Part shown: positions 1 through 64,000 of the stretch, piece after piece
Layout of the letters: each line of letters starts with the position of its first letter
Position numbering within the stretch: the stretch's first letter is position 1
Source: an uncultured Bacillota bacterium
GTDB lineage: Bacteria; Bacillota; Clostridia; Peptostreptococcales; Anaerovoracaceae
NCBI GenBank assembly: GCA_927441425.1
Contig: CAKMKG010000007.1
Location: 1 to 64,000 of the forward strand
DNA: 64,000 bases
Reading direction: 5' to 3'
Made by a program: the position numbers and the translations under genes
Notes under the pieces: model-generated
The model's input: the letters and a program-made list of their open reading frames with translations, nothing else
What the model was told of the DNA's origin: nothing
Databases searched by the model: none

Positions 1-150
1 AGCGTGGTCAGACGTTTCCGGGACCAGGGTTTGTCCTCTGAGGAAATTGTAGAGAAAACCCAGCATCCACTGGAATTTGTGAGTGATGCTCTGAATGAAA
101 AATTTCAGAAAAAGCTTATTTCTGTAAAGTATGCCGATGAAACAAAGTAA
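1..150 (+). CDS. C-terminal fragment of a hypothetical protein (5' end outside window)
   Basis: Frame 1 is open from base 1 to TAA at 148-150 (SVVRRFRDQGLSSEEIVEKTQHPLEFVSDALNEKFQKKLISVKYADETK). Confidence 0.5.
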   Translation, partial: SVVRRFRDQGLSSEEIVEKTQHPLEFVSDALNEKFQKKLISVKYADETK

Positions 151-243
151 GCAATCCAGGTCAAGAAATTATTTCTCCAATCATTTATCCTATCCATAGG
201 AGATAAGAAAACGGTATGTTTTCAATATCAGCCGGAGAATCCA

Positions 244-765
244 ATGAAGGAGGAAGGAAAAATGAGCGAGAAGAAGGATACAAAGGCAGTCTTTGTTCAG
301 ATTGTGGAACGTCCTGCCAGAAAAGTGCTGCTGAAACGCGGTATAAGAGCAGAGGATTATTTCCAGTATTGCGAAGAAGTAGGCTGCGAGATATGGCCGG
401 TGCTGACAAGCGTAAAGGAGGCTCTTTACGAGCCCATAGGAATGTGGCTTCCCAAACATCTGATCATGGAAGGAACCTCTCGGTATGTGCAGGGGGTTGA
501 GCTGCCCCTTGATTACAACAACGTTGTTCCGCAAGGGTATGAGTTGATGGAGTTGCCGCCCTGTATAATGATGATCTTTCAAGGGGAACCCTACGAAGAT
601 ACAGATTTTATGGAAGCCATCGGGGAGATCTGGCAGCATATCGAGAAATTTGACCCCACCATTTACGGCTACCAATGGGATCCGGAGGCCGCTCCGAGAT
701 TTCAATTGACACCCATCGGGCACAGAGGTTATATCGAAGGATTACCGGTGGCCCCAGTCAAGTAA
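244..765 (+). CDS. GyrI-like / AraC effector-binding domain protein
   Basis: 173 aa ORF with GyrI-like pattern (ERPARKVLLKRG...YFQYCEEVGCEIWPVLTS...). Confidence 0.7.
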   Translation: MKEEGKMSEKKDTKAVFVQIVERPARKVLLKRGIRAEDYFQYCEEVGCEIWPVLTSVKEALYEPIGMWLPKHLIMEGTSRYVQGVELPLDYNNVVPQGYELMELPPCIMMIFQGEPYEDTDFMEAIGEIWQHIEKFDPTIYGYQWDPEAAPRFQLTPIGHRGYIEGLPVAPVK

Positions 766-775
766 ATGGAAAAGC

Positions 776-804
776 ATGAGCATAACCGCATCGGTTATGC
801 TCAT
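776..804 (+). promoter_or_regulatory. Perfect 13-bp hairpin upstream of the response regulator RBS
   Basis: ATGAGCATAACCG-cat-CGGTTATGCTCAT, no U-run following. Confidence 0.6.
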
Positions 805-821
805 TTCAGAGAGGTAAAAGG

Positions 822-1511
822 ATGAATATATTAGTAGCAGAAGATGAAACAGATATCAGAAACCTTTTGAAATTAAACCTTGAACAAGAAGGCTATCATG
901 TTTATCCGGCAGCGGATGGTTTGGAAGCGCTTGATATGGCAGAAAACAATAGGCTCGACCTGGCAATCCTTGATGTCATGATGCCAAAGTTGGACGGATT
1001 CAACCTGTTAAGGAGAATCCGTGAACAATACAAATTCCCGATCATTCTATTGACCGCCAGGGGAGACGACATGGATAAAGTTTTGGGACTGGGTCTCGGA
1101 GCGGATGATTATCTGGTCAAACCCTTCAGCATGGCAGAGCTCATGGCAAGAGTGGCGGCTCAATTGAGAAGAAGCAAAGAGTATTATCGGCAGGTACCTT
1201 TGGATGACCATAAGATTTCATTGGGAGATCTGGTACTGGATAAAAAGGGATGCTGTGTTTGCCGCGGTGATTTGACCATCGAGTTGAATGCCAAAGAGTA
1301 TCTGATTTTAAAGTACCTGATGGAAAATCCCAATCGTGTTTTTACAAAGAAGCAGCTGTATCATGCGGTTTGGGATGAAGATCTTTATTACGATGACAAT
1401 ACGATCATGGTACATATCAGTCATATCAGAAACAAGATTGAGAAGGATCCTAGAAATCCTGCACACCTAATCACAATTCGCGGGCTGGGTTATAAATTTC
1501 AGAGTCGGTAA
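822..1511 (+). CDS. OmpR-family response regulator (receiver + winged helix)
   Basis: LAILDVMMPKLDG, LTARGD, LVKPF receiver motifs and C-terminal winged-helix region. Confidence 0.95.
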   Translation: MNILVAEDETDIRNLLKLNLEQEGYHVYPAADGLEALDMAENNRLDLAILDVMMPKLDGFNLLRRIREQYKFPIILLTARGDDMDKVLGLGLGADDYLVKPFSMAELMARVAAQLRRSKEYYRQVPLDDHKISLGDLVLDKKGCCVCRGDLTIELNAKEYLILKYLMENPNRVFTKKQLYHAVWDEDLYYDDNTIMVHISHIRNKIEKDPRNPAHLITIRGLGYKFQSR

Positions 1512-1523
1512 AGGAGGATACAG

Positions 1524-2930
1524 ATGAGAGGAAAAATTGCGAACCGATTCCTGATCAATTATGTTCTGATGCTGTTCATATCAATTCTTATTACCTTTAT
1601 GGTCTTCGCAATAACAGATTTTGCGAACGATATGATTAACAAAAATCTTATGAAAAACAACTATACGGCGGAACAGCTGATGAAGGATGATTATAGAACC
1701 ATAGCCTATGAAGAGGTTTTGGCTCATGGTGGAGGTATCCGGATCATTACCTCGGAGTTGGAAACCGTTATGTCTGAAGGCATAGACACCATCGGCAAGG
1801 AGAAGCTTTCCATGGAGGAGTGGACCGAATTTCTCGCAGGCAGCAAGAAAATAGGGGTGCCGTACAGTTATGATATTGCATACAACGCGGAGGGCGGTTA
1901 CTGGATCATCGTGACATTTCCTACCTCGATACGAATTGATCTTGACATAGCACATAATGAAAGGTACCCCTCAAAGGACATGCAGGCGGTGGCGGGATTT
2001 ATCGTCTCAGTGATCCTATTTTATTTGCTCTCCCTGGCATTGGTCACCGTGATCTATTCCAGAATTACCTCCATCGGCTTTGTGGATCCTTTGAGAAAGC
2101 TGTATCATATTGCCAAACGCCTTGGTGAGGGTGACTACTCCGCAAGGGTGGAGATGAAAACAAACAATGAAATCGCAGAGCTGGGGCAGATCTTTAATAC
2201 CATGGCTGAAAAAATCGAAAAGGAAATCGCGCTGCGGGAATCTTCCGAGGAGAATCGAAAACGACTCATACTGGACATCTCTCATGATTTGAAAAACCCA
2301 TTGGCCGCCATGATGGGCTACGCGGAGCTATGCCTGAAGGATCCGAACCTGCCGGAGGAAAAGCGACAGGAATACAGTAAGGTAATCTATGACAGCTGCA
2401 TCCGCGTCAACGGTCTGATCAACGATCTCTTTGAGTTCTCTAAGCTGGAAAGCAGTGAATATAAAATCGAACCGGTCCCTATCGATTTATGTGAATATCT
2501 CAGGGAGGAAATGTCGACACTGCTTCCACTGCTGGATTCTTCAGGATTTACGTATGTATTCAACATTCCGGAAGAGGAGATCCTTGCTTCCATCGATCCA
2601 AAGGAAATGAGACGCGTCATCCATAATCTCATCATGAATTCGATCCAGCACAATCCGCCGGGAACCACTGTAACGCTGACTCTAGAACAAAATGAGAAAG
2701 AGGTCCTGGCCAGCATTCGGGATGATGGAATCGGAATGACGACAGAGGCTGCAGCGCATATTTTCGAGGCTTTCGTACGCGGTGACAGCACGAGAAACTC
2801 CAAGAGCGGTGGAACCGGATTGGGGCTATCCATCGCTGAGAAGATTATGATGGCACACGGCGGATCCATCGAATTGAAAACCGCCGAAAATGAAGGCTGT
2901 GAATTCATTCTCCACCTTCCAATAGAATAA
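1524..2930 (+). CDS. Membrane sensor histidine kinase with HAMP
   Basis: Two TM segments, HAMP, H-box DISHDLKNPLAAMMGYAEL, N-box and G-box GGTGLGLSIAEKI. Confidence 0.95.
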   Translation: MRGKIANRFLINYVLMLFISILITFMVFAITDFANDMINKNLMKNNYTAEQLMKDDYRTIAYEEVLAHGGGIRIITSELETVMSEGIDTIGKEKLSMEEWTEFLAGSKKIGVPYSYDIAYNAEGGYWIIVTFPTSIRIDLDIAHNERYPSKDMQAVAGFIVSVILFYLLSLALVTVIYSRITSIGFVDPLRKLYHIAKRLGEGDYSARVEMKTNNEIAELGQIFNTMAEKIEKEIALRESSEENRKRLILDISHDLKNPLAAMMGYAELCLKDPNLPEEKRQEYSKVIYDSCIRVNGLINDLFEFSKLESSEYKIEPVPIDLCEYLREEMSTLLPLLDSSGFTYVFNIPEEEILASIDPKEMRRVIHNLIMNSIQHNPPGTTVTLTLEQNEKEVLASIRDDGIGMTTEAAAHIFEAFVRGDSTRNSKSGGTGLGLSIAEKIMMAHGGSIELKTAENEGCEFILHLPIE

Positions 2931-2964
2931 CCAAAAATTTAAGGTTGATTTAAGATTGAAATGA

Positions 2965-3030
2965 GACTCACTTAAGACTGGCCTGCTAAATTGATAGCAG
3001 GACTTAAAAGTGAGTCTGATTTATTTTTTA
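2965..3030 (+). terminator. Intrinsic terminator after the histidine kinase
   Basis: GACTCACTTAAG..CCTGCTA/TAGCAGG..CTTAAAAGTGAGTC followed by a T-rich tract. Confidence 0.75.
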
Positions 3031-3040
3031 GGAGGTTTCT

Positions 3041-3652
3041 ATGGAAACGTTGGAAAGTCATTTTTATAATTGGTTTGGAGTTGTTTTTTTCAGTGTAATC
3101 TATCTTGTGGTACTGCTGTTTATCCCTTTTTACAAAAAGATGGATAAGAAGCCCATTGGAACATATATTGCATTTGTACTGGCATTCGCAATCGAGATGC
3201 ACGGAATTCCATTCAGCATGTACGTAATCTCATGGGTCGTCGGAAACAATTTGCCGGAAGGGGTACTGTGGGGGCATACCTTATTTCCGATCATCGGGTA
3301 CTGGGGGATGTATATCAACATGGCCTGCGCCATCATCGCCCTTTGTCTGGTGCTGAGCGGCTGGCGCCAGATTTATAAAAAATACTGGTCCAAGGAGAGT
3401 GGGGCCGGACAGCTTGTCACGACAGGAATCTATCGCTATATCCGCCATCCGCAATATGCGGGACTGCTTCTCCTCTCTCTGGGAATGCTGATTGAGTGGG
3501 CAACCTTGCCGCTATTAATTCTTTTTCCGATCATTGTAACACTCTATGTCCGCCTTGCGAAAAAAGAGGAACGGGATATGCTTGCAGAATTTGGGGAAGC
3601 GTATGCGGCATACCGTTGCCGGACAAAAATGTTCCTTCCGTTTCTGGTATAA
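3041..3652 (+). CDS. Isoprenylcysteine carboxyl methyltransferase-like membrane protein
   Basis: Multi-TM protein with ICMT-like C-terminus GIYRYIRHPQYAGLLLLSLGM... and EERDMLAEFGEAYAAYR. Confidence 0.8.
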   Translation: METLESHFYNWFGVVFFSVIYLVVLLFIPFYKKMDKKPIGTYIAFVLAFAIEMHGIPFSMYVISWVVGNNLPEGVLWGHTLFPIIGYWGMYINMACAIIALCLVLSGWRQIYKKYWSKESGAGQLVTTGIYRYIRHPQYAGLLLLSLGMLIEWATLPLLILFPIIVTLYVRLAKKEERDMLAEFGEAYAAYRCRTKMFLPFLV

Positions 3653-3722
3653 ATGTGAGGAAAGTCCTGTAAAGCAGGAAAGAGTATTTATAAAGGGGTT
3701 TATAATATTAGGTTAACAGGAA

Positions 3723-3765
3723 TAGGGCTGAGTTCTATCTATACAGAACTCAGCCCTAATTCAAT
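3723..3765. terminator. Bidirectional terminator between convergent genes
   Basis: TAGGGCTGAGTTCT-atctatac-AGAACTCAGCCCTA. Confidence 0.8.
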
Positions 3766-3778
3766 TCATATATTCTTT

Positions 3779-4273
3779 CTATTCGTTGACCTTTTGTTTA
3801 TCCGACTCCCCATCCTTCTCATCAACTAGGTTTTCAAGCTTTGTCACCCTTTTCTTATACACAGCTGCCGTAACGGACAGAGCCACCAGCGTTAGGAAAA
3901 GGGTGAATATCATCGTGAAAAACCCCGATGCCACCGAGACCAAGAAATGATGGTAATTGAAATAGGATACTGCGAAAATGATTATGCCGCAAATAAAGCC
4001 AGTACCCAGGCTAATGATAAAGTTAGTTTTGAGATTCGGTGCAAGCCGTCTGTCCCAGATGCCGTTCTTCAGGCAGGCAGCCAGCAGATAGATTGCAAGA
4101 ACGATCATGATGGTGAATTCCCCCGCAATATTTTGCAAAGCATTTCCTCCGCCAACAATTGTCTGTATTACAATCATCAACAATAGCCCCCAGAAGGCAA
4201 TCCAGACACCGTAATGCTCAATTTCCAGGAGTTTCTGTTCCTGCATTTCATCCAATTTATTTTTTTGTTTCAT
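3779..4273 (-). CDS. Four-TM membrane protein of unknown function, paired with XRE regulator
   Basis: 164 aa, hydrophobic segments, directly downstream of the HTH gene. Confidence 0.65.
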   Translation of the reverse strand: MKQKNKLDEMQEQKLLEIEHYGVWIAFWGLLLMIVIQTIVGGGNALQNIAGEFTIMIVLAIYLLAACLKNGIWDRRLAPNLKTNFIISLGTGFICGIIIFAVSYFNYHHFLVSVASGFFTMIFTLFLTLVALSVTAAVYKKRVTKLENLVDEKDGESDKQKVNE

Positions 4274-4274
4274 C

Positions 4275-4478
4275 TTAACTTTCCTCCTCCCAAAAGAGAT
4301 CGTCCAGGGTTTTTCCCAAGACCTTGCATATCGCCCTGCATAATTTTATCGTCGGATTGTATTCTCCCTGCTCAATGGCATTCATCGTTTGCCGGGAAAT
4401 CCCCACTGCTTCAGCTAGATCCTTTTGGGTCATATCAAGCTGTGCCCGGGCAACTTTAATTTTAATATTTCGCCCCAT
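4275..4478 (-). CDS. Small XRE-family HTH transcriptional regulator
   Basis: 67 aa; RAQLDMTQKDLAEAVGISRQTMNAIEQGEYNPTIKLCRAICKVLGKTLDDLFW. Confidence 0.92.
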   Translation of the reverse strand: MGRNIKIKVARAQLDMTQKDLAEAVGISRQTMNAIEQGEYNPTIKLCRAICKVLGKTLDDLFWEEES

Positions 4479-4692
4479 GCGATCACCTCCTTGCCATCAT
4501 GTTACAATACATAAGACATAATGTCAAGCATATGCGACAAATATTATAAAATAAATTACATGTTGGGGGTGTCAGGTGAATTGGAAAGCAAGATTCCGTA
4601 TGGAAATCAAAAGTACCGGCAAACTATGATTTATTAAGATATTTTGATATAATGGCGTTACGGATTCGAAAACAACAAAGGAGGAACAGATC

Positions 4693-5568
4693 ATGCTGAA
4701 TATCGGCTGCCACCTATCCACGTCAAAGGGCTTCATCCATATGGGGAAAGAGGCTTTAAGCATAGATGCCAATACCTTTCAATTTTTCACAAGAAATCCC
4801 AGAGGCAGCAAGGCAAAGGGAATCGATGAAAACGATGTGAAGGGCTTGCTGAAAATCATGGAAGACAATAATTTTGTGCCATTACTCGGCCATGCGCCTT
4901 ACACGCTGAATCCCTGCTCTGCGGACCAAAGAACGAAAGAGTTCGCATTGGAGGTATTGATCGATGATTTGGTGCGGATGGAACACCTTCCAAACAACTA
5001 TTACAATTTCCATCCCGGCAGCCATGTTGGACAAGGCACTGAAAAAGGAATCGAATTGATCGCCGATGCGCTCAATTTTATTCTGACGAAGAAACAAACC
5101 ACCATCGTGCTGCTGGAAACCATGTCAGGGAAGGGAAGCGAGGTGGGAAGCACTTTTCAGGAGATGAGGCAGATCATAGAAAAGGTTAAGCTTGATGAAA
5201 AAGTAGGCGTTTGCCTTGATACCTGTCATGTGTATGATGGAGGGTATGACATCGTCAATGATTTGGACGGTGTTTTAGCTGAGTTTGACAGGATTATCGG
5301 TCTTGACAGACTGCGGGCCATTCATCTGAACGACAGTAAGAACCCATTCGCGAGCCATAAGGATCGTCATGCAAAGATCGGAGAAGGAAACATAGGCTTG
5401 AAAGCGATCACTGATATGATCAATCATCCCAAGCTTCGCCTGCTACCGTTCTATCTGGAGACACCCAATGAGCTGCCGGGCTATGCACAGGAGATCAAAC
5501 TCCTCAGGAAAGCATATATAGACGACATATCCTTCTCGGTAAAACCACAAAAGATACACCTGTCATGA
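4693..5568 (+). CDS. nfo: Endonuclease IV (AP endonuclease)
   Basis: Motifs [36 protein letters not shown]. Confidence 0.95.
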
Positions 5569-6255
5569 GGTTCTTTTCCGTTTCATGCTCCTTATGATCT
5601 CCTTTGAATCCTGATCCACACGGTAGGATTCCAGGATTTTCTGCAGGGATTTATTATATGTGAAATCGTCAAGACTGCTGTTTTTTAGGTAAGCCATTGT
5701 TTTTTCTGGGTACTTCACATAACAGACGGAAATTGCCCAAGCGACTCCCATTTTAACATAGTACCCCTCATGCCGGACTTGATCCAGGCTTGAAAGAACC
5801 TGATCAATATAGTTGTCGTTGATGAAATGTGCCAGCATCATAATTACGGCAAACCGAATCTGGAATTCCTTCCCTGACTTGAGATAGGGAAGGATAAAAT
5901 CCCAAACCAGCTGTGGATGCTTCTTTGCGAGCTTCAATCCGGTGCAGAAGCTATCGCATACGCCCCAGTTTGTGATCTTCGGTACAAATTGAGCAGTGTA
6001 TTCGAGTATCTCTTCCGGAGGGGCCTTTGCATATCCGATGACAAGACCCTGCAGCATGACCTCTTCATAGTATTCGCACTGTGCATTGTGCAGGTATTCC
6101 CGCCAATCTTCTTTGGATATTTCCTTAGCAAGCTCTCTGAGATACGGAAGGCGGACGCCCAATATCCGATCCTCTCCCGGGATGAGTCCGCTTTGAAATT
6201 TTTTGTACTCCTCTTCCGCCCGGTCGAAGATTCTTTCTCTTATCGTTTGGTTCAT
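5563..6255 (-). CDS. DNA alkylation repair protein (AlkD-like HEAT repeat)
   Basis: [21 protein letters not shown]..., [27 protein letters not shown]. Confidence 0.85.
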
Positions 6256-7298
6256 CGCTTTTCTCCAGACCTGTTTTTCTCAGTCATCTTAGAATATTTC
6301 TTCAGGTATTCCCTGCGCATCAAGACACATTCCAAAGGCTTGATATACTTTGGACAGCCGAATGCGGAAGCTGCGAAATAGGCTTTGCAGTTTTTTCTGA
6401 GGATCATACTGGCCGCTTCCGCATCCATTTCATTCTTTCCCCAGCATACCGCACCGATATCCCTCACCATCACTGCAGAGACGGGTTTCAGTGCCGGGAA
6501 GATCAATCCCGTATCATTTTCCACCGTCTTTATTTTCGTGCCGACGATTTGAGCGAAATCATCGAGGAGCGGTCTTAAATCCGAGCTGAGTCTTGAGAAC
6601 CTCTTCACATCAAAATCGGTATTGATCAGGATATGCCCCTGTTGTCCCGAAGCCGTCCATGCTGTCTGTAGAGCTTTCGCTTCAGCGGTCAGAGGCTGGA
6701 GCGCATCGGACTGCTCTGTTTGGATCTTCCCACCGTTTTTGTTGATGTACTCTCCACAGGCTGTCTCCAGTTGATGGGCGGCTTTGAAGGTCTCCTCATA
6801 GCTTCTCCCAAAGCAAAGTGTACCATGATGTTTCAAAATCACTGCTTGCCCTGCGGAAAACTTCAATGCTTCCGTGACATTTCTGACCAATGCTTTTGTG
6901 CCCGGGAGTGCATATTTTGCACACATGACGACCTTTCCAAGCTCTGAAAAATCAGAGGAGGGCTCAAAGAAATCCAGACCTGTTGCGGATAGCGCAGAGG
7001 CATTTTCTTGATGGGTATGGATCACAAAATTTATCTCGGGGCAGAGCTGATAGACCGCTCTATGGATTCCTTTTTCCGAGGAGGGCGTTATGCTACCCTC
7101 ATAGCTTAGATCCTTTATCTTAATTTCAACGATATCCTCTGCAGTCAGCGTCTGGTAGTCTCTTCCGCTGGGCGTAATGGCGAAGGTTTCCGCATTGATG
7201 CGGCAGCTTACATTACCCCAGGTACGGGCAATCAAGCCTGCGCGGGCGAGCTCGAGGCCTGCCGTTACCACCAAATTTTTTGCTTCATTCCGTTCCAT
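6252..7298 (-). CDS. Class II aldolase/adducin family protein with C-terminal degenerate aldolase-like region
   Basis: TWGNVSCRI, ITPSGRDY, HTHQENASALSATG, VILKHHGTLCFGRSYEETFKAAHQLE; start set at MERNEAKN. Confidence 0.88.
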   Translation of the reverse strand: MERNEAKNLVVTAGLELARAGLIARTWGNVSCRINAETFAITPSGRDYQTLTAEDIVEIKIKDLSYEGSITPSSEKGIHRAVYQLCPEINFVIHTHQENASALSATGLDFFEPSSDFSELGKVVMCAKYALPGTKALVRNVTEALKFSAGQAVILKHHGTLCFGRSYEETFKAAHQLETACGEYINKNGGKIQTEQSDALQPLTAEAKALQTAWTASGQQGHILINTDFDVKRFSRLSSDLRPLLDDFAQIVGTKIKTVENDTGLIFPALKPVSAVMVRDIGAVCWGKNEMDAEAASMILRKNCKAYFAASAFGCPKYIKPLECVLMRREYLKKYSKMTEKNRSGEKR

Positions 7299-7325
7299 AT
7301 AGTCTCCTTTAAAGGTAATAGTCAT

Positions 7326-7394
7326 TGAATCATGTTTACAGAGCCATACTACATGATAGAATGATTCATGTTTACAGAGCCATACTACATGATA
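7326..7394 (+). repeat. Tandem 33-bp direct repeat (period 36) carrying duplicated promoter elements
   Basis: Two copies of tgaWtcatgtttacagagccatactacatgata at 7326-7358 and 7362-7394. Confidence 0.9.
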
Positions 7395-7398
7395 TAAT
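7371..7398 (+). promoter_or_regulatory. Sigma-A type promoter for the asparaginase operon
   Basis: TTTACA (7371-7376) - 16 bp - TATAAT (7393-7398); second copy TTTACA-16-TAGAAT at 7335-7362. Confidence 0.7.
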
Positions 7399-7463
7399 AC
7401 CCATAATAGCATAATAATAAAACGAAGTGAAGATGAAAACAAATTGAAACAGTGGAGGGTCCC

Positions 7464-8495
7464 ATGAGAAAGAAGGTTTGCCTGATCCATACCGGCGGCA
7501 CCATTGGTATGGCAAGAACAGAATATGGATATGCACCGAAAAAGGGTTTTCTGCAATCCATTCTTTCCGGTATTTACGAGCTGGATTCGGAAGAAATTCC
7601 TGCATTTGATCTCATTGAATATGATCCTCTGCTGGACTCCTCCAATATCTCCGTCAAGGAATGGGTCAAAATCGCCCAGGATATCAAGGGAAAATATGAT
7701 CACTATGACGGATTCGTGATTCTTCACGGGACGGATACCATGGCCTATACTGCCTCTGCACTGTCTTTCATGCTGGAGGGGCTCTCCAAGCCCGTGATCC
7801 TGACCGGCTCCCAAATTCCATTGTGCGAAATCAGAAACGATGCCAGAGATAATCTGATCACCTCCCTGATGATGGCTGGGAATTATCATGTCCCCGAGGT
7901 CTGCCTCTTTTTCGGCAATGAGCTATACAGAGGAAACCGCGCGACAAAGGTGAGTTCTGATGAATTGATCGCCTTTGATTCACCCAATTATCCGTCACTG
8001 GCAGAAGCGGGTGTAAGGATTACCATCAAGGAACGTGTGATCCGGAAAGCAGGATTGGAATTAAAACTGTCTGAATTTGTTCCGCAGCAGATTGCCGTAT
8101 TAAAGATATTTCCCGGGATCCAGTTTGAAATCTTTGAGAACATCCTTACCTCCAATTTGAAAGGAATTGTTTTTGAAGCATTCGGAGCCGGCAACATCCC
8201 GGAGAATCAAGGTGCCTTGAATAGAACGCTGGAAAAGGCGGAGGAGAATGGCACCGTTATTGTCGTATGCACACAGTGCCTGCGAGGCTCTGCTATGATC
8301 GGGGAATATGAAACAAGCCTCAGCTTTGCCAAGGCGGGTGCTGTCAGCGGTTACGATATGACGGTGGAGGCCGCTGTTACAAAGCTTTATTATCTGCTGA
8401 GCATGAATTACGATCTGGATATGGTCAAGAAGCTTATGGGAACGAACCTGAGGGGGGAACTGTCTGTATTCAAGACCACCCAGGGGAATCAATAA
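7464..8495 (+). CDS. ansA: L-asparaginase (type I-like)
   Basis: MRKKVCLIHTGGTIGMA..., VILHGTDTMAYTASALSFML, RNDARDNL. Confidence 0.92.
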   Translation: MRKKVCLIHTGGTIGMARTEYGYAPKKGFLQSILSGIYELDSEEIPAFDLIEYDPLLDSSNISVKEWVKIAQDIKGKYDHYDGFVILHGTDTMAYTASALSFMLEGLSKPVILTGSQIPLCEIRNDARDNLITSLMMAGNYHVPEVCLFFGNELYRGNRATKVSSDELIAFDSPNYPSLAEAGVRITIKERVIRKAGLELKLSEFVPQQIAVLKIFPGIQFEIFENILTSNLKGIVFEAFGAGNIPENQGALNRTLEKAEENGTVIVVCTQCLRGSAMIGEYETSLSFAKAGAVSGYDMTVEAAVTKLYYLLSMNYDLDMVKKLMGTNLRGELSVFKTTQGNQ

Positions 8496-8507
8496 AAGGG
8501 GGAAAAC

Positions 8508-9200
8508 ATGAAAACAATAGGATTAATCGGAGGAATGAGCTGGGAGAGTACGATTACATACTATCAGATCATCAATGAAACGATCAAAGAACAGCTTGGA
8601 GGCTTCCACTCTGCGAAATGTATGCTCTATAGCGTGGACTTTCATGAGATCGAAGAATGCTTGACGGCAGGCAATTGGGACAGAGGCGCTGATATTTTGA
8701 CGGATGCGGCCCTTCGTCTGGAAAAAGGGGGTGCAGATTTTATCTTGATCTGTACCAATACACTGCACAAGGTTGCTGATAAAATTCAAGAAACAATATC
8801 AATCCCGATTCTGCATATTGCCGAAGTCACTGCCGGTGAATTGATCGAAAAGAAGATTGACAGAGTCGCATTGCTGGGTACAAAGTATACGATGGAGCAG
8901 GATTTTTACAAGGATCGGCTGATCAAAAACGGCATATCAGTGATGATTCCGGAGGAACAGGATCGGGAGCGAATCAATCGGATCATTTTTCAGGAACTAT
9001 GCTTAGGCATCCTATCCGACGCATCGAAAGAGGAGTATTTAAGAATCATTGACAGCATGATGGAAGAGGGCGCCCAAGGGGTGATTTTGGGCTGTACGGA
9101 AATCGGACTTCTGATCAATCAAAGGGATACGAAGGCACCGCTCTTCGATACGACGATGATTCATGGAAAACGGGCGGCACTCTTTGCAGTCGGCAAGTAA
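8508..9200 (+). CDS. Aspartate/glutamate racemase family protein
   Basis: IGLIGGMSWESTITYYQIINE, ILICTNTLHKVAD, GVILGCTEIGLLI; both catalytic Cys present. Confidence 0.92.
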   Translation: MKTIGLIGGMSWESTITYYQIINETIKEQLGGFHSAKCMLYSVDFHEIEECLTAGNWDRGADILTDAALRLEKGGADFILICTNTLHKVADKIQETISIPILHIAEVTAGELIEKKIDRVALLGTKYTMEQDFYKDRLIKNGISVMIPEEQDRERINRIIFQELCLGILSDASKEEYLRIIDSMMEEGAQGVILGCTEIGLLINQRDTKAPLFDTTMIHGKRAALFAVGK

Positions 9201-9278
9201 AACATGATTTAATTTGATTGCTTAATAAATTAATTAGTGCTATTCTATGCTAGTATACCGGATTGGGAGGTTTGTAAC

Positions 9279-9596
9279 ATGGATTGGAAATTTGTTGTGG
9301 CTTTATTTTTCGCATTAATCGTGGCAGTCTTTGCACTACAAAACGCAGGAGCGGTGGATATCAGCTTTCTGACGATGGAACTTTCCGTATCACAAGCGCT
9401 GGTTATATTGATTTCTGCAGCATTTGGAGCCTTGGTCGTCTTTCTGCTCAGCCTGTTTCGCTGGTTCATCTGCCAGTCTAAAATTAAGACCTCGGCAAAG
9501 ACCATTAACGTGCTGGAGCAGGAAAATAAGCAGTTGAAAATGAAGCTGGAAATGATGACTGCAAATCAAGAGCAGAATCCAGAACCGACAGAGTAA
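9279..9596 (+). CDS. LapA-domain membrane protein
   Basis: FALQNAGAVDISFLTMELSVSQALVILISAAFGALVVFL with C-terminal coiled coil. Confidence 0.8.
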   Translation: MDWKFVVALFFALIVAVFALQNAGAVDISFLTMELSVSQALVILISAAFGALVVFLLSLFRWFICQSKIKTSAKTINVLEQENKQLKMKLEMMTANQEQNPEPTE

Positions 9597-9654
9597 CAAA
9601 TATTTCCTGCTTGACAAACTATTTAGCGGATGTTAACATGTTGACAATTGAATA

Positions 9655-9770
9655 GGTTCTTCAGGGCGGGGTGTGATTCCCCACCGGTGGTAAAGCCCAC
9701 GAGCCGCAAGGCATGATTCGGTGAGATTCCGAGGCCGACAGTATAGTCTGGATGAAAGAAGAAATGAAAA
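9655..9770 (+). ncRNA. FMN riboswitch (RFN element)
   Basis: Conserved core: cagggcggggtgtgattccccaccggtggtaaagcccacgagccgcaaggcatgattcggtgagattccgaggccgacagtatagtctggatgaaagaa. Confidence 0.96.
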
Positions 9771-9796
9771 TACGCGAAACAGTATTGGATGACTTT

Positions 9797-9832
9797 GCTC
9801 TGAAATATATTATATATTTCAGAGCTTTTTAT
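9797..9832 (+). terminator. Riboswitch expression-platform terminator 1
   Basis: GCTCTGAAATATA-tta-TATATTTCAGAGC followed by TTTTT. Confidence 0.85.
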
Positions 9833-9861
9833 TTAGAACCGTAGAGCCGTATACGATTTAC

Positions 9862-9888
9862 ACCCTGAACTTTTGTTCAGGGTTTTTG
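9862..9888 (+). terminator. Second terminator-like hairpin before ribD
   Basis: ACCCTGAAC-tttt-GTTCAGGGT followed by TTTT. Confidence 0.75.
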
Positions 9889-9938
9889 TATGCAGTAGAA
9901 ATCAACAAATTGGGTGTACTAATATGGAGGAACGGATA

Positions 9939-11111
9939 ATGGAAATTGGTTACATGAAGCGGGCATTGGAGCTGGCAGAATACGGGATGGGAAAAACAAA
10001 CCCCAATCCGTTTGTGGGTGCTGTCATCGTAAAGGAAGGCAGAATCATCGGAGAGGGCTGGCACGAGCGATACGGTCAGGCTCACGCAGAGGTGAATGCA
10101 ATCCGCGATGCAGAGGCGAACGCAATCAGCAAGGCCGAGGCCAGCGTGGAAGGAGCAACGGTCTATGTGAATCTGGAGCCTTGCTACCATACCGGGAAAA
10201 CGCCTCCCTGCACGGAGCTGCTCATAAGAAAAGGGGTAAGCCATGTTGTAATTGGAGCGCTTGATCCCAATCCTCTTGTGGCGGGCAAGGGTGTGGAAAG
10301 ACTACGGGAAGTCGGGATTAAAGTCACAATTGGAGTATTGGAACAGGATTGTAAAAAGTGCAATGAAGTGTTCTATCATTACATGGAAACGCGGCAGCCC
10401 TTTGTCGTTTTGAAAGCTGCGATGAGCCTTGACGGAAAAATTGCAGCGCCCTCCGGAGAATCCAAATGGATCACAGAGGAAGCGGCTAGAAGAGATGTGC
10501 AGCGTTTAAGAAATCGGTATTCCGCTATCATGGTGGGAATTGAAACCGTGATCAAGGATGATCCTGAGCTGACCTGCCGTCTGGAAGGAGGAAGGAATCC
10601 CCAGAGGATCATTTTAGACAGCAATCTTCGGATTCCCCTGGAAAGCAGGGTGTTGAAGGACCCGCAGAAGAATGCTTCAATGATCGTCTGTACGGAAAGG
10701 GCTTCACGGTCGAAAGCAAAGGAGCTGGAAGCCATGGGTGCGAAGCTGCTGCGTTGTGGAAGCAGAAACGAGCAGATCGACCTGGTGGATCTGATGGAAA
10801 AGCTGGGGGGCCTGTCCATAGACAGTATCCTTCTTGAAGGGGGAGCAAGGGTTAATGATTCTGCTTTTTCCCAGGGGATTATCCGTAAAATGATTTTTTA
10901 CATCGCTCCTAAAATTATTGGCGGTGAGCATTCGAAAACCGTCGTTGGCGGCGACGGAATCAAGAGTCTGGATCAGGCCTATCCGCTGATCGTCGAATCG
11001 ATGGAGCAGGTCGGGTCAGATATGAAAATCACGGCATATCAGAAGGTACCCTTGGCGATGAAGCGGATATCGAAAGAGGAGGAGAAAAACATTGTTTACG
11101 GGAATGATTGA
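9939..11111 (+). CDS. ribD: Bifunctional diaminohydroxyphosphoribosylaminopyrimidine deaminase / 5-amino-6-(5-phosphoribosylamino)uracil reductase
   Basis: MKRALELAEYGMGKTNPNPFVGAVIV, HAEVNAI, YVNLEPCYHTGKTPPC; reductase domain VVLKAAMSLDGKIA. Confidence 0.96.
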   Translation: MEIGYMKRALELAEYGMGKTNPNPFVGAVIVKEGRIIGEGWHERYGQAHAEVNAIRDAEANAISKAEASVEGATVYVNLEPCYHTGKTPPCTELLIRKGVSHVVIGALDPNPLVAGKGVERLREVGIKVTIGVLEQDCKKCNEVFYHYMETRQPFVVLKAAMSLDGKIAAPSGESKWITEEAARRDVQRLRNRYSAIMVGIETVIKDDPELTCRLEGGRNPQRIILDSNLRIPLESRVLKDPQKNASMIVCTERASRSKAKELEAMGAKLLRCGSRNEQIDLVDLMEKLGGLSIDSILLEGGARVNDSAFSQGIIRKMIFYIAPKIIGGEHSKTVVGGDGIKSLDQAYPLIVESMEQVGSDMKITAYQKVPLAMKRISKEEEKNIVYGND

Positions 11112-11760
11112 AGAAATCGGTCACGTAGAGCGTGTGACCAAGGGGGCGAAATCCTCAAAGCTGCGAATCAAGGCCGGCGTGATGCTCGAAGGCACTCGGA
11201 TTGGCGACAGCATTTCCACAAGCGGCGTTTGCCTAACGGTTACAAAGCTGGAAGGAAGTTCCTTTGAGGCAGATGTGATGGAAGTAACCATGGGTTGCAG
11301 TAAGCTGGGGAAATTGACCGCCGGGAGCAGGGTTAATCTGGAGCGGGCTCTGGAGCTTGGAGGGAGATTCGGCGGACATATGGTTAGCGGCCACATTGAT
11401 GGCATCGGAATCATCCAATCCATAGTCCAAGAGGAGAATGCGGTATGGTTGACCATTGCCGCGGAAGAAGCCTTGCTTTGCTATATCGTGAAAAAGGGTT
11501 CAGTCGCCATCGACGGTGTAAGTCTAACCGTTGCAGCAGTGGATCATACGGAATTCAAGGTGTCCGTGATTCCCCATACGGGCAGGGAGACTACCCTGCT
11601 GCAGCAGAAAGTCGGCGATTTGGTCAATTTAGAATGCGATATGATCGGAAAATATGTTGAGAAGCTGCTTGATCGGAAATCTCCAGAACAGGGTCAATTG
11701 CAATACGAAAGCGACGAACCGCTTTCGGAAGCATTTTTAAGGGGAAATGGGTTCTATTAA
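11092..11760 (+). CDS. ribE: Riboflavin synthase
   Basis: [15 protein letters not shown] (TTG start), two lumazine-binding repeats, overlaps ribD end. Confidence 0.95.
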
Positions 11761-11792
11761 GCCATAGTGAATACGGAAACAGGAGGTTTCAA

Positions 11793-12995
11793 ATGAAAGA
11801 TCAATTCAGCAGCATAGAAAATGCGATCGAGGATATTAGACAAGGAAAAATGATCATCGTGGTGGATGATCCGGGGAGAGAAAATGAAGGCGACCTTATC
11901 ATCGCCGCCGAAAAGGCAACCCCCGAAGCAGTCAATTTTATGGTGAAGCACGCAAGGGGTCTGGTGTGTATGCCAATGGAGGGAAAAGACCTTGACCGTC
12001 TTGGTATTCCTGCCATGGTGGAAAAGAATACGGACAATCATGAAACAGCATTCACGGTATCCATTGACCATAAGGAAACCACAACAGGTATTTCCGCCTT
12101 TGAGAGAGCACAGACCATACAGGAACTGATTGAAGAGAAGGCAGGACCGGAGGACTTTCGTAGGCCGGGACACATCTTTCCGCTAAGAGGTAGAGAAGGC
12201 GGCGTACTGAAGCGTACCGGACATACGGAAGCGGCGATTGATTTTGCAAAGCTTGCAGGCCTGAAGCCGGCAGGCGTCATCTGTGAGATTCTCAAGGATG
12301 ACGGAACCATGGCAAGGACACCGGAGCTGATGGAATTCGCGAAAGAGCATGGAATAGGAATCGTTACCATTACGGATCTTGTCGCTTATCGAAGCAGAAA
12401 GGAAAGCTTGGTGGAATGTATGGTAGAGACCAGACTTCCTACAAAGCACGGAATGTTTCAAATCCGGGGTTACCAGAACAAGATCAACGGGGAGCATCAC
12501 ATTGCCTTGATTATGGGAGACATCGATGGAGAACAACCGGTTTTGACCAGAGTCCATTCGGAATGTCTGACGGGGGATGCACTGGGATCGATCCGCTGCG
12601 ACTGTGGCGATCAATTTGGTGCGGCGATGGAACAGATCGCAAAGGAAGGTCGGGGAATCCTGCTCTATATGCGTCAGGAAGGCCGGGGAATCGGTCTCAT
12701 CAATAAGTTGAAGGCCTACGCACTTCAGGACCAGGGCATGGATACGGTGGAAGCAAATCTGGCCTTGGGCTTTGAAGAGGATCTTCGAGATTACGGAATC
12801 GGAGCACAGATATTAAAGGATATCGGCGCAAGAAAGCTCAGACTGATGACCAACAATCCCAAAAAAATGAAAGGGCTGGAGGGTTATGGACTGGAGATCA
12901 CTGAACGGGTCTCCATTCAGATGGAAGCCGGTGCAGAGAACGTTTATTATCTAAAGACAAAGCAGCAGAAGCTGAATCACATGCTTACGTATTAA
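11793..12995 (+). CDS. ribBA: Bifunctional DHBP synthase / GTP cyclohydrolase II
   Basis: [62 protein letters not shown]. Confidence 0.97.
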
Positions 12996-13036
12996 AAGAA
13001 AGGAAGTAGAATGATACGCATTCGAAAGTAGAAAAA

Positions 13037-13498
13037 ATGAATTTGATTCAAGGGAATTTAATTGCACAGGGGCTAAAAATAGGAATCGCAGCCTCGCGGT
13101 TTAACGAGTTTATCGTCTCGAAGCTCATTGGCGGAGCGGAAGATGGGCTGCAGCGGCATGGGATTTTGGGAAAAGACATCGATCTTGTCTGGGTCCCAGG
13201 GGCATTTGAGCTGCCTTTCGCTGCGAAAAAGATGGTTTCAACCGGACGGTATGATGCCGTGATTTGCCTTGGCGCAGTCATAAGGGGATCCACGTCTCAT
13301 TATGAGGTGGTTTGCGCTGAGGTCTCCAAAGGCATCGCTAATGTGGGGCTTGGCGGTGAGATCCCTGTCATCTTTGGCGTCCTGACGACGGACACCATTG
13401 AGCAGGCCATCGAACGAGCCGGAACGAAAGCGGGAAATAAAGGCTTTGATGCTGCGGTATCTGCCATTGAAATGGCAAATTTGATTAAAAATCTGTAA
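13037..13498 (+). CDS. ribH: 6,7-dimethyl-8-ribityllumazine synthase
   Basis: [52 protein letters not shown]. Confidence 0.96.
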
Positions 13499-15080
13499 TG
13501 ACGGAACGGGATCCTTCCTTGCGCATATTCACATAGACAAGTAGCTCTTCTCTGGAAGCGACATTCAGTTTCATATAGATCCTCTTGTTATGAGTTTTGA
13601 TCGTATTGATGCTCAAACAGAGGATCTTTGTTATTTCTTTCGCGGTATAGCCCTCCACATACAAGTTGAACACAGCACGCTCAGCCGGGGAAAGCAATTT
13701 TGTGTTCTTATCAAACTCATCGAAAACTGATTCCGGAAGTGAATCCAACCTCTTTTCCTTCTCTCTTGGTTCTTTGTTTGCTTGGGCCGCGGAAAGGAAC
13801 GCAATCAAATCATCGATCTCCGCAACGTTGGTTCTTGAAACATAATCGTTGGACTTAATAATTTCAATTCCTCTGGCAAAAGGCATTAGAAATAGTTTGC
13901 TTAAAAAAAAGGAAATCGTGATTCCAATCACTAAAAGACCGAAAAAGAGTGAAAGTAGCTTCAGATTCAGGGAAACGACGGAGGCGGAGATGTCTTCGTC
14001 GGGAAGAACCACTGCTGCCGTCCATTTTTCGGTTTCAAAGGCAGAGCCGTCCGGATAAAGTGAGACAGGAGTGTGAAGACCGCTGTAAAGCGCTCCGTCC
14101 GACTGCCGATAGGAATAGAAGGGTTGATCTTTCCGAATGGTCAATATTTGATTTTGTTCTTTAAAGCTTCTTATGGAATATCCACCCGAAACGAGCGCCT
14201 CTGAGACGGAAAGCTCCTGATCGGATCCGGGTGATAGAATACAGATTGCACGCTGGGAGAGTTCATTGCCGGGCATATGGGACAGCTTGAAGAGCATGGA
14301 GCTGACCTCAAAACCGCAGACGCCAAAAACATTTCCCTCGGAATCGATCAAGGGAGCGGAGCAGAGCATAACCTGCTCCGTTGTGCCGGGAAGTGTGATG
14401 GCATTGCTCCAGTAATATAAGCGTGACAGAGGCAACGCCGTTTCTCTTGCCGCATTGAACGGGGCCTGAAAGTAAGCTGCATCGTCTATGCCGAATTCCA
14501 TTCTCCACTGGGAGTGCAGTGTGACATCGTTTTGCCTACCGACGCTTGGAAAACCGCGGAGAATCAAGATATATTCGGAAGCAGCACTTAAAATATTAGG
14601 CTCCATATTTTTGATATATAAGCCAGTTCTGGAATCGGACGCATTCTCCAGAGATGGATTGACGGTGGCATTTAAAATAAAAAAAACACCACTGACCTTT
14701 GCCTTTTCCATGGCAAATAAGCTCTTGTCATACTGTGATTTGATCAAAGCTTCCAGCAGTTCCGGGTGATTTCGCAATGTCGCAGTGGTGCTCCCCCGGA
14801 GTGCCAGTTCGTTTTCGATATCCAGTGATAGATCCTTTGAGAATGCGACAGTATGGGCCGAAACGAGTCCGAATTGCTCGCCGACCTCGTTTTTAAAATG
14901 GTTCAGCTCCATCCTCATATCTTTTTCTGCTTCTCTGAGTCCTGCCGTGAAGGTGCCTGTAATCACAAGAATGACAATGACACTGAAAAGAATCGAAATG
15001 ATCAGCAATGTCAAAAGCAGAAAAAGCTTGAGGCGAAGGGTAAATGCCGTTCCATTGGATCCTGAGTATAGCTTCTTCAA
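13485..15080 (-). CDS. Membrane-anchored LuxR-family regulator with extracytoplasmic Cache-like sensor domain
   Basis: N-terminal TM, ~300 aa extracytoplasmic region, second TM, C-terminal [47 protein letters not shown]; no kinase or receiver motif. Confidence 0.85.
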
Positions 15081-15094
15081 ATATGTTCACCTGC

Positions 15095-16474
15095 CTATTC
15101 GGTAAAACCTTCTAATGCGTTCTTCGTGGCCTCTCGGAATGCCGTATCCTCATCGGTAGTTTTCAAGAGCTCCAGGTAGGCAGCTCTAAAATGGGCAGCG
15201 TTGTTCATCAGTTCTTCCGTATAGTTCTTCTGCAAGACATCGACCCCATCAAATAAAGGAGGGATATAGAAATCATAATCAGCCTGCATTTTTATGGAGG
15301 TTCTTAATAGGGACTGAATATTTTTATCCTCGATGGAACTGATCTCCTTTGTCATCATCTCGCCAAAGGCTTCCTGTGTAACGGGAAGATAACCGGTAGA
15401 GGAAACGAAATGAAGGTTGTTTTCCGGACTTGTAAACCACTTCAGGAAAATGCTCGCCGCAAAAGCTTTCTTCTCATCTGTACCGGATACGACCATGCCG
15501 CCGCCTCTCTGCATGGCGATCTTTTCTCCTTCCGGAAATGATGGATATGGTAGAATCATGAGCTCTACACGTTCCGTTGTGTTATCGGGATAGGTCACCA
15601 CGGGGTCAAAGAAAAGAACGCCTGCAGTGGAACCGGTGGAGCAGATGATTTCGCCGGTTTTAAACAAGTCTGAGGCATAGCCGTCAAAGACAGCAAAATG
15701 GCCGCGTACAGCGGAATCGAAAAAGAAGCTCCATACCTTTTTAAATGCATCTTGGGAATAATTTGGCTGTCCTTCATCGATAAAGTCACTGCCTAATTGT
15801 CTGCACCCGATCTGGGTCAGATTGAAAAGAGAATCGGAGTGGTAAAACGCTTTCCCATCGCTGGGAGTATCCGGTGTTTGCGCATCGGTCCATTCATAAT
15901 AAAGAGCAGCAGTATTTGCAATCCCTTCAAAGGTAGATAAGGCTTCATAGGTAGCTCCTGTGTCCTTGGCAAACCGATCAAAGACTGTCTTGTTCAGGAA
16001 AGTGACTTCCGTTGATTTTGCGATTGGAAATATGTAAAGCCGTTCGGTACCCAATGTTCCTTCCTCGATAAAACGGGGAAGATAGGCAGCCAGTTCTTCT
16101 TGGGTAAATAGGTTGGTCAAGTCTGTTAAAAGACCTTTTTCAGCGAGGATCACTGCAGTTTTCGGATTAGCAGTCGTAATGTCCGGCATTTCCGGTGCCC
16201 CCGTATCCCCATTTGCAATCATGACCAGCTTTTCATGAAGTGCGTTAGAGCTGGAGATAGAAGTAACGTTGATGATGATCCCCTTTTCTGCTCCCAGAGT
16301 TTCATTGAATTCGTCTACCATGCTGTCCATGGTTTCCTTCATCTGGCCCCCATAGTTGTGCCATAGCGTTAAAGTGACCGGTTCTTTTGGGTCCAGTCCA
16401 CGTTCATTCCGACAGCCGGTTTGAAAGCCAAATAGTAATATAAGACAGCTAAAAACAAGTATCACATTTTTCAT
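15095..16474 (-). CDS. ABC-type extracellular solute-binding lipoprotein (sugar-type, family 1-like)
   Basis: Lipobox LFGFQTGC, VTLTLWHNYGGQMKETMDSMVDEFNE..., KKAFAASIFLKWFTSPENN. Confidence 0.9.
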   Translation of the reverse strand: MKNVILVFSCLILLFGFQTGCRNERGLDPKEPVTLTLWHNYGGQMKETMDSMVDEFNETLGAEKGIIINVTSISSSNALHEKLVMIANGDTGAPEMPDITTANPKTAVILAEKGLLTDLTNLFTQEELAAYLPRFIEEGTLGTERLYIFPIAKSTEVTFLNKTVFDRFAKDTGATYEALSTFEGIANTAALYYEWTDAQTPDTPSDGKAFYHSDSLFNLTQIGCRQLGSDFIDEGQPNYSQDAFKKVWSFFFDSAVRGHFAVFDGYASDLFKTGEIICSTGSTAGVLFFDPVVTYPDNTTERVELMILPYPSFPEGEKIAMQRGGGMVVSGTDEKKAFAASIFLKWFTSPENNLHFVSSTGYLPVTQEAFGEMMTKEISSIEDKNIQSLLRTSIKMQADYDFYIPPLFDGVDVLQKNYTEELMNNAAHFRAAYLELLKTTDEDTAFREATKNALEGFTE

Positions 16475-16559
16475 GGATATCCTCCTGTCATTTGATTGAT
16501 GGACCATGTCCACAAGATATTGTAACATACAACGATGCCTCGGACACATTATTTGTTAA

Positions 16560-16613
16560 AATCACCCTGAAAATCACCCCTGAAAAGGATTGTCCGTCAC
16601 CCCAAAGGTGATT
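16560..16613. repeat. Cluster of TCACC/GGTGA repeats in the divergent intergenic region
   Basis: TCACCC at 16562, 16574 and 16597 plus inverted GGTGATT at 16607-16613. Confidence 0.6.
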
Positions 16614-16681
16614 ACAAAAATATCCGAGGAGAATAAAATGGAAGCAGATAAAATAATTATATCTGGAAGGAGGAACGAAGA

Positions 16682-17065
16682 ATGGATGAAATGAATGATA
16701 AAAAAGGCATGGATCCGACAGAAACCTATGAGGAAGAGGACATTAAGCAAAACAAAACGATGGCGGGCTTGGCTTATATCTTATTTTTCCTGCCGCTTAT
16801 TGTTTGTAAGGATTCCAAGTTCGGAAGATTTCATGCAAATCAGGGATTGTTGCTTCTTATTTTAAGTGTTGTCGGTTACATTGCAATTTCCATTGTAACG
16901 ACAATACTGGCGACCATTACCTGGAGACTGTTTGGATTCATAACATTGCTTTACAGTATTTACGGCCTGTTTATTATGGCAATTGCAATCTACGGACTTG
17001 TGAACGGATTGAATGGCAAAGTGAAAGAACTTCCGGTTATCGGCAAATATCGAATTATTCAATAA
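16682..17065 (+). CDS. DUF4870/Tic20-like small membrane protein
   Basis: KTMAGLAYILFFLPLIVCKDSKFGRFHANQGLLLLI pattern. Confidence 0.75.
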   Translation: MDEMNDKKGMDPTETYEEEDIKQNKTMAGLAYILFFLPLIVCKDSKFGRFHANQGLLLLILSVVGYIAISIVTTILATITWRLFGFITLLYSIYGLFIMAIAIYGLVNGLNGKVKELPVIGKYRIIQ

Positions 17066-17082
17066 GAAAGAAGGATTATGTT

Positions 17083-17748
17083 ATGAAAAGGATTCTCATT
17101 CTACTGCTTATTCTGGTTCTGTTTTCGGCTATGATGATGACCGGCTGTGGAGGCTCGGAAAGTGAATCAGATGCCAGTCAGGTAGAAAATGAACAGAACG
17201 AACAAAGTGAGGCAGCCTCCGAAGAGCTTGACGGTATGGGGGATCTTTTATCCGCCGCTTATGTGGATATGATGGCGGATAACGAATACCTGATGTCATA
17301 TAAGGCAACAATGGATTTTGAAGGTCAATCAATGGAGATTGAGGCCACTGTTGCCGCTGTTGGTGACGATATGGCGATGGCCACCAGCGGAGAAGGCTTT
17401 GAAAGCAACATGATTATCAAGGGCGACAAAATTTATATGGTTGACCATGGGAACAAAATGGTTACCTCCTGGATCCAGGACCAAGATATGATGGACTCCA
17501 CGGAAACGGGGACCTTCGACGCGGAAGGTATTACGTATATCGGCAGTGGGGAGGAGGACGGACTGATCTTTGAAGAATATTCTACCTTGGATGGCAGTGT
17601 AAAGTACTATTTTCAAGGAAAAGAGCTTGTCAAAATTGCGGTCACCACAGAGGGTCAGACCATGATGATGGAAATTATTGAATTGAGTGACGATGTACCT
17701 GCAAGCATGTTTGAAATCCCGGCAGGCTATCAGCAGGTTGAAATGTAA
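17083..17748 (+). CDS. Putative lipoprotein, Met/Glu-rich, LolA/LppX-like fold suspected
   Basis: Signal peptide with lipobox MMMTGC; 221 aa. Confidence 0.65.
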   Translation: MKRILILLLILVLFSAMMMTGCGGSESESDASQVENEQNEQSEAASEELDGMGDLLSAAYVDMMADNEYLMSYKATMDFEGQSMEIEATVAAVGDDMAMATSGEGFESNMIIKGDKIYMVDHGNKMVTSWIQDQDMMDSTETGTFDAEGITYIGSGEEDGLIFEEYSTLDGSVKYYFQGKELVKIAVTTEGQTMMMEIIELSDDVPASMFEIPAGYQQVEM

Positions 17749-17766
17749 GAGGGGAGATGAAAATCC

Positions 17767-18234
17767 ATGTCAAATGATCTATTCGGTGGCTTGATGAAGG
17801 GCCTCGGTACTTTTATGCCGAAGGATGATCCCAATGTAAAGCTGTTTCAGTCCCAAAGTGAAATCAGTGAACTTCAAAACAGAGAGCTGGAGCTCTTCGC
17901 GGATATTGGAAAAAAGATATATCCAGACATAAAAGATAAGGATGAATATGCAGATCTAGTCGTAGAGCTGCAGTTTACACAGAAAAAGCTACGATTGGCC
18001 CAGGATGCGCTGCAGGAGGCAAAGAGTGTCAAGACGGAACAGGAATTAAAAGAACAGGAGCAGCTGAAAATAAGGACCTGTCCCAATTGCGATACGCTGA
18101 ATCCGGAAGGCATTAAATTCTGTCAGGAATGCGGTGCCAAGCTGAACCAGTCCACAAAGGTAACATGTGCAGGATGCGGAGCCGAATTTCAGGCGGGCAC
18201 AAGATTTTGCGGGGAATGCGGCAGCCAGATCTAG
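17767..18234 (+). CDS. Zinc-ribbon domain protein
   Basis: CPNCDTLNPEGIKFCQECGAKL and CAGCGAEFQAGTRFCGECGSQI. Confidence 0.85.
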   Translation: MSNDLFGGLMKGLGTFMPKDDPNVKLFQSQSEISELQNRELELFADIGKKIYPDIKDKDEYADLVVELQFTQKKLRLAQDALQEAKSVKTEQELKEQEQLKIRTCPNCDTLNPEGIKFCQECGAKLNQSTKVTCAGCGAEFQAGTRFCGECGSQI

Positions 18235-18255
18235 CGAAGAGAAAGGAGAAAAGGT

Positions 18256-18585
18256 GTGGCCTCGTATAAACAAAACTGTATCTTCTGCGACGCACTCATT
18301 GATTCTGATTCTAGATTCTGTGTGAAATGCGGCAGTCGCAATCCATTTGCGATTTTATGTCCCCAGTGCAATCGGGCGGTTTCAAAAGAAGATGAAATCT
18401 GTTCGGGCTGCGGGCGTCAGCTTGTAATCCCGTGCCCCCACTGCGGCGCGAATACCTTTGTATTTGATAAATGCCAGAGTTGCGGGAAGAGTATGATGGT
18501 GCCTTGTTCCAATAAACGATGTGGTGAAATGGTATTCTTTCAGAATAGCCATTGCAGAGCCTGTGGAAAGAAAGTCGGAAAATAA
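18256..18585 (+). CDS. Double zinc-ribbon protein
   Basis: Multiple CxxC pairs across 109 aa (CIFCDALIDSDSRFCVKCGSRNPF...CPQCNRAV...CSGCGRQL...CPHCGANTF). Confidence 0.8.
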   Translation: MASYKQNCIFCDALIDSDSRFCVKCGSRNPFAILCPQCNRAVSKEDEICSGCGRQLVIPCPHCGANTFVFDKCQSCGKSMMVPCSNKRCGEMVFFQNSHCRACGKKVGK

Positions 18586-18602
18586 AACATGAGGTGAGAA
18601 TA

Positions 18603-19268
18603 ATGTTAAAAGCGTTTACAAGGAATTATGAAGATAATTCTACTGAATCAGGCTTCCAATTTACATTTTATTGCGACCTTTGCAATGACGGTTTCAAATC
18701 CTCCTTTGTGGAATCGGAAACCTATAGAAAAGGTTCATTGCTTCGGGGCGTTACAGGCGGAGCCAGAGTACTTGGAGGACTTTTAGGAGGAAGGCTGGGA
18801 GATGCAGTCTATCATGCCGGGTATGGAGGAGACATCCTATCCGAACGATTTGAAGGAATGAGTCCTGAATGGCAGAAGGAGCACGAAAAAGCCTTTGAAT
18901 ATGCGCAAAATGAGGCACAGCGTCATTTCCACCGCTGTCATAAATGCCGTCTTTGGGTATGCGATGCAGACTTGAATGAAGATGAGGGTCTTTGTGTAGA
19001 ATGTGCACCGAGAATGAATGTGGAGGTAGCCGCAGCTCGATCTAGAAAAATGGTTGAAGATATCAATGCGAAGGCAGATGAAACAACAGTTTTTAAGGGT
19101 GAGATCGAATCGAAAACCATTGCCTGCCCTGGCTGCGGAAAGCCGGGAGGCACGGGTAAATTTTGCAACAACTGCGGCGCCAATCTGTCTATGAATGTTT
19201 GCCCGGGCTGTGGCGCGGCCATCGCCCAGGGAGTGAAATTCTGTGGAGAGTGCGGGAAAAAACTATAG
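18603..19268 (+). CDS. Zinc-ribbon protein with N-terminal Cys/His region
   Basis: CDLCNDGF, CHKCRLWVCDADLNEDEGLCVEC, CPGCGKPGGTGKFCNNCGANL, CPGCGAAIAQGVKFCGECGKKL. Confidence 0.82.
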   Translation: MLKAFTRNYEDNSTESGFQFTFYCDLCNDGFKSSFVESETYRKGSLLRGVTGGARVLGGLLGGRLGDAVYHAGYGGDILSERFEGMSPEWQKEHEKAFEYAQNEAQRHFHRCHKCRLWVCDADLNEDEGLCVECAPRMNVEVAAARSRKMVEDINAKADETTVFKGEIESKTIACPGCGKPGGTGKFCNNCGANLSMNVCPGCGAAIAQGVKFCGECGKKL

Positions 19269-19290
19269 GTTACATAATGGAGGAAATCAA

Positions 19291-19830
19291 ATGAAAAAAA
19301 AGAAACTTCTACTGCTAACACTCGTGTTTTTCATCTCTCTGGGATTGCCGGGCTGTAAGGATGGGGGGAACCAGTCAGAGGATATTGTACCGGCGGAAGA
19401 AGCGGCCAATGCCGTAGAAATTGCTGATGAAGTAAAGATATCGATTGTACCACCGGAAGGGTGGAAGCCTGTGGAAGGCTCGGTGCTCCAGGTTCATTAT
19501 GGGAATGAGACGGCAAGCTTTATGGTAAAGACGGAAAGCTTTCCGGTCGATTCGCTGGACTCAGTTGTGGAAGAGGCAAAGGATATATTTACAAGCACTT
19601 TTGATGATGTTCAGTATATTGGAGAACCGGAGCGTATCACCATCGATGGGAAGGATGCAAGAAAGTTCACCTTTACTTGCGAGGTAAGCAGTATGAAGAT
19701 GAAGTTTGAATATGCTTATCTTTATGTGGGTAATGAGGTTTATGCCATCACATTTGGCGATCTAGCCGATCATTTTGACAGCTTAATTTCCGATTATGAG
19801 AAGATATTATCCGATATCAAATTTGAATAG
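19291..19830 (+). CDS. Putative lipoprotein of unknown function
   Basis: Signal peptide and lipobox SLGLPGC; 180 aa. Confidence 0.75.
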   Translation: MKKKKLLLLTLVFFISLGLPGCKDGGNQSEDIVPAEEAANAVEIADEVKISIVPPEGWKPVEGSVLQVHYGNETASFMVKTESFPVDSLDSVVEEAKDIFTSTFDDVQYIGEPERITIDGKDARKFTFTCEVSSMKMKFEYAYLYVGNEVYAITFGDLADHFDSLISDYEKILSDIKFE

Positions 19831-19849
19831 GCTAAATAGAAGCATGCGA

Positions 19850-19882
19850 AAAGAGCAAGCGTCATAACGCTTGCTCTTTGTG
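19850..19882. terminator. Bidirectional terminator between convergent genes
   Basis: AAAGAGCAAGCGT-cata-ACGCTTGCTCTTT. Confidence 0.85.
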
Positions 19883-19898
19883 TGTCCAGACTCGTATA

Positions 19899-22460
19899 TT
19901 AAATGAACAGGTTTACGTTGGATTCCTCCGCATCACCAAGATATGCGGCGACGCCGGCATATTCGATTCCGTCGATGAGCTCCTCCTTGGTGATCCCCAT
20001 GACATCCATGGACATAGTGCAGGCAACGATCTTGACTCCGTTGAACATGGCCTGCTTCATCAAATCCTCCAGCGTATCGATATTCTTATCCTTCATGACC
20101 TTCCGCATCATGGCGGTACCCATCCCGCCCATATTCATGTTGGAAAGGGTGAGCTTGGAAGTACCTCTCGGCATCATGGCGCCGAACATGGCATCCATGA
20201 AAGGCTTCTTCACGCCCTGCTTCTCTTTTTTTCTCAAGGCATTCAGGCCCCAGAAGGTGAAGAACATGGTGACCGGTCTGCCCATAGCGGCAGCGCCGTT
20301 TGCAATGATGAAGGAGGCTAACACCTTATCCAGATCTCCGCTGAACACGATGAGGGTCTTTCCTTGGGAAACCGCAGCGGTATGGGAAGCATGCATAATT
20401 GAAGCGGCGGTGTCTGCTTCTGCCACATGACTTCCTCCAAGGCCCTTCTGTATATATACGACGGTTTCTTTCCCGACTCGTTCTGCCTTCAGCAGTGTAT
20501 TTCCCATCCTCTTGCACCATGCTTCAATATCTCTGGCGAAGCCCATGTCGGTAGCGGAGACCTGGAGTATTTCTCCATCATTCATTTCTTTGACGGACTG
20601 AAATACTCTCATGATCGGACCCGGACATTGAAGCCCGCTGCAATCAAGGGTTTGTTTCGCTACAATTTTATCCAAGTCGATGGTGTTGCTTTTTATTGCT
20701 TCTTCATGGTTCATGGGATTGCCTCCTTCTATATTTGAAGTGCGTTGTCCTGTGGCCTTCATCAATCTATCATGGCAGACGGATTTATAGAAGCTGGTAC
20801 CGCCGGGGAGCACTTTAACCTTTTCAAAACCGCTGTTCAAGAGTATTCTTGCAGCGTTATAAGATCTCACGCCGATGGCACAGTATGGGATAATCAGCTT
20901 GTTCTTATCCAGCTCATTGATGCGCTCCCTCAGTTGACCCAAGGGGATGTGACAGGAATTGGGGATTTGGAACGCCATTCTTTCCATCTCTTCCCCTACA
21001 TCCAGGATGATATAGTCGTCTCTTTCCGTCAGTTCCAACTCATCCAATCCATTCCAGTCAATGAATGAGGCGATGCCCTCCAATATATTCTCGGCGACAA
21101 AACCGAGCATGTTTACCGGATCCTTGGCGGAGGAATATGGTGGAGCATATGCCAGTTCCAGTTCTGCCAGATCGTAGATGGTCCCGCCCAATCGCATTGC
21201 TGTAGCAATGGTATCGATCCTTTTGTCTGCACCCTCCTGACCGACGATTTGCGCACCAAAGATCTTTCCGTCCTTGCCAAAGAGCAGCTTTAGCGTGAGC
21301 GGAGTTGCTCCCGGATAATAGCCTGCATGGGATTTCTGATTGATCAAGGCGACGAAGTAATCCTTATATAATTCTTTTCCCATGGATTTTAACGTTTTTT
21401 CGTTGATGCCGGTGGCGGCTACGGACAAATCAAAGACCTGCGCTATGGAGGTTCCCTGGGTTCCCTTATATTTTTCCGGCCTGCTTCTTAGCTGCCCTGT
21501 CTCTCTTGCGATATTGTTGGCACAGATGCGTCCTTGCTTATTCGCAGGGCCTGCCAGAGGGACCATGGTCTTGTTTTTGAAAACAAACTCTTCCACCTCG
21601 ATGACGTCGCCCACGGCATAAATATTCGGATCGGAGGTCTTTAAGTATTCGTTAACCACGATTCCGCCTCTGGCATTCAGCACCAGCTCACAGTCTTTTG
21701 CAAGCTGACTGTTTGGTTTGATGCCGATGGAAAGGATAACAAGCTCCGCTTCTATGGTTTTCCCATCCTGCAGTGTTATGGTTGTAACACCATCCTGATG
21801 GGCGAATTGCTTTACGCCGTTGTTCAACTCGAGCTGTACATGATTCATTCGCATGTTCTCATGAACCAGCTGTGCCATTTCATAGTCGATTGGCGCCATG
21901 ACCTGATTCAGCATTTCTATAACAGTAACCTCACAGCCCACTGCGTGGAGGTTCTCAGCCATTTCCAGACCGATAAACCCGCCTCCGATGACTGCGGCAC
22001 GCTTCGGCTTCTGTTCCGTAACGATTTTCTTGATGCGGTCCGTATCCGGTACGGTCCAGAGCGTATGGATTCCGGGACTTTCAATGCCGGGAATCGGCGG
22101 CTTCAGCGGAGAGGAACCGGTTGAAATAACAAGGATATCATAGCTTTCCTCATACTCCTCACCTGCTTTACCATTTTTCACACGAACCATTTTCCTGTCA
22201 CGATCAATAGACAGGACTTCATTGTTTACGCGTACGTCAATGTTAAACTTCGCTTTCATCCCTTCCGGTGTCTGCAGCAGCAAAGCATCTCGCTCCTTGA
22301 TCACGCCGCCGATATGGTAAGGCAGACCGCAATTTGCATAGGAAATATACTCACCTCGTTCAAACAGGATGATTTCCGTTGACTCATCCAGCCTTCTAAG
22401 CCGGGCCGCAGTGGTGGCACCGCCGGCTACCCCCCCGATGATTAATACCTTTTTACTCAT
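19899..22460 (-). CDS. CoA-disulfide reductase-type FAD/NAD oxidoreductase fused to rhodanese, TusA and DsrE/F-like domains
   Basis: N-term GGVAGGATTAARLRRL and ISYANCGLPY; rhodanese PYCAIGVRSYNAA; TusA LDCSGLQCPGPIMRV; DsrE-like LIVFSGDLDKVLASFIIANGAAAMG...CTMSMDVMGI. Confidence 0.93.
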   Translation of the reverse strand: MSKKVLIIGGVAGGATTAARLRRLDESTEIILFERGEYISYANCGLPYHIGGVIKERDALLLQTPEGMKAKFNIDVRVNNEVLSIDRDRKMVRVKNGKAGEEYEESYDILVISTGSSPLKPPIPGIESPGIHTLWTVPDTDRIKKIVTEQKPKRAAVIGGGFIGLEMAENLHAVGCEVTVIEMLNQVMAPIDYEMAQLVHENMRMNHVQLELNNGVKQFAHQDGVTTITLQDGKTIEAELVILSIGIKPNSQLAKDCELVLNARGGIVVNEYLKTSDPNIYAVGDVIEVEEFVFKNKTMVPLAGPANKQGRICANNIARETGQLRSRPEKYKGTQGTSIAQVFDLSVAATGINEKTLKSMGKELYKDYFVALINQKSHAGYYPGATPLTLKLLFGKDGKIFGAQIVGQEGADKRIDTIATAMRLGGTIYDLAELELAYAPPYSSAKDPVNMLGFVAENILEGIASFIDWNGLDELELTERDDYIILDVGEEMERMAFQIPNSCHIPLGQLRERINELDKNKLIIPYCAIGVRSYNAARILLNSGFEKVKVLPGGTSFYKSVCHDRLMKATGQRTSNIEGGNPMNHEEAIKSNTIDLDKIVAKQTLDCSGLQCPGPIMRVFQSVKEMNDGEILQVSATDMGFARDIEAWCKRMGNTLLKAERVGKETVVYIQKGLGGSHVAEADTAASIMHASHTAAVSQGKTLIVFSGDLDKVLASFIIANGAAAMGRPVTMFFTFWGLNALRKKEKQGVKKPFMDAMFGAMMPRGTSKLTLSNMNMGGMGTAMMRKVMKDKNIDTLEDLMKQAMFNGVKIVACTMSMDVMGITKEELIDGIEYAGVAAYLGDAEESNVNLFI

Positions 22461-22710
22461 GGGATTCTTCTCCTATTCTTTATTTTCATTGTATTTAATT
22501 TGTTATTTATATAACGATCTATACCCATAGTAGCATTTTTTAAGCGCTCACTCAGTGACTTTGTCACACAATCGTAAATTCAAATTGATTTTTCCGACAA
22601 GGGTGCTATAATGAAGATAAATTCATAATGTAAAATAATATTTCATATTATGAACATTTTCGGCCTGTTAAAACATAAAATAGCAATGAAAAGAGGTGAA
22701 AACAAGAAGA

Positions 22711-23658
22711 ATGAAAAAGGCAAAAAAACTGGAAATCGGAGATACCATAGGATTGATTTCTCCATCGAGCCCCTCAGAGAAAAAAAGCGAGATTGTCCGT
22801 GGCGTCGAAACCATGGAACGCCTGGGATACAAAGTAGTTCTGTCAAAGAATCTCAACAAAGCGAAAGGACTTGTCGCGGGAACGGAAGAAGAACGAGGGG
22901 ACGATCTGAACGAAATGTTTCGGAGGGACGATATTGATGCAGTTTTTGTAACACAGGGAGGATACGGCGCAGCACAGATGATCCGCCATATCGACTTCGA
23001 CATGATTGCGCGGAATCCGAAAATCTTTACCGGATTCAGCGACATTACCTCTCTGCATCTGGCCATCATGAAGTTCTCCCAAGTGGTTACCTTCCACAGC
23101 CCGGGGATATCACGCTTCAACAGTGAAGAACTGACAGATTACACCAAAGAAGCATTTTTTAGAGCGATCACGCAGACGGAACCCATCGGCGAAATTAAGC
23201 TTGCCAATCCCAAGAAGTGGATCAATCGAATCCATCAGGGAACAGCAGAGGGAATCATTACCGGCGGCAATCTCACCTTGATCTGCGCAACCCTAGGGAC
23301 ACCTTATGAGATAGACACAAGAGGCAAAATTTTATTCTTTGAGGATCTGGATACGGAGCCTTGGATTTTCGATCATATGCTTTCCCATCTGAGAAATGCA
23401 GGAAAGCTTGAGCAGGCTGCCGGGATCGTCATCGGAGAATGCCAAAACTGTGTGCCGTTCCTGTACAATCCCGGTTATTATGTGGATACCAGCCTGGAAG
23501 ATGTCCTGGACTATTATATTAAGCCACTCTCGGTACCGGCTATTTATGGGCTGCCTATGGGGCATACGGATGATTTGGCTACGATCCCTCTTGGCGTTGG
23601 AGCGCGGCTGGATGCGGACAATAAAAAGCTTGAGATTCTGGAAGGCGGAGTCGTTTAG
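22711..23658 (+). CDS. LD-carboxypeptidase family (S66, MccF-like)
   Basis: IGLISPSSP, GYGAAQMIRHIDFDMIARNPKIFTGFSDITSLHLAI, GGNLTLICATLGTPYEID. Confidence 0.92.
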   Translation: MKKAKKLEIGDTIGLISPSSPSEKKSEIVRGVETMERLGYKVVLSKNLNKAKGLVAGTEEERGDDLNEMFRRDDIDAVFVTQGGYGAAQMIRHIDFDMIARNPKIFTGFSDITSLHLAIMKFSQVVTFHSPGISRFNSEELTDYTKEAFFRAITQTEPIGEIKLANPKKWINRIHQGTAEGIITGGNLTLICATLGTPYEIDTRGKILFFEDLDTEPWIFDHMLSHLRNAGKLEQAAGIVIGECQNCVPFLYNPGYYVDTSLEDVLDYYIKPLSVPAIYGLPMGHTDDLATIPLGVGARLDADNKKLEILEGGVV

Positions 23659-23740
23659 AATCAAATCAAAAAAACAAAAAGCAATCAAGAAATCGATTGG
23701 ATGGAAATTTTTGATGGAAATCTCATAGGAGGAGAAAGAA

Positions 23741-25366
23741 ATGAAAAAGAACAAACTCTTAGCTTGGATACTTGCTTTGTTAGTATGCATCAGTCTTGCA
23801 GGCTGCGGCGGTGCCCAAACGACGGAAGGCGTGAATACGTTCCGTATCGGAACCACGACGTCCATTGACACCTTAAATCCATTGTCCTCATATATGCAGG
23901 TCGGATTTGAGGTGTTTTTACTTATTTATGATCCATTGGTAAGGTATGACGAGAATTTTGAATCGGTAGGAAGTCTTGCAGAAAGCTGGACCTCCAGCGA
24001 GGACGGACTGACCTGGACCTTCAACCTGAGAGAAGGAGTCATCTGGCATGACGGCGAGCCCCTTACCTCGGATGACGTGAAATTTACATATGACCTGATG
24101 ATGGAAAATGGTCTTGGCTATATGTATTCCTCTTATCTGACCGGCATCAGCGCCATCGAATGTCCGGATGAAAAAACCGTTGTCATTAAAACCGAAGAGC
24201 CGAAAGCCAACATGCTAATGAACACGACGCCAATCCTGCCCCAGCACATCTGGAGTGAGATTGATACAGAAGAATTGGAACTGTACACCAATGCGAGTCC
24301 TGTAGGAACGGGACCCTTCAAATTTGACTCCAGCAGCGAGGGAGTCATCAAGCTGGTTAAGAATGACGCCTACTTCGGAACGGTTCCTGCCATGGACGAA
24401 TGTGTCTTTGTAAGCTATTCCAATACCGACACCATGGCACAGGCCTTGTCCCTGGGGGAAATCGATGGGGCGTTCAATATTGGTTACGCGCAGAAAAAAC
24501 AGCTTGACGCAGACGAGAACGTCACCCTGATCTCCGGCGAAATTCCGGGATTCACCCAGATCGGCGTCAATGTATGGACTGATCCGGCAAGCAAAGGGAA
24601 TCCTCTGCTGAAGGATAAGGCGATCCGGCAGGCGATAGACTGTGCCATCGACAAACAGAAAATGATTGATATGGTTTATGGCGGAGAGGGCTCGGTGGGC
24701 ACGACGCTCCTGAATCCGGGACAGTTCTACCATTATGAACCGACTGCGGAGGAGCTTCGTTCCTATAACATAGAGAAAGCCAACGCACGTTTAGATCAGG
24801 CCGGATATATGGATACAGACGGCGATGGAATTAGAGAAGCTTCAAACGGCAGCAAACTGGAGTTCTCATTGATCACCATTGCGGATAATTCGGATGAAAT
24901 CAAAGCAGGTCAGCTCATCGTTTCCGATTGCGAGAAAATCGGAATCGGGATTAAAAACGAAACCATGGATGACGGAGCGCTGTATGATAAAATTATCTCC
25001 GGAGACTTTGATCTGTTCATCTGGGGCTGGGGAGGAGATATCGATCCGAGCGTCATTCTGGAGCTTTTGACTACTGGGCAGATCGGCGCCAACAATGAGC
25101 CTCATTTTTCCAATGCAGAATATGATGCTTTGTTTTTAGAACAGGCAACTATGATGGATGAAAAGGAGAGACAGGCAGCGGTATTCGAAATGCAGAGAAT
25201 CGCTTATGACGAGGCACCGTACATCATTCTTTTGTATGACAACAACCTGCAGGCCATCCGTTCTGATCGCTGGACAGGATTCAAGCAGATTCCCGCGGAG
25301 ACCGGACTGTTCTTCCTTAATATAAACTTTGACAATTATATCAACATCAAACCGATTGTTGAATAG
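23741..25366 (+). CDS. Dipeptide/oligopeptide ABC transporter substrate-binding lipoprotein
   Basis: Lipobox SLAGC; SLAESWTSSEDGLTWTFNLREGVIWHDGEPLTSDDVKFTYDLM. Confidence 0.93.
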   Translation: MKKNKLLAWILALLVCISLAGCGGAQTTEGVNTFRIGTTTSIDTLNPLSSYMQVGFEVFLLIYDPLVRYDENFESVGSLAESWTSSEDGLTWTFNLREGVIWHDGEPLTSDDVKFTYDLMMENGLGYMYSSYLTGISAIECPDEKTVVIKTEEPKANMLMNTTPILPQHIWSEIDTEELELYTNASPVGTGPFKFDSSSEGVIKLVKNDAYFGTVPAMDECVFVSYSNTDTMAQALSLGEIDGAFNIGYAQKKQLDADENVTLISGEIPGFTQIGVNVWTDPASKGNPLLKDKAIRQAIDCAIDKQKMIDMVYGGEGSVGTTLLNPGQFYHYEPTAEELRSYNIEKANARLDQAGYMDTDGDGIREASNGSKLEFSLITIADNSDEIKAGQLIVSDCEKIGIGIKNETMDDGALYDKIISGDFDLFIWGWGGDIDPSVILELLTTGQIGANNEPHFSNAEYDALFLEQATMMDEKERQAAVFEMQRIAYDEAPYIILLYDNNLQAIRSDRWTGFKQIPAETGLFFLNINFDNYINIKPIVE

Positions 25367-25381
25367 TAAGCAGAGGTTTTC

Positions 25382-26350
25382 ATGAAGAAAAGAAGCTTGA
25401 TTCAAAAAAGCATATACGCTGTGATTACGATATTTGCAGTGCTGGTATTCAATTACCTACTATTTCGGGTACTGCCGGGGGATCCCCTGTCCATGATGAT
25501 GAGGAATCCAAAGGCAACGCCGGAGATGATCGAAGGAATGAGACAGCTCTTTGGGCTGGATCAACCTTGGTATGTCCAGCTATATTTGTACTTCAAAAAT
25601 TTATTGGCCGGAGATCTGGGCATGTCCTTCTACTTCAAGCAGCCCGTCAGCAGTGTCATCGGCGCGCGGATTATGCCGACGATCATCATGGTAGGACTCG
25701 CTGAGGTCGTGGCCATCTTCGCGGGAATTATCATCGGACTTATCGCAGCCTGGAAAAGAGGTACAAGAATCGATGTTGCGACACTGGGATTTTCTCTCGT
25801 CACCTATTCCATGCCCACCTTCTGGCTGGGTATGGTCATCGTGGTTGTCTTTAGTGTTAATCTTCACCTGTTTCCAACAAGCGGCATTCTGACGCCGGGG
25901 ATGACCTATCAAACGACAGGGGCAATGGTGGCAGATTATATCAGGCATCTGATTCTTCCTACTCTGACCATGAGCATCGTTTTGATCGGGGAATACGCCT
26001 TGACCATGCGGAACACCTTGACAGATGTGCTATCGGAGGATTATATCACGACAGCAAAAGCGAAGGGCTTTGACAACAAGTATATTTTGAGAAAGCATGC
26101 GCTGCCCAATGCCATGCTACCTATGGTAACCCTGATCGCAATCAATTTGGGACTGGTCGTCGGCGGTACGGTTCAGGTTGAGACGGTCTTCTCCTGGCCG
26201 GGGCTTGGAAGCCTCATGTATGAAGCGCTGAGAGCCCGGGATTACCCGCTGCTTCAAGGCGTGTTCCTGCTGGTGACGGTCTCCGTCGTCGTTGCCAATT
26301 TCATTGCAGATATCACCTATTCCTATATCGACCCCAGAGTCAAAGAGTAG
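25382..26350 (+). CDS. Peptide ABC transporter permease (DppB-like)
   Basis: RVLPGDPLSMMM, KAKGFDNKYILRKHALPNAMLPMVTLIAINLGLVVGGTVQVETVFSWPGLG. Confidence 0.94.
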   Translation: MKKRSLIQKSIYAVITIFAVLVFNYLLFRVLPGDPLSMMMRNPKATPEMIEGMRQLFGLDQPWYVQLYLYFKNLLAGDLGMSFYFKQPVSSVIGARIMPTIIMVGLAEVVAIFAGIIIGLIAAWKRGTRIDVATLGFSLVTYSMPTFWLGMVIVVVFSVNLHLFPTSGILTPGMTYQTTGAMVADYIRHLILPTLTMSIVLIGEYALTMRNTLTDVLSEDYITTAKAKGFDNKYILRKHALPNAMLPMVTLIAINLGLVVGGTVQVETVFSWPGLGSLMYEALRARDYPLLQGVFLLVTVSVVVANFIADITYSYIDPRVKE

Positions 26351-26366
26351 AAGGGAGGCAGAGACA

Positions 26367-27239
26367 TTGCACTATAAAGAATTTCGTTACAGGAAGCTGA
26401 AAGAATTTTTCCGCGCGGTCAAAAACAATAAAATGGCGCTCTTCGGATCGGTGACCCTGATGTTTTTCCTTCTTGTCGCTGTCTTCGGACCGATTCTCAT
26501 GCCCTTTTCAACACTGGATTTTGGTAATGTGGAGGATATACTACTTCCGCCAAGCGGAGACCATCTCCTGGGCACCGACGACATGGGCAGGGATATTTTG
26601 GCCAATTTGATTTCCGGAAGCAGAATCTCATTGCTGATCGGGATTATGGCGACGCTGATCTCCATGATTATCGGCTGTGTCATCGGAATTGTGTCCGGAT
26701 ACTTTGGGAAGCGGATCGATCAGCTGCTGATGCGGTTTACCGATTTCTTTCTGGTCATTCCATGGCTGCCTTTGATGATGGTTCTTGCAGCTGTGCTGGG
26801 AACAAACATCTGGAATATCATCTTTGTCATAGGAATCACCAGCTGGGCCGGAACGGCAAGAATTGTCAGAGCCCAGACCCTGTCCGTCAAGGAACGACAA
26901 TTTGTTGAACGGACCATTTCCCTTGGGGCCGGCAGTAAACACATCATGCTTCATCACATCCTGCCCAATGTATTTCCTCTGGTTTTTGCCAACACGGTTC
27001 TGGTAGCCTCCATTGCCATCGTATCGGAAACAACCCTGAGCTTTTTGGGTCTGGGAGATCCGAGCCAGGCAAGCTGGGGGATGATGCTCCACTATGCCTT
27101 TGAAAGCGGTGCGGCCAGTGCGGGTGCCTACTGGTATTATTTGCCTCCGGGCTTTTGTGTGGTAGCAGTGGTATTGTCCTTCACCCTCATGGGCTATGCC
27201 TTTGACGAAATACTGAATCCAAAATTGAAGGGCAGGTAA
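26367..27239 (+). CDS. Peptide ABC transporter permease (DppC-like)
   Basis: LLGTDDMGRDILANLISGSRISL, TIVSETTLSFLGLGDPSQASWGMML-type region; TTG start. Confidence 0.93.
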   Translation: MHYKEFRYRKLKEFFRAVKNNKMALFGSVTLMFFLLVAVFGPILMPFSTLDFGNVEDILLPPSGDHLLGTDDMGRDILANLISGSRISLLIGIMATLISMIIGCVIGIVSGYFGKRIDQLLMRFTDFFLVIPWLPLMMVLAAVLGTNIWNIIFVIGITSWAGTARIVRAQTLSVKERQFVERTISLGAGSKHIMLHHILPNVFPLVFANTVLVASIAIVSETTLSFLGLGDPSQASWGMMLHYAFESGAASAGAYWYYLPPGFCVVAVVLSFTLMGYAFDEILNPKLKGR

Positions 27240-27243
27240 GAAT

Positions 27244-28215
27244 ATGAAACTATTAGAGGTAGAAAATCTGAATACCTATTTTAATACTTCCAAGGGACAG
27301 CTCAAGGCGGTCAATGGAGTGAGCTTTGATCTGGAATATGGTGAAGCATTGGGAATGGTAGGGGAATCCGGATGCGGAAAAACCACCTGTGCCCTTTCCA
27401 TCGCAAAACTGCTGCCCAAGGAGGGAGAAATCACAGGAGGCCGGATTCTTCTGGAAGGTGTTGATCTTGCATCGATGCCAGAGTCAGAGATCCGGAAAAA
27501 GAGATGGAAGGATGTTTCCGTCATTTTTCAGGGCGCCATGAATGCGCTGAATCCGGTGATGAAGGTAGGGGATCAGATTTCGGAAGCAATCGTCCTTCAC
27601 GAAAAGGGTAGCAAGGAAGCGGCAAAGAGACGAACTGGGGAGATCCTGGAACTGGTTGAGATTCCGGCAGCCCGTGGGAGCAATTATCCCCATGAATTCA
27701 GCGGAGGGATGAAGCAGAGAGCAATGATCGCCATGGCGCTGGCCTGCAATCCGAAGATCGTCATCGGAGATGAACCGACCACGGCCCTGGACGTCATGGT
27801 TCAGGCACAGATTTTAAATCTGCTGGAAAAGATACGAAAAGAATTCAAGATGGGCTTTATCCTCATTACCCACGATCTATCCATTTTAGGAGAGACTTGT
27901 GATAAAATTGCAGTGATGTATGCGGGAAAAATTGTGGAGCTGGGAACGGTGGAGGATATCTTTGAGAGGACCGCCCATCCTTATACCCAAAGGCTCATTG
28001 CCTGTTTCCCAAATATCCGGGGTGAAAAGCGCATACCGGAAGGAATTTCCGGATCACCTCCCAACATGCTGGCACTGGCACCGGGATGCAGCTTTGCACC
28101 AAGGTGTGACAGAAAGCAGGCTTGCTGCGAGACACTGGAGCCGGTAGGGAAACAAATCGGAGAGAAGCACTTTGCGGCCTGCCATTTTGCACTGGGAGGT
28201 GGAGCGATTGAGTAA
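27244..28215 (+). CDS. Peptide ABC transporter ATP-binding protein (DppD-like)
   Basis: GESGCGKTT, FSGGMKQRAMIAMAL, GDEPTTALDV, C-terminal CSFAPRC. Confidence 0.95.
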   Translation: MKLLEVENLNTYFNTSKGQLKAVNGVSFDLEYGEALGMVGESGCGKTTCALSIAKLLPKEGEITGGRILLEGVDLASMPESEIRKKRWKDVSVIFQGAMNALNPVMKVGDQISEAIVLHEKGSKEAAKRRTGEILELVEIPAARGSNYPHEFSGGMKQRAMIAMALACNPKIVIGDEPTTALDVMVQAQILNLLEKIRKEFKMGFILITHDLSILGETCDKIAVMYAGKIVELGTVEDIFERTAHPYTQRLIACFPNIRGEKRIPEGISGSPPNMLALAPGCSFAPRCDRKQACCETLEPVGKQIGEKHFAACHFALGGGAIE

Positions 28216-29215
28216 CGAAAATGGTTCGAAAGATAACATTGTCAGAATCGAAGGCCTGAAGGTCTATTATGATTTGAAGGAAAGCTTTTCATCGAGCCTG
28301 ATCTCCCAAAAGAAGAGACGAGTTAAGGCTGTGGATGATCTTTCCCTGTCCATCGGCGCAGGAGAGATCCTGTCGCTGGTAGGCGAAAGCGGAAGCGGCA
28401 AGACCACCACCGGAAAGGCCATTCTCCAGCTTACAAAGGTGACGGAGGGGGAGATTTTTTTCCGTGAGGAACGAATCGACCCGAAGAATAAAGTGTTTAT
28501 GAAAGCTTTCCGGCAGAAAGCCCAGATGATCTTTCAGGACCCCTATCAGGCATTAAATCCCAGAGATTTTGTCCTCGATATCATCGCAGAGCCCCTTGAT
28601 GTCAATCAACTTGCCTCCTCGGCGAAGGAGCGGGAGGACCGGGTAATCCTTGCGCTGGAACAGGCAGGACTGTCACCGGGCCGGGATTATTTATACCGCT
28701 ATCCCCACGAATTGAGTGGAGGGCAAAGGCAGAGAATTGTCATCGCAGGAGCGATGATTATGAACCCTGACTTTATTGTAGCCGATGAACCGATTTCAAT
28801 GCTGGATGCATCGATTCGTACCGGAATTTTAAGGCTGATGATGCAGATCAGAGAGGATAGAGAGCTTGCCTATTTATTCATCACCCATGATCTTTCTCTG
28901 GCATGGCTCATCTCCGACCGGATCGCAATTCTGTATCTAGGGAGTCTTCTGGAACTGGGGAAAGCGGACGATATCATGAAAAGAGGACTTCATCCCTACA
29001 CAAAAGCGTTAACCAAGATCATGCCGATGCCCGGGGTCAATCGCGGGAGGGAACGAATCACCCTGCCCGGAGAAATTCCTTCGGCCACTGAGGAAATCGT
29101 CGGGTGTAAATTCAGAGGGCGCTGTGAAAAGGCCATAGCCATATGCGCTGAACAGCGACCAGCCCTTGCCGAGGTAAGCGCGGGGCATTTTGTGGCATGT
29201 CATCTATGCAAGTAA
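28208..29215 (+). CDS. Peptide ABC transporter ATP-binding protein (DppF-like)
   Basis: GESGSGKTTTGKAIL, LSGGQRQRIVIAGAM, ADEPISMLDASIR. Confidence 0.95.
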   Translation: MSNENGSKDNIVRIEGLKVYYDLKESFSSSLISQKKRRVKAVDDLSLSIGAGEILSLVGESGSGKTTTGKAILQLTKVTEGEIFFREERIDPKNKVFMKAFRQKAQMIFQDPYQALNPRDFVLDIIAEPLDVNQLASSAKEREDRVILALEQAGLSPGRDYLYRYPHELSGGQRQRIVIAGAMIMNPDFIVADEPISMLDASIRTGILRLMMQIREDRELAYLFITHDLSLAWLISDRIAILYLGSLLELGKADDIMKRGLHPYTKALTKIMPMPGVNRGRERITLPGEIPSATEEIVGCKFRGRCEKAIAICAEQRPALAEVSAGHFVACHLCK

Positions 29216-29246
29216 GATGCAAATAATAATTGAAGGCGGAAAATAT

Positions 29247-30449
29247 ATGGAGAAGACAATTGATCGAAATGAGCTTTGGCAGCTTGCGTCTGCGCTGGTG
29301 AAGATACCGAGCTGTCCTTCCTTGAACGGCAGTGAAAAGGCAATGGCAGAATATATCTATCGCATCTTCCAGGAGGAGGGCATTCAGGCCGAGCTGGTTG
29401 AAGTCTGCGGGGGAAGGCCGAATGTGTATGCCGTACTAAAAGGAAGCGGCGGTGGAAAATCGCTGATGCTCACCGGACATCTTGATACCGTGCCCGCCTA
29501 TGGTATGGAAAATCCCTTGAGCGGTGAAATGAAAGACGGAAGACTGTATGGTCGTGGTGCCTGTGATATGAAGGGCCCTCTGGCGGCAATGATCGGAACT
29601 ATGCTTTCTGTCAAGAGGGATTGCATTCAACTGAAGGGGGATTTATACTTTACTGGAGTGATCGACGAAGAGGAAACCGGCAGAGGGACGGAGGCACTGG
29701 TGAAAAACGGGCCATACACTGACGGGGCTATCATAGGCGAGCCCACCGCTCTGAGAATAGGAGCGGGTAATAAAGGATTAGAGTGGATGGAAATCCGGGT
29801 CAAAGGGAAAACGGTTCACGGCGGGGCAATGGAAAAAGGAATCAATGCGATCTCCAAGGCGGCAAAACTCATCTCCAGACTGGAGACCTCCTATATCCCG
29901 AAGCTGGAAGAGAAGCGGCATCCGCTTCTCGGTGCACCAACATTGAATTTCGGTACCATTGCGGGAGGGGACCAGCCCAGCAGTGTTCCTGGTCAATGCA
30001 TCATCCGAGTGGATCGGCGCTGGGTACCGGAGGAAACCTTGGAGGAGGTTTATCAGGGATTGCAGGAGATCATTGATGAACTGAAGCGGGAAGACCCGCA
30101 GTTTGATGCGGAGCTCAGAGATCTGTTCGAAAAGGACGATCTTCTGATCCACCGTCCCTTCTTTACCGATGAGGCGGATCCACTGATCGTTTCCGCAAGG
30201 AATGGGATGAGCAGGTTGGAGCAGGAGTCGGGACTGCCTACAGGGAGCTTTCAAAAGGAGCTCACAGTTTTCCCGGCCTGGTCAGATGCGGGATTTATCA
30301 GCAATGAGACAAAGGCAAGCTGTATCATTCTGGGTCCCGGAGATTTGGCGTTGGCCCATACCATGGAAGAATCCATTGCCTTGGAGGAAATCCATAGGGC
30401 GGCCTGCCTGTATAAAAATATAGTGATGGAGTACTGCGGTGTTGAATAG
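29247..30449 (+). CDS. M20 family metallopeptidase (ArgE/DapE-like)
   Basis: LTGHLDTVPA, GRGACDMKGPLAAMIG, VIDEEETGRGTEAL. Confidence 0.92.
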   Translation: MEKTIDRNELWQLASALVKIPSCPSLNGSEKAMAEYIYRIFQEEGIQAELVEVCGGRPNVYAVLKGSGGGKSLMLTGHLDTVPAYGMENPLSGEMKDGRLYGRGACDMKGPLAAMIGTMLSVKRDCIQLKGDLYFTGVIDEEETGRGTEALVKNGPYTDGAIIGEPTALRIGAGNKGLEWMEIRVKGKTVHGGAMEKGINAISKAAKLISRLETSYIPKLEEKRHPLLGAPTLNFGTIAGGDQPSSVPGQCIIRVDRRWVPEETLEEVYQGLQEIIDELKREDPQFDAELRDLFEKDDLLIHRPFFTDEADPLIVSARNGMSRLEQESGLPTGSFQKELTVFPAWSDAGFISNETKASCIILGPGDLALAHTMEESIALEEIHRAACLYKNIVMEYCGVE

Positions 30450-31791
30450 TAACGTGATTGGTATGGAAAAGATAAAAGCTTATATCAGAAAACAGGAAGC
30501 AGCTGTTTTAGCGGATCTGCAAAAGCTGATCTCCTTCAAAACGATTTCAGGTGAAAAACAGGAAATGGAAGCCTGCCTAAACTGGTTCCTGCACCGAGCG
30601 GAAGAGATGGGCTTTCAAGTCTTGAAAACCACCACCAATGACGTGGGTATCGTGGAAGCCGGACAGGGGGAGGAAACACTGGGCATCCTGGTGCACCTGG
30701 ACGTCGTGGATATCGGAGATCCTTGTAAGTGGAGATTTCCGCCCTTTGAAGGAACCATTGCCGAGGGCAGCATATGGGGAAGAGGGACCTTGGATGATAA
30801 GGGTGCGGCGATCATAAGCCTTTATGCAATGAAAGCATTGCTGGAGCTTGGAATCAATTTTCACAAAAAAATCCGGCTCATCGTCGGAACCAGCGAGGAA
30901 GAAGAATGGACAGATATTGAGAACTTCAAGAAGGAATTCCCCTGCCCTGATTACGGCTTCAGCCCGGACGGAGACTTCCCGATCTACAATATTGAAAATG
31001 GATACACCGATGTGGTGCTGGAGTTTGCGGAGAGTGAGAATATCAATCGATGCGGGTGCTTTGAAGTGGATTCCGGAAAGGATGCCAATACCATTCCTTC
31101 CAAGGCAGTGTTAACACTAAATAATTGCCAGTACCTATTTGAGGGAGTATCTGCCCATAGCTCCACACCGGAGCTTGGTGTCAATTCCATTGAAACGTTG
31201 TGCGCCTCCGGCCTACTCAACCCGGGTAAGGGGGAGGCCTATGATTTTCACTTCTCAAGATTCATTAACGAAATTTTAGCCGGAGATATTTATGGAGGAA
31301 AGCTTCACATGGATGAGGAAGAAGGGTGCTGGGAGGGACAGGAACTGGCAAAAACCACGTTTGCGCCAACTGTTCTGAAGCAGCAAGGCGACAAGGTTCT
31401 TCTCAACATCAATATCCGCCAGAATGCAAATATGAAAAGAAGAGAGATTGAAAAAGTATTTGATGCATACCGCGAACACTATCATTATCATTATAAAATC
31501 GTCCAGTATCTGGAACCCATGATGGTGAGCCGGGACCAGAAGCCCTTTTCCATCATGGCGGAAACCTATGAGGATTGGGGACGCTCCAACCGCTTTCTGG
31601 CTGCCGGAGGAACAAGCTATGCAAAATCTATGAAAAACTTCGTCTCCTGGGGGCCTTGTTTTCCCGAGGAACTATCCTGCGCCCATCAGGAAAATGAAAG
31701 AATCGGCATCGATGCTTTATTTGAAGCAATGGGGATCTATACGGATTATTTATGCAGGATCGCGGCTGAAAAGGAAAGGTTGTTAAAATGA
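30439..31791 (+). CDS. Sapep/PepV-like M20 dipeptidase
   Basis: LVHLDVVD, WGRGTLDDKGAAIISLYAMKALLELG, VGTSEEEEWTDIENF. Confidence 0.88.
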   Translation: MLNSNVIGMEKIKAYIRKQEAAVLADLQKLISFKTISGEKQEMEACLNWFLHRAEEMGFQVLKTTTNDVGIVEAGQGEETLGILVHLDVVDIGDPCKWRFPPFEGTIAEGSIWGRGTLDDKGAAIISLYAMKALLELGINFHKKIRLIVGTSEEEEWTDIENFKKEFPCPDYGFSPDGDFPIYNIENGYTDVVLEFAESENINRCGCFEVDSGKDANTIPSKAVLTLNNCQYLFEGVSAHSSTPELGVNSIETLCASGLLNPGKGEAYDFHFSRFINEILAGDIYGGKLHMDEEEGCWEGQELAKTTFAPTVLKQQGDKVLLNINIRQNANMKRREIEKVFDAYREHYHYHYKIVQYLEPMMVSRDQKPFSIMAETYEDWGRSNRFLAAGGTSYAKSMKNFVSWGPCFPEELSCAHQENERIGIDALFEAMGIYTDYLCRIAAEKERLLK

Positions 31792-32555
31792 CGATGAAAT
31801 CAGAAGAAACGATGACAAGTCTCGAAAAAGCATTGTATTTGCTTTTTCTTTTCGGACAGGATCCTTTTGTGTATACCATCCCTCAGCTTGCAGAGAAAAC
31901 AGGGCTCAACAGAACGACCATCTATCGAAATATTGTAACCCTGGAAGAAAACGACCTGCTGATGAAGAATGAAAGGGACAAGAGCTATCGGCTGGGACCC
32001 ATGGCCTATCATCTTGGGGCGATCTATCTGGAGAATGCAAACTATAAAGAAAACCTTCTGATGATCCTTGAGCGCATCGCCATGGAGTCGAAGGAGTCTG
32101 TGGGGCTAGCACGCAGGGAAGGAAACCGGGTGGTGTCAATTTATTCTGTAGAAATCCATCAGCCGGTCAAGATGAACGACAAGCCGGGGGTGTTTTACCC
32201 TATGAACAGGGGGACCTACGGGAAATGTCTCATGGCCTATCATGATCCGAAGCTGGTGGGAAGATTGATCGATCAGGAACAACCTTTTGAAAAGGTCTGC
32301 AAAAATACGATCACGGAAAAGGCGGAGTTGATGGAGGAATACCGAAAAATTAGGGAAAACGGCTATGTGGTCAGCATCGAGGAGACCTTCCCATTGATTA
32401 TCGGCATCGGAATCCCGCTTACCGGAAGCACGGGAGATGTGAAAAATGTGGTTTCCATATCCTTTTTTAAGGAGGAGAATTATCTGGAGAAGATGGAAAC
32501 GCTGAAAGATCTTCTCTTCCGTTATAAAAAAGAACTGGAGAAGTTCATCGTATGA
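31788..32555 (+). CDS. IclR-family transcriptional regulator
   Basis: SLEKALYLLFLFGQDPFVYTIPQLAEKTGLNRTTIYRNIVTLEENDLL and effector domain. Confidence 0.9.
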   Translation: MTMKSEETMTSLEKALYLLFLFGQDPFVYTIPQLAEKTGLNRTTIYRNIVTLEENDLLMKNERDKSYRLGPMAYHLGAIYLENANYKENLLMILERIAMESKESVGLARREGNRVVSIYSVEIHQPVKMNDKPGVFYPMNRGTYGKCLMAYHDPKLVGRLIDQEQPFEKVCKNTITEKAELMEEYRKIRENGYVVSIEETFPLIIGIGIPLTGSTGDVKNVVSISFFKEENYLEKMETLKDLLFRYKKELEKFIV

Positions 32556-32582
32556 CGGTACAATGGAGGCGGAGGTGAAATC

Positions 32583-33254
32583 ATGGAAAAAAACGATCGG
32601 GAGCTTTTGCCGGAGCTGCTGCCCTTTTGGGGGAAACTGAAGGAACCGGAAAAGAAACAGATTTTTGATCATACCATTTTGAATACGTACCAAAACGGGC
32701 AGAAAATCCATGGCGGATATGAGGACTGCACAGGGGTTATCGCTGTGAAATCAGGAAGGCTGCGGGTGTATCTGTTGTCGGAAGAGGGTAAAGAGGTCAC
32801 TCTGTTCCGGCTTTTAGACCAGGATGTCTGTCTACTCTCTGCTTCTTGCATTATGCGGAACATTTCCTTTGATATTTATGTGGATGCAGAGGGGCCGACA
32901 GAATTATTCGTCGTCAATGCCGCTGTATATGATAAGTTGGCAAAGGAGAATCCTGCAGTAGGCAACTTTATGACCGAGCTGATCTCCATGAGATTTTCTG
33001 AAGCCATGTGGGTCATGGAGCAAATCCTGTTTATGAAATTGGACAAAAGGCTTGCGATGTTCCTGCTTGAGGAGGCGAATCTGGAGAACGGGGATACGAT
33101 CACCTTGACCCATGAACAGATCGCAGGGCATCTGGGGAGTGCCAGGGAAGTGATTTCCAGAATGCTGAAATACTTTTCCAATGAGGAAATTCTCAGTGTA
33201 TCCCGTAAGGGGATCAAGATTCTGGACCGAAAAAGACTGACAGAATTCGTTTGA
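32583..33254 (+). CDS. Crp/Fnr-family transcriptional regulator
   Basis: Cyclic-nucleotide-binding-like N-terminus; HTH LTHEQIAGHLGSAREVISRMLKYF. Confidence 0.93.
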   Translation: MEKNDRELLPELLPFWGKLKEPEKKQIFDHTILNTYQNGQKIHGGYEDCTGVIAVKSGRLRVYLLSEEGKEVTLFRLLDQDVCLLSASCIMRNISFDIYVDAEGPTELFVVNAAVYDKLAKENPAVGNFMTELISMRFSEAMWVMEQILFMKLDKRLAMFLLEEANLENGDTITLTHEQIAGHLGSAREVISRMLKYFSNEEILSVSRKGIKILDRKRLTEFV

Positions 33255-33280
33255 GGAATTTTAATAAAAGTACCTTGATT

Positions 33281-33317
33281 TGTTGGCTAGAAGTAAATCA
33301 TATATAGCTAGCCAACA
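33281..33317. repeat. Perfect 10-bp inverted repeat downstream of the Crp/Fnr gene
   Basis: TGTTGGCTAG (33281-33290) / CTAGCCAACA (33308-33317). Confidence 0.7.
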
Positions 33318-33318
33318 T

Positions 33319-33358
33319 GTGTGAATAGGAATCTCCGATTCTGTTCACACTTTTTTTT
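33319..33358 (+). terminator. Intrinsic terminator
   Basis: GTGTGAA..GAATC-tcc-GATTC..TTCACAC followed by eight T. Confidence 0.88.
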
Positions 33359-33482
33359 ATTGTGACTCATTATTTTTTGTGATATACTAATCCAACTTAA
33401 CATTTTCTGAGATAGGGATAGAAATAAGAGAGAGAAAAGAAATCAGCGATCACTTAAATTGAAAACTGAGAGGGGGATCCAA

Positions 33483-34868
33483 ATGTTAGAGAGCAAATTC
33501 AACACCTTGGATAGCAAGTATTCGAAGATAACGCCGGAGATTATGGAGCTGACAGAATTATGTCTAAAAAATAGCAAGATCGATGCAGAGCTTTACACAA
33601 AATATAAGGTTAACAGGGGACTCAGAGACTTAAATGGCAACGGTGTATTGACCGGTCTGACCGAGATATCCGAAATTCAGGCTTTTGATAATGTGGATGG
33701 AGAAAAGGTGCCCTGCGAAGGAAAACTGTTTTATCGGGGGATTGACATTGAAACCTTTGTGGATGGCTTTGTCAAAGAAAAACGGTTTGGCTTCGAGGAA
33801 GCAACCTATTTACTAATTTTTGGGAACCTTCCAACAAGAAAGCAGCTTGCGGATTTTTCGGATCTGCTGGCCCAGTACCGGTCTCTGCCCACCAGCTTTG
33901 CAAGAGATATCATCATGAAGTCGCCAACTTCTGATATGATGAATACATTGGCAAGAAGCGTACTGACGCTCCACGCCTATGATACAAAGGCAAATGACAT
34001 CACCATACCCAATGTGTTGAGGCAGTCCCTATTGCTAACTGCGGTCTTTCCGCTGCTGTCCGTCTACGGCTACCAGACGTACCGTCATTATTTCAGCGGT
34101 GACAGTCTCGTAATTCATACACCGAGACCGGAACTATCCACGGCGGAAAATATTCTTTACATGCTGCGAGCGAATTCAAAATATACAGAACTGGAAGCCA
34201 AAATCCTGGATCTTGCTTTGGTTCTTCACGCGGAACATGGGGGAGGAAATAATTCCACCTTTACAACCCATGTGGTTTCATCCTCAGGTACAGACACCTA
34301 TTCCGTCGTTGCTGCATCTCTGGGATCATTGAAAGGACCAAAACACGGCGGGGCCAACATTAAAGTTGTGCAAATGTTTGAGGATATGAAGAAAAATGTA
34401 TCCGACTGGACAAGCGAAGAGCAGATTACCGCTTACTTGAGAGATTTGCTTCATAAGAAAGCCTTCGATCAGGCGGGACTTATCTATGGGATGGGACACG
34501 CTGTCTATTCCCTTTCCGATCCAAGAGCGAATATTTTCAAAAAATTCGTAGAAAGCTTATCGGAAGAAAAGGGAAGAATGGAAGAGTTTAAAATGTATGC
34601 CATGGTAGAGCGTCTTGCGGCGGAAGTAATCACGGAAGAGCGTAAAATCTATAAAGGCGTCAGTGCAAACATCGATTTTTACAGTGGTTTTGTTTACAGT
34701 ATGCTGGATCTTCCCCTCGAGCTTTATACACCGATTTTTGCTATCGCAAGAATTTCCGGCTGGAGTGCGCACCGCATCGAAGAATTAATCAATGCGGGAA
34801 AAATCATTCGGCCAGCCTATAAGAGTGTTGCGGCAAAAAGAGAGTATGTTTCTATAGAGGAACGGTAA
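33483..34868 (+). CDS. gltA: Citrate synthase
   Basis: LFYRGIDIE, LHAEHGGGNNSTFT, GSLKGPKHGGAN, GMGHAVYSLSDPRA. Confidence 0.93.
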   Translation: MLESKFNTLDSKYSKITPEIMELTELCLKNSKIDAELYTKYKVNRGLRDLNGNGVLTGLTEISEIQAFDNVDGEKVPCEGKLFYRGIDIETFVDGFVKEKRFGFEEATYLLIFGNLPTRKQLADFSDLLAQYRSLPTSFARDIIMKSPTSDMMNTLARSVLTLHAYDTKANDITIPNVLRQSLLLTAVFPLLSVYGYQTYRHYFSGDSLVIHTPRPELSTAENILYMLRANSKYTELEAKILDLALVLHAEHGGGNNSTFTTHVVSSSGTDTYSVVAASLGSLKGPKHGGANIKVVQMFEDMKKNVSDWTSEEQITAYLRDLLHKKAFDQAGLIYGMGHAVYSLSDPRANIFKKFVESLSEEKGRMEEFKMYAMVERLAAEVITEERKIYKGVSANIDFYSGFVYSMLDLPLELYTPIFAIARISGWSAHRIEELINAGKIIRPAYKSVAAKREYVSIEER

Positions 34869-34869
34869 A

Positions 34870-35292
34870 TTATACCCGGTGCTGCCGGATGCGAAAACGA
34901 TGGATATGAAGATATCTGGTAAAAAAAGAGATGGGAATGCATAGGACGAACCATAATGCCGTAAAAGCCAGACAAATCTGGCCAAAAAAATTATAGGGAT
35001 ATCCGGAGTAATCCCATACATTCCAATCAAGCCAAAGGTTGACAACACAGCCTACGGCCAATTCTATCAACGTAATAATGAATGCTCCGACGAAGGCTTT
35101 TTGCCAAAGCGGGGCATTTTCATTCTTGGAGTTCACATAATAAAGAATGATGAAAACAAAGCCCCCTGTGACAATCATAGTCCAGTGAGTAAAGCCGCGG
35201 AACAGGGTTTCCATCAGTCCGTACCCCACTGCTCCAATCATAAATAACAGGATATATTTCTTCCATTGATTCATCTGCGCGATCTTTTCCAT
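34870..35292 (-). CDS. CmpB/PF06541-like multi-TM membrane protein
   Basis: 140 aa, GYGLMETLFRGFTHW, DWNVWDYSGYPYNFFGQICL pattern. Confidence 0.75.
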   Translation of the reverse strand: MEKIAQMNQWKKYILLFMIGAVGYGLMETLFRGFTHWTMIVTGGFVFIILYYVNSKNENAPLWQKAFVGAFIITLIELAVGCVVNLWLDWNVWDYSGYPYNFFGQICLAFTALWFVLCIPISFFTRYLHIHRFRIRQHRV

Positions 35293-35504
35293 TTCATCTC
35301 CCTTTGCATGTTATATTTTGAATTTCAGTGAAAATCGGCCTCACTCACAAATTTATTATTTGCATTCCCATATTGTTTATAGCTGGAAAATAATCATCAC
35401 AGATGATAGAATAGACACAACAAGAAAAAATTAATAATTTCATTTCGATCAATTGTTTTTTATGAAGAATTTGTAAACAGAGGCAATAAGGAGGGTGAAG
35501 AAAG

Positions 35505-37013
35505 ATGAAACCATCAAGGTACAATTTCGTATTTCCTTATCAATTCAACCGGGATTATTCCGTAGTGTACAACGCATTCATGGATTCGGCAGCAATAGTA
35601 ACCGCACGGGAAGCTGAATTTATAAGGACTTGTGATCGAAGTCTGGGGATACATTATACAAAGATCGATGATTTCAAAAACAAGGGCTTTATCATCGATG
35701 CAAATCAGAACGAGCTTTCCATTTTAAAGGTAGAATATTTAAAATCCAAGTTCGATACAAAGCTGTTATCAGTTGTTATCGTTCCAACCTATCAATGCAA
35801 TCTGGACTGTGCTTGCTGCTATGAGAAGCTGAGCTATAGTATGGCTGACTATACTATTATGAATGAGCAGGTTCAGGACAGCATATACAATTGGATCAAA
35901 TCGAAGCTTCCCGGAGTTGAAACCTTGGAGATTTTCTGGCATGGAGGAGAGCCTCTCGTGGCTCTGGATGTGGTCAGACGGCTTGGCGGCATGCTGAAAC
36001 AGCTGGCGGAGGAGCATAACATTGCGTTCGTCTCGGAGATGTCGACAAACGGATATCTGTTTACCGATTCCGTAGCAAGGGAGTTGAAGGATCTGGGTAT
36101 TACTCGATATAAGATGTCGATTGACGGATGCCGGGAAAACCATGACGATCGGAAACGGCACAAGGATGGAAGTGCTACCTATGATACGATTCTGGGGAAT
36201 ATAGAGAAGAGTATCAAATATGTAGATGAGATCGACCTTCGGATTAATGTGGATAAGGAAGATCTCGGGGATGCCTATAAATTGATGAATATTTTGGAGG
36301 AAAAGGGACTCAGCGATAAAGTGATTCCTCGTCTGGGTAAGCCACGAGATTTTGCAGCGCAGAGGAACGATAAGCACTTTACGAAAGAGGAATTCGGCTG
36401 TGAAGCGGTTTATTATTCCTTGCGTCAGGGCATTGGTCCTAAGGAATTTTCGAGAAAGGACTGCTTCTGCCTCGTTAATCAACTGCACAGCATTATCGTC
36501 GACGGGCACGGAACGTTGTTCAAATGTGTTTCCGATACGGGAGACGGACAAAGCAGCGGAAAATTAAAAATTGACGGCACGATAGAGTATAATAAGAATT
36601 TTTATGCCCACGTCATCAATAATCCGCTGGAGAACGATGGATGTGAAAAATGTCCATATCTGCCGCTCTGCGTCGGGGAATGTGCTTTTGACAGAAAAGA
36701 GGGGAACCCTTGTACCTTCGGTTCCTTGACGGAACAATGCTGGGCTCAGTTTATCAATGCTTATGTTGTGAAGAGGCTGTTGAACCGCCTGAACACCAAG
36801 GGATTTTCAACTTCAGGAGATAATGGCATCAATATGGATGATTTAATAATGGGAAAATACAGTGATCAACTGAATCAATTTATCAATAATGCGCAGTCTA
36901 CTGATTATATAGATGATTTGGCCGCCTTGGCGGAGCACTATCATATCACCCTGAGTGATGAGGATGAAAAGCTGCTGCTGCAGTTGATTCGACCCACCGA
37001 GCTTGCACTATGA
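35505..37013 (+). CDS. Radical SAM/SPASM domain protein (peptide-maturase-like)
   Basis: CNLDCACCYEK (CxxxCxxC), WHGGEP, SPASM region with CEKCPYLPLCVGECAFD...CTFGSLTEQCW. Confidence 0.9.
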   Translation: MKPSRYNFVFPYQFNRDYSVVYNAFMDSAAIVTAREAEFIRTCDRSLGIHYTKIDDFKNKGFIIDANQNELSILKVEYLKSKFDTKLLSVVIVPTYQCNLDCACCYEKLSYSMADYTIMNEQVQDSIYNWIKSKLPGVETLEIFWHGGEPLVALDVVRRLGGMLKQLAEEHNIAFVSEMSTNGYLFTDSVARELKDLGITRYKMSIDGCRENHDDRKRHKDGSATYDTILGNIEKSIKYVDEIDLRINVDKEDLGDAYKLMNILEEKGLSDKVIPRLGKPRDFAAQRNDKHFTKEEFGCEAVYYSLRQGIGPKEFSRKDCFCLVNQLHSIIVDGHGTLFKCVSDTGDGQSSGKLKIDGTIEYNKNFYAHVINNPLENDGCEKCPYLPLCVGECAFDRKEGNPCTFGSLTEQCWAQFINAYVVKRLLNRLNTKGFSTSGDNGINMDDLIMGKYSDQLNQFINNAQSTDYIDDLAALAEHYHITLSDEDEKLLLQLIRPTELAL

Positions 37014-37546
37014 ATATTTTTATCAGCGGAGGCTGCAAAAACGGAAAATCATATTACGCCCAGCACCTTGCGAAGAAGCAGGCCTTGGATAATGCACCGC
37101 TTTATTACATCGCAACCATGGAACCTGCAGACGAAGAGGATCAAGCACGGATTCTGCGGCATCAGCAGGAACGGGACGGCTGGGGGTTTACGACACTGGA
37201 AAAGAGTAGTGCCATCGGAGACTTGCATGCTGATTTTTCCGGAAGCTTTCTTTTGGACAGCGTTACCGCCCTGCTGTCCAATGAAATGTTCCGAAAAGAT
37301 GGCACAGTTGATCGGACGGCGCATCTGAGGATTGCCGAGGAGCTGGAGCAGCTAGCCGATCAAAGCGGAAATATCGTATTTGTATCAGACTATATTTATT
37401 CGGATGCGATGAAATATGAAGAGCTGACAGAGTTGTACCGGAAAGGGCTTGCCTGGATCGACAGAGCTCTGGCCAGAAAATGTGATGCGGTGATCGAAGT
37501 GTCCTATGGGAATATCCAATTGTTAAAAGGAGATATTTTACGTTGA
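37010..37546 (+). CDS. cobU: Adenosylcobinamide kinase/adenosylcobinamide-phosphate guanylyltransferase
   Basis: ISGGCKNGKSYYAQHLA P-loop, RHQQERDGWGFTTLE His region. Confidence 0.85.
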   Translation: MNIFISGGCKNGKSYYAQHLAKKQALDNAPLYYIATMEPADEEDQARILRHQQERDGWGFTTLEKSSAIGDLHADFSGSFLLDSVTALLSNEMFRKDGTVDRTAHLRIAEELEQLADQSGNIVFVSDYIYSDAMKYEELTELYRKGLAWIDRALARKCDAVIEVSYGNIQLLKGDILR

Positions 37547-38355
37547 ACTATATACAAGCATTTTTCATGTCATTCGGCATGTTCACGTCCATCCCCTGTC
37601 CTTATCGTCCGTGGAATGAAAAGGCTCGGCATCTGATGCTGGTTTTCCTTCCGCTGGTGGGACTGGTAATCGGGTTCATTTGGTATGGGCTCTATCTGCT
37701 TATGGGCTGGCTCAATATTCCCCTTCAGCTGCAGACCGCCGTGCTGATGCTTTATCCTTATCTTATCACGGGTTTTATTCATTTGGACGGCTTCATGGAT
37801 ACGTCGGATGCGATTTTGTCCGGAAGACCCCTCGAGGAAAAACTGAGAATTTTAAAGGATCCCCATACGGGAGCCTTTGCGGTGATTTCCGTTGGGATCT
37901 TGTTTATTGTCTGTTTTGCGGCTATGTTATCCACGATGGAGCAGCTGCATTTCAGACAGGCGCTGGATATAGCGGTTGGTGATCCTATGCTTGCGTTAAT
38001 TCTGATTCCGATGATCACCAGATGCTGCTCTGCCATAGCGGTGCTTACGGGAAAACCCCTTTCCCACAGTCAATACAACGAGGGGGTGGGTACGACAAAA
38101 CCTCTTTCTGAAGTCACGGCTATCAGCCTCATGGGACTGGCCGCCATTGCAGCAGCGATTGCCATTGGGATGGGGATTTTCGTAAAGGAAGCATCCTATT
38201 CCGTTCCGCTGGTCCTGGCGGCTGCCGTTGCCGCTTACCTAGCAGCAATATTCGGCGCTGCGCGTAGGCTTAAGGGGGTATCGGGTGATCTGGCAGGCTA
38301 TGCTTTAACCATCGGAGAAGCTTTTGCCATCATTATGCTGGCACTGCTGTCATAA
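37543..38355 (+). CDS. cobS: Adenosylcobinamide-GDP ribazoletransferase
   Basis: FTSIPCP, FIHLDGFMDTSDAILSG, KDPHTGAFAVI. Confidence 0.95.
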   Translation: MNYIQAFFMSFGMFTSIPCPYRPWNEKARHLMLVFLPLVGLVIGFIWYGLYLLMGWLNIPLQLQTAVLMLYPYLITGFIHLDGFMDTSDAILSGRPLEEKLRILKDPHTGAFAVISVGILFIVCFAAMLSTMEQLHFRQALDIAVGDPMLALILIPMITRCCSAIAVLTGKPLSHSQYNEGVGTTKPLSEVTAISLMGLAAIAAAIAIGMGIFVKEASYSVPLVLAAAVAAYLAAIFGAARRLKGVSGDLAGYALTIGEAFAIIMLALLS

Positions 38356-38380
38356 TTTCGTCGAAATGAAGGAGAAAACA

Positions 38381-38785
38381 ATGCATTTAATCTTTGGCGG
38401 TGCTTATCAGGGAAAACTGGATTATGCGAAGGAACGCTATCAACTAGGTGAGGAAGACATCTTCTTCTGCAGCGCAGGGGAAACGGGAGAGGGATGTCCT
38501 TCCGGCCCTCAGATCGATTTGAATAAGAAAGCCGTTGCCCGGTTGGAGGACTTTGTGCTTTGCTGCGTCCGCAGCGGTGTGGAAGCAGCGGATTATCTAG
38601 AGGAACGTCGTGAGGAGTGGAGCAATACAATTTTTCTCTGCACCGATATCTCTGCGGGCATTGTACCCTTTGAAAAGGAACTGAGAGCTTGGAGGGAAAT
38701 GGTAGGGAGAACCCTAACCTATCTTGGAAAGGAAGCGAAGGAGGTCACCAGAGTATTCTGCGGCCTTCCGCAAAAGATAAAATAA
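38381..38785 (+). CDS. CobU-like paralog lacking the guanylyltransferase His region
   Basis: MHLIFGGAYQGKLDYAKERY and C-term TDISAGIVPFEKELRAWREMVGRTLTYLGKEAKEVTRVFCGLPQKIK. Confidence 0.75.
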   Translation: MHLIFGGAYQGKLDYAKERYQLGEEDIFFCSAGETGEGCPSGPQIDLNKKAVARLEDFVLCCVRSGVEAADYLEERREEWSNTIFLCTDISAGIVPFEKELRAWREMVGRTLTYLGKEAKEVTRVFCGLPQKIK

Positions 38786-39384
38786 TGGGAAAGATTCATC
38801 TGATTAGACATGGAACAACCGAAGCAAATACTGCTCAAATGTATTACGGAAGCACGGACTTGCCCCTCAGCAACGAAGGGGTTGATATCATCGCAAATCT
38901 GACAGCCGCCAAGGCATATCCGAAAGCCGACGGTGCGATCCTGTATACAACCGGCTTACTGCGGACGGAGCAAACCTTTTTCCTGATCTATGGCTGCCGG
39001 GAGCATCACACGGTGCCCGAACTGAGAGAATACCACTTCGGGGACTTCGAAATGAAAACCCACGATCAATTGATGGAGAACGAGGAGTATCAGGCGTGGA
39101 TCAATGACACGAAAGGCATGACGCCCTGCCCTGAGGGAGAGAGCCCTCATGAGTTCCGTTCCAGGATCTGTGCGGGTTTTTCAATCATATTGGAGAAACA
39201 CAAGAGCCAAGAATACAACGATAGGAACAGTATCCTCGTCTGCCACGGCGGCGTGATCTCTGTGATCATGGGGCTATGCTTCCCCCATTCGGAAAAGAAC
39301 ATCTTCCAGTGGCAGCCAGAGCCGGGCAGAGGATATACGATCCATATTGAGGGTGGAGAACCCATCTCCTATGATGAAATTTAA
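38785..39384 (+). CDS. Histidine phosphatase family (CobC/alpha-ribazole phosphatase-like)
   Basis: LIRHGTTEANTAQMYYGSTDLPLSNEG; LVCHGGVISVIMG. Confidence 0.85.
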   Translation: MGKIHLIRHGTTEANTAQMYYGSTDLPLSNEGVDIIANLTAAKAYPKADGAILYTTGLLRTEQTFFLIYGCREHHTVPELREYHFGDFEMKTHDQLMENEEYQAWINDTKGMTPCPEGESPHEFRSRICAGFSIILEKHKSQEYNDRNSILVCHGGVISVIMGLCFPHSEKNIFQWQPEPGRGYTIHIEGGEPISYDEI

Positions 39385-39460
39385 AATGGTTTAGGAGTGT
39401 TACATTTATAAAGAAAAAAAGGTATAATGATAGATATTAAAGAAGAAAGTGGGATTCCCT

Positions 39461-39709
39461 ATGTTGAAAAAAAAATTTTGGTTCAGTGAAAATGAAAGTT
39501 TTAATATGGATGATGAATTCGACCGTGCAGAAGTGAAAAGAAGATCCGACCGATTCTACTGTCAATATGAGTATATCAAGTGCGAATATGCGAGAAACAT
39601 CGAAGGGAAAGAATTTAGCTGCGAAAAGATGATTGACGGAACCTATAAAGAGCGACCGGATCCCATCGAAGGCCACGGTAAGTGCAGGGCATATAAGGTA
39701 AAGAGATGA
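39461..39709 (+). CDS. Small Cys-containing hypothetical protein
   Basis: 82 aa with four Cys, 4-nt overlap with next gene. Confidence 0.6.
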   Translation: MLKKKFWFSENESFNMDDEFDRAEVKRRSDRFYCQYEYIKCEYARNIEGKEFSCEKMIDGTYKERPDPIEGHGKCRAYKVKR

Positions 39710-40488
39710 TAAAAATTAATTTGGATCAATGCATCGGATGCTTAAAATGCGTTTCGGTTTGCCCCTTTCGCATTTTAGAGGCTAAGCAAGGAAAGCCGGA
39801 AATGAGTGAGGTGAAACGATGCGTTCGTTGCCTTCACTGTGCTGCTGCCTGCCCTCAGAAGGCAATTGGACTAGGCGAGCTTGAGGGGATTTTGCCTGAT
39901 GAAATGCCGACGTTTCCCGGAGATTTCCATAAGCAGATTGAGGGATTTCTGATGACAAGAAGATCTTATAGGAGCTTTAAACAGGAAGCTGTGCCGAGAG
40001 AGATCTTGCTCCGAGCGCTTCGGGTTTCGGCCTGGGCTCCCAGTGCGAAAAATCAACACCCGACAAGGTGGATCGTAGTCGACGATGATAAAAAGATAAA
40101 AATCATAATGGACCACATTCTGGAATACGTGAGAGAAACCGGAATTTCGCCGGAGATTGCAGAATTATATGAACGGGGAAAGAATGTGGTGATGGGAAAC
40201 GCGAAGACACTCCTGCTTGCTTATGCCGGAACCAATGCAATCAACCCGCCGGTGGACACGGCCCTTGCCATGCATCAAGTAGAATTGATGCTTCAAGCAC
40301 AGGGAATCGGGACCTGTTGGGCAGGATACTTCACGAGAATGTGCAATCAGGTTCCTGCCCTGCGTGAGATGTTGAAGCTGCCGGAGGGTTGCCAATTCTA
40401 TTGCGCAATGATGGTAGGTTATCCCGAGAAAGAACAATATCTACATATTCCCAATCGGCCTATCCAGCCCAATATTCAATGGTTATAA
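39706..40488 (+). CDS. Nitroreductase family protein with N-terminal 2x[4Fe-4S] ferredoxin domain
   Basis: CIGCLKCVSVCP and CVRCLHCAAACP; RRSYRSFKQEAVPREILLRAL; ASAKNQHP-type motif. Confidence 0.93.
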   Translation: MIKINLDQCIGCLKCVSVCPFRILEAKQGKPEMSEVKRCVRCLHCAAACPQKAIGLGELEGILPDEMPTFPGDFHKQIEGFLMTRRSYRSFKQEAVPREILLRALRVSAWAPSAKNQHPTRWIVVDDDKKIKIIMDHILEYVRETGISPEIAELYERGKNVVMGNAKTLLLAYAGTNAINPPVDTALAMHQVELMLQAQGIGTCWAGYFTRMCNQVPALREMLKLPEGCQFYCAMMVGYPEKEQYLHIPNRPIQPNIQWL

Positions 40489-40520
40489 ATAGGAAATGAT
40501 AGTTCCAGTTGAGAAAAATA

Positions 40521-40593
40521 AAAAATCATGCGCATTCGTTGATGGAGATAGTGATGAAGTTGACATCTCCCCCATGTTTGTAGCATGATTTTT
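40521..40593. terminator. Bidirectional terminator between convergent genes
   Basis: AAAAATCATGC ... GCATGATTTTT with internal GGAGAT/ATCTCC arm. Confidence 0.8.
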
Positions 40594-40619
40594 GTTGTTT
40601 ATGCCGATCATCGGCACGA

Positions 40620-41138
40620 TTATACCAGCCGATGAAGTTTTTTCACCAGGATGGAACCAGTCGCGATTTTGAGGGCATCTCCCAAGAGGAACGGTACCAC
40701 GCAGAGCATCAGCGCTGCAATCAGTCCTGTGGAGGTTATGTACATAAACCATACTGTGCCAAGGAGATAACAAACCGCCAACCCTGCGGTCATGCTGATG
40801 ATATTTTTATAATAACCCTGTCCCAGCTTCTCAACCATGAATCCGGTGAGCCAGGCCGCCGACACATAACCGATGATATATCCACCTGTGGGACCGGTGA
40901 TGTGTCCAAATCCACCTGTGAAACCCGCGAATACAGGCAGACCGATGGCTCCGAGGAGGACATATACGAGCTGACTGACTGCTCCGCCCTTGGAACCGAG
41001 AAGACCACCCGCAAGAAAAACGGACAACGTCGCCAGGTTGATGGGTACCGGTGTAAAGGGAAGGGGGATGGATATCATGGAACACACAGCGGTCAGTGCC
41101 GCGAACAGCGCATAGAGAATCATTTTCTTTGTTTTCAT
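40620..41138 (-). CDS. bioY: Biotin transporter BioY
   Basis: ALFAALTAVCSMISIPLPFTPVPINLATLSVFLAGGLLG, LGAIGLPVFAGFTGGFGHITGPTGGYIIGY. Confidence 0.96.
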   Translation of the reverse strand: MKTKKMILYALFAALTAVCSMISIPLPFTPVPINLATLSVFLAGGLLGSKGGAVSQLVYVLLGAIGLPVFAGFTGGFGHITGPTGGYIIGYVSAAWLTGFMVEKLGQGYYKNIISMTAGLAVCYLLGTVWFMYITSTGLIAALMLCVVPFLLGDALKIATGSILVKKLHRLV

Positions 41139-41172
41139 GGATAAGTCACACTCCTCAATTCGTAATGAGGAA

Positions 41173-41226
41173 ATTATAACGGGAATAGGGCTAGTTGTCA
41201 ACCTAAATATGCATATAAGTTTACAA
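41173..41226 (-). promoter_or_regulatory. bioY promoter with BirA-like operator
   Basis: Half-sites TTGTCAAC (41195-41202) and GTTTACAA (41219-41226), 16-bp spacer; minus-strand TTGACA-17-TATAAT promoter overlaps the first half-site. Confidence 0.8.
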
Positions 41227-41359
41227 TAGGAGGTGAAGGGAACTATGGATTCACGGTATCGTTATAAAAACAGGAAAAACCGTTGAAAACCCTGTTGACT
41301 TTATCGCTTTAAAGTGATAACATAATAACGCAATAAACTATTCTATGGAGGAAATGGAC

Positions 41360-43012
41360 ATGAAAAAGTATGATCGAATCACGCCGGAAGGGACAAAGGA
41401 TTTGCTGTTTCAGGAATGCGCAGCGCAGAAAAAAATCATAGAAACACTGCGGGAAACCTTTGAGAAAAAAGGATATCATGAGGTAATTACCCCGGGCTTT
41501 GAGTTCTATGACGTATTTTCGTCCAATTCTATGTACTATCCCCAGGAAAGCATGTACAAACTCATCGATCATAAGGGAAGGCTTCTGGCGCTGAGGCCTG
41601 ATTCCACCATTCCCATCGCACGGCTCACCGCCACCAAGCTCAAGGGCCATGCCCTCCCCATTCGACTTTACTATGCCCAGAGGATTTATCGCCAACAGCC
41701 GGAACTCAGGGGAAGAAGCAATGAAATCATGCAGATGGGAATAGAACTTGTCGGCCTTTCCAGCTTTGAATCAGACATCGAAATCCTGACGGCCGGCATG
41801 GAAGCATTGACATCCTGCTGTACGGATGATTTTAGAATAGAACTCGGTCACATCGGAATATACAAGCTGTTAATGGATCACCTAAACGCATCCTCGGAGC
41901 AGAAGGTAACGATTCACTCTCTCATCGCCTCCAAGAATTACGCCGGACTATCGGATATTCTGGAAGACTTTCCGGAGAGCCAAACAGTGGAGCTTCTCAA
42001 GGAGCTGCCGAAATTATTCGGAGGAAGAGAGGCATTGGATAAAGCGAGAAAGCTCTTTAACGGCTATGATGAGAAGCTTTTGGAAATGCTCTCGTATTTG
42101 GAGCGGATCTTCCAGGGTCTTGTGGACCTTCGTATGGATAAGGTAATGATCGACTTTGGATTGGTTCATCAGGCCGAATATTACAGCTCCCTGATTTTTC
42201 GCGGATACATTTCCTCAGCAGGAGAGCCCGTGCTATCGGGAGGAAGATACGATGAGCTGTTCAAGGATTTTGGGGAAAGCTTACCGGCCATCGGCTTCGG
42301 TATCAATGTGGATCAGCTCGCTTCCGGGATGCTCAAATGCAATGAACCATATAACGAAAACGTAAATGATATGCAGAAGCCGAACAATCTGCGGATCGCC
42401 CTCACAAAGGGTAGGCTGGAAAAAAATATCGTGGAGCTGTTGGATGAGATGGGATATGATACGGGGAACCTCAAGGACAAAGGTAGAAAACTACTTCTTT
42501 CCATCCCGGATAAAAATATGGATGTGGTCCTGGCCAAAGCTGCCGATGTGATCACCTATGTGGAGCACGGCGTCTGTGATGTGGGCGTTGTAGGGAAAGA
42601 CACCATTGTGGAAAGCGGAGGGACCTTCTATGAGGTGTTGGATCTGGGCTTTGGAAAATGCAAGTTTGCTCTAGCGGTTCCGAAGGGTTCTGATTTCTAC
42701 GGCGGCTATCGTACGAAGCGCATCGCTACCAAATATCCAAAGGTCGCCAGTGCTTATTTTGAATCAAAGTGCATGGATGTTGAGGTTATCAAAATTGAAG
42801 GCTCAGTAGAGCTGGCACCGCTGCTGTCCTTGGCTGACGGAATTGTGGATATCGTCGAAACGGGAACAACCCTGAAGGAAAATGGCCTTGAGGTGATTGA
42901 GGAAATCAGGAATATTTCTGCAAGATTGATCGTAAATGTAGCCAGCATGAAGCTGAAGAAAGCGGAAATTGACGCGCTGATCACTGATATTCAGGAGAAG
43001 GTGAGGAAATAA
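41360..43012 (+). CDS. Fused ATP phosphoribosyltransferase: HisZ-like regulatory domain + short-form HisG
   Basis: HisZ/HisRS-like N-part (TPEGTKDLLFQE, LRPDSTIPIARL, GGRYDELF) continuing in frame into NLRIALTKGRLEKNIVELL...DGIVDIVETGTTLKENGL. Confidence 0.93.
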   Translation: MKKYDRITPEGTKDLLFQECAAQKKIIETLRETFEKKGYHEVITPGFEFYDVFSSNSMYYPQESMYKLIDHKGRLLALRPDSTIPIARLTATKLKGHALPIRLYYAQRIYRQQPELRGRSNEIMQMGIELVGLSSFESDIEILTAGMEALTSCCTDDFRIELGHIGIYKLLMDHLNASSEQKVTIHSLIASKNYAGLSDILEDFPESQTVELLKELPKLFGGREALDKARKLFNGYDEKLLEMLSYLERIFQGLVDLRMDKVMIDFGLVHQAEYYSSLIFRGYISSAGEPVLSGGRYDELFKDFGESLPAIGFGINVDQLASGMLKCNEPYNENVNDMQKPNNLRIALTKGRLEKNIVELLDEMGYDTGNLKDKGRKLLLSIPDKNMDVVLAKAADVITYVEHGVCDVGVVGKDTIVESGGTFYEVLDLGFGKCKFALAVPKGSDFYGGYRTKRIATKYPKVASAYFESKCMDVEVIKIEGSVELAPLLSLADGIVDIVETGTTLKENGLEVIEEIRNISARLIVNVASMKLKKAEIDALITDIQEKVRK

Positions 43013-43013
43013 T

Positions 43014-44321
43014 ATGGAAATCATTTACGCAGATAATAATAAGGAATATGAATTCCTCAATGAAATGAAAAAGAGGACGGCTGAAATCAACCTTTCGGTC
43101 AATTCTGCGGTTTTGAACATCATCGATGATGTCAGGGAAAAGGGCGATGAAGCCATCCGGGCTTATGGGTTGAAATTCGACGGTGGAAGTCCCGAACAAT
43201 TTGAAGTCACGCGGGAAGAGATGAAGCTAGCCTATGAAAATGCAGAAGATGGTCTGAAAAAAGCTTTGTTGCATGCGAAAGAAAACATTACTGCTTACCA
43301 TGAAAAACAGGTAAGGCAGGGTTATGAAATGAAAAAAGAAAAAGGGATCATTCTTGGGCAGATCCTTCGCGGACTGTCCAGAGTCGGGATCTATGTGCCC
43401 GGCGGAACGGCAGCCTATCCTTCCACTGTACTGATGAATGCCATACCGGCCAGACTTGCGGGAGTTGAGGAAATCGTCATGGTAACACCACCCATCGTTG
43501 AAAACAATAAGGAGGGCAAACAAAGCTGTAAAGCAAATCCCGATATTCTTACAGCAGCGTATCTGGCCGGTGTGGACAGAGTATTTCTGGCAGGGGGAGC
43601 CCAGGCAATCGCTGCACTAACCTTTGGAACGGAAAGCTTTCCCATGGTGGATAAAATCGTCGGGCCGGGCAATATCTTTGTCGCAACGGCGAAAAAGCTC
43701 CTCTTTGGTCAGGTGGATATCGACATGATTGCGGGCCCCAGTGAAATTCTGGTACTGGCAGATAAGGATGCCAATCCGAGATTTATTGCAGCGGACCTGA
43801 TGAGCCAGGCAGAGCATGATCCAATGTCGTCGGCAGTGCTGCTGACCACCAATGAAAAAGTTGCGCAGGAAACAGTGAAAGAGCTTGCCCTTCAAATAGA
43901 GAAACTGGAAAGAAAAGACATCATTCAAAAATCTCTCGCTGATTACAGTGCCATCATCCTTTGTGGGAGCATGGAGGAAATGATCGAACTGGCAAACACC
44001 ATAGCGCCGGAGCATCTGGAACTCATGGTAAAAGAACCCATGAACTATCTGACGCAAATTAAAAATGCCGGCTCCGTATTCTGCGGAGAGTATGCTCCAG
44101 AACCGTTGGGAGATTATTTGTCGGGAACGAACCATGTGCTTCCCACTTCGGGAACTGCAAGATTTGCATCTCCTTTGGGGGTGGACAGCTTCATTAAGAA
44201 GATGAGCTATACCTTCTATACCCGTGAGGCACTTGCAGCAGATCGGGAGGATATCATCACCATTGCGGAGAAAGAGGGGCTGAGCGCCCATGCCAATTCC
44301 ATCAAAGTGAGGTTTGAATAA
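43014..44321 (+). CDS. hisD: Histidinol dehydrogenase
   Basis: VGIYVPGGTAAYPSTVLMNAIPA, GPGNIFVATAKK, AGPSEILVLAD. Confidence 0.97.
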   Translation: MEIIYADNNKEYEFLNEMKKRTAEINLSVNSAVLNIIDDVREKGDEAIRAYGLKFDGGSPEQFEVTREEMKLAYENAEDGLKKALLHAKENITAYHEKQVRQGYEMKKEKGIILGQILRGLSRVGIYVPGGTAAYPSTVLMNAIPARLAGVEEIVMVTPPIVENNKEGKQSCKANPDILTAAYLAGVDRVFLAGGAQAIAALTFGTESFPMVDKIVGPGNIFVATAKKLLFGQVDIDMIAGPSEILVLADKDANPRFIAADLMSQAEHDPMSSAVLLTTNEKVAQETVKELALQIEKLERKDIIQKSLADYSAIILCGSMEEMIELANTIAPEHLELMVKEPMNYLTQIKNAGSVFCGEYAPEPLGDYLSGTNHVLPTSGTARFASPLGVDSFIKKMSYTFYTREALAADREDIITIAEKEGLSAHANSIKVRFE

Positions 44322-44322
44322 G

Positions 44323-45372
44323 ATGACATATGAACTGAATGATAAGGTGAAAAATTTGGTGCCCTATGATGCGGTAGCCGGAGAATACAAGATCCGTTTG
44401 GATGCCAATGAGAGCTTCATCGATCCGGGCGAAGATTTTGGCGAGGAGTTTTTGACCGCCATCGCCAAGATCAAATTCAATCGGTATCCGGATCCCATGG
44501 CTACGGAACTTTGTAAAAAGTTTGCCGGCTGCTATGGAATCGATCCCGCCTGTGTCGTTGCGGGAAACGGTTCCGACGAGCTGATTACCGTAATTATGGG
44601 AGCATTTCTTAGGCCGGGGGATAAAGTGCTGACCTTCTCTCCGGAATTTTCCATGTATCAATTTTATGGAGAAATTTATGAAAAAACAAATATAATAGAG
44701 GGCAAACGGGAAGACCTGATGCTGACGTCAGGGGATGTTCTGGACGCTCTCCGGGAGTGTAAGCCTGCGGCAATTATCATTTCAAATCCATGCAGTCCTA
44801 CCTCACTGGTCATGAGCCGGGAGGATGTTCTGCACATCGTTGAAAACACCGAGGCACTGGTTATTCTCGATGAGGCTTATATGGATTTTTCTGATCAATC
44901 TGTACTGAAAGTTGCTGAGAAATATGATAATCTAATTCTATTGAAAACATGCTCAAAGGCGTGGGGCATGGCTTCTATCCGTCTAGGCTTTGCGGTTTCC
45001 TCGAAAAAGATCGTGGCGGCGCTTCACTGCGTTAGATCTCCGTATAATGTCAATGCGTTGACCCAAGCCATCGGCTGTGTGATTTTCTCACATCCTGATT
45101 ACATTAAAACTGCCGTTGAGGAAATTAAAAAGTCCCGTGAGCATTTGTATCACGGTCTACTGCAGCTTGAAGAAAAAGGAAGTGTCAGAAGAGTCATGAA
45201 GCCTGACACGAATTTCGTCCTCATCGAACTGGAGGATGCAGGCCTTGTTTATGATGAATTAAAAAAACGGTCTATCATCGTACGGCGGCTCGGGGATTAT
45301 CTCAGAATAACCGCAGGAACAAAGAAAGAAAATGAAGTGCTGTTGCGGGCTCTTTTCGAAATAGTAGTATAG
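44323..45372 (+). CDS. hisC: Histidinol-phosphate aminotransferase
   Basis: KIRLDANES, GNGSDELI, ISNPCSPTS, LDEAYMDFS, KTCSKAWGMASIRLGFAV. Confidence 0.95.
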   Translation: MTYELNDKVKNLVPYDAVAGEYKIRLDANESFIDPGEDFGEEFLTAIAKIKFNRYPDPMATELCKKFAGCYGIDPACVVAGNGSDELITVIMGAFLRPGDKVLTFSPEFSMYQFYGEIYEKTNIIEGKREDLMLTSGDVLDALRECKPAAIIISNPCSPTSLVMSREDVLHIVENTEALVILDEAYMDFSDQSVLKVAEKYDNLILLKTCSKAWGMASIRLGFAVSSKKIVAALHCVRSPYNVNALTQAIGCVIFSHPDYIKTAVEEIKKSREHLYHGLLQLEEKGSVRRVMKPDTNFVLIELEDAGLVYDELKKRSIIVRRLGDYLRITAGTKKENEVLLRALFEIVV

Positions 45373-45378
45373 GAGGGT

Positions 45379-45963
45379 ATGGCCATGAGAGAGGCATATG
45401 TAAAAAGAGAAACCAGGGAAACGGAAATTGAATTGACCTTAACCATTGACGGACAGGGAAAGAATCAAATTAACACCGGAATCGGATTTTTTGATCACAT
45501 GCTAACCGCCTTTGCCCTTCACAGCGGTTTCGACCTGAGTTTAAGCTGCCGGGGAGATCTGGGTGTTGACTGCCACCACTCCGTGGAGGATATTGGAATT
45601 GTACTGGGTAAGGCTTTTGCGGACACTCTTTCTGATAAAGCCGGCATTGCCCGCTACGGTAATTTTACAATCCCAATGGATGAAGCCCTTGCCTCCTGCT
45701 GTGTCGACATCAGCGGTCGGCCGTATCTGGTCTTCCATGCAGAATTCGGAGACTATCGTCTGGGTGATATGGATTCCGCCATGGTGGAGGAATTCTTCCG
45801 TGCTTTTGTTATGAATGCTATGGTTACGCTGCACATCAATCTGCTTTACGGAAAGAATGACCACCACAAGGCAGAGGCGATTTTCAAAGCCTTTGCACAC
45901 GCATTGAAGATGGCAGTAAAGATCCAAGGCAGTGAGGTGCTTTCCTCAAAGGGAAGCCTGTAG
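45379..45963 (+). CDS. hisB: Imidazoleglycerol-phosphate dehydratase
   Basis: GIGFFDHMLTAFALHSGFDL, DCHHSVEDIGIVLG, YGKNDHHKAEAIFKA. Confidence 0.97.
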   Translation: MAMREAYVKRETRETEIELTLTIDGQGKNQINTGIGFFDHMLTAFALHSGFDLSLSCRGDLGVDCHHSVEDIGIVLGKAFADTLSDKAGIARYGNFTIPMDEALASCCVDISGRPYLVFHAEFGDYRLGDMDSAMVEEFFRAFVMNAMVTLHINLLYGKNDHHKAEAIFKAFAHALKMAVKIQGSEVLSSKGSL

Positions 45964-45979
45964 GGAGGAAACACTAGGA

Positions 45980-46579
45980 ATGATAGGAATTATCGATTAT
46001 GGAGCGGGAAATTTGTTCAGCGTGAAAAACGCCCTGGATTTCCTGGAACTGAAAAATATCATAACATCCTCTGCCGAGGAAATCAGAAACGTGGATCAAT
46101 TGATTCTTCCGGGCGTAGGGGCATTTCCCGATGCCATGCGGATGCTGGAGCGTTCCGGTCTGACGGAAACCATTGTGGAAGAGGCTGGAAAAAAACCCAT
46201 GCTGGGTATTTGTCTCGGCATGCAGATGCTGTTTGAGTATAGCAATGAATTTGAAATAGTCAAAGGACTGGGGCTGATCCCAGGAGAAGTCAGCCGCATC
46301 ACGGCCCCCGGTCTGAAAATACCCCATATGGGCTGGAGCGATGTGAAAGTTGAAAATGAGTGCCAGCTGTCCGCAGGGATCGAAAAAGGCCACCGTTTTT
46401 ACTTTGTCCATTCCTACAAGGTAGTGACGGAGAAACAGTATGTTTCCCTTTACGCTGACTATGGAGACTATATACCCGGTCTGGTTTTCAAGGACAATAT
46501 TTTCGGAACCCAGTTCCACCCGGAAAAAAGCGGAGAAATCGGCCTAAAACTATTGCAAAATTTTGGAGGATTAAAATGA
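45980..46579 (+). CDS. hisH: Imidazole glycerol phosphate synthase glutaminase subunit
   Basis: IIDYGAGNLFSVKNAL, GICLGMQMLFE, FGTQFHPEKSG. Confidence 0.97.
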   Translation: MIGIIDYGAGNLFSVKNALDFLELKNIITSSAEEIRNVDQLILPGVGAFPDAMRMLERSGLTETIVEEAGKKPMLGICLGMQMLFEYSNEFEIVKGLGLIPGEVSRITAPGLKIPHMGWSDVKVENECQLSAGIEKGHRFYFVHSYKVVTEKQYVSLYADYGDYIPGLVFKDNIFGTQFHPEKSGEIGLKLLQNFGGLK

Positions 46580-47289
46580 TGATTTTACCGGCCATAGACA
46601 TCAAAGACGGACAGTGCGTGCGGCTCACCAAGGGAGACTTTGCCACAGTGGAAAAGGTTGCTGAGGATCCGCTGAAAACCGCACTTGCCTTTCAGAAAGC
46701 AGGTGCAGAATGGATCCATATGGTGGATCTGGACGGAGCTAAGGAGGGCAGCCTGAAAAACAGTCAGGTTTTTCTACAGATCTTAAAAAATACGGATTTA
46801 AAGATAGAGCTTGGTGGTGGAATCAGGACGATGGAAAGCATCGATTACTATATCGAGCAAGGCATTTCTCGCGTGATCATCGGCACTGCGGCACTTTCTG
46901 ATCCCGAAATGGTGAAGTCAGCAGTGGAGAAATACGGCGACAAAATCGCGGTGGGAATCGATGCTAGAAATGAGATGGTATCTGCAGACGGCTGGCTGAC
47001 CGATAGTGATATCACCTACCTTGCGCTTGCAAAGAAAATGGAGGCCATTGGTGTAACATGCATCATTTTTACCGATATTTCCAAGGACGGAACCTTGTCG
47101 GGACCGAATCTTCTGCAGCTGGAACGGATCAGTCAGGCGGTATGCTGTGACATCATTGCCAGCGGCGGGATCCATACCATAAAGGATATTATCGATTTGA
47201 AGGATATGGGACTATACGGTGCAATTTGCGGGAAATCCATTTATAAGGGAACCCTTTCTCTAGAAGAAGCGATCTCATCAGGTAAATAG
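46576..47289 (+). CDS. hisA: ProFAR isomerase
   Basis: [31 protein letters not shown]. Confidence 0.97.
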
Positions 47290-47311
47290 TAATAGCGCAA
47301 GGAGAATCATC

Positions 47312-48073
47312 ATGTTAGCAAAAAGAATCATTCCCTGTCTTGACGTACAGGACGGTAAGGTTGTGAAAGGGATCAATTTTATAGGAATCAAGGAAGTGGG
47401 CGATCCGGTGGAGTGTGCCATCGAATATGATAAGCAGGGAGCCGATGAAATCGTGTTTCTGGATATCACAGCCACCCACGAAGGAAGAGGAACCATGCTG
47501 GACGTCGTCAGCAGAACGGCCAAAAATGTCTTTGTCCCGCTTACAGTGGGCGGAGGCATCCGTACTGCAGATGATTTCCGTGAGCTGCTCCTTGCAGGGG
47601 CAGATAAGGTTTCAGTAAACTCCGCGGCAATCCGGAATCCGGCCATCATTTCCGAGGCGGCTTCCCGGTTTGGGAATCAATGTGTGGTGGTGGCCATCGA
47701 CGGCAAGAAAACCGCACCGGATAAATATAATGTTTTTGTGAACGGCGGCAGGATCGACACGGGACTTGATGTGGTACAATGGGCGATGGAAGCGGAAAAG
47801 CTGGGAGCGGGAGAGATTTTGCTGACCTCAATGGATGCGGACGGAACCAAACAAGGGTTTGACCTCGATATGCTCAATGCGGTCTGCGCTGTCGTGAATA
47901 TCCCGGTGATTGCATCGGGTGGCTGCGGTCAGCTGACGCATTTCACGGAAATGTTCCAAAAGACATCTGCCGATGCAGCGCTGGCAGCTTCTATTTTCCA
48001 TTATGGAGAGCTGACGGTGAATCAGGTCAAACTGGAGCTGTCACAGAACAGCCTGCCGGTTCGGCTGCTGTAA
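47312..48073 (+). CDS. hisF: Imidazole glycerol phosphate synthase cyclase subunit
   Basis: [43 protein letters not shown]. Confidence 0.97.
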
Positions 48074-48121
48074 AGAAACGGTCATATTGCCCGTAAAATC
48101 AAGCTAAGATTGGAGAGAGAG

Positions 48122-48853
48122 ATGGATTTAACGAACTATTTTGCCAAGGCGCCTTTGATCCCTGCGATCATTCAGGAGAAGGACACGAGAAAGGTGTTGA
48201 TGCTGGCATATATGAATGAAGAAAGTCTTAAAAAAACCATCGAAACCGGTTATACCTGGTTTTACAGCCGTTCAAGAAACGAACTATGGAACAAGGGGGC
48301 AACCTCCGGACATGTTCAGAGGGTAATCAGCATTACGGGAGACTGTGACGACGACACCCTCCTCATCGAAGTGGAGCAGACCGGACCTGCCTGCCATACA
48401 GGAAAAGAAACCTGCTTTTATCAGGATGCCGGACTTGCTGACTTCCGCAAGAAGGATGAGAAGGAAGAGGCCCGGGAACGGAATGTATCCTCCGAGCGAG
48501 ACAACGCCTTGAAGGAGCTCTATGAGGTGGTTTTGGAACGCAAACGGACATTTGCGGAAAACTCCTATACCTGTTATCTCTTTGAAAAGGGGTTGGATAA
48601 GATTCTAAAAAAATGCGGAGAGGAATGCAGTGAGGTCATCATCGCAGCAAAGAATGCTGCCGCGTTGGAAGCGGAGGGGAGAGAAGACGCGCTGATGGAT
48701 CTGAAAAACGAAATCTGTGATCTCCTTTACCATTTGACTGTGCTGATGGTAAACGAAGGAATCGGGTTGGATGGCATCAATGAAATCCTGAAACAGCGAA
48801 GCGAAAAGATCGGAAATTTAAAGAACTTCCACGATTCAAATCATAGCAGTTGA
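48122..48853 (+). CDS. hisIE: Bifunctional phosphoribosyl-AMP cyclohydrolase / phosphoribosyl-ATP diphosphatase
   Basis: [36 protein letters not shown]; HisE domain [15 protein letters not shown]. Confidence 0.96.
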
Positions 48854-48895
48854 TTTACAAAACCAGTTATCATTTGGTACCTTTACGATTCTATT

Positions 48896-49717
48896 CTATT
48901 CGATTCGGGGCTTCAATACAAACTGTTGGATGGCCTTCGCTACCCCGTCTTCATTATTTGTGGCGGTCACATAGTCGGCCGCTTCTTTTAATTCCTTTAC
49001 CCCGTTTTCCACTGCGACGCCGAGGCCGGCATATTGAAGCATATCCATGTCATTGAAGTTGTCGCCGAAACAAATAATCTCGGAAGGAAGTATGCCTTTT
49101 TTCTTTGCGTACCGCTCGATGGCGGAAGCCTTGCTTACCTCGTCCGCACAGATGTCAAAGGTATTATGCCAGGATATGGTGACGGAAGCACCCGCAATTT
49201 CAGACAGGCTGCTGAACAATTCTTTTCTTTCTTCTTCTCCTTCGCATCTGGCCAAAACCTTGTAGATGGGATCCCTTCCAATCAGGTCCATCGGATCAAT
49301 TTCCACCATGGGGAAACGTTCCTCCTCCGGCAGGTCGTTGTTGAACGCATAGAAGCCGGTTAAGCTGTTGCCGAATTTTTTCGTATAGAAGCTTTCTTCT
49401 CCATAACTATGGAAGTAGTAATTTCTGTCCGCTAGCAGGCGGAAGATCTTGATCAGGGCTTCTTCCTGAAGGGGTTTTCCATAGAGGAGTTTTCCTGACG
49501 CCTCTTTTATGAGGGCGCCGTTGCACGCCAAAATGGGAGTATTTAATTCCAATTCTTTTGCAAATTGTCTGGCACCTCCGAAGATTCTTCCTGTCGCCAG
49601 CATAAAATCGATTCCTTGGTCAGATACTTTATGAATGACCGATTTCGTATATTCCGAAAGCGTGTGATCATCTCTTAATAAGGTTCCATCCAGGTCACTT
49701 ACGATTAGTCGATACAT
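48896..49717 (-). CDS. Cof-type HAD-IIB phosphatase
   Basis: LIVSDLDGTLLRDDHTLSEYT, ICFGDNFNDMDMLQYAGLGVAVENG. Confidence 0.93.
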   Translation of the reverse strand: MYRLIVSDLDGTLLRDDHTLSEYTKSVIHKVSDQGIDFMLATGRIFGGARQFAKELELNTPILACNGALIKEASGKLLYGKPLQEEALIKIFRLLADRNYYFHSYGEESFYTKKFGNSLTGFYAFNNDLPEEERFPMVEIDPMDLIGRDPIYKVLARCEGEEERKELFSSLSEIAGASVTISWHNTFDICADEVSKASAIERYAKKKGILPSEIICFGDNFNDMDMLQYAGLGVAVENGVKELKEAADYVTATNNEDGVAKAIQQFVLKPRIE

Positions 49718-49759
49718 GGTTCCTCCTTTGCTTGTTCATTTCGCGTTATGCCTATGCTA

Positions 49760-50779
49760 TCAACCTTTTACCGTTCGGATGCTGATTTCTCCTGAATTCA
49801 GCGTTTCGATAGATCCGTCCCGGTAGTGAACGACAAGGCCTCCGTTTTCGTCGATATCCACGGCGGTGGCCGGTGTTCCCTCTGTCAGATTTCGTTCCTG
49901 ACCGGACCTTGCCGTTGGAATGATTAGAATTTCTTTCCCCAGGACGAAGGATCGTTTTTTATAGTCTGCAAGAAATTCCCTGGATTCCAGTTTTTCATTG
50001 ATTTCCAGAACCTGATTGATGACCTCTGCAATCAGACGGTTACGGGAAATGGTACTCTCTGAGGGCTGGGGGCTGTCAAAGAGAGCACCGGCAATATCGG
50101 CAAGCTCCTTTGGGAATGCAGCCCGTTCGGTACTGTAGTTGATTCCGATTCCCAGCACGATATAGTCAATGTGGCCGCTTTCAAAGTCGGTAATTGCCTC
50201 CGTTAAGATTCCACAAATCTTTTTCTCTTCCAGATAGATATCATTGACCCATTTGATCCGGCAGGAGATTCCTGTGACGGTTTCAATTGCCTTGCAGACT
50301 GCGGTGGAAGCTGCCGTGGTGATCAAAACGGGCTTTGCCCCATCAATGCGCGGCTGCAGAAGAAAGCTGATGTATATTCCGCCGGATGGAGGAGAGTGAA
50401 AGCTGCGGCCCATTCGGCCTCTGCCTTTTGTTTGCTCTTCGGCGATGACAACGGTACCCGGAGGGGCTCCGTCGAGAGCCATTTTTTTTGCAGTCAGGTT
50501 GGTAGACTCCAATGACCGAAATATATGGATCCGATCCGCCATAAAATCCGTTTTTACATAGGGGAGAATTCCTTCCACAGAAAGTACGTCGCTGTCTTGT
50601 GGGAGACAGTAGCCTTTGTTTGTTATGGCATCAATGTGATAGCCGTCCTTGCGGAGCTCCTGAATTGCTTTCCAAATAGCGGCTCTTGATATCTGCAGCC
50701 GATTTGCCAGCTCCTCACCGGAGACCGTAGCACCTTTATTTTGTTCCAACGCTTTTAATACATTTCCTCTGGTCGACAT
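49760..50779 (-). CDS. birA: Biotin-[acetyl-CoA-carboxylase] ligase / biotin operon repressor
   Basis: N-term HTH SGEELANRLQISRAAIWKAIQELRKDGY; ligase motif EEQTKGRGRMGRSFHSPPSGGIYIS, KWVNDIYLEEKKICGIL. Confidence 0.95.
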   Translation of the reverse strand: MSTRGNVLKALEQNKGATVSGEELANRLQISRAAIWKAIQELRKDGYHIDAITNKGYCLPQDSDVLSVEGILPYVKTDFMADRIHIFRSLESTNLTAKKMALDGAPPGTVVIAEEQTKGRGRMGRSFHSPPSGGIYISFLLQPRIDGAKPVLITTAASTAVCKAIETVTGISCRIKWVNDIYLEEKKICGILTEAITDFESGHIDYIVLGIGINYSTERAAFPKELADIAGALFDSPQPSESTISRNRLIAEVINQVLEINEKLESREFLADYKKRSFVLGKEILIIPTARSGQERNLTEGTPATAVDIDENGGLVVHYRDGSIETLNSGEISIRTVKG

Positions 50780-50958
50780 GGCTTCCCCTTCCATTTGAAA
50801 GAAATTGATGGAGTACTTATGCAACAAAATCATAATAAAAAGAGTCTAAAATTTTAACGGTCTGTTCTGAAACGATTATACCATAAATATCAATATTTTG
50901 AGGCGTTAAATTTTCCGTCACGGAAGCGGCGTCAGCTACTTAAAGGGGGGAATCTATT

Positions 50959-51741
50959 ATGAAAAAATTATTACAGCAATCTCAGAAGCGGAAATTTGTG
51001 TTGCTTGGAATATTGGTGCTCCTGTTGTATCTGGTTCCTCTCACAGGCTGCAAGGGGAATGAAACGCCTGTCAGCAGCAGCTTTGCAATTGAGGACCAAG
51101 CCACGAAAGTGAGTACGGATTTTCTTGAAATCGACCTCAACGTGCCAATCCTGTCAGGGTTTGACTTTGCTGAGGACATCAACAAGGAGATTTCGGAAAG
51201 GATTGCAGCAGCAAGGGCAGAGGTTGAGTCTGCCGCATCCAACATAGAAGTGGATCAATCCCAGATGAAGGCAGGCCTGCATTCAAACTATCTTTATTCG
51301 AAAAATGGCGATCTGGTTTCCCTTTGGATGATGGTTGACAACTATACGGGAGGAGCCCACGGGCTCTATTGGATCGAACCGTATACCTTCAACATCGTAG
51401 CAGGCGAGAGATACGATTTCATCGGACTGTTCCGTGAGGGAAATGCCTCTGCTGCGCTGGTCACTGATCAAATTCTGAGTACGATCACGAAAAATCCGGA
51501 GCTCTATTTTGAAAGTGCGGAAGAATCGGTAAAAAATTACAAGAATGAGTACCCGTTTTATATCAATGGAAATCAATTGGTTGTATTTTTCTCTCTATAT
51601 GATATCGCCCCTTATGCGGGAGGGATCCAGTTCTTTGACTTTGATGCTGAGGAATTAAAGGATATTCTAAAACCGGAGATTTACGAAGCGATGAAGGATG
51701 CAACGCCAGTGAATACCTCAGGAACGATTTCTGAGCATTAA
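50959..51741 (+). CDS. DUF3298/RsiV-like lipoprotein or secreted protein
   Basis: Signal peptide LVPLTGC; VDNYTGGAHGLYWIEPYTFNIVAGERYDFIGLF, PYAGGIQFFDF. Confidence 0.8.
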   Translation: MKKLLQQSQKRKFVLLGILVLLLYLVPLTGCKGNETPVSSSFAIEDQATKVSTDFLEIDLNVPILSGFDFAEDINKEISERIAAARAEVESAASNIEVDQSQMKAGLHSNYLYSKNGDLVSLWMMVDNYTGGAHGLYWIEPYTFNIVAGERYDFIGLFREGNASAALVTDQILSTITKNPELYFESAEESVKNYKNEYPFYINGNQLVVFFSLYDIAPYAGGIQFFDFDAEELKDILKPEIYEAMKDATPVNTSGTISEH

Positions 51742-51847
51742 TCCACCGGATCCCAGGGTATGAAATAAAAATTATTGTTTTCCTAGTTTTCCTATTGTAT
51801 CATATGGGTATAATAAAAATACTAAACTATTTGATGGCGGTGATAAA

Positions 51848-52276
51848 ATGAAAATTTCTACAAAGGGACGCTATGCATTGCGCTTGATGCTGGATCTAGC
51901 GGTCAACTATACGGGTGAATATATATCAATTAAAAGCATTGCGGCGAGACAGGATATCTCGGAAAAATATCTGGAGCAGATCATTACCCAGCTCAATCGG
52001 GCCGGCTATGTTCGAAGTGTGCGGGGTGCACAGGGCGGTTACATGCTGGCGAAGGCACCTGGCGAATATACCGTAGGCATGATCCTGCGCTTGATGGAGG
52101 GCAGCCTGGCCCCCGTCAGCTGTGTGGAGGACGAATGCGACAGAGCTTCTCGCTGTGTTACGGTAGAAATATGGCAAAAAATCCAGGAGGCGGTGGAGAA
52201 CGTAGTTGACAATATCACTCTGGCGGATCTGGTTACCCGTTATCAGGAAAAAACGGAGCCGATTTACATTATTTGA
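51848..52276 (+). CDS. Rrf2-family transcriptional regulator (IscR/CymR-like, three clustered Cys)
   Basis: MKISTKGRYALRLMLDLA, VRGAQGGYMLAKAP, SCVEDECDRASRC. Confidence 0.93.
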   Translation: MKISTKGRYALRLMLDLAVNYTGEYISIKSIAARQDISEKYLEQIITQLNRAGYVRSVRGAQGGYMLAKAPGEYTVGMILRLMEGSLAPVSCVEDECDRASRCVTVEIWQKIQEAVENVVDNITLADLVTRYQEKTEPIYII

Positions 52277-52327
52277 TCTGGGTTTATCCAACTGATTCGA
52301 TACGAATTTTGAGAAATAACAGGCAGC

Positions 52328-52361
52328 ATTCCGAGGCGTGAACCTCTCGGAATGTTTTTTT
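52328..52361 (+). terminator. Intrinsic terminator after the Rrf2 gene
   Basis: CATTCCGAG...CTCGGAATG followed by TTTTTT. Confidence 0.85.
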
Positions 52362-52415
52362 ATTCAATAGGAAATCGTGAGCACAAAATTATTTTTGGGA
52401 ATAATAAAAATAGGA

Positions 52416-52444
52416 TTGACAATTGCCGACATTGAAGGTATATT
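52416..52444 (+). promoter_or_regulatory. Promoter upstream of metY
   Basis: TTGACA - 17 bp - TATATT. Confidence 0.6.
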
Positions 52445-52542
52445 AATAATAATTTTATTCATATTAAATTGATAGGAATAGTATAGAAAGGGCTGGCGGA
52501 AAATTCCTACGCCCGAAACAAGAAATAAAGGAGAGAATCACT

Positions 52543-53829
52543 ATGACAGAAAAGCAAAACAAGAAATTGAGATTTGAAACATTACAGCTTCATGCCGGTC
52601 AGGAAAATCCTGATGCGGAGACTGGCGCAAGAGCTGTACCAATCTATCAAACTACTTCCTATGTATTTGAAAACTCCGCCCAGGCAGCCGGAAGATTTGG
52701 ACTTACAGAAGGCGGAAATATCTATACAAGAATTATGAACCCTACCTCCGACGTATTTGAACAGCGTATCGCCGCCCTGGAAGGCGGAGCCGGCGCGCTG
52801 GCGGTAGCTTCCGGAGCAGCAGCAATCAACTATGCGGTTTTAAATATCGCTCATGCGGGAGATCATATCGTAGCCGCCAAAACGATTTATGGAGGCACCT
52901 ATAATTTATTTGCTCATACGTTTGCTGATTTCGGTATTTCAACAACATTTGTCGACCCGACAGACGAGAACGGCTTTGAAAAAGCAATCCGGGAGAATAC
53001 AAAGCTGATTTTCATTGAAAGTCTGGGGAATCCCCACTCAAATGTCATAGATATTGAAGAGATAGCAGCAGTCGCTCATACAGCGGGAATCCCCCTCATC
53101 GTGGACAATACCTTTGCCACTCCTTACTTGCTGCGGCCCATTGAATACGGTGCGGACATCGTCGTGCACTCGGCAACGAAATTCATCGGCGGCCATGGAA
53201 CCTCCATTGGTGGCGTGATTGTAGACTCTGGAAAATTTGATTGGGCTTCCTCGGGGAAATTCCCGTATCTAACAGAGCCGGATCCAAGCTATCACGGCGT
53301 AAAATTTGCGGAAGCAGTCGGCCCATTAGCCTATATCATTAAAGCGAGAGTCACCCTTCTCCGAGATACCGGTGCTGCACTCAGCCCGTTCAACTCGTTC
53401 CTTTTTCTGCAGGGTCTGGAGACCTTATCCCTTAGAGTTGAGCGTCATGTTTCCAATACAAAGGCAGTCCTTGCCTTCTTAAAGGATCATGAAAAGGTGG
53501 AGCGCGTAAATCATCCTTCTCAGCTGACCGGTGTAGAAAAGGCCGCCTATGATAAGTATTTCCCAAATGGCGGAGGCTCAATTTTTACCTTTGAAATCAA
53601 AGGTGGAGCAGAGGAAGCAAAGGCATTTATCGACAGGCTTCAGATTTTCTCGCTCCTTGCAAATGTAGCTGATGTGAAGTCTCTTGTGATCCACCCGGCC
53701 AGCACCACGCATTCCCAGATGAGTGAAGGTGAGCTTCTCGATGCGGGGATCAAACCCAATACCATCCGATTGTCCATTGGAACGGAGCACATCGATGATC
53801 TGATTGAGGATCTGGCGCAGGCATTCTAG
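52543..53829 (+). CDS. metY: O-acetylhomoserine aminocarboxypropyltransferase/sulfhydrylase
   Basis: [60 protein letters not shown]. Confidence 0.95.
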
Positions 53830-53929
53830 CAGCATATTCCTCTTGCAAAATGGATCATAGTATGATAGGATTGACAACTATATAACAATTTTAGTATGAG
53901 TGAAAATCCATTGATATTGAGGGAGAATT

Positions 53930-55159
53930 ATGAAGAAGACAAGGAACAGGGTCATTCCCGTTATTGCTGCAATTGCAATACAACTATGCCTAGGCACAGC
54001 TTACGTTTGGAGCATCTTTCAGAATGGAATTGCGGAAACTATTTTCGCAGGCGACAATGCCGCAGCCGGATTGTCATTTTCTCTTCTGCTAGCGACACTG
54101 GCCATCGGATCCACATTAGGCGGAAAAATGCAGAGCCGATTTGAGCCAAGCGTTGTCGTGATCCTGGGGGGATTGATCTTAACGGCAGGATTTTTCCTTG
54201 CATCCTTTGTTACACCGTCTATGCCTTGGCTCCTGTGGCTTACGTATGGAGTGATGGGGGGCATTGGAATGGGCTTCACGTATTCTACAACCATTTCCTG
54301 TGCCCAGAAATGGTTTCCAGACAAACGAGGCTTCATTACAGGTCTTATCGTTGCGGCCCTTGGCTTTGGCGGTGTTTTATTTACACCGATTATCGAGATG
54401 TTCATTCAGAGCTTCGGTGGTGTTGGTATGGGAGAACTGAAGACCTTTCGCATGCTGAGCCTCATCTTTCTGGTAATCTGTACAATTGGTGGTCTATTTG
54501 TCACGAATCCACCGAAGGAGTATATCCCCGAAGGCTATATACCACCGTCTGCAGCATCCGGTAACGCAAATTTGGATTATTCTCCGGCACAAGTGCTTCG
54601 GATGCCTCAATTTTATATATTAACTGTAACGATGATGCTAGCCTGTATGGGGGGCCTGATGATGATTGGGTTTGCAAAGCCCATTGCGATTGCAAAGGGA
54701 ATGGCTGAAACTGCAACAATAGGAGTGCTCACCATATCCCTATTTAACTCTTTTGGACGTTTGTTCTGGGGTTGGGTTTCAGATAAACTGGGAAGAAAAA
54801 AGACCATTCTTATTCTGCTTGGTGGAACTGCAATTTTAGCATTGTTTGTAAACCTGGCGGCAGGATATTCGATCTATGTATTGATTGGATTGATCGGCTT
54901 CTTCTATGGAGGATTTTTAAGCAACTTCCCGGCTTTCACTGCCGACTTGTTTGGATCGAAGCATATGGCTACAAATTATGGTATGGTTCTTGTGGGTTTT
55001 GGCCTCGGAGCCATCGTTGCTTCATTTATTGCCGGATATTTCAAAAACCTTGCGGTGAATGATATCAGTCTTATGTTCCCTGCATTTATTATTGCATCAA
55101 TTGCAGCAGCAGTGGGGATCCTATTGATCTCAATTATAAAGAAACCAAGAAAAGAATAA
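53930..55159 (+). CDS. OFA-family MFS transporter (oxalate/formate antiporter-like)
   Basis: VIPVIAAIAIQLCLGTAYVWSIFQNGI, GIGMGFTYSTTISCAQKWFPDKRGFITGLIVAALGFGG. Confidence 0.9.
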   Translation: MKKTRNRVIPVIAAIAIQLCLGTAYVWSIFQNGIAETIFAGDNAAAGLSFSLLLATLAIGSTLGGKMQSRFEPSVVVILGGLILTAGFFLASFVTPSMPWLLWLTYGVMGGIGMGFTYSTTISCAQKWFPDKRGFITGLIVAALGFGGVLFTPIIEMFIQSFGGVGMGELKTFRMLSLIFLVICTIGGLFVTNPPKEYIPEGYIPPSAASGNANLDYSPAQVLRMPQFYILTVTMMLACMGGLMMIGFAKPIAIAKGMAETATIGVLTISLFNSFGRLFWGWVSDKLGRKKTILILLGGTAILALFVNLAAGYSIYVLIGLIGFFYGGFLSNFPAFTADLFGSKHMATNYGMVLVGFGLGAIVASFIAGYFKNLAVNDISLMFPAFIIASIAAAVGILLISIIKKPRKE

Positions 55160-55182
55160 TTCATAAATAACCAAGAAAACTG

Positions 55183-55213
55183 CAGCATGGCAAAAGCCAT
55201 GCTGTTTTTTTTA
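55183..55213 (+). terminator. Intrinsic terminator
   Basis: CAGCATGGC-aaaa-GCCATGCTG followed by eight T. Confidence 0.92.
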
Positions 55214-55214
55214 G

Positions 55215-55243
55215 GTGACAAATGGGAGAAGCAATGCTATAAT
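55215..55243 (+). promoter_or_regulatory. Promoter upstream of the DUF6530 gene
   Basis: GTGACA - 17 bp - TATAAT. Confidence 0.6.
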
Positions 55244-55247
55244 AATA

Positions 55248-55282
55248 ACTAAATTACTAATTTACTAAATTAGTAATTTAGT
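55248..55282. promoter_or_regulatory. Perfect 35-bp palindrome overlapping the predicted start of transcription
   Basis: ACTAAATTACTAATTTA-C-TAAATTAGTAATTTAGT; 17-bp arms, single central base. Confidence 0.85.
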
Positions 55283-55319
55283 AAATATAAAAATATAACT
55301 TTCTTTGGAGGGAAATAGG

Positions 55320-55799
55320 ATGAAAATACCAACAACATTAAAACACAAACCGGTTATCGTGGCGGAAGGTTACGGAAATATTGACGGCCGATATGCATAC
55401 AAAACAGATGTCCAGGGGCTTTCTCTAGGGCTTGCCCAGTGGAATGACAGAGGAAAGCTGGATGTTTCCGCCAAGATTTGGAGATATACGGGGGAAAAGT
55501 GGTCAAGACAGTCTGAGGAAATGCCCCTCCACCGCGTGCTGGATCTAGCAATTTTCCTATGTGAGGCGGAGAAATATTTCAGAGAGGCCTATCGGTACGA
55601 AAAACTTTATGATCCGGAGAACCCGGTGATCGACCGTGTCGGGTTGCAGGGTGACGCAATGACGGTGAAGATTTGTACGGAAAATGATAGGATCGACGAG
55701 GATATTAAGACGGTCCGACAGGCACTGGCAGATGATAGTGAGCTATTGGGCGAGCGGTTCAGTGTACTGTCCCGGCTTCTCAAGGAGTTGGGCTATTAA
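55320..55799 (+). CDS. DUF6530-like protein
   Basis: KHKPVIVAEGYGNIDGRYAYKTDVQGLSLGLAQWNDRGKLDVSAKIWR... Confidence 0.65.
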   Translation: MKIPTTLKHKPVIVAEGYGNIDGRYAYKTDVQGLSLGLAQWNDRGKLDVSAKIWRYTGEKWSRQSEEMPLHRVLDLAIFLCEAEKYFREAYRYEKLYDPENPVIDRVGLQGDAMTVKICTENDRIDEDIKTVRQALADDSELLGERFSVLSRLLKELGY

Positions 55800-55875
55800 A
55801 TAAAGACATAAAAATTGAAAGGGCCTTAGAAAAAAACGAGCCTTAGAAATAGAACGAGAGGAATGATAACACAAA

Positions 55876-56226
55876 ATGGCTATGGATAGAGATAGAAAAA
55901 GAGAAATTGTAAGTGAATATAAACAGAGAAAAACGACGGGGGGAGTCTATAAGGTCACCAATACTGCCAACGGCAGATATATGCTCAAGGCCGAGGTAGA
56001 TCTGCAATCCTTCCAGAACCGCTTCAACTTCAACCAGAGGATGAAGGGCTGCTTGCATCCAAAGATGCAGAAGGATTTTGATGAATTTGGATCCGATGCA
56101 TTTGTTCTTGAATTTTTGGAAGAAGTGGAAAAAAAAGAGGATGAGAGCACAATGGGCTTTCGGGACAGACTCAAACGGCTGGCGGAAGTCTGGGCTGAAA
56201 AATTTGACCGGGGAAAAGCATATTAG
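55876..56226 (+). CDS. GIY-YIG nuclease family-like protein
   Basis: TTGGVYKVTNTANGRYMLKAEVDLQSFQNRFNFN resembles the GIY-YIG N-terminal strand pattern. Confidence 0.65.
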   Translation: MAMDRDRKREIVSEYKQRKTTGGVYKVTNTANGRYMLKAEVDLQSFQNRFNFNQRMKGCLHPKMQKDFDEFGSDAFVLEFLEEVEKKEDESTMGFRDRLKRLAEVWAEKFDRGKAY

Positions 56227-56246
56227 AACGTATTATAATAATAGAA

Positions 56247-56290
56247 GGAAAGCAGTTGTCGATTCGTAACAATCCCAGCTGCTTTTTCCA
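56247..56290 (+). terminator. Probable intrinsic terminator
   Basis: GGAAAGCAG ... CTGCTTTTTCC. Confidence 0.55.
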
Positions 56291-56441
56291 TGTATTATCG
56301 GCACCGATTTCCGCAATGGGAGCCGATTTTCAATTGAAATAAGGGTTAGACATGGTATAATAGGGTAAATAGAAAAAAGAACGAAAGAAGGAAGTAAGGA
56401 ACAAATTTGCTAGCGGGTACAATTAGAGGAAAGGTACGAGG

Positions 56442-58715
56442 ATGAAAGAAGCTTATTACAAAGCTGCAATGGAACAAGCCCCCATTGGTTACGGCTGTCA
56501 TAGAATCATCTGTGACGAAAACGGGGTTCCTTATGATTATGAGTATATCGATGCAAATCCCTATTATGCAGGCTTTGTTGGCATGGAGGATACGGACGTC
56601 ATCGGACATCGTTTTTCCGAACTGTTTCCTCAACTGTTCGAAAGCAAGGGCGAGTGGATTCAATTCGTAGGGGACATCGCAGTCAACGGTGGCATGAAGG
56701 AAATCGAAGAATATTCGGAAACGCTGAATGGTTGGTACCGAGTCAAGGTTTTTTCTCCTGAAATGAATTATTTTATTACCTATCTTCTCGACACATCAAA
56801 GGAAAATGAACAGTCGGATGAACTGAAAAGCTTAAACGAGATTTTTGAAGAGACGGAATTTAAATATAAGAGTATCTCGGAGGAAAAAGGTATTTGGGAC
56901 AGGCGTCTTCACGAAATCGCCAATGTATTGAAGCTGGAAAACGACCTGCAATTTCAGCGCATCATTGAAAGCCTTCCGCTCTCTGTTGCCATTGTCAGTC
57001 TTGACGGAATCCTTCGGTATGCAAATACCAAATGTCTTGAGCTTTTTGAGTTGGATCAGAGCGTGATCGGTACAAGAAGTACCTTGGATCTTTGGGTCGA
57101 CGAGAGAAAGCGTGGGCTATGGATCAGTGCCCTTGATCAAAAAAACCACGTAAGTGATTTTGAAATGCATTTAAAGACGGCAACGGGAAAAGAATTTTGG
57201 GCGATCGGCAGCGGGATTAACATACAATATCAAGACATCACCTGTATTCTTTCCACCCAGATCGATATTACAGAACGGAAAAGGATAGAATCCGCATTAA
57301 AGAGTAGCGAAGAAAAATACCGTCTGCTCACAGAATTCACCTCGGACGTGATCTGGATCCTAGATTTGAAGCGGCAAAACTTCTCTTATATCAGCCCTTC
57401 CATTTATTATTTGACAGGGTACACGCCGGATGAAGCCATCCTTCTGGATCTTGAAGCTTCCTTTACGGCGGAATCTGTGATGATCTTAAGAGAAGCGATC
57501 GAGCGTGATCTTCGGGAATTTTTGCTGAATCCCGATGCCCCCAAATCCTACAGGCTCGAAATACGGCAAAAGTGTAAAAGCGGCGATGTAATCTGGGTAG
57601 AGGTTTCTTCGAAATATCGTTATAATGAAGCGGGTGAGATTGAAATTGTAGGTGTGAGCCGAAACATAGAGGAAAGAAAAAAGACAGAGAGGGAAGTGCT
57701 GTTCCTCAGCTATCATGATCAGCTTACCGGACTTTACAACAGAAGATTCTATGTGGAAGAATTACAGAGAATGAATTTTCGGCGGAACCTTCCTATGACG
57801 CTGGTCATAGCAGACATAAACGGACTGAAGCTGACAAACGATGCCTTTGGCCACCTAGCCGGAGATAATTTGCTGAGAAAATTTACGGCCATCTTAAATA
57901 GAGAATTAAGAGCGGAGGATATGGCCGCAAGAATTGGCGGAGATGAATTCGTACTACTGCTCCCAAAGATGGATTCCGGGGAGACGGAAAGATTGATCAA
58001 TCAGATCAAAGCCGAGATCCGCAATGAAAAGACTGACAATGTCGTCCTGTCGGTTTCTTTCGGCTGGGCGACAAAGGAAAAGGTTGAGGATGATTTCGAA
58101 GCGCTTTTTATCCAGGCGGAAGATAAGATGTATCATAGCAAGCTCATTGAAAGCACCGATATGAAAAACGAAACGATCCGGCTTGCCATGCGGAAACTAT
58201 ATCAAAAGAACCCAACGGAACAGGAACATTCCAAAAGAGTTGGAACGCTGTGCAGAGAGATGGGGGTGGCGATGGGACTGACTGATGGTGAGCAGTTGGA
58301 GCTTGAATTGTTAGGGCGGATGCATGATATCGGGAAAATCGGCGTACAGGAGGGAATCCTCAGCAAGCCGGAAAAACTCAGCGAGACAGAATGGCTGGAA
58401 ATCAAGCGACACCCTGAGATCGGGTATCAGATCCTAAGAACGGCAGATGAATATGTGCATATTGCAGAGTCCGTGTTATCACATCATGAACGTGTAGACG
58501 GAAAAGGCTATCCAAGAAACCTGAAGCTGGACGACATTCCGCCGCAGGCTCGGATTCTGGCAATTGCCGAGGCTTATGATGTGATGCTGCATGGAGATTT
58601 GTACAAGAAACCCATCGGGAAAAAGGACGCGGAGAAGGAGCTGCTCGCCCATTCCGGGACACAATTTGACAGTGAGATCATTGAGATCTTCCTTGAAATG
58701 GTTTCAGGAAGATAA
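56442..58715 (+). CDS. PAS-PAS-PAS-GGDEF-HD-GYP signalling protein
   Basis: Multiple PAS regions, ARIGGDEFVLLLPKM, GRMHDIGKIGV and LSHHERVDGKGYP. Confidence 0.95.
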   Translation: MKEAYYKAAMEQAPIGYGCHRIICDENGVPYDYEYIDANPYYAGFVGMEDTDVIGHRFSELFPQLFESKGEWIQFVGDIAVNGGMKEIEEYSETLNGWYRVKVFSPEMNYFITYLLDTSKENEQSDELKSLNEIFEETEFKYKSISEEKGIWDRRLHEIANVLKLENDLQFQRIIESLPLSVAIVSLDGILRYANTKCLELFELDQSVIGTRSTLDLWVDERKRGLWISALDQKNHVSDFEMHLKTATGKEFWAIGSGINIQYQDITCILSTQIDITERKRIESALKSSEEKYRLLTEFTSDVIWILDLKRQNFSYISPSIYYLTGYTPDEAILLDLEASFTAESVMILREAIERDLREFLLNPDAPKSYRLEIRQKCKSGDVIWVEVSSKYRYNEAGEIEIVGVSRNIEERKKTEREVLFLSYHDQLTGLYNRRFYVEELQRMNFRRNLPMTLVIADINGLKLTNDAFGHLAGDNLLRKFTAILNRELRAEDMAARIGGDEFVLLLPKMDSGETERLINQIKAEIRNEKTDNVVLSVSFGWATKEKVEDDFEALFIQAEDKMYHSKLIESTDMKNETIRLAMRKLYQKNPTEQEHSKRVGTLCREMGVAMGLTDGEQLELELLGRMHDIGKIGVQEGILSKPEKLSETEWLEIKRHPEIGYQILRTADEYVHIAESVLSHHERVDGKGYPRNLKLDDIPPQARILAIAEAYDVMLHGDLYKKPIGKKDAEKELLAHSGTQFDSEIIEIFLEMVSGR

Positions 58716-58724
58716 AGGAATAAA

Positions 58725-59234
58725 ATGGATAATATTGTTTTAATCGGGATGCCGGGCTGTGGCAAAAGTACCGTTGGCGTCGTACTCGCAAAGGTGATGG
58801 GATATCATTTTATCGATGCGGATTTGCTCATTCAGGAGAGGGAAAACCGTTTGCTGAGTGAAATCATAGAAGAAAACGGACCAGAAGGCTTCAATCAGAT
58901 CGAAAATGAGGTCAACGCAACCATCGACACCGACAGGTCGGTTATCGCCACAGGCGGAAGTGTGGTATACGGAAAAGAAGCCATGGCCCATCTTGGAGAG
59001 ATTGGAATGATTCTGTATCTCCGGCTGCCCCTTGGCGCACTTCAACCTCGGCTGGACGATCTGACGGAACGGGGTATCTCCATGAAGGAAGGCCAGACGC
59101 TGAAGGATTTATACGACGAGAGGACTCCCCTTTTTGAAAAATATGCAGACCTTGTGATCGATGTTGAGGGACTTTCCATCAGGGAATCGGTGATGTTGAT
59201 CCGGGAAAGCTATCTTCAATGCAGGAAGATCTAA
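58725..59234 (+). CDS. aroK: Shikimate kinase
   Basis: NIVLIGMPGCGKSTVGVVLAKVMGYHFIDADLLIQ. Confidence 0.9.
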   Translation: MDNIVLIGMPGCGKSTVGVVLAKVMGYHFIDADLLIQERENRLLSEIIEENGPEGFNQIENEVNATIDTDRSVIATGGSVVYGKEAMAHLGEIGMILYLRLPLGALQPRLDDLTERGISMKEGQTLKDLYDERTPLFEKYADLVIDVEGLSIRESVMLIRESYLQCRKI

Positions 59235-59249
59235 ATAAAGGAATTAATT

Positions 59250-59274
59250 GACCGGCTTCGCCGGTCTTTTTTTA
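59250..59274 (+). terminator. Intrinsic terminator
   Basis: GACCGGC-ttc-GCCGGTC followed by T run. Confidence 0.93.
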
Positions 59275-59303
59275 TTGCCATCATAAAAAATTGCAAAAGA
59301 TAG

Positions 59304-59337
59304 TTGACAAACAATACTATACGACGTATAGTATTGT
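59304..59337 (+). promoter_or_regulatory. padR operon promoter with a 27-bp palindromic operator
   Basis: TTGACA (59304-59309) -17- TATAGT (59327-59332); ACAATACTATACG-A-CGTATAGTATTGT at 59311-59337. Confidence 0.85.
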
Positions 59338-59369
59338 TATAAAAATAATATAGCAATCATTTTAGTATT

Positions 59370-59464
59370 GGCAGAATGTTTGACGATGAAAATCTACGAA
59401 CTTCGTTTTCGTGATTTTCCAGCCTAAATTCTGCCGGCGGCTCTTTCGGGCCGGGCAGAATGTT
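59370..59464 (+). ncRNA. Structured 5' leader with competing stems (candidate cis-regulatory RNA)
   Basis: GGCAGAATGTT (59370-59380), ATTCTGCC (59428-59435), GGCAGAATGTT (59454-59464); the middle segment can pair with either flank. Confidence 0.5.
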
Positions 59465-59480
59465 AAAAGGAGGTAGAAGA

Positions 59481-59801
59481 ATGGGGTTTCAGGTGGGATC
59501 GACATTGTTGGATGCATGCGTGCTGGCGGTGTTGTCAAGTGGTGACACGTATGGCTACGTTCTGACCCAGACCATGAGAGATGTGACGGATATTTCGGAA
59601 TCAACCCTGTATCCGGTTCTCAGACGGCTGCAGAAGGATGGATATCTAACAACCTACGATCAGCCCTTTCAGGGGAGAAATAGAAGGTATTATGCCATCA
59701 CCGAAGATGGAAAAGAGAAATTTGAAGGGTATCAACGGGATTGGATACGGTATAAATCACAGGTTGACAAACTATTATGTGGAGGGGATGACAATGAATA
59801 G
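59481..59801 (+). CDS. PadR-family transcriptional regulator
   Basis: LLDACVLAVLSSGDTYGYVLTQTMRDVTDISESTLYPVLRRLQKDGYL. Confidence 0.95.
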   Translation: MGFQVGSTLLDACVLAVLSSGDTYGYVLTQTMRDVTDISESTLYPVLRRLQKDGYLTTYDQPFQGRNRRYYAITEDGKEKFEGYQRDWIRYKSQVDKLLCGGDDNE

Positions 59802-60396
59802 GTCGGAATTTTTTAAGAGGCTGGAGCAGGGGCTTAACAAGGTCTCCAAGGAGGAACGGGACGCAGCACTGGATTACTATAACGAATATTTTGACGATGC
59901 AGGCGTGGAAAACGAGCAAAAGGTAATGGAAGAATTAGGATCCCCTGCGCAGATCGCGGCTAGAATCAAAGCAGACGCAGCGGTAAAAAGATTGGAAGGC
60001 GAGACGAAGCCATCGATGAAAAAGGGGATTTCAGCAGTATGGCTGGTCATCCTGGCGATTCTCGCAGCACCCATCGCATTGCCTTTGGCAATCGGTGCAG
60101 CCGGATTGGCCATCGGCCTTTTGGCCGCGCTCATCGGTGTGGTCATTGCTTTGGTGGTAAGTGTAGCAGCTTTTTTCATTAGCGGAGCAGTCGTCCTTGT
60201 TTCGGGGATTGCATTTATAGCCACCAGTGTTCCGGCAGCCATCTTTTCCATCGGTGTGGGGCTGTTGGTCTTGGGCGTTTCTATTTTACTCGGAATTTTA
60301 GTCGTACTGGCTGCCAGGGGAATCTTTGGTAACATCGCAACGGGAATGAACAAGCAGCTCAATAAAAAATCAAAAGGGGATGATAGAAATGAATAA
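59794..60396 (+). CDS. DUF1700 (HAAS) domain membrane protein
   Basis: MNRSEFFKRLEQGLNKVSKEERDAALDYYNEYFDDAG... Confidence 0.9.
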   Translation: MNRSEFFKRLEQGLNKVSKEERDAALDYYNEYFDDAGVENEQKVMEELGSPAQIAARIKADAAVKRLEGETKPSMKKGISAVWLVILAILAAPIALPLAIGAAGLAIGLLAALIGVVIALVVSVAAFFISGAVVLVSGIAFIATSVPAAIFSIGVGLLVLGVSILLGILVVLAARGIFGNIATGMNKQLNKKSKGDDRNE

Positions 60397-61441
60397 ATCG
60401 GTAAAGGGAATTGCAATTGTGGCGGCAGCAATGGTAACGGTGGGACTGATTCTCACGGGGATTGGCTTTATGGCAGGTGGGAATCAAGCCATTTATCTGG
60501 ATCAAGACGGAATTCATTTGGCAGGCCGGGAAACAGGCGAGAAAGATGCGAATCTGGTAAGCTTTTCTCAAGATATTGAAAGCTTCAGCAGCATAAGCGT
60601 GGATTTGGACTACTATGATGTGGAACTTGTTCCCGGGGACAATTTCTCGGTTCAGGGCTCTTACCCAAGCAAAGAGGGGAAGCCTGATTTGAAGGTTGAA
60701 AATGATACACTGGTTGTAAAGGACAGAACACATAAAGGGATCAATATCAATATCGATTTACCGGGATTTGTTTTCAATAACAATCAGCCGACGATCAAAA
60801 TATACTATCCTGAAAACACGAAGCTGAAGGATGTTGTGATACGATGCGGTGCCTCTGATTTGGACTTCGAGAATCTGACCGCAGAAAAGGCAGAGTTTGA
60901 TCTGGATTTTGGAAAACTGGAGTTGTCAGGAATTACAGCAAATCAGATCACTGTTTCTATGAACAGCGGAGACTGCACTCTGGAAAAGCTGACTGCTGCA
61001 AACGGACTGGACATTAAGAATGACTTTGGGAAAATATCCCTGATCGATGCCGTTTCGGAAACATTGAAAATAGACGCCAACTCCGGAGACGTATCCCTTA
61101 CCAATGTTACCTTTGATTTTGGAGAACTATCTTTAGATATGGGTAAGCTGACCGGGAAGAATTTAAAATCAGAGGGGCTGAAGGCAGAAACGAACAGCGG
61201 AGACGTGGATTTGCAGGGCACGCTTCTGGGACTTACGGATGTGACCTGTGATATGGGAAAGGTTACAATTAATCCGGGAGCCTCGAGGGATCAGTTTAAT
61301 TACGAGTTCAACGCAGATATGGGAACGGTTTCCATTGAAGGAGACAAGGTGTCAGGAAGCGTGGCCATCAATAATGGATCGGCAAAGAATACCTTGAAAA
61401 TCGCAACGGATATGGGCGACATCCGAGTAATGTTCAACTAA
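60389..61441 (+). CDS. DUF4097 family protein (beta-helix-like repeats)
   Basis: Alternating DFGK/DMGK and NSGD motifs in the C-terminal half; N-terminal TM. Confidence 0.88.
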   Translation: MNKSVKGIAIVAAAMVTVGLILTGIGFMAGGNQAIYLDQDGIHLAGRETGEKDANLVSFSQDIESFSSISVDLDYYDVELVPGDNFSVQGSYPSKEGKPDLKVENDTLVVKDRTHKGININIDLPGFVFNNNQPTIKIYYPENTKLKDVVIRCGASDLDFENLTAEKAEFDLDFGKLELSGITANQITVSMNSGDCTLEKLTAANGLDIKNDFGKISLIDAVSETLKIDANSGDVSLTNVTFDFGELSLDMGKLTGKNLKSEGLKAETNSGDVDLQGTLLGLTDVTCDMGKVTINPGASRDQFNYEFNADMGTVSIEGDKVSGSVAINNGSAKNTLKIATDMGDIRVMFN

Positions 61442-61486
61442 ACGAAAATTTTGGCAACGGAGCTTTCTGCTGCTATTAAAAATTGG

Positions 61487-61570
61487 AGAAGTATGGTATA
61501 TTAATTAGTGCTTGCTGAATCAACGGAAATCCGAGGCTTCAGCAAGACACTAATATCATACTTCTTTTTT
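61487..61570 (+). terminator. Long-stem intrinsic terminator
   Basis: AGAAGTATG..AGTG.TTGCTGAA ... TTCAGCAA..ACT..CATACTTCT followed by TTTTT. Confidence 0.85.
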
Positions 61571-61657
61571 ATTGCATAGGAAATATGGGTTCCTATTCGT
61601 TAAAAGGAAGCTAGGCGTAGGGTATGATACGGCAGATGAAACAGACGGGAGAGAACA

Positions 61658-62911
61658 ATGCCAAACTTAGAAACATCAATTGATAAAGGGAGTCTTCCTG
61701 ATCGGAATACGCCAAATTTAAATAGCACACCGCGTGGGCAGCTGAGCAGGAAGCTCCTGCTGGCTGCCATCATAGGGATCAGCTTTTCCCTTCGAGCTCC
61801 GATCACCTCCATCGGATCTCTGGCGGGATTGATCCATGATGACCTGGGAGTTTCAAACGGATTTGTGGGATTTATTACAACACTGCCTCTAATCGCCTTT
61901 GCGGTTTGTTCCCCCTTTATATCAAAGATCAGCGACCGGTTCGGCATCGGAAATACCATGCTGACCGGACTGCTTGCCATCGTTGCGGGAGGAGTGCTGC
62001 GTTCCTATACGGGGATCATCGGTTTGCTCATCGGAACCGCCCTCATCGGCGTTGGGATTTCGGTAGCCAACGTTCTGATTCCGAGCATCGTTAAGTTAAA
62101 ATTTGCGGATAAAATCGGAGTCGTAACCGGTATCTATATTACCTCTATGGCTATATTTGCCTCCATCGGCGCAGGGGTCAGCTACCCGTTGGCGATCGCC
62201 GGTTTGGGCTGGAAATTCGCTTCATTGGTTTGGGCAGCAATTGCCATGTTGGCCATATTTGCATGGCTTCCCCAGCGAAAACTGGGCACCCATGCACAAG
62301 CCACTGCGGTACACATAAAAATTAAGCCCTCCTCCACTATCTGGAGATCGCCTTTGGCTTGGCTCATCACATTATTTTTCGGACTTCAGTCCCTGAATTT
62401 CTACTCATTGACCGCCTGGATCCCATCGATCCTGCAGAGCTACGGGATGTCTCCAGAGACGGCGGGCTATATGGCACTATGGTTCCAATTGATAGGGATT
62501 CCTGCATCCTTTCTCATTCCGATCCTGGCATCAAGAGTGAAAAACCAGCGGACCATCGTGGCGGGAGCATGCAGCGCATATCTCGTGGGACTTATCATGC
62601 TGACCTTCCTTCATTCGACCCCGACGGTAGTGATTGCGCTGCTATTATTGTCCAGCGGAGGAGCGGCAAGCTTTAGTTGGGCGCTGGTGATGCTTAGCCT
62701 GAAAAGCAGAGATGCGGAAGAAGCAATTAAGTTATCGGGAATGGCCCAATCTGTCGGATACCTGCTGGCAGCAATCGGCCCAACCTTATGTGGTGTGATT
62801 TTTGATTCTGCCGGAACCTGGAGCCTGGTGCTGGGGCTTTTCCTCGCGATTACCCTGGGAATGGCGGTGACCGGAATACTGGCCGCAAAAAGGGAGAAGC
62901 TATTTCATTGA
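61658..62911 (+). CDS. MFS transporter, CynX/NimT-like
   Basis: GISFSLRAPITSIGSLAGLIHDDLGVSNGFVGFITTLPLIAFAVCSPF. Confidence 0.88.
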   Translation: MPNLETSIDKGSLPDRNTPNLNSTPRGQLSRKLLLAAIIGISFSLRAPITSIGSLAGLIHDDLGVSNGFVGFITTLPLIAFAVCSPFISKISDRFGIGNTMLTGLLAIVAGGVLRSYTGIIGLLIGTALIGVGISVANVLIPSIVKLKFADKIGVVTGIYITSMAIFASIGAGVSYPLAIAGLGWKFASLVWAAIAMLAIFAWLPQRKLGTHAQATAVHIKIKPSSTIWRSPLAWLITLFFGLQSLNFYSLTAWIPSILQSYGMSPETAGYMALWFQLIGIPASFLIPILASRVKNQRTIVAGACSAYLVGLIMLTFLHSTPTVVIALLLLSSGGAASFSWALVMLSLKSRDAEEAIKLSGMAQSVGYLLAAIGPTLCGVIFDSAGTWSLVLGLFLAITLGMAVTGILAAKREKLFH

Positions 62912-62963
62912 TATGAAAATTATGTTATACTATACGATAAATTAGCTGCCGGTTCTCATTTGA

Positions 62964-64000
<1,037 letters not shown>

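Follow-up and report, generated by a model that had tools for sequence, protein, structure and literature searches.

The radical SAM/SPASM protein encoded ahead of cobU in this DNA (P0001) is best explained as an orphan maturase for a peptide or protein, from a narrow, unclassified lineage, with its gene inserted in a cob operon and its substrate unlinked, a reading that we hold with moderate confidence. The gene is probably an optional peptide-modifying gene with a partner elsewhere, and not a B12 enzyme; the enzyme class, RiPP-maturase-like, is supported, and a cobalamin function is not. The sequence anatomy, homology, distribution and predicted fold of P0001 are shown here, as are the purifying selection on its gene and the lack of that gene in two close relatives. 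The window referred to below is the whole stretch of 64,000 nucleotides that was analysed, and its relevant features are listed in Table 1.

The first-pass annotation described the open reading frame as a radical SAM-SPASM peptide-maturase-like enzyme, and motifs, profiles and predicted fold all agree with that description. The radical SAM motif of P0001 is C98-X3-C102-X2-C105 (PF04055 at 1.8e-13), and the SPASM set is complete (C322-X13-G336-X4-C341 ... C380-X2-C383-X5-C389-X3-C393-X9-C403), following the seven-cysteine pattern CX9-15GX4C...CX2CX5CX3C...C. All ten cluster cysteines, three in the radical SAM motif and seven in the SPASM domain, are invariant in an alignment of 21 homologues. 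An AlphaFold2 model of the whole protein has a mean pLDDT of 81.5. Its N-terminal region (pLDDT about 85-94) consists of strands and then helices in residues 7-82 and aligns with Clo7bot/TIGR04463-type maturases; the predicted fold is that of the RRE/PqqD-like leader-binding domain expected of a RiPP maturase. The gene is under strong purifying selection, with dN 0.032 and dS 0.44 between its orthologues in G197 and G823, two genomes of the same genus.

Table 1. Coordinates of the radical SAM gene, its domains and the surrounding cob locus (window positions unless a locus is named)
Feature	Position	Strand	Basis or remark
Radical SAM/SPASM protein P0001, 502 aa	35505..37013	+	ORF, profile matches, alignment, model, fold search
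Ribosome-binding site GGAGGG, ATG 9 nt downstream	35490..35495	+	Sequence
RRE-like winged-helix domain (predicted), N-terminal, residues 1-85, three strands then helices	35505..35759	+	AF2 model, alignment
Radical SAM barrel, residues 87-300, C98/C102/C105	35763..36404	+	Pfam PF04055, invariant cysteines
SPASM domain, residues 320-403, seven cluster cysteines	36462..36713	+	Invariant in 21 sequences
Lineage-specific C-terminal tail, residues 434-502, short helices, ends PTELAL	36804..37010	+	Conserved in 5 orthologues
ATGA stop/start overlap, TGA stop with cobU start at 37010	37010..37013	+	Sequence
cobU	37010..37546	+	PF02283
cobS	37543..38355	+	PF02654
CobU-like short protein (cobU2)	38381..38785	+	PF02283, C-terminal part
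cobC-like alpha-ribazole phosphatase	38785..39384	+	TIGR03162/PF00300
Divergent CmpB-like membrane protein, adjoins promoter in 7/7 loci	34870..35292	-	PF06541
Putative promoter box TTATTATTTGY-N14-TATAKCTGG-N16-ATGATAGAAT	35353..35412	+	Conservation across loci, consensus scan
-35-like TGGAAA	35384-35389	+	Within operon promoter box
Extended -10 TGATAGAAT	end 35412	+	Within operon promoter box
Nested hairpin, radical SAM gene-cobU spacer	L011 10371-10610; L037 9860-10080; L038 reverse complement 9457-9700		Three species

Among NCBIfam models, the best matches of P0001 were to TIGR04463 (181 bits, against a curated cut-off of 525), CefB (NF038107; 180 against 600), Clo7bot (TIGR04334; 178 against 600) and geopeptide (TIGR04280; 155 against 400), and the TIGR04463, CefB and Clo7bot alignments span most of residues 1-397. 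P0001 shares with these four families an RRE-like N-terminus, a radical SAM barrel and a seven-cysteine SPASM domain, and aligns with them to about residue 400, but differs from them in having an extra C-terminal tail and no linked Cys-rich precursor. Because the scores lie far below every curated family cut-off (roughly 30-40%), the substrate class cannot safely be transferred. With NF040492, a ScfB-related radical SAM/SPASM 'orphan maturase', P0001 has in common the idea of an orphan-named maturase, but the families are separate (53 bits against a cut-off of 855). For distant homologues from the order, class and phylum, identity is mostly 23-31% and the alignment reaches only about residue 400-423; all lack the tail (about residues 434-502). 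The clade of the window stands on a tree stem of about 1.5 substitutions per site. Tandem Cys-rich peptides lie beside the distant homologues at L022, L023, L025, L027, L032, L106 and L109 and, less clearly, at L021 and L030; none were seen within the 1.5 kb flanks of the others. The pair at L106 (960-1389; 63 and 66 aa, 10 Cys each) adjoins a Clo7bot-like maturase from another family of the phylum, and a similar pair occurs in L109. Other radical SAM genes were noted along the way: a Clo7bot-like gene of G197 accompanied by an ABC transporter and by an aminotransferase-like gene (L014 5570-10217), a closely similar set in G140 (L013 9546-14252) and, in the window's genome, a gene whose 703-aa product is a fusion of a radical SAM protein with DUF5714 (PF18978; L003 1408-3519).

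When the model of P0001 was used in a fold search, CteB (PDB 5wgg) came first and anaerobic sulfatase maturase (anSME) second, followed by TigE, SuiB and ChlB, all of which modify peptides or proteins. The SCIFF/ranthipeptide maturase CteB has the same succession of RRE, barrel and SPASM domains, but is only 18% identical to P0001; its N-terminal RRE binds the leader, and its SPASM cluster has an open site (PMC8326336). A separate CteB-like protein (L004) is more likely than P0001 to be the SCIFF maturase of the window's genome.

The rank of anSME (PDB 4k36-4k39), which has the same barrel and SPASM fold, bears on an alternative that we judge unlikely: that P0001, like anSME or QhpD, modifies a protein, the target enzyme being encoded elsewhere. 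The want of a linked small precursor would suit such an enzyme, and the repeated loss of the gene described below fits a dedicated maturase lost along with its target. However, the RRE-like N-terminus and the best profile matches are of the RiPP-maturase type, P0001 reaches 62 bits against a cut-off of 349 for the anSME family, and no candidate target was identified. An RRE-like N-terminus is not known in anSME.

The linked DNA was searched for a substrate. As first reported for the window, the upstream DNA has no precursor-like ORF: every ORF of at least 20 aa in it overlaps promoter sequence, and what is conserved there recurs in genomes without the radical SAM gene. At the five orthologous loci no precursor peptide was found encoded nearby; no small ORF near the gene is conserved apart from promoter DNA, and Cys-rich ORFs do not exceed the number expected from shuffled sequence. 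We rejected two candidates. An upstream 39-aa ORF ending in VIFCQPMCKEE has equal length in G197, G820 and G823 and is absent from the window and from Sinanaerobacter; between G197 and G823, 14 of its codons differ, all nonsynonymously, and there is no protein-level conservation before a block that runs into the ribosome-binding site. A 55-aa Cys-rich ORF in the gap between the radical SAM gene and cobU of G823 is part of the hairpin region and lacks conservation. A Cys-rich precursor profile, which is a weak probe, had no match in the window's genome, and over six genomes it gave weak matches outside that genome, the best at 0.009 in G066. Given the purifying selection, the lack of a linked small ORF and the lack of a profile match, it is simplest to assume a functional enzyme whose substrate is unlinked.

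Full-length orthologues, 65-68% identical to P0001 with the tail included, were found in four other genomes only: G197, G820 and G823 of the same genus, and Sinanaerobacter chloroacetimidivorans (G066). The search comprised 1,737 genome look-ups in overlapping samples, some of them made for other queries. All five genes sit between the operon promoter and cobU within one syntenic block, ordered as crp-like regulator, citrate synthase, divergent CmpB-like gene, radical SAM gene and cobU-cobS-cobU2-cobC. Recurrence beside cobU and cobS, which the first-pass annotation had proposed as a check, therefore holds for 5/5 orthologues, each without a precursor; the opposite pattern, in which orthologues would be accompanied by precursors at sites remote from cob genes, was not seen. 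The tree of the radical SAM gene follows the species order, which indicates vertical descent, so that the repeated cob linkage counts as one event and not five. Since the block is vertically inherited, linkage in five genomes is no independent evidence for a cobalamin role.

Pfam and NCBIfam confirmed the genes of the cobU-cobS-cobU-like-cobC-like operon that the radical SAM gene heads; the CobU, CobS and CobC identities come from these profiles, at scores below the NCBIfam equivalog cut-offs. The promoter box has its full spacing in six of seven loci, and G822 keeps the first part with the second half changed. It is also carried by the loci without the radical SAM gene, directly preceding cobU in G821 and likewise lying upstream of cobU in G822. 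Its first 34 bases have one perfect match in each of the seven genomes, at the cob locus, and so gave no sign of a regulon under this box. As judged from sequence, this putative promoter is the cob operon's own element, and the radical SAM gene appears to borrow it. No B12 riboswitch was found by Rfam in the 25-46 kb part of the window. Downstream of the operon, positions 39449-39709 (+) encode a protein of 86 aa that contains four to five cysteines and matches no family; its gene overlaps the start of a ferredoxin-nitroreductase gene (39706-40488) and was found at none of the other six loci.

In the congeneric genomes G821 and G822 the radical SAM gene is missing, and the CmpB-like gene, the promoter box and cobU-cobS-cobU2 are in place; short leader DNA alone separates promoter and cobU. 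The genomes are incomplete (66 and 74%), with the locus on one contig in each. In a tree of CobU and CobS, G822 groups with the window at a support of 99, and the placement of G821 has a support of 47. Shortly before cobU, G822 reads TTG ATT CAA CCG ACA TCG CTT GCA TAA (LIQPTSLA*), which resembles the LIQPTELA end of the orthologues and is an apparent 3'-end scar of the radical SAM gene. At 29 nt (79%, E 0.44) the local match is a short one, and the interpretation rests mainly on position and reading; the absence of the gene from G822 does not depend on it.

Translational coupling to cobU fared less well than the overlap from which it had been proposed. The 4-nt ATGA is present in the window, but coupling is absent from the other four orthologous loci. 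In Sinanaerobacter a cbiR-like gene separates the radical SAM gene from cobU, and in G197, G820 and G823 about 200 nt intervene; folded, this spacer reaches -75 to -89 kcal/mol, and the nested hairpin in it is very stable. The hydrolase CbiR remodels cobamides, and 80% of its homologues adjoin cobamide genes (PMC7733943).

These comparisons weigh against a cobalamin-related role, one of those first suggested for the gene. On that reading, the target of the enzyme would be a corrinoid, a lower-ligand precursor or a Cob protein, and this would be why its gene is coupled to cobU; we regard this as quite unlikely. In its favour, every orthologue lies at the cob locus behind the cob promoter, the window has the ATGA overlap, and the Sinanaerobacter gene adjoins a cbiR-like gene. 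Moreover, the usual order in other genera of the family is cbiR-cobT-cobU-cobS-cobU2, with cbiR-cobT in the same place and cobT often overlapping or abutting cobU. Nevertheless, the gene is not kept wherever its lineage keeps the cobU-cobS operon, as G821 and G822 demonstrate, and among the family's other genomes with cobU, those searched for both genes had no orthologue. The coupling is not a conserved feature, and in three species the strong hairpin stands between the gene and cobU. Nor did the radical SAM gene replace cobT, because the group's cobT lies elsewhere: it is present away from the operon in every cobU-bearing genome of the group (in G821 as no more than a fragment). In the window's genome cobT is beside a cbiA-like gene, at L071 65-1405, between that gene and one for a LigB/AMMECR1 fusion protein. 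The SPASM-like relatives NirJ and AhbC are able to act on tetrapyrroles. They match P0001 at 1e-14 to 1e-16, but over the barrel only, and P0001 has an RRE-like domain besides. The persistence of the gene behind one and the same cob promoter in five genomes could nonetheless reflect a condition-dependent link.

The tail of about 70 residues after the SPASM region, which had been singled out as unexplained, is conserved in 5/5 orthologues. Its last residues, LLxQLxxPTEL, are conserved and the spacer is not. The tail is under purifying selection and evolves somewhat faster than the whole gene (dN/dS 0.075/0.88 between G197 and G823). It is poorly modelled, with low confidence in the whole-protein model and a pLDDT of 49 when modelled separately. 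By eye it looks like a Nif11 leader, a likeness that we rejected: searches of Pfam and NCBIfam at E<=10 and a profile search of PDB gave no meaningful match. We see only a small chance that the tail is the enzyme's own substrate or a leader mimic, or else that P0001 acts in trans on an unlinked peptide tied to cobinamide salvage via the cobU promoter. A self-contained maturase, its PTELA-ending tail serving as leader mimic or substrate so that P0001 would act on itself or on a second copy, is very improbable: the lack of a linked precursor, the restriction of the tail to this lineage with its conserved end, and the selection on it are in its favour, but the tail has no conserved cysteine, matches neither Nif11 nor another leader family and yields only low-confidence models.

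For an orphan maturase with an unlinked substrate, the following course may be proposed. The gene would have entered between the promoter and cobU of the cob operon in the ancestor shared by the window's genus and Sinanaerobacter, and would have descended vertically since, with loss probably at least twice. From the cob operon the gene would gain a promoter and, in the window, translational coupling, but nothing else. By analogy with its family (PMC8326336), the RRE-like N-terminus may bind a leader, on a peptide or protein whose gene would lie elsewhere in the genome. The [4Fe-4S] cluster at CX3CX2C would reductively cleave SAM to a 5'-deoxyadenosyl radical, which would abstract a hydrogen from this substrate, and the two SPASM clusters would accept an electron, bind a substrate cysteine, or both. 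To go by kinship, the product would most likely be a thioether or similar cross-link; the substrate class is likewise a matter of inference.

P0001 thus marks out a small branch of radical SAM/SPASM maturases that is unclassified, carries an additional C-terminal domain and has no substrate linked to it. It also illustrates that operon position can mislead, in that a gene overlapping cobU turns out to be optional once close relatives are compared. The substrate, if found, would reveal the role of this orphan maturase, and whether the tail stands in for a leader or a partner.
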